From positions 1 through 38,034 of the forward strand of contig CANQBI010000016.1 in assembly GCA_947589435.1 (NCBI GenBank): DNA of 38,034 nt, written 5' to 3'. Source of the DNA: an uncultured Bacilli bacterium (GTDB lineage: Bacteria > Bacillota_I > Bacilli_A > RF39 > UBA660). Positions 1 to 38,034 of the stretch are shown in pieces. The translations under genes were made by a program, and so were the position numbers. The number at the start of each line of letters is the position of its first letter. The stretch's first letter is position 1. The notes under the pieces are model-generated. The model ran no database searches. It worked only from the letters and a program-made list of their open reading frames with translations, and was not told the origin of the DNA.

Positions 1-1
1 T

Positions 2-1726
2 CAAGGAACTTCATCTAGTAAAGATACTTCATCAAATGAAGATGAAACCAACGATAACGAAATGAACCATAATCAAATTGATAGTCAAAGTAATAATCAA
101 GGAGATTCATCTAGTGAAGATTCTTCTTTAAATGAAGAAGAAAACAATGATAATGAAATGAATAATAACCAAAGTGATAGTCAAAGCAATAATTCAGGAA
201 CAGCATCTAGTGAAGATAATTCTTCAGATGCAGATGAAACCGATGATAATGAAATGAACAATAATCAAAGTGATAGCCAAAGCAGTAATCAAGGAACTTC
301 ATCTAGTAAAGATTCTTCATCAAATGAAGATGAAACCGATGACAATGAAATGAATAATAACCAAAGTGATAGTCAAAGCAATAATTCAGGAACAGCATCT
401 AGTGAAGATAATTCTTCAGATGCAGATGAAACCGATGATAATGAAATGAACAATAATCAAAGTGATAGCCAAAGCAGTAATCAAGGAACTTCATCTAGTA
501 AAGATTCTTCATCAAATGAAGATGAAACCAACAATAATGAAATGGACAGTATCCAAGGTAATAGTCAAGGAACTTCATCTAATAAAAATACTTCATCAAA
601 TAAAGATGAGAATAATAATCAAACGAATAATAATCAAGATAATCAAGAGACTTCATTTAATGAAGGTGCTCCTTCAAATGAAGAAGAAAACAACGATAAC
701 GAAATGGACGGTATTCAAGGTAATAGTCAAGGAACTTCATCTAATGTAGATACTTCTTCAAATGAAAACGAGAATAATAATCAAATGAATAATAACCAAG
801 ATGGTCAAGAAACATTATCTAATGAAGAAGAAAATGAAAGTGAAAAACAAGAAAAAGATGTGGGACATGATACACATAGTATGTGGAAAGATGCTGTAAA
901 AAGAAGAAAAGAAAAGAATAATCAAGAAGAGAAAAAATGGGAACAAAAAGATAAAGATAGTGATAAAATAAGTGAAAGAGATATATTTGAGCAAAATTTA
1001 GAGGAGAAAAGAAAAGAGTTAGAAAAATTAAAAGACATATTATCTAGGCAAGCAGCAGCGGGATCTGGAGCAGGTCAAAGTGATTTAAAAGTACATGATA
1101 TTGGTAAATCACGACCATTATTGGATTGGAGATATGTATTAAAAGAAGCAATTAATTATGATGTTGATTGGTCTTATAAAAATGCCTATATAGAAGATGG
1201 AGTTGTATGTGCAACCTTAGAAGAACAACCAATGCCAGAAACAGAAATAGTTCTAGATACTAGTGGTTCAATAGATATACTTTTACTTAAGAATTTTTTA
1301 CGAGAATGTAAAAATATTTTGCAAAATTCTAAAATAAAGGTCGGATGTTTTGACGATGAGTTTTATGGATTCCAAGAAATAAGAAGGCAAGAAGACATCG
1401 ATAATATGGATTTTGTTGGTGGTGGAGGAACAAACTTTGAGGTTGCTGTTCAGGCTTTCACTAGAAGAGTCGAAAATAAGATTATTTTTACTGATGGTGA
1501 GGCCGGTATGCCTGAAACACCTCTAGATGCCATATGGATTGTTTTTGGAGGTCTTGAAATTGATCCTCCCGGAGGAAAAGTAATTCAAATTAGTGATGAA
1601 CAATTAGATAGATTATATGGCTATCCGGAACCTTCAGAAGAAAGAATGGATGATGACTATTTTTCTAAAATTTTTAAAAAAGCTGATGATTATATGAAAG
1701 GCCAAACGAGAAAAAGAATATTTTAA
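2..1726 (+). CDS. VWA-like (DUF2201-type) protein with N/S/D/E-rich tandem-repeat region; 5' end truncated by window edge
   Basis: Frame is open from base 2 through the listed ATG at 62, so the gene begins upstream. The C-terminal part (ETEIVLDTSGSID...VGGGGTNFEVAV...IIFTDGEAG...IWIVFGG) is VWA/MIDAS-like. Confidence 0.75.
   Translation, partial: QGTSSSKDTSSNEDETNDNEMNHNQIDSQSNNQGDSSSEDSSLNEEENNDNEMNNNQSDSQSNNSGTASSEDNSSDADETDDNEMNNNQSDSQSSNQGTSSSKDSSSNEDETDDNEMNNNQSDSQSNNSGTASSEDNSSDADETDDNEMNNNQSDSQSSNQGTSSSKDSSSNEDETNNNEMDSIQGNSQGTSSNKNTSSNKDENNNQTNNNQDNQETSFNEGAPSNEEENNDNEMDGIQGNSQGTSSNVDTSSNENENNNQMNNNQDGQETLSNEEENESEKQEKDVGHDTHSMWKDAVKRRKEKNNQEEKKWEQKDKDSDKISERDIFEQNLEEKRKELEKLKDILSRQAAAGSGAGQSDLKVHDIGKSRPLLDWRYVLKEAINYDVDWSYKNAYIEDGVVCATLEEQPMPETEIVLDTSGSIDILLLKNFLRECKNILQNSKIKVGCFDDEFYGFQEIRRQEDIDNMDFVGGGGTNFEVAVQAFTRRVENKIIFTDGEAGMPETPLDAIWIVFGGLEIDPPGGKVIQISDEQLDRLYGYPEPSEERMDDDYFSKIFKKADDYMKGQTRKRIF
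62..541 (+). repeat. Five 96-bp (32-aa) coding repeats, including a near-perfect 192-bp higher-order duplication
   Basis: 32-aa units start at 62, 158, 254, 350 and 446. Unit 158-253 is identical in nucleotides to 350-445. Unit 254-349 matches 446-541 except at its 3' end. Confidence 0.92.
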
Positions 1727-1755
1727 ATAATTGAAAAAATTAGTAAAAATTATTA

Positions 1756-2118
1756 CTAATTTTTCTTTTTATTTACTCCAAACATACCTCCTAATATAGA
1801 GGTTAATAGTAATATAACATAATAGATAATTGTAGATAAATTAATAGTGTTTTCAAAGAGAATTAATTTAATTAAATACATAAATAGAAGAAATATAAAA
1901 CCAATAATTAATCCTTCAATTAAACCTTTCTTTTGTTTTTGATAAGCATTAAAGTAAGAAAGAATAAAGAATAATATAATATTTAAAATAAACATAATTA
2001 TCGTTGTTATACCACTATTTAAACCAATTAAGTTTAAAAGAGATGTAATAAATGTAATCATTAATTCGACTATTAAAAAAATAGCTATAAATTTTAAATA
2101 ATTAAATAATCTAGACAT
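1756..2118 (-). CDS. TIGR04086/YrzE-like small membrane protein
   Basis: Four hydrophobic helices, GLIEGLIIGFIF motif and GGMFGVNKKKN tail. AGG-type RBS before the ATG at 2118. Confidence 0.65.
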   Translation of the reverse strand: MSRLFNYLKFIAIFLIVELMITFITSLLNLIGLNSGITTIIMFILNIILFFILSYFNAYQKQKKGLIEGLIIGFIFLLFMYLIKLILFENTINLSTIIYYVILLLTSILGGMFGVNKKKN

Positions 2119-2191
2119 ATAAATCACCTACTAAATTATAATAAAGTGATTAAAAATATATGAATATTACCATAATATAATTGGTGATTAT

Positions 2192-2839
2192 ATGGAATTA
2201 TTACAAGTTATCTTTAGAACGACTTTCTTTTACTTTTTTGTGTTATTGTGTTTTCGAATAATGGGTAAAAGAGAAATAGGACAGTTAGGAGTCATTGATT
2301 TAATAGTATCTATTTTAATTGCGGAATTAATTGCGATATCGATTGAAAATATTAAAGATAGTATCTTTTTAACGATTATCCCGATTGCGCTTTTAGTTCT
2401 ATTAGAAATTGGCCTTGCCTATATCTCAATTAAATCCAGAACGATTAGAACCTTCTTTGATGGAAAACCCTCATTAATCATTTGTAATGGAAAGCTAAAT
2501 TATCACGAAATGGTTAAACAAAGATATAGTATGGATAATCTTCTTTTATCATTAAGACAAAATGAAATTAAAAATGTAGATGAAGTAGAGTATGCTTTTT
2601 TGGAACCTAATGGGAAGTTATCGATTTTTAAATATAATTTCTTAAAAGTACCATCACCATATCCCATGCCTTTAATCCTTGATGGTAGCATTCAAAAGAA
2701 AGCCTTAAAATACATAAGAAAGAACGTTACTTGGCTCGAATATGTCCTAAATTCTAAGGGCTTACAAGTAAAAGATATCTTCTATTGTTTTTATAAAAAG
2801 AAAAAACTCTATATCATAAAACGGGCTGATTTGAAATAG
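2192..2839 (+). CDS. DUF421/YetF-family membrane protein
   Basis: N-terminal FRIMGKREIGQLGVIDLIVSILIAELIAI motif and following cytoplasmic domain typical of the YetF family. Confidence 0.85.
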   Translation: MELLQVIFRTTFFYFFVLLCFRIMGKREIGQLGVIDLIVSILIAELIAISIENIKDSIFLTIIPIALLVLLEIGLAYISIKSRTIRTFFDGKPSLIICNGKLNYHEMVKQRYSMDNLLLSLRQNEIKNVDEVEYAFLEPNGKLSIFKYNFLKVPSPYPMPLILDGSIQKKALKYIRKNVTWLEYVLNSKGLQVKDIFYCFYKKKKLYIIKRADLK

Positions 2840-2852
2840 AAAAAGTTTTTAG

Positions 2853-2882
2853 TTGACAAATAAGTGTTAAGTTATATATAAT
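2853..2882 (+). promoter_or_regulatory. Sigma70-type promoter for the 2915 CDS
   Basis: TTGACA (2853-2858), 18-bp spacer, TATAAT (2877-2882). Confidence 0.55.
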
Positions 2883-2914
2883 TATATTGTAAATGATAGA
2901 AGGTAGTGGGTGTA

Positions 2915-3685
2915 ATGGATAAGTTAAATGATTTATTACAAGAATTGGGGGTTTCAAAAGTAAGACTTTCTAAATACTTAGGAGTATCTAGACAAATGGT
3001 TTATAATTATCTCGTATTAGATAGTTTAGATAAATGGCCTAAAGAAAAGAAAATTTTACTTTTACAATTACTAGATTTAAAAGAAGGAACTAAAGAAGAA
3101 TTAGAAAGCATTAAGGTCGACACAGAATACTTAATGAATGTCGAAAAAAGACTTAATATTGGTGTTAAAAGTGGGAGTGATTTAGATAGTTTCTTAGATT
3201 TAAAAGGACTTGATAAAGAAAGTAGAATTCTTTTAAATGATATAGCCTTTTTATTAAAAGAAAAATTAGAAGAAAATAAAAACAATGATTTTTCCGCAGT
3301 TAAGTATTTACATAACTTATTACAATCTATGGACAATGTTCCGGAGATTAAGTATATTTTAGCGTATATGGCAAAGACAAATGGCTTTATTTCAGCTGAT
3401 GAATATGCTTTTAATGAAGATAAACAATTTATCTTTGAAAGTATTTTATATTCGGCATTAACGCTTTACAACAATGGGGGAGCTAGCAAGAGTAAAGTAA
3501 TGGAAAGTCATAAACGTTTTGTTCAAGAAATTGAAGCGAAAAAAGAAGAAAAATTAAGTAGAACGCAACAACTTAATACCACCAAGATTCAAGCTTTAAA
3601 AGAGTTAGGATATACCGAAATAAATGAAAATAATGCTGCTGAAGTATTCGAAAAAATTGCGGAAATTCAATCCAGAAAAGTATAG
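2915..3685 (+). CDS. HTH (XRE-like) DNA-binding protein
   Basis: N-terminal LQELGVSKVRLSKYLGVSRQMVYNYL helix-turn-helix. The ATG at 2915 is preferred over the upstream GTG. Confidence 0.65.
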   Translation: MDKLNDLLQELGVSKVRLSKYLGVSRQMVYNYLVLDSLDKWPKEKKILLLQLLDLKEGTKEELESIKVDTEYLMNVEKRLNIGVKSGSDLDSFLDLKGLDKESRILLNDIAFLLKEKLEENKNNDFSAVKYLHNLLQSMDNVPEIKYILAYMAKTNGFISADEYAFNEDKQFIFESILYSALTLYNNGGASKSKVMESHKRFVQEIEAKKEEKLSRTQQLNTTKIQALKELGYTEINENNAAEVFEKIAEIQSRKV

Positions 3686-3697
3686 AAAGGTACTCTT

Positions 3698-4510
3698 ATG
3701 AAAAAAACTAAAGATAATGATTTATTTCTCGTATTCTTAGTAGTTATATTAGTTATCATTGCGTTAATCTTAGTTATATTTAAATTAATTAATGGTAAGA
3801 ATTTAAAGACTGATGATAAAGATGTTCTAGAATTACACGAATATTTTAGTACGGATAATTTAGGTAATTGTGAAGGATTACTCACATATAACGATGGAGT
3901 AGTGGAAAATAAAAGTACACGTAGTGATTTAAAACTATGTTTTGCTTATCATAAAACAGAAGGTTTAGAAAAAATAGATGAAGTTACTTATAAAGCTCCG
4001 AAAAAAGATGATTTATGTAATGAAGATGGAATGACTTTTAGAACCGAAGATGACTCAAATATTTGTAAAGTAAGTATTTATACTAAAGAAGAAGTCGAAA
4101 AGACTTATGAGAAAATGTTTGGTGAAAAAGTAGGTAAGGAAGTTACAAGTTTTAAAATTGATGGATTCAATATTTGCTTCTTAAATGATGGAAAATATTA
4201 TTGTGGTTTATCTGATGAAATAACATATACCGTTGGTAGTGATATATCTGTTTATAGATCTATTAAAAAAGCTAGTAAAAGAGGAGATACGATATTTATC
4301 TATGACTACTTTGTTAAACTAGTAGAAGAGAAGTGCTACACTGCTTACGATGATGGCGAAGAAAACACCAGATGTAGTGATGCTTATGGCAAGTTAAAGA
4401 ATAAAAAGATGGATTATGATTTCATTAAGAAATATGGAACATTATATAAACATACTTATGAGAAGAATGAAGATAACACCTATCATTGGGTTAAAAGTGA
4501 AAGAGTATAA
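3698..4510 (+). CDS. Membrane-anchored, cysteine-containing extracytoplasmic protein of unknown function
   Basis: 270-aa ORF with one N-terminal TM helix (LVFLVVILVIIALILVIF) and several Cys in the remainder. Confidence 0.6.
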   Translation: MKKTKDNDLFLVFLVVILVIIALILVIFKLINGKNLKTDDKDVLELHEYFSTDNLGNCEGLLTYNDGVVENKSTRSDLKLCFAYHKTEGLEKIDEVTYKAPKKDDLCNEDGMTFRTEDDSNICKVSIYTKEEVEKTYEKMFGEKVGKEVTSFKIDGFNICFLNDGKYYCGLSDEITYTVGSDISVYRSIKKASKRGDTIFIYDYFVKLVEEKCYTAYDDGEENTRCSDAYGKLKNKKMDYDFIKKYGTLYKHTYEKNEDNTYHWVKSERV

Positions 4511-4522
4511 CTACTCTTTTTT
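4501..4522 (+). terminator. Intrinsic terminator with the stop codon in its loop
   Basis: AGAGTA-TAAC-TACTCT followed by TTTTTT. The TAA at 4508-4510 lies in the hairpin. Confidence 0.7.
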
Positions 4523-4955
4523 TAGTGTCCAACTCCCCTTCTTTTAAAAAATAGGGTATACGTATATATATCCTTATATAATATATAATAATAGGATATA
4601 TACGCGTATTAATCCTTATTTAATATTATTAATAAGGTTATAAATAAAAAAACATTTTTAAATTTTAAATAAAGTAATTTATTGAAATTTATTTTTTGTC
4701 TCATAAAATTTTAACTAATAAATGCTAGAGTAGTTAGACCAAATTCGAGTATTTGGCTAAAATAAGCCAAAAAACAGCCAAATTTTTACTTTGCATAATG
4801 TATATTATGTTAACCAATACTTCGGAAATAGAAATTTGATATATTAAAAATCCTTCTGCTCTTTTATAAATATTAATATTTTTTAATTAATAAATTATGA
4901 TTTAAAAATTAATATATCTTTTATTTATTCATACTATTTTATTAGGTGATTTATT

Positions 4956-5702
4956 GTGAGTGTCGTTAATGCCTTATTAGTATCTTTCTTAGCGGGTATG
5001 TCTACTCTTCTGGGAGGAATTATCATCTTCTTTAAAATAAAAAAAGATAAAATAAATAAGTTTATTACTTTTTGTCTTTCTTTTTCTATTGCTATAATGA
5101 TTGGGGTTAGTATAACTGATTTAATTCCATCCTCATTTTTTACGATTCTTTTTAATTATAATACCATACCAGCTTATCTCATTATTTTTTTATCTTTTAT
5201 CATTGGAGTTATTATTGTTCTTTTCTTAAATAAAGTCATGAACTTTAATAATGATACTTTATATAAATTAGGTATTCTTAGTATGATTGCTTTAATTATC
5301 CATAATTTTCCAGAAGGAATTGCCACCTTTATTGGAAGTATTCAAGATAAAAGTTTAGGGCTTAAATTATCTTTAGCGATTATGATGCATAATATCCCCG
5401 AAGGTATATCCATAGCGGTTCCAATTTACTATGCCACCGGCTCTAAAAAGAAAGCCATAGTTCCTACTTTAATATCGGGACTTGCCGAACCTCTTGGAGC
5501 CCTTCTTGCTTTAATATTTTTAAAAAACTATATTACCCCAGTCATGATTAGTATTACTCTTCTCCTCGTGGCAGGTATCATGATTACTTTATCTATTAAT
5601 GAAATGCTTCCTAAGGCGACATCTTATAAAGAAGATAAATATATTTATTTAGGATTATTTATGGGGTTTATTATTATCTTTATTAATCATTTCTTACTTT
5701 AA
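4956..5702 (+). CDS. ZIP-family metal (zinc) transporter
   Basis: HNFPEGIATF and HNIPEGISIAVPIYYATGSKKKA motifs with multiple TM helices. GTG start with upstream AGGTG. Confidence 0.88.
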   Translation: MSVVNALLVSFLAGMSTLLGGIIIFFKIKKDKINKFITFCLSFSIAIMIGVSITDLIPSSFFTILFNYNTIPAYLIIFLSFIIGVIIVLFLNKVMNFNNDTLYKLGILSMIALIIHNFPEGIATFIGSIQDKSLGLKLSLAIMMHNIPEGISIAVPIYYATGSKKKAIVPTLISGLAEPLGALLALIFLKNYITPVMISITLLLVAGIMITLSINEMLPKATSYKEDKYIYLGLFMGFIIIFINHFLL

Positions 5703-5787
5703 TTAGTAAATATTGCCAAAGATTATCTTTAAATTAAAGTATTATTTTTAAGATGTAAGCCATAATAATACCAGGAGGTAAGATAAT

Positions 5788-5922
5788 ATGAGTAGAAGTT
5801 GTAATAGAGAAGCAAACAATTCTAAAAGCAACAATAGAGAATCTAATAACAGAAGTAACAACAAAAGAAGTAACAACCAAAGTAAAAGCAGCAATTCTCG
5901 TAGTAATAACCAAAGTCGATAA
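5788..5922 (+). CDS. 44-aa Ser/Asn/Arg-rich small protein, absent from the supplied ORF track
   Basis: CCAGGAGGTAAGATAATATG gives a strong RBS. Product MSRSCNREANNSKSNNRESNNRSNNKRSNNQSKSSNSRSNNQSR*, followed by an intrinsic terminator. Confidence 0.65.
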   Translation: MSRSCNREANNSKSNNRESNNRSNNKRSNNQSKSSNSRSNNQSR

Positions 5923-5930
5923 AATAAATA

Positions 5931-5957
5931 AGGACATGATTAATTGTCCTTTTTATT
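5931..5957 (+). terminator. Intrinsic terminator downstream of the small ORF (possibly bidirectional with xerD)
   Basis: AGGACA-tgattaat-TGTCCT followed by TTTTTATTTTTT. Confidence 0.7.
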
Positions 5958-6840
5958 TTTTATAATGGGGATGTTTTTGATAATCCGTAATAATTTTATC
6001 TTTGGAAATATGCGAATATATTTCGGTAGTAGTTATATTTTCATGACCTAAGAGTTCTTGAATTACTCTAAGGTCGGCGCCATTATTAAGTAAATGAGTG
6101 GCAAAAGAGTGTCTTAATACGTGAGGAGATACTTCTTTTTTTATATTAGCATCTTCACACTTCTTTTTTAGAATTTTAAAGAACCCTTGCCTACTCATTC
6201 TTTTACCGGTGTAATTCACAAATAAAAATGGAGATTCTTTATCTTTTAAAATTAATGGCCTGTATTCTTTTATATATAAATTTAAATAATTAATGGTAAT
6301 ATCACTTAAAGGAATAATTCTCTCTTTACTCCCCTTCCCCATTACTTTAATGAAGGCTCCTTTTTCATTATAACTACTAAGATTTAAATCTAAAAGTTCC
6401 GATATTCTAATGCCTGTAGCATATAATACTTCGAGCATGGCTTTATCTCTATAATCAATAGGTTTTTGAAGATTTATATTAAGTAATTCATTTACCTCAT
6501 CTATCGTTAAAAATTTGGGTAGACTCTTCTCTATTTTGGGCATTTTTATATTAAGACAAGGATTAACTTTTATCTCATTATTATCAAGTAAATAATCATA
6601 GAATGATTTTAAAACAGTTAAATAATGGGCATTAGTCTTGGCACTTTCTTTAGAGTCATATAAAAATTGTCTAATTTCATCTTCCGTTAAATTAGTTAAA
6701 CTTTTATCTTCAAAAGAAGAGGATATCTTTTTTAAATTATAAGCATAACTTTCGTAAGTATTATGAGAAAGTTTGCGTTCATATTTTAAATAATTTAAAT
6801 AGTCTTCTACTTTTTCATTTAAAACATTATCCTTATTCAT
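5953..6840 (-). CDS. xerD: Tyrosine recombinase XerD-like
   Basis: YATGIRISELL, GKGSKERIIPL, HVLRHSFATHLLNNGADLRVIQELLGHENITTTEIYSH catalytic motifs. Confidence 0.85.
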   Translation of the reverse strand: MNKDNVLNEKVEDYLNYLKYERKLSHNTYESYAYNLKKISSSFEDKSLTNLTEDEIRQFLYDSKESAKTNAHYLTVLKSFYDYLLDNNEIKVNPCLNIKMPKIEKSLPKFLTIDEVNELLNINLQKPIDYRDKAMLEVLYATGIRISELLDLNLSSYNEKGAFIKVMGKGSKERIIPLSDITINYLNLYIKEYRPLILKDKESPFLFVNYTGKRMSRQGFFKILKKKCEDANIKKEVSPHVLRHSFATHLLNNGADLRVIQELLGHENITTTEIYSHISKDKIITDYQKHPHYKK

Positions 6841-6929
6841 TTACATCACTCTATCTTATTATAACATAATTATTTAATAAATTAGTTATTTTTGATATAA
6901 TAAGGGTAATTAATTATTTAGAAAGATTG

Positions 6930-8135
6930 ATGTTTATGGAAATTTTAGCAGATAAATTAAGACCGCAAAAATTAAGTGATGTTATCGGACAAGATCATTT
7001 AATAGGAAAAGATAAAATATTAACTAATTTAGTCAAAAATAAAAAGATATTTTCCATGATTTTATATGGTAATCCCGGAACTGGTAAAACAAGTATTGCT
7101 TATGCCTTAAGTAAAGAACTCGGGATGAGAACGAAGTTTTTAAATGCCACGATGAGTAAAAAAGAAGATTTTGATAATGCGATTGAAGAGGCCAAGTTCT
7201 ATGGGGATACCATTGTTGTAGTGGATGAAATTCACCGGATGAATAAAGATAAGCAAGATATATTACTTCCTTATATTGAAAAAGGAACAATTATTTTAAT
7301 TGGTTTAACCACCTCTAATCCTTATTATAAAATTAATCCGGCCATTAGAAGTCGTTGTCAAATATTTTCTTTACACGATTTAACTAATGAAGATATTATT
7401 AAGGTTTTAAGTAAGGCCACTAAATCATTAGAAGGTATCAAAACAAACAAAAAGACTTTAGAGTATATTTCTTCCCTTTCTAGTGGAGATGTCAGAAGCG
7501 CTTTAAATCTTTTAGAAGTATCTTACTACTCTACTTCTAATCATGAGGTGAGTATTGAGACCGTTAAAAATATTAATTCGAAACCGGTATTTTTACATGA
7601 TAAAAATGAAGATGGCCATTACGATGTTTTAAGTGCTTTACAAAAATCTATCAGAGGTAGTGATGTCGATGCGACAATTCATTATGTGGCTCGTTTAATT
7701 GAGGCTGAAGACATTGATAGTATTATAAGAAGACTGTCTGTTATTGCTTATGAAGATATCGGGCTTGCAAATCCCGGAATTGGACCCAGACTTGATGCCG
7801 CCGTGGAGGCTGCTTTAAGAGTAGGTCTACCCGAAGCAAGGATTCCTCTTGCCGAGATTGCGATTGAAATGGCTTTATCTCCAAAAAGCAATAGTGCTAT
7901 TATGGCGATTGATAAAGCTTTAGAGGATATTCATAAAGGTAATATTGGGACAGTTCCTAGTCATATAAAAAATGGTAATCCTAATTATTTGTATCCGCAT
8001 AATTTTCCTAACGATTGGGTTAAACAAGAATATTTACCAGAAAAATTAAAAGGAACAAAATACTATATACCAAAAAATAATTTAATTGAAAATAATTTAA
8101 ATAAAGTACATAAAGAAATGAAGGGTGAAAAATGA
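6930..8135 (+). CDS. rarA: Replication-associated recombination protein A (RarA/MgsA AAA+ ATPase)
   Basis: LADKLRPQKLSDVIGQDHL, Walker A GNPGTGKTS, DEIHR, and the YEDIGLANP region. Confidence 0.9.
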   Translation: MFMEILADKLRPQKLSDVIGQDHLIGKDKILTNLVKNKKIFSMILYGNPGTGKTSIAYALSKELGMRTKFLNATMSKKEDFDNAIEEAKFYGDTIVVVDEIHRMNKDKQDILLPYIEKGTIILIGLTTSNPYYKINPAIRSRCQIFSLHDLTNEDIIKVLSKATKSLEGIKTNKKTLEYISSLSSGDVRSALNLLEVSYYSTSNHEVSIETVKNINSKPVFLHDKNEDGHYDVLSALQKSIRGSDVDATIHYVARLIEAEDIDSIIRRLSVIAYEDIGLANPGIGPRLDAAVEAALRVGLPEARIPLAEIAIEMALSPKSNSAIMAIDKALEDIHKGNIGTVPSHIKNGNPNYLYPHNFPNDWVKQEYLPEKLKGTKYYIPKNNLIENNLNKVHKEMKGEK

Positions 8136-9109
8136 AAATAACAATCATGGGTACTGGTGCCTATAGTTTAGGCATTGCTAAACTTTTGTCCAAAGATAAA
8201 AATAAAGAGATAATGCTTTGGACGGAAAATGAAGATACTTTAAAAGAATTTAGAGAAACGCATCAAGTAAAAAGAATCTTTGAAGATGTTGTATTTGATG
8301 ATAATATAAAGATTACGGGTAGCTTTGAAGAAGCTATGCAAAATACTAATTTAATCTTTATGATACCTGCGGCTAAATACATAAAATCCACGGCCGAAAA
8401 TATTAAACCATATTATCATAATACACCAATATGTATTGCCTCAAAAGGAATTGATGAGGCTACTTTAAGTCCTTTATCAGTACTCGTTAAAAACATCTTA
8501 CATACAAATAATATTTGTGTAATATCCGGACCAACTTTTGCCATTGATTTAATCCACGAGGAACCTGCAGCTTTAGCTATTGCGGGTTATAATAAAAAGT
8601 GCACTAATTTTATTAAAAGCACCTTGGAAAATGATACTTTAAAATTAAGAGTATCATCTGATATTATTGGGATTCAATTATGTGGCAGTATTAAAAATAT
8701 TATTGCCATTGCAGCCGGTATTTTAAAAGGTTTAGGTTATTCTGAATCTACTCAAGCTTTCTTAATTAATGAATCCTTACATGATATGAAAAATATTATT
8801 TATGCTCTAGGTGGTAAAAGGAAAACTATTTTATCTTTTGCAGGGATTGGTGATTTACTTCTTACGTGTTCTAGTCCTAAAAGTAGAAACTACTCTTTTG
8901 GCTATGTTATAGGGAGTACTAAGAATAAAAAAGAAATAGATAAGTATTTAAAAGAAAATACCGTTGAGGGTTATTATACTTTAAATTCTATTTATCTTAT
9001 GCTAAATAAAAAAGGAGTTAGTATTCCCCTTATTACCTTAATATATAATATAGTATGTGAGGGAATGAATCCCAGTATGTTAGCCTCATTTCTTATCAGT
9101 AAAAAGTAA
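8132..9109 (+). CDS. gpsA: NAD(P)H-dependent glycerol-3-phosphate dehydrogenase
   Basis: N-terminal Rossmann MGTGAYSLGIAKLL, ISGPTFA, SIKNIIAIAAGI and GIGDLLLTCSSPKSRNY motifs. The start overlaps the rarA stop. Confidence 0.9.
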   Translation: MKITIMGTGAYSLGIAKLLSKDKNKEIMLWTENEDTLKEFRETHQVKRIFEDVVFDDNIKITGSFEEAMQNTNLIFMIPAAKYIKSTAENIKPYYHNTPICIASKGIDEATLSPLSVLVKNILHTNNICVISGPTFAIDLIHEEPAALAIAGYNKKCTNFIKSTLENDTLKLRVSSDIIGIQLCGSIKNIIAIAAGILKGLGYSESTQAFLINESLHDMKNIIYALGGKRKTILSFAGIGDLLLTCSSPKSRNYSFGYVIGSTKNKKEIDKYLKENTVEGYYTLNSIYLMLNKKGVSIPLITLIYNIVCEGMNPSMLASFLISKK

Positions 9110-9763
9110 TTTATTAATAATATAATCGGTTATTAGTAATCCAGCAATACCCGGAGAAGTAATTAAAGAATTTACTTCTCTTTTTTTAATTGGTAAAGAT
9201 TCATTATAAACAACCGTTATTTTACCTAAAATGTTCTCATCTTTAACTTTTTTTCTTAAGATTTTAGCGACTGGATCACCTTTAGTTTTATCTAAAGTGG
9301 TTATTTTTATATGGGAGGCATCTACTCTATTACCCATCCCCATGGCACTTATAATTTCGATATTATTCTTTTTAGCAAACTTAATTAATTCTAATTTTGT
9401 ATTTAAGGTATCACAAGCGTCAATTATGAAGTCATAATCCTTATCTAGATTATTTATATTACTTTTATCTAAAAACTCCTCTAAAGCGTTAATTTTGATG
9501 TTTTCATCTATTTCTTGTGCTAAAGTATTTGCTACTTCTACTTTAGGTAGTCCTAAAGTATTCTTTGTAGCTACTAATTGTCTATTTAAATTAGAAAGTT
9601 CTACTTTATCATTATCAATAACCGTAATATTTTTAAAACCACTTCTAATTAAAGATACAAAGGTAAAACTACCAACTCCTCCACAACCCACTAATAATAT
9701 TTTGGTATTCTCTATTTTCTTAAAATTATCTATGCCAATTAAATTAATTATTCTTTCATACAT
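9086..9763 (-). CDS. tcdA: tRNA threonylcarbamoyladenosine dehydratase (ThiF/TcdA family)
   Basis: LLVGCGGVGSF, DNDKVELSNLNRQ, DACDTLNTK motifs. The 3' end overlaps gpsA by 24 bp, tail to tail. Confidence 0.85.
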   Translation of the reverse strand: MYERIINLIGIDNFKKIENTKILLVGCGGVGSFTFVSLIRSGFKNITVIDNDKVELSNLNRQLVATKNTLGLPKVEVANTLAQEIDENIKINALEEFLDKSNINNLDKDYDFIIDACDTLNTKLELIKFAKKNNIEIISAMGMGNRVDASHIKITTLDKTKGDPVAKILRKKVKDENILGKITVVYNESLPIKKREVNSLITSPGIAGLLITDYIINKLLFTDKK

Positions 9764-9776
9764 ATATTACACCACC

Positions 9777-9949
9777 AAAAAACCTAGAGGAAAGTTACTA
9801 TGATAAAAGCCCGCTCTTCGCAGGTGGTAGGACACATATCGAGTATTAGGATCCTTACTATATACTGTAAGTCTTCAACACCACAAGATAATTAGTCCCC
9901 CATATTATCTATATAGTCGGTTTTATATGAATAACTAACCTTACTAGGT
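9777..9949 (-). ncRNA. ssrS: Probable 6S RNA
   Basis: Extended -10 (TGaTATAAT, 9956-9961). ~173-nt rod-like fold with closing stem ACCTAG/CTAGGT, large central bubble with small CCTGC-gaaga-GCGGG hairpin, terminal CTTAC/GTAAG hairpin, and a 3' T-run. It lies directly upstream of tcdA, the yrvM-equivalent neighbourhood of 6S in Bacillus. Confidence 0.7.
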
Positions 9950-9989
9950 ATTTATATTATATCATACCTTATTTTATTTATACACCATA

Positions 9990-10469
9990 TTACTTAGATT
10001 TGACACTTTTTTCTGTATTAAAACATTCATTTAAGTATTCAATGATATCTTCAATTCTTATGCCTTCCCCGATTAGGATATCGACATTATGCATAATACT
10101 AGAATAATAAGTAGCAATTATTTTTAAAGTATGAATACTTATTATTCTATTCTTTAAACCATTTTTAGGACAAGTACTTACTTTATATTTGATATCTTCA
10201 TCTATTATTTTTTCAATTTTTAAAAAACAAGCCCCATAATAAATAATATAAGTATTATCATTAACTTCCCCATTATTCTTTAAATATTCATCACATATTG
10301 TAGTTAATATTTCAATACATTTATAATCCATACCCATAGTTTTATCTATGGTAGCAAGTTCCTTTTCTTTATCCATCGCATTATAAACAAAAACATTTCT
10401 TAGCCATCTTTCACATTCCGGATTTAAGAAAAATTCATAATATTTAAGCATTCCTTCATTCTTTTTCAT
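9990..10469 (-). CDS. Unknown protein, paralog of the 11418, 11849 and 12410 genes
   Basis: YYEFFLNPECERWLRNVFVYNAMDKEKELATIDKTMGMDY aligns with LYEYFLSMEYTEWLQRLFIYPLDYQSKEIAWINEDMGLDY. Confidence 0.6.
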   Translation of the reverse strand: MKKNEGMLKYYEFFLNPECERWLRNVFVYNAMDKEKELATIDKTMGMDYKCIEILTTICDEYLKNNGEVNDNTYIIYYGACFLKIEKIIDEDIKYKVSTCPKNGLKNRIISIHTLKIIATYYSSIMHNVDILIGEGIRIEDIIEYLNECFNTEKSVKSK

Positions 10470-10489
10470 TATCTTACCAACTTTCTTTT

Positions 10490-11350
10490 TTACTTGTTAT
10501 CTATTAATTTCTTATTTAAATTCTCTAGTTTTTTTATAGATTTATCATTTTCTAATATTTTCATTTGTCTAATTGCGGAATCATTAAGTTTTACTAATCT
10601 TTCCAATTGTGGTAACCCGGCATTAATAAGTTCAGCATTAGTATTCTCTAAATTGCATAATATAAGTAAATGTTTTAAATCAGTATAATCTCGGATATTA
10701 CCTTCTAAATTAGGATTTTTGTCTCTCCATTCTTTAGCAGTCATACCGAATAATGCGACATTTAGAACATCAGCCTCTTCAGCATATACATATTGTTTTT
10801 GCTTTTCCGTTAATTTAGGAATAATATTTTCTTTAATTGAATCTGTATGAAGATGATAATTAGATTTTGCAAGCATTCTACTAGCAGTCCAATCAACTTT
10901 ATATTGATAAGCTTCATTTCTTTTTAATCTTTCAAATTCTTGAATAACATATAATTTAAATTCAGGAGAAAGCCAACTTGCAAATTCCAATGCTATATCA
11001 CTACAAGCATAAGTTCCTCCATTATTACCTGATTTAGAAATAATTCCAATCGCATTTGTTTCTTTAATCCATTTTTGGGGAGACAAATAAAAGCTATTTT
11101 TACCAGCTAAAGATTCAAAGGTCGTAAATTCGATACCTTTGAAATTTTCGTTATTTAATTTTTCCCATAATCCTAAATAAGCAATAACGTCTCTATTTCT
11201 CATCCAAGTTTGAATTGGAATTTTTGGCTCTTCTGGATTAGCATATCTTGCTAAATCAGTAAGAGAAATATATTCTTTATTTCCTATTCTAATTACACTA
11301 ATTTTATTATTATTTACGTTAATTTCTGATTTTAGTATTTCGGTATTCAT
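10490..11350 (-). CDS. KilA-N domain DNA-binding protein
   Basis: EYISLTDLARYANPEEPKIPIQTWMRNRDVIAYLGLWE..., then GGTYACSDIALEFASWLSPEFKLYVIQEFERLK, typical of KilA-N proteins. Confidence 0.85.
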   Translation of the reverse strand: MNTEILKSEINVNNNKISVIRIGNKEYISLTDLARYANPEEPKIPIQTWMRNRDVIAYLGLWEKLNNENFKGIEFTTFESLAGKNSFYLSPQKWIKETNAIGIISKSGNNGGTYACSDIALEFASWLSPEFKLYVIQEFERLKRNEAYQYKVDWTASRMLAKSNYHLHTDSIKENIIPKLTEKQKQYVYAEEADVLNVALFGMTAKEWRDKNPNLEGNIRDYTDLKHLLILCNLENTNAELINAGLPQLERLVKLNDSAIRQMKILENDKSIKKLENLNKKLIDNK

Positions 11351-11417
11351 TTATAAATCTCCTTTTAATTATCTTTTTAAAGGTCGTAAATTCGACACCT
11401 TTGAAATAATATCTTAA

Positions 11418-11846
11418 TTATCTTACCATTTTAATTTCTGTACTATTTATTTTATCACTAGCATATTCTACCAATCTACTTAAACTAATTGTCTTTTTCG
11501 TAATAATATCAGCATTGCAACTAGTTGATACTAAATATGATATCTTATCATCATCTTTTGGATATTCAATTACTTCTAAATTTATAAAAGAACTACCCTC
11601 TAAAATATTATAAGTGCTTCTTAGAGTATCTTCATAACAGTGAACATCATCACTCTTATTTTCGTTTAAAAAATCTTTTATTATTTTCACAAATACTTTT
11701 AAATTTATATAATCTAGTCCCATATCTTCATTTATCCAAGCAATTTCTTTACTTTGGTAATCTAAAGGATATATAAATAATCTTTGTAACCATTCTGTAT
11801 ATTCCATACTTAAAAAGTATTCATATAGTTTATTATATTCAATCAT
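11418..11846 (-). CDS. Unknown protein, EYFLSxEYxxWLxxLF paralog
   Basis: 142-aa ORF packed tightly with neighbours and sharing the family N-terminal motif. Confidence 0.6.
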   Translation of the reverse strand: MIEYNKLYEYFLSMEYTEWLQRLFIYPLDYQSKEIAWINEDMGLDYINLKVFVKIIKDFLNENKSDDVHCYEDTLRSTYNILEGSSFINLEVIEYPKDDDKISYLVSTSCNADIITKKTISLSRLVEYASDKINSTEIKMVR

Positions 11847-11848
11847 TT

Positions 11849-12406
11849 TTATCTTCCTTTATTGTATTTTTCTCTTGTCTCTTTATTAACCACATAAGCA
11901 TAAGCAACTTGTAAATCATTAACAATTACTTCTCTATCTATTCCTTTATTTTCAAGTTCCTTAATCGTTTTAATAATCGCATTTAAAGTTTCATCTTCCT
12001 CATTTTTCTTGTTTAAAGAGACATATTCTCTTAATTTATTTATATCAATGAGAGGAAATCTTACTAGAGTTTTATCTTCTAGTTTTGTTACAAGATAACT
12101 ACTAATGACCGGATTATAACTTCTTAAATCATCATTAGTTAATTTTGTTACTTCTATATACATATCATTATAAGTAAAATTATAATAATAACAAAAGGGA
12201 TAATTTTGATAATGATAGTAATTATTTAGATAGTAATCTTTTTCTTCTGGAGAGGCTAAATCACTTTTTAAATACTCTTCAACATACTTAAATAAAAGTT
12301 TAAATTTATTCATATCATATTCAACTTGTAAAACTACATTAATTTCCCTAGAAAACAATCTATTTAACCAATTACTATATTCTTCACTTAAAAATTCTTC
12401 TTGCAT
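11849..12406 (-). CDS. Unknown protein, MQEEFLSEEYxNWLNxLF family
   Basis: Close paralog of the adjacent 12410-12937 gene over its whole length, with shared C-terminus NDLQ-AYAY-VNK-TREK-NKGR. Confidence 0.65.
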   Translation of the reverse strand: MQEEFLSEEYSNWLNRLFSREINVVLQVEYDMNKFKLLFKYVEEYLKSDLASPEEKDYYLNNYYHYQNYPFCYYYNFTYNDMYIEVTKLTNDDLRSYNPVISSYLVTKLEDKTLVRFPLIDINKLREYVSLNKKNEEDETLNAIIKTIKELENKGIDREVIVNDLQVAYAYVVNKETREKYNKGR

Positions 12407-12409
12407 ATT

Positions 12410-12937
12410 TTATCTTCCTTTATTGTGTTTTTCTCTCGTATCTTTATTTACTTCATAAGCATAAGCAATTTGTAAATCATTAATAAGTACTTCTCTTTTT
12501 ATTCCTTCATTTTCCAGTTTATTAACCGTTTGAATAATGGTATATAAAGCTTTATCTTCCTCTTTTTTGCTATTAATTAAGACATATTCAATTACTTTAT
12601 TTAAATCAATAAAAGGGACATTTAATTTAGTTTTATCTTCGACTTTTAAAATATGATAACCAGTAATTTCTAATTTGTGGTGCCTTAAATCAGCACCTTG
12701 TAAAATCTTTATTTCAATATCCTTGTTATTATAAGTTAAATCATAAGTTAAATAACGCGTGTTTAAATAATAATCCTTAACATCACTAGGGGCAAATTCA
12801 CTATTTAAATATTCGGCAATATATTTAAATAAGATATTAAATTTTTGTCTTTCATCTTTACTAAAGACATCATTAGCGTTACTAAACAAATTATTTAACC
12901 AATTAGTATATTCTTCACTTAAAAATTCTTCTTGCAT
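12410..12937 (-). CDS. Unknown protein, MQEEFLSEEYxNWLNxLF family
   Basis: Tandem paralog of 11849-12406. Confidence 0.65.
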   Translation of the reverse strand: MQEEFLSEEYTNWLNNLFSNANDVFSKDERQKFNILFKYIAEYLNSEFAPSDVKDYYLNTRYLTYDLTYNNKDIEIKILQGADLRHHKLEITGYHILKVEDKTKLNVPFIDLNKVIEYVLINSKKEEDKALYTIIQTVNKLENEGIKREVLINDLQIAYAYEVNKDTREKHNKGR

Positions 12938-12980
12938 AAATATCCTCTTTTCTTAAGATATTATTATATTAGAAAACTCA

Positions 12981-13003
12981 AAAAAAAGCAACAAAGTTGC
13001 TTT
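12981..13003 (-). terminator. Intrinsic terminator of the HerA-like gene
   Basis: Minus strand AAAGCAAC-TTT-GTTGCTTT followed by TTTTTT. Overlaps the stop codon at 13002-13004. Confidence 0.75.
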
Positions 13004-14753
13004 AATTCCAACATTTAGAAACATCACAGTTAGATGAGTATGGCATTGGGTTAGGCATTTCTAGTTTCACTATCATAGGGATTTTAAAGGCTCCGCCAAA
13101 ACCAACACAAGTACCAGGTTGTAATATCTTTTGTTTTTCGACGATATCAGAAGAAATATTTGGAAGCATTTCTTCAATATATTTAATATCCAATGGGTGG
13201 GTCATTTTAAAGATTAAGAAGTTTGAACATTGAGCAATAACCGTATCGGATATTTCTACCGGTCTTTGACTAATAATATCTAAGATTACCCCATATTTAC
13301 GACCTTCTTTAGCAATACGGTCAAAGATATTATAACCAATTAAGAAAGTATCCGTATCTTTTTGAATATACCGGTGGGCTTCCTCTAAGAATAGGTGGAA
13401 CGGAATACTCGCTCTTTTTTCTAAGCCTTTCGAAAATTCAAAGATAATTCGACAGAATATTTTAACGATTACTTTCGCATAAACATCATCGATATCTTCG
13501 AGGTTAATATTAATTATTTGGGCTTTTTTATCCCCTTTCATAACTAGTGATGAGATAAATTCCGGAACTGGAACAAATTTACTACCCGTAAAATAATTAC
13601 CGACTTTACTCGTCATTAAAGTATTAAGTCTAACCTTTAAGATAATGGAATCGCCATATAAGTTTTCATTATTTTGAAAACCTTCACTAATTAAAGTAAA
13701 TTCCAAAGCATTAGCAAAATCTTTTAAAGTATAATAAGCTTCATCTGGTTCTTTAAATTCCACGGTATCCTCTACAATATGTTTTAAAATATAATCGGTA
13801 ATTAAAACACTTTCCCCAAAATTACCATGCGAATCAATTTCAAAACATTCACTAAATACTCTTGTATAACCTACTCCAGGAATCGTACTATTAAAGTTAA
13901 ATTCCGGCGTATTACATACTTCAATTACTCTAAATATTTCATTTTTCTTATTAGCCGTTGTTTCATTAGAGAATAATATAGCCAGTAAGGCTTTCGCTAT
14001 TAAATGATTTTTAAGTTTTCGACTTTCTTCATTTTCTTGACTAAAAATTCTTGCTAGTTTAATCGTATTTTCAATAATTGGTAGTTGGGAATGGGTTGAT
14101 GCTTGTAATAAAAGAGCCCAGTCATCTAAATTTAAGAGATGTAAAGGAATATCTAATAAGAAGTCTCCATCTTCTTCTTTTGGATTAGTCGTAATAAACT
14201 TATATTCATAATTAGGATTTATTTTATTTAACTCACTAAAAGCATTTTTATATTCCCCATAAGCATCAAAGATAAATAGATTAGCTTTCATAGGATTCAT
14301 CGCGGGATTAGAGAATATATTTTGAACAATTCTAGATACTCCACAAGATTTACCAGATCCAGAGTTACCAAATATCGCTAAATGATTGGAGAATAAATCA
14401 TTGATATTGGGACATACCTTAAAGTTCTTATAAATGGCTGATTCTCCTAGAATGAAGGATTTAGCATCATAAGTACCTACTAATTCCATTAATTCTTCCC
14501 CATTAATAATTCTAATCGTTGAAGATAATAACGGTTTTCTTAAAACACCATTTAAATATCTTTTACCTTGATATTCTCCTAAAAAACGAATTTTAATAAT
14601 ATCATCATTTAACTCAATTACTTCTCCTAATATTCTTTGATTGGGTGCTTCAAATATAACATGAACATTCATTAAATCAGATACCACATCTCTTTGCATT
14701 TTATTTTCTACATGCGCTATATTATCACTAATATAAAGTATTTTTCCAAACAT
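13002..14753 (-). CDS. HerA-like (DUF87/HAS-barrel) ATPase
   Basis: N-terminal HAS-barrel-like region, Walker A FGNSGSGKSCGV, LFIFDAYGEY, HLFLEEAHRYI, and DIISQRPVEISDTVIAQCSNF. Confidence 0.8.
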   Translation of the reverse strand: MFGKILYISDNIAHVENKMQRDVVSDLMNVHVIFEAPNQRILGEVIELNDDIIKIRFLGEYQGKRYLNGVLRKPLLSSTIRIINGEELMELVGTYDAKSFILGESAIYKNFKVCPNINDLFSNHLAIFGNSGSGKSCGVSRIVQNIFSNPAMNPMKANLFIFDAYGEYKNAFSELNKINPNYEYKFITTNPKEEDGDFLLDIPLHLLNLDDWALLLQASTHSQLPIIENTIKLARIFSQENEESRKLKNHLIAKALLAILFSNETTANKKNEIFRVIEVCNTPEFNFNSTIPGVGYTRVFSECFEIDSHGNFGESVLITDYILKHIVEDTVEFKEPDEAYYTLKDFANALEFTLISEGFQNNENLYGDSIILKVRLNTLMTSKVGNYFTGSKFVPVPEFISSLVMKGDKKAQIININLEDIDDVYAKVIVKIFCRIIFEFSKGLEKRASIPFHLFLEEAHRYIQKDTDTFLIGYNIFDRIAKEGRKYGVILDIISQRPVEISDTVIAQCSNFLIFKMTHPLDIKYIEEMLPNISSDIVEKQKILQPGTCVGFGGAFKIPMIVKLEMPNPMPYSSNCDVSKCWN

Positions 14754-14771
14754 TTTTAATTACCTCTATTT

Positions 14772-16043
14772 CTATTTATTTTTAAAATCTTTAACATATC
14801 TTTTCTTAAAGTTTCTTTTAATGAAGATTAATATTAAACTAAACATTATAATTACCGATATTATAAATATAACTAATAATATTCTTAATAACTTATTATT
14901 CTTTTCTTGTTTTTCCTCTTCTTCTTTACTTAATTTATTAACCACTATTTTATAAGTATTTTTACTTTTATTATTACCTAAGACATTTATGTATATTTCA
15001 TTAATACCTTCTTTTAAATCTTTATTACCGACTATTTCTACTTTAGTATCACTATCATATTTTGGTTTTATATTTAATGTATTTACAACACTTCCTACAT
15101 CTAAATAATAAGTATAAGTATCTTTTTTAAAGTTTAAATCATATCCTTCTATTTTTAAATCATTTAAACTACTTGTTCCATTTAATCTTGTAACTTCAAT
15201 TGTATATTCTCTTATCTCTTTATTTTCAGCTTCTACTTCAATAGTTAAATTATTAATTCCTGTAGCAAGAGTAATATTTCCGTCCCCTTTAACTTTAGCT
15301 CTTTCATCGGAAGTTTCCGTTTTAATATTTATTTTATTTGTATTTTCATTAACTTCTAAAGTATATTTATTTATATCTTTATTAAATGTAGGACTTATAT
15401 CATAACCATCGATATATAAATCATCTAAATAGTTATTATTACTTGCTTCTTTTCTAATTACTTTAATAGTATAGATAGTACTACTTCCATCTGTAGCGGT
15501 TACTTCTATATTAAAAGTATTTTCACCAACACTTAAATATCTTCTTCCAATACCCGTTATTTTCGCTTTTGCATCATTACTTATCGCAATAATATTTACT
15601 TTTTCGCTACTATAGGGGAGTTCCACTAAATACTCTTTTATATCATTATTAAAATGAATATCAGCCTCTTCTAAATTTAAAGTCTTTAATGAAGAATCAT
15701 TAGATACTACTTCTAAATTAAAATTAACTGGACAAGTAGCAATAGTATTTTCATTTTCGATAAAATTAACTTCTACTTTAATGGAAGCATTCCCATATTT
15801 TAAAGGCGTTATTATTCCTTCTTCACTTATACTTATAATATTATTATTTATCGTACTATATTTAACTTCATATTTATGCTCTGTATTAATTGAAATAAAG
15901 GCTTTTTCGTTCATTCCTATCTTTTCTTTATCTATTAAGACTTCAGCTTCATATTTATCTTGAACACGACAAATAGTAGCCTTAACATTTAAAGGCATAA
16001 ATATAAAAATACTTAGTATTATTCCTAGCCAATATTTCTTCAT
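14772..16043 (-). CDS. Secreted/membrane-anchored protein with cadherin-like beta-sandwich repeats
   Basis: Signal peptide, repeated 'L.dL.i.gydi.F......Y.v.v......i.i........a.v.G.g...l..G.N...I.V.a..gs...Y.I.V.R' units, and a C-terminal TM helix. Confidence 0.75.
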   Translation of the reverse strand: MKKYWLGIILSIFIFMPLNVKATICRVQDKYEAEVLIDKEKIGMNEKAFISINTEHKYEVKYSTINNNIISISEEGIITPLKYGNASIKVEVNFIENENTIATCPVNFNLEVVSNDSSLKTLNLEEADIHFNNDIKEYLVELPYSSEKVNIIAISNDAKAKITGIGRRYLSVGENTFNIEVTATDGSSTIYTIKVIRKEASNNNYLDDLYIDGYDISPTFNKDINKYTLEVNENTNKINIKTETSDERAKVKGDGNITLATGINNLTIEVEAENKEIREYTIEVTRLNGTSSLNDLKIEGYDLNFKKDTYTYYLDVGSVVNTLNIKPKYDSDTKVEIVGNKDLKEGINEIYINVLGNNKSKNTYKIVVNKLSKEEEEKQEKNNKLLRILLVIFIISVIIMFSLILIFIKRNFKKRYVKDFKNK

Positions 16044-16103
16044 CCCTATTATTCTCTTTCTACTATACCAATTATATCATATTATTTTAGAATATTAAAT
16101 ATG

Positions 16104-16138
16104 AAAAAAGTATAATAATTATTAAACTATTATACTTT
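16104..16138 (-). terminator. Intrinsic terminator of the surface-protein operon
   Basis: AAAGTATAATA / TATTATACTTT arms followed by Ts on the minus strand. Confidence 0.7.
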
Positions 16139-16149
16139 ATAATTTATTA

Positions 16150-17628
16150 TTAAGCCTCTAAAATTATAAATGGATTATCTTCTGTTCCTTCACCACTCAA
16201 TAATATATTAGGGGTTAGATAGAAGACTGGGCGAACCGCACGCGTATAGTCCACACGATTGTAGTACAAGGTGCCATCTGTATGCACATCCCACGCATGG
16301 TAAGCACTACTGTAGAGGCCATACCTAGTCATGGTCCATTCGTATAGACTATTATATGTTGAACTACTACTTGTCCCATGAGTAATATGTAACCAACTAT
16401 CTGTATTTGGATTGCTAATTGATGGATTAGCTTTAGCATAGTCCCATGAATTATAATAATCACTTGCATACATTAATCCTATTTGATAATTTTTTGATTT
16501 TTTTGATGTTGCTTCTGTTCCTCCACTACTTGTATTATCTCCTATCCACCAGTATGGATTATCTATTAATTTCTTCCATGTTTCATCTATTGTATTTAAG
16601 AATGTTACATTTAAGTATGTCTTTTGAATAATTGCATTATCCCATGTTGAACTATCAAGATTTCCACTTCCCCACTGTACTACTTTTATACCATCATCTT
16701 CTTTTAATGGTGTTGCTCTTATTATCTTTAATTGTCCCGCTTCTAATTCTAAACTTGCATTTACATTACTATCTGTTATCCCAATTATTCTATACATATA
16801 TGTATCTGGTGTTTCTAGACATTCATCTGTATCATCTGTTCCAAAACATATATAATTATTTGTTACTTGATCATAAGTTCCTACGTATCTATACATTCCA
16901 TCTACTGCTGTGGTATGTTCTCCTCCTCCGGCAAATACTTCGCCTCCTGTTTGTTGTAATGCCTCTAATGGTGGTAAACCTTGAAGTTCTTTACATACAA
17001 AACTATCAACACTTACCTTTACTTTCATTTCTTGATTAGCTAAGTATGATTGGTCTCTATCGGCGTTATTTAATTTTAAATAGGCTTTTATATATGTAGG
17101 AGTTTGTGTTTCTCCATCCAATTTAAATTTTATAGTAGTGCCCTCTGTAGATATATTTTTTAAATCTATTTCTTGTTCTTCTTCTCCATATATTAGTCCT
17201 AAGGTAAAATCTCCTTTTTGAATATCTTCTAATATATCAGTTGTAAACTCTAATTTAATTGTGGCACTACAAGTTTGAGTTTCGGATAATATTCCATTTA
17301 TATCTATTCTTCCTAAATCTTTTATTCCTTCTTCTTTACTATCTGCATAATTCTTATCTTGATTATCAGTAGCATAATAATCTCCTAAGTTTTTATATGC
17401 CATATCTTTAGCATCTACAGATATATGAAAGTTCTCTACTTTACCTGATAAGGTTATACCTCCTGCTTCACCAGTAGATATTTCTATTTTAGTAGTAGTA
17501 TCTTCTCCATTTACTTGTAATGAAAAGAAAGCATAAGATACTCCAATTACTGCAAGTATTAATGAAAGTACTATTGCCGTAGTGGCTATTATTATATTTC
17601 TTTTATTATTTCTTATATTATCATTCAT
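16150..17628 (-). CDS. TasA/SipW-signal-like surface protein with variable C-terminal domain
   Basis: N-terminal TM 'IIIATTAIVLSLILAVIGVSYAFFSL'. C-terminal YMYRIIG...LKIIRATP...IGLMYASDYYNS...EWTMTRYG...VRPVFYLTPNILLSGEGTEDNPFII shared with the adjacent paralog. Confidence 0.65.
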   Translation of the reverse strand: MNDNIRNNKRNIIIATTAIVLSLILAVIGVSYAFFSLQVNGEDTTTKIEISTGEAGGITLSGKVENFHISVDAKDMAYKNLGDYYATDNQDKNYADSKEEGIKDLGRIDINGILSETQTCSATIKLEFTTDILEDIQKGDFTLGLIYGEEEQEIDLKNISTEGTTIKFKLDGETQTPTYIKAYLKLNNADRDQSYLANQEMKVKVSVDSFVCKELQGLPPLEALQQTGGEVFAGGGEHTTAVDGMYRYVGTYDQVTNNYICFGTDDTDECLETPDTYMYRIIGITDSNVNASLELEAGQLKIIRATPLKEDDGIKVVQWGSGNLDSSTWDNAIIQKTYLNVTFLNTIDETWKKLIDNPYWWIGDNTSSGGTEATSKKSKNYQIGLMYASDYYNSWDYAKANPSISNPNTDSWLHITHGTSSSSTYNSLYEWTMTRYGLYSSAYHAWDVHTDGTLYYNRVDYTRAVRPVFYLTPNILLSGEGTEDNPFIILEA

Positions 17629-17631
17629 ATA

Positions 17632-19092
17632 CTATTCCTCACTTATTAAAAATGGATTAGATTCAGTTCCTTCTCCAGAAAGTCTTATATCTGGTGTTAA
17701 ATACAAGACTGGGCGAACTGAAAACTGGTCATTCACCCAACCAACGTTCAAATGTCCACCTGAATACACAGACCACACTTCGTAATGGTTGTTGCTGGAG
17801 CCATACCTAGACATTGTCCATTCATATGTATTACCACATGATATGTTTGTTTCGGTTCTTCCATGACATATATTTAACCAACTGCTTGTATTAGAACCAT
17901 ATATATATGAATTGTAATAATCACTTGCATACATTAGTCCTATTTTATTTTCGTTTGATATTAAATTTGCCGACTCTTTTTTTGGCGGATTCGCACTATT
18001 TCCAGTTATATCTCCTATGTACCATTTTGGATTACTTATTAAATCACTCCATTGGTGTGTTCCTAATGTTCCTGTGATTGTTTCTAAGAATGTGTCATTT
18101 AAATAAATTTTTACTTCTACATTTGTATCATTCCAATTATAATTTACATCATAGTCATTATACCAGACTTGATTTGTATTTGATGGGGTAGCTTTGATTA
18201 TCTTTAATTGATCTGGCACTAAACCTAGTTCAGTATTTACATTATCTGATGTTACCCCGATTATTCGATACATGTAGGTATCTGGTTCACTTGTACATGT
18301 ATTTGTATCTGTTGTTCCAAAACATATATAGTTATTCTTTATTTCTTCATATGTTCCTACATATCTTATTAACTCATCATTTTCCACTACTGTTTTCAAA
18401 TGGTCAGAATCTGTTGTTTTTTGTAATGTTGTAAGGACACTCTTTCTTACTTCACATTTAAAATCTTCCACATTAATAGTTACATTTAAGGTTTTACCAG
18501 CTAAACCACTTTGATCTGTATTTTGATTAGTAAATTTAAGATAAGCTTTTATTGGCTCTATTTTACTTAAATTAAATTTAAAACTAGATAATGTCATACT
18601 TTTAGATAAATCATATTCAGTCTCTGTATTTCCTTGGATTATTACAAGTACTAAATCATTTTCGTGAAGTTCACTTTGCATATTACCACTTAAATCTACA
18701 TTAACACTAGCGGTACATACATAATCATCTACTAATTCTCCCTCTAATTCTAAATTACCAATAATTTGAGTACCATCTTCTTTAGTAGTTTCATAATTCT
18801 TACTATCATCAGTTGTTCCATAATAATTATTATTTACTCTATTAAAAGCCATATCAGCAACTTCTAAATGTATTTTATAACTTTCTATACCTCCAGTTAA
18901 TTTAATATTATTAGCTTTACCTGTTTTAATAGTTATTTCGGTATCTTCTGAATTATTTATAGTACCCATTGTAAAATAAGCATAAGTAGTTCCCACTACG
19001 ATAACTACTAATATTAAAACTATTATCATACTTCCTATTAATATTTTCTTTTTATTCTTCTTTTCATTATTTAAAGTATTATCCTCTATCAT
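17632..19092 (-). CDS. TasA/SipW-signal-like surface protein with variable C-terminal domain (paralog of 16150-17628)
   Basis: N-terminal TM 'ILIGSMIIVLILVVIVVGTTYAYFTM'. Same C-terminal domain, EWTMSRYG...VRPVLYLTPDIRLSGEGTESNPFLI. RBS AAGGAGTGTAGGATG. Confidence 0.65.
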   Translation of the reverse strand: MIEDNTLNNEKKNKKKILIGSMIIVLILVVIVVGTTYAYFTMGTINNSEDTEITIKTGKANNIKLTGGIESYKIHLEVADMAFNRVNNNYYGTTDDSKNYETTKEDGTQIIGNLELEGELVDDYVCTASVNVDLSGNMQSELHENDLVLVIIQGNTETEYDLSKSMTLSSFKFNLSKIEPIKAYLKFTNQNTDQSGLAGKTLNVTINVEDFKCEVRKSVLTTLQKTTDSDHLKTVVENDELIRYVGTYEEIKNNYICFGTTDTNTCTSEPDTYMYRIIGVTSDNVNTELGLVPDQLKIIKATPSNTNQVWYNDYDVNYNWNDTNVEVKIYLNDTFLETITGTLGTHQWSDLISNPKWYIGDITGNSANPPKKESANLISNENKIGLMYASDYYNSYIYGSNTSSWLNICHGRTETNISCGNTYEWTMSRYGSSNNHYEVWSVYSGGHLNVGWVNDQFSVRPVLYLTPDIRLSGEGTESNPFLISEE

Positions 19093-19133
19093 CCTACACT
19101 CCTTATTTGTTATAAATACCGAATATCAATATC

Positions 19134-19180
19134 ATTAATAATATGGCATATAATTTTATTTTATATACCATATTATTAAT
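19134..19180 (-). promoter_or_regulatory. Long perfect hairpin in the leader of the 17632-19092 gene
   Basis: 20-nt arms ATTAATAATATGGTATATAA / TTATATGCCATATTATTAAT around a 7-nt loop. Fully paired (one G-U) only in the minus-strand RNA. Confidence 0.6.
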
Positions 19181-19306
19181 GTCGCTACTTGGTATGTTAC
19201 AATAAAATAATATCTCAATTAACGACATTAGTCAAGTGCTAGTAGCACTCTTGTTAATTGCTTTTCACATTAAATGTCATTTAATAAAAATATATTAAGT
19301 CAAAAT

Positions 19307-19438
19307 AAAAAGTTCCCTAAGGAACTAATTATTTTGTGTTCGGGTTGTAGTCTGATGACAACCGGCACCAGTCACTAGATATTATTGTCCGCAGCACGGA
19401 TTACGCCGAACATCCTAGCGTATGCAACATTACTTGCC
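19307..19438 (-). ncRNA. Unidentified structured small RNA, copy 2
   Basis: Promoter TTTACA-17 bp-TACAAT (19473..19445 on minus). Conserved pseudoknot-like helices. Terminator GTTCC-TTAG-GGAAC-TTTTT. Confidence 0.65.
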
Positions 19439-19440
19439 AA

Positions 19441-20094
19441 TTACATTGTATCATTTTTAGAAATAGTTGTAAAGGCTTTTTTGCGACTTGGCTCAATTAA
19501 TTTTATACTTTTTATTTTAATAGTATCTAATCCTCCAATTAAGAGTATATCATCTTCCACTATAAAAGTTTCAATTATATAATAATTATTATATAAATTC
19601 TTTATTGAAAGCATAGGATATATAAAATGATTAGTACCATATACTTTTTTATATAAAATATAATTTCCTTTAAGTGATGTGTTTCGCCATGATTTAGTTT
19701 TATCTAATTTCTTTAAATAACTTCTCTTTTCTATTGTATTAATAAACATAACTAAATAGGCTATCCTTTTTTCTAAGTCATCAAAACTTATTTTACGTCC
19801 TTTATTTTGTTTAATTTGTTCTTTCAAAGATTTCCATGTTATTTTACCATCTACAATATTCTTAAATCCTTTATAACCTCTATACTGAATTCGTTGGCTA
19901 TTGCTTTTATATATGTGTTGGAGGCCTAGTAAATGAGGGAGATTACTTTTTAAAATTTTAACTTTCATTATTTTATCTTCAGTTTCAATCTCTAAAGTAC
20001 ACCCATCATATTTTTCAAAATATAAAGCAATATCTTTCAAAGAATAATCTTGGCTATTTATTCTTTGATGAATTTTTTCCAATGGTAATACCAT
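19441..20094 (-). CDS. Possible PBECR4-like (barnase/EndoU/colicin/RelE-like) nuclease toxin
   Basis: Ordering of elements, including 'KVKILKSNLPHLLGLQ', resembles PBECR4-type proteins as I remember them. No search was run. Strong SD AAAGGAGGAAG before the ATG. Confidence 0.45.
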   Translation of the reverse strand: MVLPLEKIHQRINSQDYSLKDIALYFEKYDGCTLEIETEDKIMKVKILKSNLPHLLGLQHIYKSNSQRIQYRGYKGFKNIVDGKITWKSLKEQIKQNKGRKISFDDLEKRIAYLVMFINTIEKRSYLKKLDKTKSWRNTSLKGNYILYKKVYGTNHFIYPMLSIKNLYNNYYIIETFIVEDDILLIGGLDTIKIKSIKLIEPSRKKAFTTISKNDTM

Positions 20095-20099
20095 TGACT

Positions 20100-20124
20100 C
20101 TTCCTCCTTTCAGAAGAAAGGAAG
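20100..20124 (-). promoter_or_regulatory. SD-sequestering hairpin of the toxin gene
   Basis: Minus strand CTTCCTTTC-TTCT-GAAAGGAGGAAG; the GGAGG lies in the 3' arm. Confidence 0.55.
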
Positions 20125-20203
20125 GAAAATTATTTAAACAGCGTTATCCTAAGGGTTAACAACCCTCAACTAAACTATAACGCATAAATAATTAATTGTA
20201 AAT

Positions 20204-20335
20204 AAAAAGTTCCCTAAGGAACCAATTATTTTGTGCTCGGGTTAAATTCAGTTGATAACCTGCAACAGTCACTAATATTATTGTCCGTAGCTGCGGAATA
20301 CACCGAGCATCCTAGTGTAGCAGCATTACCTGTCG
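20204..20335 (-). ncRNA. Unidentified structured small RNA, copy 1
   Basis: Promoter TTTACT-17 bp-TGaTACAAT (20369..20341). Same architecture as copy 2, with compensatory substitutions. Terminator GTTCC-TTAG-GGAAC-TTTTT. Confidence 0.65.
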
Positions 20336-20393
20336 ATTTAATTGTATCACGATTGCTTTTAAAAGTAAATGATAAATTAAAAAAAGCATTTAC

Positions 20394-20678
20394 TTATGCT
20401 TCGTAAACGCTTACTTTCTTTTTACTTCTACCCATTCTTTCGTATTTTACGATTCCATCAATCTTACTGAATAAAGTATGATCTTTACCCATTCCGACAT
20501 TTTTGCCTGGATAAATTTTCGTTCCTCTTTGACGATAGATAATTGAACCAGCTGTACAACTTTGTCCGTCGGATAATTTGGCTCCTAATCTACGTCCACG
20601 AGAGTCACGACCATTATCAGTTGAAGATTGTCCTTTTTTATGGGCAAATCTTTGAATATCTAGTTTTATAAATAACAT
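20394..20678 (-). CDS. rpmA: 50S ribosomal protein L27
   Basis: [27 protein letters not shown]...[32 protein letters not shown]. Confidence 0.95.
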
Positions 20679-20680
20679 AT

Positions 20681-20974
20681 TTACTCTCCTTTACTAATTT
20701 TTAAATTTTTGGGATATTGTCTTTCTAACTCTTTAAGCAAAACAATCATATTTTCAATAAGTTTCGTAGTAATTTCATCGTTACTTAAAATAAATATTTC
20801 TAAAATATCATCATTAATATATTGAATTGCCTTATCATTAATATTAAGTATTCCATTTAATGTAGTAAATACAATACTTGATACACTAGCACAAACAATA
20901 TCTTTACCATAAGATTCAAAATAAGCATGACCACTTATTTCAATTTTTTTGTCCCAACAAACAACCTTTATCAT
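20681..20974 (-). CDS. prp: Ribosomal-processing cysteine protease Prp (YsxB)
   Basis: [20 protein letters not shown] catalytic motif; located between L21 and L27. Confidence 0.88.
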
Positions 20975-20976
20975 AA

Positions 20977-21276
20977 TTACTTATTAATTTTCGTAACAAC
21001 AAGTTTTGTATATGGTTGTCTATGACCTTGTTTTTTACGATATTTCTTCTTAGGTCTATATTTGAAAACAATAATCTTTTTATCTTTTCCTTGTTTTTCT
21101 ACTTTACACTCAACTGATGCTCCTTTAACAGTAGGATTTCCGACAACGCCATCAACGAATAATACTTCGTCAAATTTAACAGTAGAGCCTACTTCAGCAT
21201 CAATTTTTTCCACGTAGATAACATCATTTTCAGATACATAGTATTGTTTTCCACCGGTTACAAATACTGCTTTCAT
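20977..21276 (-). CDS. rplU: 50S ribosomal protein L21
   Basis: [25 protein letters not shown]...[24 protein letters not shown]. Confidence 0.95.
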
Positions 21277-21375
21277 TTCATACCTCCTTAATTATTTTTT
21301 AAGTCGCGCCCTTAAGGTGCTAATTAAATAGACTTTTAACCTTTTTAGTGCGGTTTTTTCCGAAATGACTTAAAC
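21277..21375 (-). promoter_or_regulatory. Ribosomal protein L21 leader
   Basis: Structured ~100-nt 5' UTR (AAGTCatttcGGAAAAAACCGCAC...GCACCTTAAGGGCGCGACTT) in the usual position upstream of rplU. Confidence 0.6.
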
Positions 21376-21381
21376 GTGATA

Positions 21382-21410
21382 ATTGTATCAAAAATTACGG
21401 CCTTTGTCAA
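21382..21410 (-). promoter_or_regulatory. Promoter of the rplU-prp-rpmA operon
   Basis: TTGACA-17 bp-TACAAT on the minus strand, overlapping the end of the spoIVFB-like gene. Confidence 0.75.
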
Positions 21411-22158
21411 ATAATTCCCGTAATTTTTCTTTCTCACTTATATAGTGATTATTCTTTTTAAAATAATGGTAAGTATTTTTCTTTAAATCTTGAATACTTT
21501 TGGTATGATTATCAATTTTTTGAAATTCTAAATCATAGAGATAACGTTCTAATAAAAATCTTTTATTTAAGTATTTATAGTTTTTTAAGTATTCTCCTAT
21601 TTTATAGATTAAAAAGGTAATAATAAAATAGTTATCTAAATGATAGTAAATATTTAAAAATATAAATATTAAAATAAAAAATAAAGATAAATAAAAGTTT
21701 AAATAATAGGATTTATGATAAGAGAGGAATTTTTCCATAATTAAATGACAAAAATTACTACCATCTAAAGGAATAATGAGTAAGATATTAAAGATAATAA
21801 TGGTATAAGAATAAGTAAGAAATAAATGATAGGTTGTAATATTTAAATAACTTTTAAATAAGTAAAGAATAATTAGTAAAATAAATTGACTAATTATACC
21901 TCCCAAAGATATTAAAATATCTTTATTTATATTACTATTAATTTTATTATTATAGGTTGTAAATCCTCCAAAGGGGAATAATTCGACTTTTAAAATATCA
22001 TAACCAAAAAGTTTAATAAAAAATAAATGTCCTAACTCATGGATAAAACAAATAAACATAATGATAAAGATATTCTTTAAGAGTCCACATAAAAAACATA
22101 ATAAAATAAAGATATAAGTATAGTTATTTATTTTAAACTTCTTTAAGATATTCTTCAT
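21388..22158 (-). CDS. M50 site-2 metalloprotease, SpoIVFB-like
   Basis: FIHELGHLFFIKLFGYD zinc motif, PFGGF, and IPLDGSNF second motif. Confidence 0.75.
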   Translation of the reverse strand: MKNILKKFKINNYTYIFILLCFLCGLLKNIFIIMFICFIHELGHLFFIKLFGYDILKVELFPFGGFTTYNNKINSNINKDILISLGGIISQFILLIILYLFKSYLNITTYHLFLTYSYTIIIFNILLIIPLDGSNFCHLIMEKFLSYHKSYYLNFYLSLFFILIFIFLNIYYHLDNYFIITFLIYKIGEYLKNYKYLNKRFLLERYLYDLEFQKIDNHTKSIQDLKKNTYHYFKKNNHYISEKEKLRELFDKGRNF

Positions 22159-22732
22159 AATCTAAGTAAACACTGTCTTTTTTTAAAGTGAGGATAATAT
22201 AATCTTCCTTTGCTTCTCCGATTAAACTATCTTTTTCTAAATAATCATATAAAGTGATATTTTCATTTTGAATCCCACTGTAAGAATAATCAATACCATC
22301 ATTACCTTGAATAATAATAGTATGCCCTTCATCTTTATCGCCAATAAAGACCACTATTCCCCCATTAATTAAAGAAATGGGGGAACCTTTAGTTACTTTT
22401 ATTTTAACGCCATTATCTATTTTTTCATAAGGGTTATTCTTTAAACTTTCGCCACTTACCATTAAAGAAGTATCCGATGCTTTAGGAATTAAAGAACCAA
22501 ACTTATCTTGATACCATTTATTAATTTGGGTAAATTTTAAATTATCTTCAAAAAGATATTTATTAATATAGACTTCATTTTGACTATCCAGTTTTAAAAA
22601 TATCGAAATACTTATAACTAAGATAATACTTAATAAAACTCGCGTAATTAAACCTTTTAAATATTTAATTTTTTTATTATCGTTGCTACTATAATTATAA
22701 TGTTTTTTATTACTTATTTTATATGGATCCAT
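22133..22732 (-). CDS. SpoIVFA-like / M23-like membrane protein
   Basis: Single TM then a degenerate M23 fold (GGIVVFIGDKDEGHTIIIQGNDGIDYSYSGI). Overlaps the spoIVFB-like gene. Confidence 0.6.
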   Translation of the reverse strand: MDPYKISNKKHYNYSSNDNKKIKYLKGLITRVLLSIILVISISIFLKLDSQNEVYINKYLFEDNLKFTQINKWYQDKFGSLIPKASDTSLMVSGESLKNNPYEKIDNGVKIKVTKGSPISLINGGIVVFIGDKDEGHTIIIQGNDGIDYSYSGIQNENITLYDYLEKDSLIGEAKEDYIILTLKKDSVYLDYEEYLKEV

Positions 22733-22764
22733 ATTATTCACCCCGTAAATTATATGAATAAGTT

Positions 22765-23163
22765 TTAAGTAATATGTTTTTTACTTAGAATATTATAACA
22801 AAGTAAATAGAAAAACATATTAATAAGTAAGTTACTCCCTAAACTTACAAATAAACTACGAATACTTGTTAAAGCCATTAAATTACTTAAAATGATATAG
22901 GTATTATAGTTAAAAAGAAAGAAGAAAAGGTAGGAAAGGATATTATCTAAATTAAGAAAGGTAAATATTTTATTTAAAAAATACATAATCGTTAAAATAA
23001 TTAAATTATAATAGTAAGTATTAAAGACGATAAAGTCTAATATTAAAGCGGTAAGTAAATAATATTTATAAGATTTTTGATAAAGGAAGGCAAGAAAGAA
23101 AAAAGAGGTATAAGGACTATAATTATTAATTAAGATATCAAGAATTATTAAAGGATATATCAT
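22765..23163 (-). CDS. mreD: Rod shape-determining protein MreD-like
   Basis: Small polytopic membrane protein directly after mreC. Confidence 0.65.
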   Translation of the reverse strand: MIYPLIILDILINNYSPYTSFFFLAFLYQKSYKYYLLTALILDFIVFNTYYYNLIILTIMYFLNKIFTFLNLDNILSYLFFFLFNYNTYIILSNLMALTSIRSLFVSLGSNLLINMFFYLLCYNILSKKHIT

Positions 23164-23801
23164 AAATCCTCCTTAATTACGGTAACATATAGTAAATCTT
23201 TAATATTAAGCTGGTAATCGACGATTATTACTTCTTCAATACCCGAAGTGTTTTTCTTAATTTCTTTAACAGTACCAATATAAATATTTTCTTTAGTAAT
23301 ACCAATACCAGAAGTATAGATATGGTCTCCGACTAAAATATTGGAATTATTCGAAATATTTTGGACGGTAAGAATCCCATCATCCATCATTAATATCCCC
23401 ACTTCTTCATTTATTTTTACGGATATTTTACTTTTATTATTGGTAATTAATTTAACAATACTGGTATTTTTATTTACTTTATCGATAACTCCGACTAAAG
23501 TATTATCATATATAACCACATTATTTTTTAAATCTTTATCTTTACCTCCTCTTATGGTTATTTCATTTAAATAATTATAAATATCTTTATAAATAATATA
23601 AGTATTTAAATAGTCTGTTTCATAAATTAAATCTATTTCATTAAATTCTAAGAGTTTATTATATTCATCTTCTGTTATGCTACAACGCATCGGGGTATAC
23701 ACATTATCTTTAATGGTAAATAGTTTATAGATAGGTTCTTTAAGTAAAAAGATTAAAAATAAGATGATAAAAAGATAAGAATCTTGAATAAATTTTTTCA
23801 T
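23160..23801 (-). CDS. mreC: Rod shape-determining protein MreC
   Basis: N-terminal TM then 'VVIYDNTLVGVIDKVNKNTSIVKLITN...VGDHIYTSGI...GTVKEIKK' beta domain. Confidence 0.8.
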   Translation of the reverse strand: MKKFIQDSYLFIILFLIFLLKEPIYKLFTIKDNVYTPMRCSITEDEYNKLLEFNEIDLIYETDYLNTYIIYKDIYNYLNEITIRGGKDKDLKNNVVIYDNTLVGVIDKVNKNTSIVKLITNNKSKISVKINEEVGILMMDDGILTVQNISNNSNILVGDHIYTSGIGITKENIYIGTVKEIKKNTSGIEEVIIVDYQLNIKDLLYVTVIKEDL

Positions 23802-24229
23802 AGACTAATACTTTCTACATAAAGGTCTAGGATACCTTGATTTACTTTATCAAAGACAGCTTCATCAGTTGTGTTCTGTAAGATAGTTTCATAATTTTCT
23901 AACTCATTATAAAAGTTACTCGTAGTATTAATCGTTTTTAAATTTATACTAATATTTTTATCTTCAAAGTAAACAACCATTTTATTGACTATATCAATAT
24001 TTTTATAAATACCCGAATATATTTTATAAACATCCCCATCTTTTAATATAATACTAGAAGGAAGAGTTTTGGCTAGTTCTTGAGCTTTTTCTTCTTCGGT
24101 GAAAGCTCCGATTTGAAAAGCATAGACTAAATATTCTTTTGCTTTAAAAATATTATTATTCAAGATGAGTTCTGCGAATAAAACTCCTAAAACTATCCAT
24201 ATCACAATTATAATAACTATTCTCTTCAT
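23798..24229 (-). CDS. SPOR-domain membrane protein
   Basis: N-terminal TM and YAFQIGAFTEEEKAQELAKTLPSSIILKDGDVYKIYSGIY. Confidence 0.6.
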   Translation of the reverse strand: MKRIVIIIVIWIVLGVLFAELILNNNIFKAKEYLVYAFQIGAFTEEEKAQELAKTLPSSIILKDGDVYKIYSGIYKNIDIVNKMVVYFEDKNISINLKTINTTSNFYNELENYETILQNTTDEAVFDKVNQGILDLYVESISL

Positions 24230-24301
24230 CTTATCACCTTAAGACTACTATAACATAAGTATTTTAAAATAATTGTCGAAGGAAAGAAAAAGATTTAACT
24301 T

Positions 24302-24346
24302 TTTAAAAAATAAAAAGGGAGATTAAACTCCTTCCAGTTTAACTCC
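24302..24346 (-). terminator. Intrinsic terminator overlapping the end of smc
   Basis: GGGAGTTAAAC-...-GTTTAATCTCCC-TTTTT, with the 5' arm in the last codons of smc. Confidence 0.75.
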
Positions 24347-27256
24347 CACTACTTTACTAATTCCCGCATTTTGCATCGTTATTCCATATAAGACATCGGC
24401 ATATTCCATCATTCTCTTTTTATGGGTAATAAGAATATATTGACTATCTAATTTCTTTTTATTTAGGTATTCCCCAAATAAATCGACATTAACTTCATCT
24501 AAAGCGGCCTCAACTTCATCTAAAACAATAAATGGTACGGGAGAGACATTAAGAATCGCAAATAACAAGCAAATGGCTGTTAAGGCTTTTTCTCCTCCCG
24601 ATAAACTTTGAGTATTATTTATTTTCTTACCTGGTGGCGTAATAATCATTTCAATACCGGTATTTAAATAATCATCTGGGTTTGTGAGTTCTAATCTTCC
24701 CTCTCCACCTTGGAACATTATTTTAAATACTTTACTAAATTCACTGGCTACTTTGGTAAATGTTTCTTTAAATTTATCTTCCATAATATTATCCATATCA
24801 TTAATAATATTATATAAACCTTCCATCGATACTTCTAAATCATTTTTTTGTTTAGTTAAAAATTCATATCTTTCATTAATTCTCTTATATTCTTCAATAC
24901 TACCCGTATTGACATCACCTAAAGATTTAATTTCATTTTTAATTTTATGAACTTCTTTTCGGGCTAAATCTTCATCCATATCTAAACTAAAATTATCTTT
25001 CGCATATTCATAAGTTAAATTATAGTCTTCATTTAAAGTAAGAAGTAAATTATCTAACTTAACATTATATTTCGCCATATTTACTTTTACTTCATTTAAG
25101 CTATTAGAAACATCTCTATATTCTTTATTAGCATTATTTACTTTAAGTTGTAATTCTCTTAAATCATTACTTAAAGTATCTTTTTTATTTTTGTCATCAT
25201 TAATAGTATTCTCTAACTTCTCTTTTTCAATATTTAAAGTATTAAGTTTATTTAAGATATTTTCTAAAGACTTATCTAAACTATTATTTTCTAAATTATT
25301 TAGACCTATAATATCATTCTTAACTACTTTTAATTTTTCTTCATATTCATCTAGAATCGTTATTTTACTATCTTTAATCGTTGTTAAATTAGTAACTTCT
25401 TTTCCTATTTCTTCTAACTTTTTATTAAGTATTTCATAATCACTATTTAAATTCTTAAGTTCTACTTCTATATTTTCTTGTTTTCTTGTGTTATCCTCTA
25501 ATTTATTTTGATAGTTTTCTAAATCACTTTTTAAATTGACATTACTATGTTTATAAACAGTACCACCACTTATACTACCACCTGCATAGATAATGGAACC
25601 ATCTAAAGATATTACGCGAAAACGGTAATTCATTATTTTAGCAATTAAGTTCATCGTATCAATATCTTTAGCCACAATGACATTACCCATTTGGTTTTCC
25701 ATAATATTTTGGTACTTTTCATCATATTTAACTAAATCGGATAAAATACCCACATAACCATTTATTTTAGTTAATCTCTCAATGGTTTCTTTATCCATAT
25801 ACCGAGATTTAATAATATTTAATGGTAAGAAGGTAGCTCTACCTAGATTATTATCTTTTAAATAACTAATGGCACTTTTAGCAGAAGTTTCATTATCGAC
25901 CACAATAAAGTTAGCGGATGATGACAAAACAACCTCTAAAGCCATTTCATAATCCCTATCTATGGTAAGTAGTGATGATATGGTATTATGAATACCTTTA
26001 AGTCTAGGATTATTTAAAATACTTCTTACACTTTGCGGTACTTTTTCATTATTTAAAATATTAGATTTTAGAATATCAATCCTATTTTCTAAATATTGTT
26101 TATCTTTTTCTAAATCTTCTAAATCTTTATTATAAGTGCTAATTCTTAGTTTTAAATTATTTAATTCAATATTACTTTCATTATTTAGAGCCATCTTTTC
26201 TTTAATATTTTCTTTTAAAGTATCGATTTCATTATTCGTAACATCAATATTTTTAATTAAAGATAATTCTTCTTCCTTTAAATTAATTAAATTATTTTGG
26301 ACTTTATCTTGACTATATTCATATTTAGTTCTTTCAATGGTAATTCTTTTATCACTATCAAGTTTGGCTATTTCTTCCGTTAAAGCCAGTAATTTTTTAG
26401 TATTTTCATTTATTTTATCATCTAATTTATAGATTTTAAGATTTAATTCTTCTTCTTTTTCATTATTGGTAATCTTTTGCATACTATCAAGTTTCTTAGT
26501 TAAGGCATCTTCTTCTTTTTCTAAAGATACATATTCTTTATGAATATTAGTAATATCACTCGTAACTAAAGCCACTTCGGTATTTTTTAAATTGTTTTTA
26601 AGTTCTAAGTATTTTTCCGCAACTTCCGCATCTTTCTTTAAAGGATCTCTTGTTAAAGATAACTCATCAATAACTAAATTAATACTATCTAAATTATCTT
26701 TCGTTTTATCTAGTTTTCTTAAAGATTCTTCTTTGCGCATTTTATATTTTAAAACACCGGCCGCACTTTCAATAATAACTCTTCTATTTTCTGGTTTACT
26801 ATTTACGATATCACTAACTGTTCCTTGCGAGATAATATTAAAAGCATCAGTTCCCGCTCCGGAATCGATAAATAAATTGGTAATATCTTTAAGTCTAACT
26901 TTGGTATTATTTAAATAATATTCATTTTCGCCACTTTTATAAATACATCTTTTTACTTCCACTTCTCTAAAGTCCGTATTAAGATAATGGTCTTTATTAT
27001 CAAAAGTTAAAGTAACCGATGCTTTACTCATAGGTTTAGTCGTACTAGAACCACTGAAAATAACATCACTCATGATGTTACCACCCCGAAGTGATTTTAG
27101 AGATTGTTCTCCTAAAACCCAGCGAATAGCATCGACAATATTACTTTTACCACTTCCGTTGGGACCCACAATGGCCGTAATACCTTTATTAAGTTCAAAA
27201 GTTGTCTTATTCGCAAACGATTTGAACCCCTCTATTTTTACACTCTTTAAATACAT
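24323..27256 (-). CDS. smc: Chromosome segregation protein SMC
   Basis: Walker A GPNGSGKSNIVDAIRWVLGEQS, hinge region, LSGGEKALTAICLLFAI signature, VLDEVEAALDEVN. Confidence 0.95.
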   Translation of the reverse strand: MYLKSVKIEGFKSFANKTTFELNKGITAIVGPNGSGKSNIVDAIRWVLGEQSLKSLRGGNIMSDVIFSGSSTTKPMSKASVTLTFDNKDHYLNTDFREVEVKRCIYKSGENEYYLNNTKVRLKDITNLFIDSGAGTDAFNIISQGTVSDIVNSKPENRRVIIESAAGVLKYKMRKEESLRKLDKTKDNLDSINLVIDELSLTRDPLKKDAEVAEKYLELKNNLKNTEVALVTSDITNIHKEYVSLEKEEDALTKKLDSMQKITNNEKEEELNLKIYKLDDKINENTKKLLALTEEIAKLDSDKRITIERTKYEYSQDKVQNNLINLKEEELSLIKNIDVTNNEIDTLKENIKEKMALNNESNIELNNLKLRISTYNKDLEDLEKDKQYLENRIDILKSNILNNEKVPQSVRSILNNPRLKGIHNTISSLLTIDRDYEMALEVVLSSSANFIVVDNETSAKSAISYLKDNNLGRATFLPLNIIKSRYMDKETIERLTKINGYVGILSDLVKYDEKYQNIMENQMGNVIVAKDIDTMNLIAKIMNYRFRVISLDGSIIYAGGSISGGTVYKHSNVNLKSDLENYQNKLEDNTRKQENIEVELKNLNSDYEILNKKLEEIGKEVTNLTTIKDSKITILDEYEEKLKVVKNDIIGLNNLENNSLDKSLENILNKLNTLNIEKEKLENTINDDKNKKDTLSNDLRELQLKVNNANKEYRDVSNSLNEVKVNMAKYNVKLDNLLLTLNEDYNLTYEYAKDNFSLDMDEDLARKEVHKIKNEIKSLGDVNTGSIEEYKRINERYEFLTKQKNDLEVSMEGLYNIINDMDNIMEDKFKETFTKVASEFSKVFKIMFQGGEGRLELTNPDDYLNTGIEMIITPPGKKINNTQSLSGGEKALTAICLLFAILNVSPVPFIVLDEVEAALDEVNVDLFGEYLNKKKLDSQYILITHKKRMMEYADVLYGITMQNAGISKVVGVKLEGV

Positions 27257-27273
27257 AATTCACCCTACTTTAA

Positions 27274-27924
27274 CTATTTAGCTGATTTTTTATAAGCATC
27301 AAAAGCCGCATTTTGTTCCGCTTCTTTTTTACTCTTACCGATGCCTCTTCCATAGATAATATCATCTATTTTAACAATTACTTCAAAAGTTTTGTCATGG
27401 GCTTCCCCAGTTTCATTAACTAAAACATACTCTAGAGATTTCTTATCTGTTTGGACACATTCTTGAAGCATTGTTTTATAGTCTCCAAAGAAAACAAAAT
27501 CTTTTTCAATATAAGGAACCACTATTTTATTGATATAAGTTTTGGCAAAATCATAACCAAAAGATAGGTAGATAGCCCCTAAAACACTTTCAAAAACATC
27601 GGCAATAATCGTATCGTTTACATTGCCAATCTGACCATGCCCTACTCTAATAAGTTTAGGTAGTCCCATTTCTTTAGCGTAATAAGCAAGGGCTTGTTCA
27701 CAAACGAAACTTGCTCTTTTTTTGGTCATTACGCCTTCTTTATAATCCGTATTTTCATAAAAATATTCACTTGTTATAAGTTCTAAAACAGCATCTCCTA
27801 AAAATTCTAATCTTTCATAATTATGACAATTTTTATGTTCGTTAGAATAACTACTATGAGTAAGAGCTTCTTTAAGTAATTCTTCATTAATACCTTTTAA
27901 ATTATATTTATCGATAAATTCCAT
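27274..27924 (-). CDS. rnc: Ribonuclease III
   Basis: YERLEFLGDAVLELI, ADVFESVLGAIYL, C-terminal dsRBD. Confidence 0.95.
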   Translation of the reverse strand: MEFIDKYNLKGINEELLKEALTHSSYSNEHKNCHNYERLEFLGDAVLELITSEYFYENTDYKEGVMTKKRASFVCEQALAYYAKEMGLPKLIRVGHGQIGNVNDTIIADVFESVLGAIYLSFGYDFAKTYINKIVVPYIEKDFVFFGDYKTMLQECVQTDKKSLEYVLVNETGEAHDKTFEVIVKIDDIIYGRGIGKSKKEAEQNAAFDAYKKSAK

Positions 27925-27958
27925 ATAATCACCATAATATGATTATATCATAAATTTA

Positions 27959-27987
27959 AAAAAACTGATACTTTATCTATCAGTTTA
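27959..27987 (-). terminator. Terminator copy A (exact match to 30090-30118)
   Basis: AAAAAACTGATACTTTATCTATCAGTTTA; hairpin ACTGATA/TATCAGT with a minus-strand T-run. Confidence 0.8.
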
Positions 27988-28017
27988 TATTAAGTCTTTC
28001 ACATTAATAGAAATTTT

Positions 28018-29199
28018 TTATTTTATATTTTTATCGTATTCTATATCTGAAATTTCGTATTTTCTATTTTTAGATATAGTAGAAAGTATTTTAGTTGCCG
28101 ACCAACCAACAAAGGCTAAAATTAAGAAATAAACAACTCCAAATACTGAAAAAGTTGGGGCTTCTTCTGTAAATAAGGATATTATACTAGCTCCAGCCGA
28201 CATAGAAGTAACTATTGCTAAACTATCTATAGAACTTGATGTAATATCTTGTTTTATACCATCAAATAATTTTTGAGCCGACGAAACATAATTCTTAGTC
28301 ATATCCCATAAACATTTTATATAATCTAATGTATCTTTTAAAGTTTCATAACGATATCCAGAAATGGCTAAAAATTCACTTAATTCTTTATCTGATTTGG
28401 CAATTTTTTCTCTTGTCGAAATATAAGCTGACATTTGCTTTATTCTGCCATCAATTAAATTTATTGTTTTTGCGTATCCCTCTAATTTTGTTGTAAATTT
28501 AATAATGTCTTTTCCTTTAACATTTGCATTTTCTTTTACTTTATCAATTTTTTCCCAAATAATACGATGAATGTTTAAATATCTGTGTAATTGTCCTTTA
28601 AATTCTCTAATAAATATTTGTTCTTCAATATATCTTTCAATATTTTTATTGGACTGTTTTTTATTATTTATAAAATAGTATTTATCTCCCCGAATAACAT
28701 TATAATTACTATTATCAAATTCAAAATATTTTTGTTTTTCAGTTCTTGATAATAAATCATATATTTCTTCATTTTTAGCATTATCACATACTATAAAATA
28801 GGGATATACCGTTTCTATATTGGCAAGTTCTTTAGGAACCGGAGCTCCTAAACTAAATAAATAACTAAATGCCGGAGATAATTTATTTTCATAATAATCT
28901 TTAACTTTTTCCATATCGGCAAATAAAGTATCTTCTTGAACTTTATCATTATTAAGGACGATTAATCCATCTTCAAAAATTTTAACTCTTATATCTTCAT
29001 TGGTTGTAAATGATACATATTCCTCTCCAGAAACATTATAATCAATTTTCCCAATTCCTAAATTTTTTCGAAATTCTTCTAATTTCTTTTCACTTAATTT
29101 TAATTGGGTTTTAGTTTCTCTTAAAAAATCATATATTTCTGATAGTTGTAACATAGTTCTTTGAAACCAACCACCTATATAAACATTACTTATTTTCAT
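28018..29199 (-). CDS. Unknown protein: N-terminal globular domain, helical region, two C-terminal TM helices
   Basis: 393-aa ORF with RBS AGGAG before the ATG. Two hydrophobic segments near the C-terminus (SLAIVTSMSAGASIISLF and FGVVYFLILAFVGWSATKIL). Confidence 0.65.
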   Translation of the reverse strand: MKISNVYIGGWFQRTMLQLSEIYDFLRETKTQLKLSEKKLEEFRKNLGIGKIDYNVSGEEYVSFTTNEDIRVKIFEDGLIVLNNDKVQEDTLFADMEKVKDYYENKLSPAFSYLFSLGAPVPKELANIETVYPYFIVCDNAKNEEIYDLLSRTEKQKYFEFDNSNYNVIRGDKYYFINNKKQSNKNIERYIEEQIFIREFKGQLHRYLNIHRIIWEKIDKVKENANVKGKDIIKFTTKLEGYAKTINLIDGRIKQMSAYISTREKIAKSDKELSEFLAISGYRYETLKDTLDYIKCLWDMTKNYVSSAQKLFDGIKQDITSSSIDSLAIVTSMSAGASIISLFTEEAPTFSVFGVVYFLILAFVGWSATKILSTISKNRKYEISDIEYDKNIK

Positions 29200-29211
29200 A
29201 GTTTTTCACTC

Positions 29212-29658
29212 CTATATTTCTTTGGAAAAGAATTTTGCATCGTCAACACCAAAACCATAATTTATATAACAAGCATGGGCTGGTTGACGAAAATTCATTG
29301 ACCATAATTCCATTTTTTTACATTTATTTTCTTTACAAATTTTGGTTACTTCATCTAACATTTTAGTAGCAATATTATGTCTTCTTAATTCTGGCTTAAC
29401 ACAAACGTGATTCAAAATAGCATAAGTATTCATGTTTTCATAAATAGTTGGAATAATTGTAATTTTGACATGAGCAATTATTTTATCATCTAATAATCCT
29501 ACTAAATAAATTTGATTTTTATCATTCATACTTTCTTTATAAATTCTAGTTGCATATTCCATAGAAGTATTTTCTTCAAAACACTCATTGCATAATTTTA
29601 TAATGCCCTCAAGATCATCAATAGTAGCTTGTCTAAAAATAACATCTTCATTTAACAT
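29212..29658 (-). CDS. GNAT family N-acetyltransferase
   Basis: IRQATIDDLEGIIKLCNECF-type N-terminus and LNHVCVKPELRRHNIATKMLDEVTKIC acetyl-CoA motif. Confidence 0.85.
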   Translation of the reverse strand: MLNEDVIFRQATIDDLEGIIKLCNECFEENTSMEYATRIYKESMNDKNQIYLVGLLDDKIIAHVKITIIPTIYENMNTYAILNHVCVKPELRRHNIATKMLDEVTKICKENKCKKMELWSMNFRQPAHACYINYGFGVDDAKFFSKEI

Positions 29659-29677
29659 TTTTTCTACCTTCCATTTT

Positions 29678-29841
29678 CTTAAAGTTATTTACTTTAAGTA
29701 TTTGATATTTTCATACCTATAAACATTATACACTATTTCCAAAAATTTTAAAATATCTGTTTAAAAGAAACTATATAAAATTAATGAATTTAAGTGTTTT
29801 TCATAGAATAAGACCGTTTTCATAAAGTAAATAACTTTAAG
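29678..29841. repeat. Pair of 21-bp inverted sites (29678-29698 and 29821-29841) bracketing a promoter
   Basis: CTTAAAGT-TATTT-ACTTTAAG and CATAAAGT-AAATA-ACTTTAAG: inverted match at 20/21 positions. TATAAT on minus at 29730-29725 lies between them. Confidence 0.6.
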
Positions 29842-29950
29842 TATTTTTTAGATTTAAAACAATATTGTAATATACAATGAAAAAAACTCAGAATAACCAA
29901 AGTTAAACCAAGTTTTTAAAATTTAATTTATTGAGAATAAAGGATTAAGA

Positions 29951-29998
29951 TTATTCATCAGGATACATTCTAAATTTATAAGCTCGATTTACTAACAC
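29951..29998 (-). pseudogene. IS200/IS605-type TnpB N-terminal remnant
   Basis: AGGAGGTAATGGTT-GTG start encodes MLVNRAYKFRMYPDE then stop; matches the conserved TnpB N-terminus (xxxKAYKFRxYPxxEQ). Confidence 0.65.
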
Positions 29999-30089
29999 AA
30001 CCATTACCTCCTAGATAATATAATTATATTATACGAACAAATGGATGTTAAGACGTAATTTTACTTTTTCTATGACTTTCTTAGTATAT

Positions 30090-30118
30090 AAAAAACTGAT
30101 ACTTTATCTATCAGTTTA
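30090..30118 (-). terminator. gatB terminator (copy B)
   Basis: Same 29-bp sequence as 27959-27987, immediately after the gatB stop codon. Confidence 0.8.
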
Positions 30119-31540
30119 ATTAAGTTTACTATTTAAAATATCTCTTACCATATTAGGATTAGCTTTACCTTTAGTTTCTTTCATAACTTGACCAACAAAA
30201 TATTGAAATAAATTAGTTTTACCATTTTTATATTCTTCGATTTGTTCTTGGTTATTTTCAAGGATCTTATTGATTATTTCTGCAAGTTCTACTTCATTAG
30301 AGATTTGTTTATTCTCACTTAAATAATTTTTAGGTTCTTTTTTCTCCTCTAGGGATTTATTAAATATTTCTTTAGCTTGTTTTGAAGAAATAGTTTCTTT
30401 ATCAAGTTCCGTTGTAATTTCTAATAAGTATTCCGGAATTAAATAGAAATCTTTTAAGGTAATTCCTTCTTTATTTAGGTATGCAATTATTTGAACAGTT
30501 AAATAGTTTGCGGCCACTTTGGGATTCATTCCTAAAGAAACACATTTTTCAAAATAGTCGGCATAATCTTTTTCTTTTATAATAATATTCGCATCATATT
30601 CCGATAATCCTAAATCATCCATATAATGTTGTTTTCTTTCTCTTGGTAAAACCGGAATGTCTTTTTTGATTTTCTCAAGCCAAGCACTATCTATTTTAAA
30701 TTTCGGAATATTAGGTTCGACATAATATTTATAATCGATAGCGTCAACTTTACCCCGCATTCTAATCGTGGTTCCACTCTCTTCATCAAAACGTCTTGTT
30801 TCTTGTTCTACTTCATCGTATCTTCCGGCATCTTTTAGTTCGCTTTGTCTTTTTATTTCATAGTCAATCGCTGATGCCACATTCGCAAAAGAATTAACAT
30901 TTTTAATTTCAACTTTTGTTCCTAATTCTGTACTGTCTTCATCCATAATAGAAACATTTACATCACATCTAATTTGGCCTTTTTTAGTATCAGCTTCCGA
31001 AATATCCGCATACTGATATACTCTTCGCATATATTCTAGAAAAGCTACAGCTTCTTTAGAAGAAGACAAACAAGGTTCTGTTACAAGTTCTAGTAAAGGA
31101 ACACCCGCTCTATTGTAATCAATTAGAGATATGGTACTATAATGGTCTAAAGAAGCACTATCTTCTTCTAGGTGAATATCATGAATTAAAACATCTTTCG
31201 AATAATCATCTACATCAATGGTAATGTGACCATTTACTCCAACTGGGTCGTGCATTTGGGTTATTTGATAACCTTTAGGAAGGTCCGGATAATAATAGTT
31301 CTTTCGATCGAAATACATATATTCAGGAACTTTACAATTTAATATTAAAGACATAAGCAAGGCTTTTCGAATGCATTCTATATTAAGAGTTGGTAAAGTA
31401 CCTGGGAATGCTAAATCAATAGGTCTAATATTAGCATTAGGAGTATCATTATAAGAGTTACGAGCACTAGAAAACACTTTCGAATTACTTTTTACTTCAC
31501 AGTGCATTTCTAAGCCAATGACAGCTTTATACTTACGCAT
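30116..31540 (-). CDS. gatB: Asp/Glu-tRNA amidotransferase subunit B
   Basis: MRKYKAVIGLEMHCEVKSNSKVFSSA; AAGGAGGG RBS supports this start over the longer ORF. Confidence 0.93.
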   Translation of the reverse strand: MRKYKAVIGLEMHCEVKSNSKVFSSARNSYNDTPNANIRPIDLAFPGTLPTLNIECIRKALLMSLILNCKVPEYMYFDRKNYYYPDLPKGYQITQMHDPVGVNGHITIDVDDYSKDVLIHDIHLEEDSASLDHYSTISLIDYNRAGVPLLELVTEPCLSSSKEAVAFLEYMRRVYQYADISEADTKKGQIRCDVNVSIMDEDSTELGTKVEIKNVNSFANVASAIDYEIKRQSELKDAGRYDEVEQETRRFDEESGTTIRMRGKVDAIDYKYYVEPNIPKFKIDSAWLEKIKKDIPVLPRERKQHYMDDLGLSEYDANIIIKEKDYADYFEKCVSLGMNPKVAANYLTVQIIAYLNKEGITLKDFYLIPEYLLEITTELDKETISSKQAKEIFNKSLEEKKEPKNYLSENKQISNEVELAEIINKILENNQEQIEEYKNGKTNLFQYFVGQVMKETKGKANPNMVRDILNSKLN

Positions 31541-32999
31541 TTTCTCCCTCCTTAAATTGGGGTGCAACTTGATTTTTATAAGGCATTTTACACTCAAGAG
31601 CAAAAGCGATATTTAAAACATTTGCATCATCATAACATTTTCCAGTAATATTTATCCCTACTGGTAAATCATTTACAAAACCATTCGGAATCGTAATGGA
31701 AGGAAATCCTCCAAAGTTTCCTATTTGTAAGTGTTCTTCTAAATTAGTTGTATTATCTTTGGTAATTTCATCTTTACTACCATCTATATAAGGAGCAGGC
31801 CCCGTACTTACTGGCATAATTAAACCGTCATAGGTTTTAAATAATTCATTCATTTTATCAACGATTAATCTTCTTACTCTTTGAGCATTAACAAAATATC
31901 TTTCTTGATTTTCTTTTTGTAAGATATAAGAACCAATGACAAATCTTCTTTTTATAAGAGAAGAAAATCCTTTAGTTCGGTGATCTTTCATCATTTCATT
32001 AATGTTTTTCCCCTCTCCTCTTGGGCCAAAGATAATACCCGTTAAATTAGACATATTGGAAGTTGCCTCGGCACATGATAAACACTCATAAACACTAAAT
32101 ATCGTATTAATAAGATTTTTATCAATACTTACTTCATCTACTTCTACTCCTTCTTCTTTTAAATAATCTAGAGTATGATAAAAATTATTTAAGTGTTCTT
32201 TAAGTTCTAAAGAAGCATCAGGATAATTTTCTAAATTAACTATTTCTTTAATATAAAATAATTTTTTACCCTTGACCTTACCATCTAGGGAATCATACAA
32301 ATGAATATCACTTGAATCCCAACTTGTTAAATCGTTTTTATCGATTCCTTTCATGGCATCAACCACAATCGCGGCATCTTTCACTGAACGGGTAAGACAA
32401 CCACAGTGATCTAGGGAGGATGCAAAAGGAAATAAACCATAACGACTAATCATGCCATAAGTGGGTTTATATCCAACAATGCCACAGAATGCCGCCGGTT
32501 TTCTTATGGAATCACCTGTATCACTACCTAAAGCAAATGGATAGACACCAGCGGCCACACTTGCCGCACTTCCAGAAGATGAACCTCCCGCCATTCTTTT
32601 GGTATCCCAAGGATTTAAAATGTTTCCCGTATGCGCAGTCGTTCCCGTTCCACCCATGCCAAATTCATCCATCGCGGTTTTACCAATCGGAACAACATTA
32701 TGTTTTTCTAAATTAGAAACCGCAGTTGCTGTAAAAAAGGGAACATAATCTTTTAAAGTATTAGATGAACCAGTTGAGAGGATTCCTTTAGTTGAATAAT
32801 TATCTTTAATACCATAAGGAATACCCGAAAGTATATCATCTGTTACCTCACTACCATGAGCATCATCTAAAATAGTAACAAAGGCATTACATTTATCTTG
32901 AACGTTATGCGCTTTCTTTAGAGAGTCTTTAACTAATTCATCGGAAGTTACTTCGCCATTTTTAAGCATCTCGTGTAATTCTTCAATCGTTTTAATCAT
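31533..32999 (-). CDS. gatA: Asp/Glu-tRNA amidotransferase subunit A
   Basis: Amidase signature GGSSSGSAASVAAGVYPFALGSDTGDSIRKPAAFCG. Confidence 0.95.
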   Translation of the reverse strand: MIKTIEELHEMLKNGEVTSDELVKDSLKKAHNVQDKCNAFVTILDDAHGSEVTDDILSGIPYGIKDNYSTKGILSTGSSNTLKDYVPFFTATAVSNLEKHNVVPIGKTAMDEFGMGGTGTTAHTGNILNPWDTKRMAGGSSSGSAASVAAGVYPFALGSDTGDSIRKPAAFCGIVGYKPTYGMISRYGLFPFASSLDHCGCLTRSVKDAAIVVDAMKGIDKNDLTSWDSSDIHLYDSLDGKVKGKKLFYIKEIVNLENYPDASLELKEHLNNFYHTLDYLKEEGVEVDEVSIDKNLINTIFSVYECLSCAEATSNMSNLTGIIFGPRGEGKNINEMMKDHRTKGFSSLIKRRFVIGSYILQKENQERYFVNAQRVRRLIVDKMNELFKTYDGLIMPVSTGPAPYIDGSKDEITKDNTTNLEEHLQIGNFGGFPSITIPNGFVNDLPVGINITGKCYDDANVLNIAFALECKMPYKNQVAPQFKEGENA

Positions 33000-33298
33000 T
33001 ATTCGCCTCCTACTACTTTAGGTACTTTTATTTCCCTGCCTTCATAAGAGTCGCAATTAGAAAGAGCATCTTCAATCGGAATACTTTCTTCGTATTCGTC
33101 TTCTCTTGGCGTGTAAGTAAAATTATCTAAAGTATGAGTCATTGGTTCAACTTCGGAAATATTCGGTATTTTCGTAATTAATTCCATCGTTTCATCAATA
33201 ACGTTAAACTCACTTAAGATAAGTTTATTTTCTTCATCCGTTAAGCCAATTAATAATTTATCTGCTAAATCATCAATTAATTCTTTATTAAATTTCAT
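32999..33298 (-). CDS. gatC: Asp/Glu-tRNA amidotransferase subunit C
   Basis: 99-aa ORF directly upstream of gatA with a GatC-like pattern. Confidence 0.85.
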   Translation of the reverse strand: MKFNKELIDDLADKLLIGLTDEENKLILSEFNVIDETMELITKIPNISEVEPMTHTLDNFTYTPREDEYEESIPIEDALSNCDSYEGREIKVPKVVGGE

Positions 33299-33307
33299 AA
33301 TTACCTC

Positions 33308-34672
33308 TTAATAATCACAAGATTTAGGAGTTCTTGGATAAGGAATAACATCTCTTATATTATCGACTCCAGTTAAGTAAATAAGTAATCTTTCAAAGCC
33401 CATTCCAAATCCGGAATGAACACAACCGCCATAACGTCTTAAGTTAAGATACCATTCCATACCTTCTTTACTCATTTTTAACTCTTCCATTCTATGGACT
33501 AATTTTTCATAATCTTCTTCTCTTTGGCTTCCCCCGATTAATTCACCGGCTCCTGGAACTTCAAGATCAACTGCGGCCACTGTTTCACCATCAGGATTTA
33601 ACTTCATATAGAAGGCTTTAATATCTTTTGGCCAGTTTTTAATAAATACCGGTCCATTAAAATATTCGGTAATATATTTTTCATGTTCTTTCGCAATATC
33701 TTCCCCATATTCCGGTGGGAATTCCCATTTAACGGGTGCTTCTTTTAAGATTTTAATGACATCTTTATGATCAATTCTCGTAAAGTTACTATTAATTAGT
33801 TTATTTAATTTTTCTTTTAAACCATTTTCGACAAATTTATCAAAGAATTCCATTTCTTCGGGAGCATTATCTAAAACATATTTAACGATATATTTTAGCA
33901 TATCCTCCATGATATCCATATCTCCCTCTAAATCACAGAAGGCAATTTCGGGTTCAATCATCCAGAACTCGGAAGCATGAGTTTTAGTATTAGAGTTTTC
34001 GGCTCTAAAAGTTGGACCAAATGTATAAGTCTTTTTATAAGCCATCGCAAAAGTTTCGGCTTCTAATTGGCCACTTACGGTAAGGTTAGCCATTTTACCA
34101 AAGAAATCTTTAGAATAATCTACTTCCCCTTTAATTTTATCTAACGGAATAGTAGTTACTTGGAACATTTCTCCTGCCCCTTCACAATCACTTGAAGTAA
34201 TTAAAGGAGCATGAAAATATACATATCCTCTTTCTTGAAAATATTTATGAATAGCATAAGCCGCAATACTTCTTACTCTAAATACGGCTTGAAATAAATT
34301 AGTTCTTGGTCTTAGATAGGCTTGCTCTCTTAAAAATTCTTTAGTGTGTCTTTTAGGTTGAATAGGATAATCTTCTGGGCAATCACCAAGTAAAGTAATT
34401 TTACTTGCTTGCATTTCAATATCTTGATTACCTTTAGATTCGACTATTTTACCAGTTACAGATATTGCACAACCTACTAAATATTTTTGTACTTCTTTAA
34501 AATTACTTAATTTTTCATCATAAACTACTTGTAAATGTTTTTGATGGGTACCATCAGAAAAATCAATAAAACCAAAAGTTTTTTGATCTCGATGGTTTCT
34601 AATCCATCCATTTATCGTAACTTCTTTATCTAAATACTTTTTACTATCTAAAAATAAATCTCTTAAATCCAT
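33308..34672 (-). CDS. asnS: Asparagine-tRNA ligase
   Basis: VTINGWIRNHRDQKTFGFIDFSDG, FGPTFRAENSNTKTHASEFWMIEPE, GFGMGFERLLIYLTGVDNIRDVIPYPRTP. AAAGGAG RBS supports the start at 34672. Confidence 0.93.
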   Translation of the reverse strand: MDLRDLFLDSKKYLDKEVTINGWIRNHRDQKTFGFIDFSDGTHQKHLQVVYDEKLSNFKEVQKYLVGCAISVTGKIVESKGNQDIEMQASKITLLGDCPEDYPIQPKRHTKEFLREQAYLRPRTNLFQAVFRVRSIAAYAIHKYFQERGYVYFHAPLITSSDCEGAGEMFQVTTIPLDKIKGEVDYSKDFFGKMANLTVSGQLEAETFAMAYKKTYTFGPTFRAENSNTKTHASEFWMIEPEIAFCDLEGDMDIMEDMLKYIVKYVLDNAPEEMEFFDKFVENGLKEKLNKLINSNFTRIDHKDVIKILKEAPVKWEFPPEYGEDIAKEHEKYITEYFNGPVFIKNWPKDIKAFYMKLNPDGETVAAVDLEVPGAGELIGGSQREEDYEKLVHRMEELKMSKEGMEWYLNLRRYGGCVHSGFGMGFERLLIYLTGVDNIRDVIPYPRTPKSCDY

Positions 34673-34686
34673 TATTTTCATCTCCT

Positions 34687-36414
34687 TTAATCTCTTACCT
34701 TTATATGTAATTCCCTTAGTTGTTTTTCATCTAAAGTATTAGGACTACCCATAAGTGGGTCCATACCCGATACATTAGGTGGGAATAATTGTACTTCTCT
34801 TAAGTTTTCTTCATCTTTTAAAAGCATAATAATGCGGTCAATTCCGGGAGCCATACCAGCATGAGGAGGAGCCCCAAATTGGAAAGCCGTATATAAACTT
34901 CTAAATTTATTTTTAATGACTTCTTCATCATAACCCGCTATTCTAAAGGCTTCTTTCATAATTTCAATATCATGATTTCTTACAGCCCCGGAAGCCATTT
35001 CATTACCATTACAAACAAAGTCATATTGGTAAGCGACAATATCTTCGATGTTTTCTTCTTTTAAAGCCTTTAGGCCACCTTTAGGCATACTAAATGGATT
35101 ATGGCCAAAATCCCATTTTTGATCTTCTTCATTATATTCATACATTGGAAAATCATTAATAATACAAAATTCAAATTTATTTTTATCAATTAAGTCTAAT
35201 TCTTCCCCTAGTTTATTACGAAGAATACCTGCAACTTTAGGTGATTCTTTACCACCCGCAATGATAAAGATGACATTACCATTTTGAATATTTAAAGCAC
35301 TCTTTAAATTATTAATTTCTTCGGCACTTAAGAATTTGGTAATGGTACTTTTAAGCTCATTATCTTCACATTTTAAGTAAGCAAGTCCTTGCGCCCCTTT
35401 TTCTTTAATAAATTCTTCTAATTTTTTATACCAAGAATTAGATTTATCGCAAGCATCTACTTTAATACTTAAAACTGTTTTTCCTTTAAAACCATTAAAG
35501 GCACTATCTTTAAATATATCGCTTACATCTTCAATAATTAAAGGATTTCTTAAATCTGGTTTATCACTACCATATTTAGCCATGGCTTCTTTGTATGGTA
35601 TTCTTCTAAATGGAGGCTTAGATACTTCTTTATTGCCAAATTTTTTGAATGTTTCATAGAAGACCTTTTCGCCCACAAGATAAACATCTTCTTCCGTAGC
35701 AAAACTCATCTCTAAGTCTAATTGATAGAATTCTAGTGTTCTATCGGCCCGACAATCTTCATCCCTAAAACAAGGAGCAATTTGAAAATAACGGTCAAAG
35801 CCTGATACCATTAATAATTGTTTATAGATTTGAGGGGCTTGAGGTAAAGCATAAAATTTACCTTTATAATTTCTTGATGGAATAACAAAGTCACGAGCAC
35901 CCTCGGGACTACTTGCCGTAATAATTGGTGTTTGTAATTCCGTAAAATTCATTTCTTTCATTGTTTTTCGAATAAAATCAATAACATCAACTCTTAGCTT
36001 AATATTATCGTGCACTTCTTTATTTCTTAAATCTAAATAACGATATTTAAGTCTTGTTTCTTCCGATGCTTCTTTACTTCTATTAACTTCAAAAGGTAAA
36101 ACATTTAAGCATTTACCAAGTACTTCAATACTTTCTAAAACAATTTCAATTTCCCCGGTAGGCATATTTGGATTAACATCACTTCTTTTTCGCACCACGC
36201 CAGTTATAGTGGCTGTACTTTCTCTTGTGATATCTTTAAAAGCATCCGCATCTTCACTAATAATTTGCACAATGCCACTTTCATCTCTTAAAGTGATAAA
36301 AACTAGACTTCCTAAATTACGAATCGAATTAATCCAACCCGCAACACGCACTTTTTTATCTACATCTTCTATTCTTAAATCTCCACAATAATGGGTTCTA
36401 TAAATATTTTCCAT
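34687..36414 (-). CDS. aspS: Aspartate-tRNA ligase
   Basis: RVAGWINSIRNLGSLVFITLRDESGIVQ, YQLDLEMSF, GAPPHAGMAPGIDRIIMLL. Confidence 0.95.
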   Translation of the reverse strand: MENIYRTHYCGDLRIEDVDKKVRVAGWINSIRNLGSLVFITLRDESGIVQIISEDADAFKDITRESTATITGVVRKRSDVNPNMPTGEIEIVLESIEVLGKCLNVLPFEVNRSKEASEETRLKYRYLDLRNKEVHDNIKLRVDVIDFIRKTMKEMNFTELQTPIITASSPEGARDFVIPSRNYKGKFYALPQAPQIYKQLLMVSGFDRYFQIAPCFRDEDCRADRTLEFYQLDLEMSFATEEDVYLVGEKVFYETFKKFGNKEVSKPPFRRIPYKEAMAKYGSDKPDLRNPLIIEDVSDIFKDSAFNGFKGKTVLSIKVDACDKSNSWYKKLEEFIKEKGAQGLAYLKCEDNELKSTITKFLSAEEINNLKSALNIQNGNVIFIIAGGKESPKVAGILRNKLGEELDLIDKNKFEFCIINDFPMYEYNEEDQKWDFGHNPFSMPKGGLKALKEENIEDIVAYQYDFVCNGNEMASGAVRNHDIEIMKEAFRIAGYDEEVIKNKFRSLYTAFQFGAPPHAGMAPGIDRIIMLLKDEENLREVQLFPPNVSGMDPLMGSPNTLDEKQLRELHIKVRD

Positions 36415-36423
36415 ACTTCCTCC

Positions 36424-37686
36424 TTATAAATTACCAATAATGTATTCGACAATTTCGCCTAAATCAACTTTTTCTTCTTCTTTGGTGGCATTATCTTTAA
36501 CATTAACTAGTCCTTTTTGTAAATCTTCATTATTTAAAATAATTAAAAGTTTGGCTTGAAGTCTATCAGCTTCTTTAAATTGGCCTTTTAAGCCTTTACC
36601 CATATTATCAAGTTCCGTAATAACCCCATTAAGTCTTAAGTTTTGGGCAATATCAATGGCATGTAATTTTTCTTCTTCAGATACATACATAATATAAACT
36701 TCCACTTGTCTTTTAATATCTTTATATAAATCCATATCTTTTAGAATATTTATAATTCGATCCATGCCACATGCAAAACCAATTCCATAACTATCTGGTC
36801 CATCTAATTCTTTAATTAATTTATTATAACGGCCGCCGCCTCCTAAAACATTATGTTCCGTTTCAAAGTTATCTAAAGAAACAATTTCAAATACCGTATG
36901 GTCATAATAATCTAAACCTCTTACAATACTTGGATTTACTTCATAATCAATATCCATTATATCTAAATATTTTAAAACTGTTTCAAATCTTTCTTTACTT
37001 TCTTTATTTAAATAATCAATCGTCTTCGGAGCATTTTTTAATACTTCACTATCTTTATCGACTTTACAATCTAAAATTCTTAAAGGATTAGTTTTAAATC
37101 TTTCCTTACAATCATCACATAATTTATCTAAATTAGGTTCTAAATATTTAACTAAAGCCTCTTTATAATTCTTTCGAGATTCCGCATCTCCCAAAGAATT
37201 AATCATAACTTCTAAATTACTAATGTGTAACGTTTCTAAAATTTTATATTGTAAACTGATAACTTCAGCATCCACAATCGGGTCATTACTTCCTAAAACT
37301 TCCACTCCAAATTGAGTAAATTCTCTTAAACGGCCACTTTGTGGTCTTTCATAACGGTACATGGTGCCATTATAATAATATTTCTTCACATCTGGTAAAG
37401 CGTAAGCCTTATTTTCTAAATATGAACGTACTACTCCGGCAGTTCCTTCTGGCCTTAAAGTAAGATTTCTATCTCCCTTATCCTTAAAATCATAAGTTTC
37501 TTTTTTGACGATATCAGATGATTCTCCCACTGAGCGGTGATAAAGTTCACTAGCCTCAAAAATAGGAGTTCTAATAAACTCATAATTATAAGTCCGCATC
37601 ATGGTACTTACAACATCATTTACATATTCCCAAAGTAATGATTCATCTCCCGTTACATCTACACATCCTTTTGGTTTAGTTATCAT
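36424..37686 (-). CDS. hisS: Histidine-tRNA ligase
   Basis: KGCVDVTGDES, TLRPEGTAGVVRSYLE, RYERPQSGRLREFTQFGVE, VRGLDYYDHTVFE. Confidence 0.95.
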   Translation of the reverse strand: MITKPKGCVDVTGDESLLWEYVNDVVSTMMRTYNYEFIRTPIFEASELYHRSVGESSDIVKKETYDFKDKGDRNLTLRPEGTAGVVRSYLENKAYALPDVKKYYYNGTMYRYERPQSGRLREFTQFGVEVLGSNDPIVDAEVISLQYKILETLHISNLEVMINSLGDAESRKNYKEALVKYLEPNLDKLCDDCKERFKTNPLRILDCKVDKDSEVLKNAPKTIDYLNKESKERFETVLKYLDIMDIDYEVNPSIVRGLDYYDHTVFEIVSLDNFETEHNVLGGGGRYNKLIKELDGPDSYGIGFACGMDRIINILKDMDLYKDIKRQVEVYIMYVSEEEKLHAIDIAQNLRLNGVITELDNMGKGLKGQFKEADRLQAKLLIILNNEDLQKGLVNVKDNATKEEEKVDLGEIVEYIIGNL

Positions 37687-37710
37687 ATTTTTACCTTCTT
37701 TCTTTTAAAT

Positions 37711-37910
37711 AAAAAACCTAGAAGCATATAAGGGCGAGAAAAACCACGCGGTACCACCTTACTTCTAGGCTTTAAATTTTATCGCATTATACGCGTTTCT
37801 ACATATCTAAAAGTGTCTTCATTTATTAATAGTTTTCGATGTTTCCACCAACTCATCTTCTCTTTTAAAACAAATTAATAAATTACTTGTCTTTTTATAG
37901 AAAACTTATA
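37711..37910 (-). promoter_or_regulatory. T-box riboswitch leader of hisS-aspS-asnS-gatCAB
   Basis: T-box AAGGTGGTACCGCG (37744-37759 region), terminator CCTAGAAG/CTTCTAGG plus T-run, Stem I with AGTA...TGAAGACAC specifier loop. Confidence 0.92.
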
Positions 37911-37915
37911 CTAGT

Positions 37916-37944
37916 ATTCTACTTCTTTTTTTATCTTTAGTCAA
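37916..37944 (-). promoter_or_regulatory. Promoter of the T-box/hisS operon
   Basis: TTGACT-17 bp-TAGAAT on the minus strand. Confidence 0.6.
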
Positions 37945-38034
37945 CTAAAGATACGCTTATGTTAATCCTTTTTTAAAATGTTACATATAAATTTTTTTAA
38001 AATGTTACATTTTGATATGATAAAATATACCTTT

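Follow-up and report, generated by a model that had tools for sequence, protein, structure and literature searches.

Two hypervariable gene segments of an uncultured Bacilli bacterium point to a diversity-generating retroelement that appears to be served by thirteen scattered template-RNA genes

The stretch of DNA that we analyzed, hereafter the window, is the 38,034-nucleotide contig CANQBI010000016.1 (positions 1 to 38,034; contig C16 in our numbering) of assembly GCA_947589435.1, a 1.44-Mb MAG of an uncultured Bacilli bacterium that comprises 62 contigs and is about 93% complete and 1.1% contaminated. Two neighboring minus-strand genes in this window encode paralogous membrane-anchored proteins, each of which carries near its C-terminus a 96-bp segment of unusual composition. 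An earlier note, made from the sequence alone, had described these segments (16225-16320 and 17707-17802) as equal in length, free of gaps and GC-rich, and had interpreted them as targets of a diversity-generating retroelement (DGR). We confirmed the description. The segments are 54.2% and 49.0% GC, exactly as the note had counted by hand, whereas the window as a whole is 27.8% GC, and only 0.04% and 0.56% of all 96-nt windows are as GC-rich. The codons TGG, GTG and TTG and the block GTTCGCCCAGTC are indeed fixed between the two segments. One correction is required, because comparison with the templates described below showed that the homologous block runs from AGGTATGG to GTTCGCC; it therefore starts six bases further upstream and ends before CAGTC, which is specific to the variable repeats (VRs). 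The features are listed in Table 1.

Table 1. Coordinates of features in the window and at other loci retrieved during the analysis (loci outside the window carry the prefix L; G, genome of the genus; C, contig of the assembly).
Sequence	Coordinates	Strand	Feature	Basis
Window	16150..17628	-	Target gene 1 (492 aa): N-terminal membrane anchor, C-terminal hypervariable domain	ORF; sub-threshold Pfam DUF6273 at residues 324-472
Window	17632..19092	-	Target gene 2 (486 aa), paralogue of target gene 1	ORF; aligned with 31 other copies of the domain
Window	16230..16326	-	Variable repeat VR1 (97 nt, template-homologous part)	Best template C6:31136: 13 of 31 template adenines and 8 of 65 other bases changed, no gap
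Window	17712..17808	-	Variable repeat VR2 (97 nt), diverged, no good template in the assembly	Best template C6:29657: 14 A and 19 other mismatches
Window	16225..16239	-	Fixed 3' block GCGGTTCGCCCAGTC of VR1, IMH-like	Only GCGGTTCGCC is shared with templates
Window	17707..17718	-	Fixed 3' block GTTCGCCCAGTC of VR2, IMH-like	
Window	16153..16836	-	C-terminal domain carrying VR1, possibly C-type-lectin-like	AlphaFold2 model; nearest PDB folds not significant
Window	2-1726		Protein with acidic repeat region	
Window	9990-12937		Row of small ORFs	Names from reading the sequence
L001 (contig C17)	1261-2232		Second reverse transcriptase, retron St85-like	NCBIfam retron_St85, E=9e-64
L002	2739-3050		103-aa ORF flanking avd-RT	No match in Pfam, NCBIfam or PHROGs
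L002	996-1283		95-aa ORF flanking avd-RT	No match in Pfam, NCBIfam or PHROGs
L035; L064	9047-9995; 2882-3775		PDDEXK_2 (Rpn-like) or DUF3800 genes next to template-RNA units	
L041	1287-1982; 2937-3626		PDDEXK_2 (Rpn-like) or DUF3800 genes next to template-RNA units	
L053	1528-2217		PDDEXK_2 (Rpn-like) or DUF3800 genes next to template-RNA units	
L040; L050	2203-4173; 2424-4301		Target ORFs of 657 and 626 aa, each carrying the variable domain twice	

To determine whether the segments belong to a larger family, we searched the genome. VR1 DNA matched 46 places at E<=1, and the 11-mer ACTGGGCGAAC occurred 22 times, whereas its reversed control occurred 0 times. A peptide-level scan of the retrieved loci gave 33 in-frame copies of the target domain, and one more copy, at C18:19699 (contig:position), was read by hand, which gives 34 in all on some 20 contigs. 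Two ORFs (C3, C20) carry the domain twice. Most of the target proteins begin with a hydrophobic segment and end with the variable domain, which matches Pfam DUF6273 weakly (10 of 32 copies). AlphaFold2 gave one good model of five for this domain (pLDDT 84.2). The nearest solved folds are C-type lectins (Legionella Lcl C-terminal domain and mannose-receptor CRD-4), although the Foldseek E values exceeded 0.4 and the TM score was about 0.2, and the predicted fold is therefore only suggested. A search of plasmids gave no match to the target protein.

The earlier note was correct that neither a reverse transcriptase (RT) nor a template lies in the window, and we therefore looked for both in the rest of the genome. 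On contig C13 lie, in one direction, a template repeat (TR; C13:38835), a 103-aa ORF, a 128-aa Avd-like ORF that overlaps the RT start, a 374-aa RT and a 95-aa ORF. The RT contains the motif LPIGNMTSQ, that is, IGxxxSQ instead of QGxxxSP, together with YMDD, and matches phrog_1423 RT at 9e-74. Its best PDB match, at E=3.6e-22, is chain 8ub7_A, which is deposited simply as ‘Reverse transcriptase’ and is probably the BPP-1 DGR complex; the next match is at 3.3e-9. The Avd-like ORF matches phrog_3206 ‘Avd protein of DGR’ (4e-15), NCBIfam DivGenRetAVD (2e-8) and Pfam bAvd (2e-6), although the last two matches are below their curated cut-offs. Of the two small ORFs, the 103-aa ORF lies between the TR and avd, and its opening sequence recurs in G001, another genome of the genus. 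A second RT, on C17, is retron-like, has small ORFs on both sides and is possibly a defence retron; we rejected it as the DGR enzyme. Thus, the genome has one DGR RT. The relatives of this RT are MAGs of uncultured Bacilli, the named ones from ‘Lapin’ (rabbit) and goat rectum samples, and in phages the RT was at most about 31% identical.

Unexpectedly, the TR beside the RT is one of 13, which could not have been seen from the window alone. All 13 copies of this ~280-nt unit share a TATAAT-like block, the leader AGGTAATCTTGA or a sequence close to it, a core of 85-109 nt that is rich in AAY codons, and about 140 nt of conserved 3' sequence that ends in a hairpin and T-run. Searches with the 3' part alone and with a covariance model also gave exactly 13 copies. 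They lie on eight contigs: C4, C6 (four), C7 (two), C11, C13 (two), C18, C28 and C45. Several stand next to a target gene (C6, C7, C11, C18, C28), and others stand next to PDDEXK_2 or DUF3800 genes, which may have helped to spread them. The block GCGGTTCGCC is shared between VRs and TRs, after which the VRs continue with CAGTCTTCTATCT and the TRs continue with 0-3 varying bases and AGCCTTCTATAAC, a difference that resembles that between IMH and IMH*. The same 0-3 varying bases, directly after GTTCGCC, break the reading frame, so the units are non-coding there. The RNAalifold consensus of the 13 units has 40 pairs, nine of them with changes on both sides, located in the terminator hairpin, the hairpin nested in it and two smaller stems. 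No Rfam family matches the TR RNA, one sub-threshold ALIL hit in L041 being at chance level, and no TR match was found in phages. This anatomy suggests that the units are transcribed separately.

To examine the relation between templates and targets, we aligned each VR codon-wise to every TR with a score blind to base identity, which replaced an initial score that favored adenine. In the 14 pairs with identity of at least 72%, template adenines differed at 208/418 sites, C at 27/242, G at 35/377 and T at 31/292 (Fisher p=2e-54), that is, 50% of adenines but only about 10% of other bases were changed. The replacements were A>G 83, A>T 69 and A>C 56, whereas a VR adenine opposite another template base occurred only 29 times. 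Such direction is the DGR signature and is not expected from drift or recombination. Nine different TRs are the best partner of at least one VR, and in all 14 pairs the TR lies on another contig than the VR. The choice of TR matters: VR C44:7936 fits TR C11:30180 with 3 non-A mismatches and no gap, but fits the RT-adjacent TR with 9 and 2 codon gaps; VR C8:9030 fits TR C45:9241 with 4 and 0 against 12 and 5; and VR C11:30587 fits TR C6:28004 with 5 and 1 against 15 and 4. Action in trans is therefore the simplest reading of the sequences. However, only five VRs reach the level of >=75% of mismatches at template adenines that Roux et al. report for nearly all DGRs, and several domain copies match no template.

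The two VRs of the window are weaker cases and do not reach this level. In VR1, 62% of mismatches to its best TR fall at template adenines, which is an enrichment (p=1.6e-3 with the initial score that favored adenine), whereas VR2 fits no template well (42%), and templates from sister MAGs did not improve the fit. Either their template is missing from the assembly or it has changed since, and the second possibility is plausible because TR cores do turn over. In the one syntenic comparison that was possible for the window gene, the neighboring gene was 95% identical to that of a sister MAG, the N-terminal half of the target 85% and its C-terminal domain about 75%. VR1 (75%) was no more diverged than the rest of its domain (76%), so this comparison did not show hypervariability of the VR itself, and recombination of whole domains also reshapes these genes. 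By contrast, the RT is 100% identical in amino acids to that of a sister MAG, although the target gene at the window locus is only 75% identical in DNA.

To place this arrangement in its phylogenetic context, we examined 38 genomes of the genus. RT and TR RNA occurred together in 16 genomes, RT alone in 3 (fragments or distant) and TR RNA alone in 2 (Fisher p=1e-5). The copy number of the TR RNA ranged from 1 to 13: 13 in G000, 12 in G055, 11 in G014, 7 in G052, 6 in G008, 6 in G022, 4 in G001 and 4 in G051. G014 gave no RT match at E<=1e-20 although its genome is 94% complete, so that its RT is lost, missing from the assembly or very diverged. G001 has copies in tandem directly upstream of the RT operon, and in the sister MAG G041 (=G052) the copy next to the RT has lost its core while other copies are intact. 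In a sample of 242 genomes of the order, members of other genera that have the RNA carry one copy, rarely two, although distant copies may be under-counted because the model was built from this genus. Multiplication is therefore probably derived within this genus. At the same places in sister MAGs, some TR cores are nearly or entirely unchanged (C7:21230, 0 of 85; C6:4060, 1 of 100; C45:9241, 2 of 94), whereas others have been replaced inside nearly unchanged flanks. Beside the RT, the downstream flank is 99.2% identical over 1,471 bp and the 3' RNA 96%, but the core has 26 mismatches and 3 gaps in 106 aligned bases; at C6:31136, 11 of 97 positions differ.

Taken together, these results support the interpretation in the earlier note, and we consider it very likely that the two segments are variable repeats of a DGR that works in trans and from many templates, although its activity is inferred from sequence, without expression data, reads or experiment. 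In this model, the single RT-Avd machinery encoded on C13 reverse-transcribes any of the 13 stand-alone template RNAs, each of which carries its own TR core and its own copy of the ~140-nt 3' structured element. This element is presumably the counterpart of the BPP-1 spacer, which recruits the RT complex and primes cDNA synthesis (PMC12875486). Adenine-mutated cDNA would then replace the matching VR in one of about 34 domain copies. Because the targets are mostly membrane-anchored proteins with a variable C-terminal domain, the likely outcome is a large, combinatorially diversified set of surface binding proteins.

Of the alternatives, the one that survives best, although we regard it as unlikely, is that the TR units are a mobile non-coding element multiplying for its own sake, with VR diversification as a by-product; as to mechanism, it is compatible with the model above. 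The variable copy number in the genus and the proximity of several copies to PDDEXK_2 or DUF3800 genes are in line with this view. However, similarity between copies ends with the RNA itself, no shared flanking ends were seen in the alignment, and several copies stay at the same place in sister species. An ordinary single-template DGR, in which only the TR beside the RT is used and the other 12 units are decaying copies or repeats, is very unlikely. The RT-adjacent TR does have the standard position, and outside the genus the RNA is usually single-copy, but most VRs with a good template fit a remote TR better, in length as well as in non-A bases, the 3' RNA of all copies keeps its pairing through compensatory changes, several remote cores are conserved between species, and the RT-adjacent copy in G041 has lost its core. 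The least likely alternative is a fast-evolving binding loop in recombining paralogues without retroelement activity, from which the template-like units are derived; although whole C-terminal domains are exchanged at the window locus and the paralogous targets are related and numerous, recombination does not predict directional substitutions with A>G, A>T and A>C in similar numbers, an RT-Avd locus is present, and the TR units are non-coding with their own structured RNA.

Several features of this system have precedents. In the BPP-1 DGR of a Bordetella phage (bRT, Avd, TR, and VR in mtd), the RT and Avd are homologous to those found here, the TR-to-VR changes are adenine-directed, a GC-rich fixed block lies at the 3' end of the VR, and structured RNA lies directly 3' of the TR; however, BPP-1 has one TR, between avd and RT, and one VR nearby, whereas here 13 stand-alone units with their own terminator lie on eight contigs and the targets are in trans. 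The Treponema denticola DGR also has bacterial surface proteins as targets and several remote VRs (PMC4891356), but its several TRs were seen between strains and in people's metagenomes, not as a gene family within one genome. Thiohalocapsa PB-PSB1 has many targets in one genome and good evidence for trans action by a remote TR and RT (PMC10907252), but its nine DGR loci fall into four classes, each with its own RT and TR. The computational survey of Yan et al. 2019 (PMC6642488) lists DGRs with more than one TR, for example Stenotrophomonas SKA14 with two TRs and six VRs; the TRs are few, one example with 6 TRs is called atypical with few A-to-N changes, and no dispersed, structured template genes are described in the parts of that work consulted. 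Dispersed paralogous targets are known for cyanobacterial DGRs (PMC7517822), where we found no dispersal of templates in the parts consulted, and DGRs with several VRs and remote targets are also known from PMC3521204. In the open-access literature searched, to the exclusion of subscription papers and preprints, we found no description of a family of dispersed, structured template-RNA genes served by one RT.

DGRs are normally described as one template and one or a few targets in a cassette of a few kilobases, and metagenome surveys search beside the RT, so they would miss nearly all of this arrangement; Roux et al. state that their approach cannot see remote targets. A single RT served by 13 independent template RNAs would show that the template RNA is a portable, self-sufficient substrate, and the 13 natural variants, plus those of sister species, give a covariation data set that would make testable which part of the RNA recruits the RT and primes synthesis. 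It would also give a small-genome gut bacterium a repertoire of dozens of diversifying surface proteins, with several independent programmes of which residues vary.

The replacement of TR cores inside conserved surroundings raises a further, tentative possibility, namely a two-level diversification system in which the cores of the template-RNA genes are themselves exchanged and rewritten between copies, by homing of cDNA into other template genes or by recombination, so that the cell evolves not only the variable proteins but also the programme that says which residues may vary. The differences between TRs do not distinguish homing from recombination. At codon positions 1-2, 60 of 74 differences between TRs involve an adenine, but adenine makes up about half of those bases and about 75% is expected from composition alone; consequently, we do not claim that the templates are mutagenized by the DGR itself.

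Elsewhere in the window, we noted a protein with a long acidic Asn/Ser/Gln-rich repeat region before a C-terminal domain, and three or four small, related-looking ORFs (142-185 aa) in a row with an antirepressor-like ORF, downstream of a HerA-like ATPase ORF.
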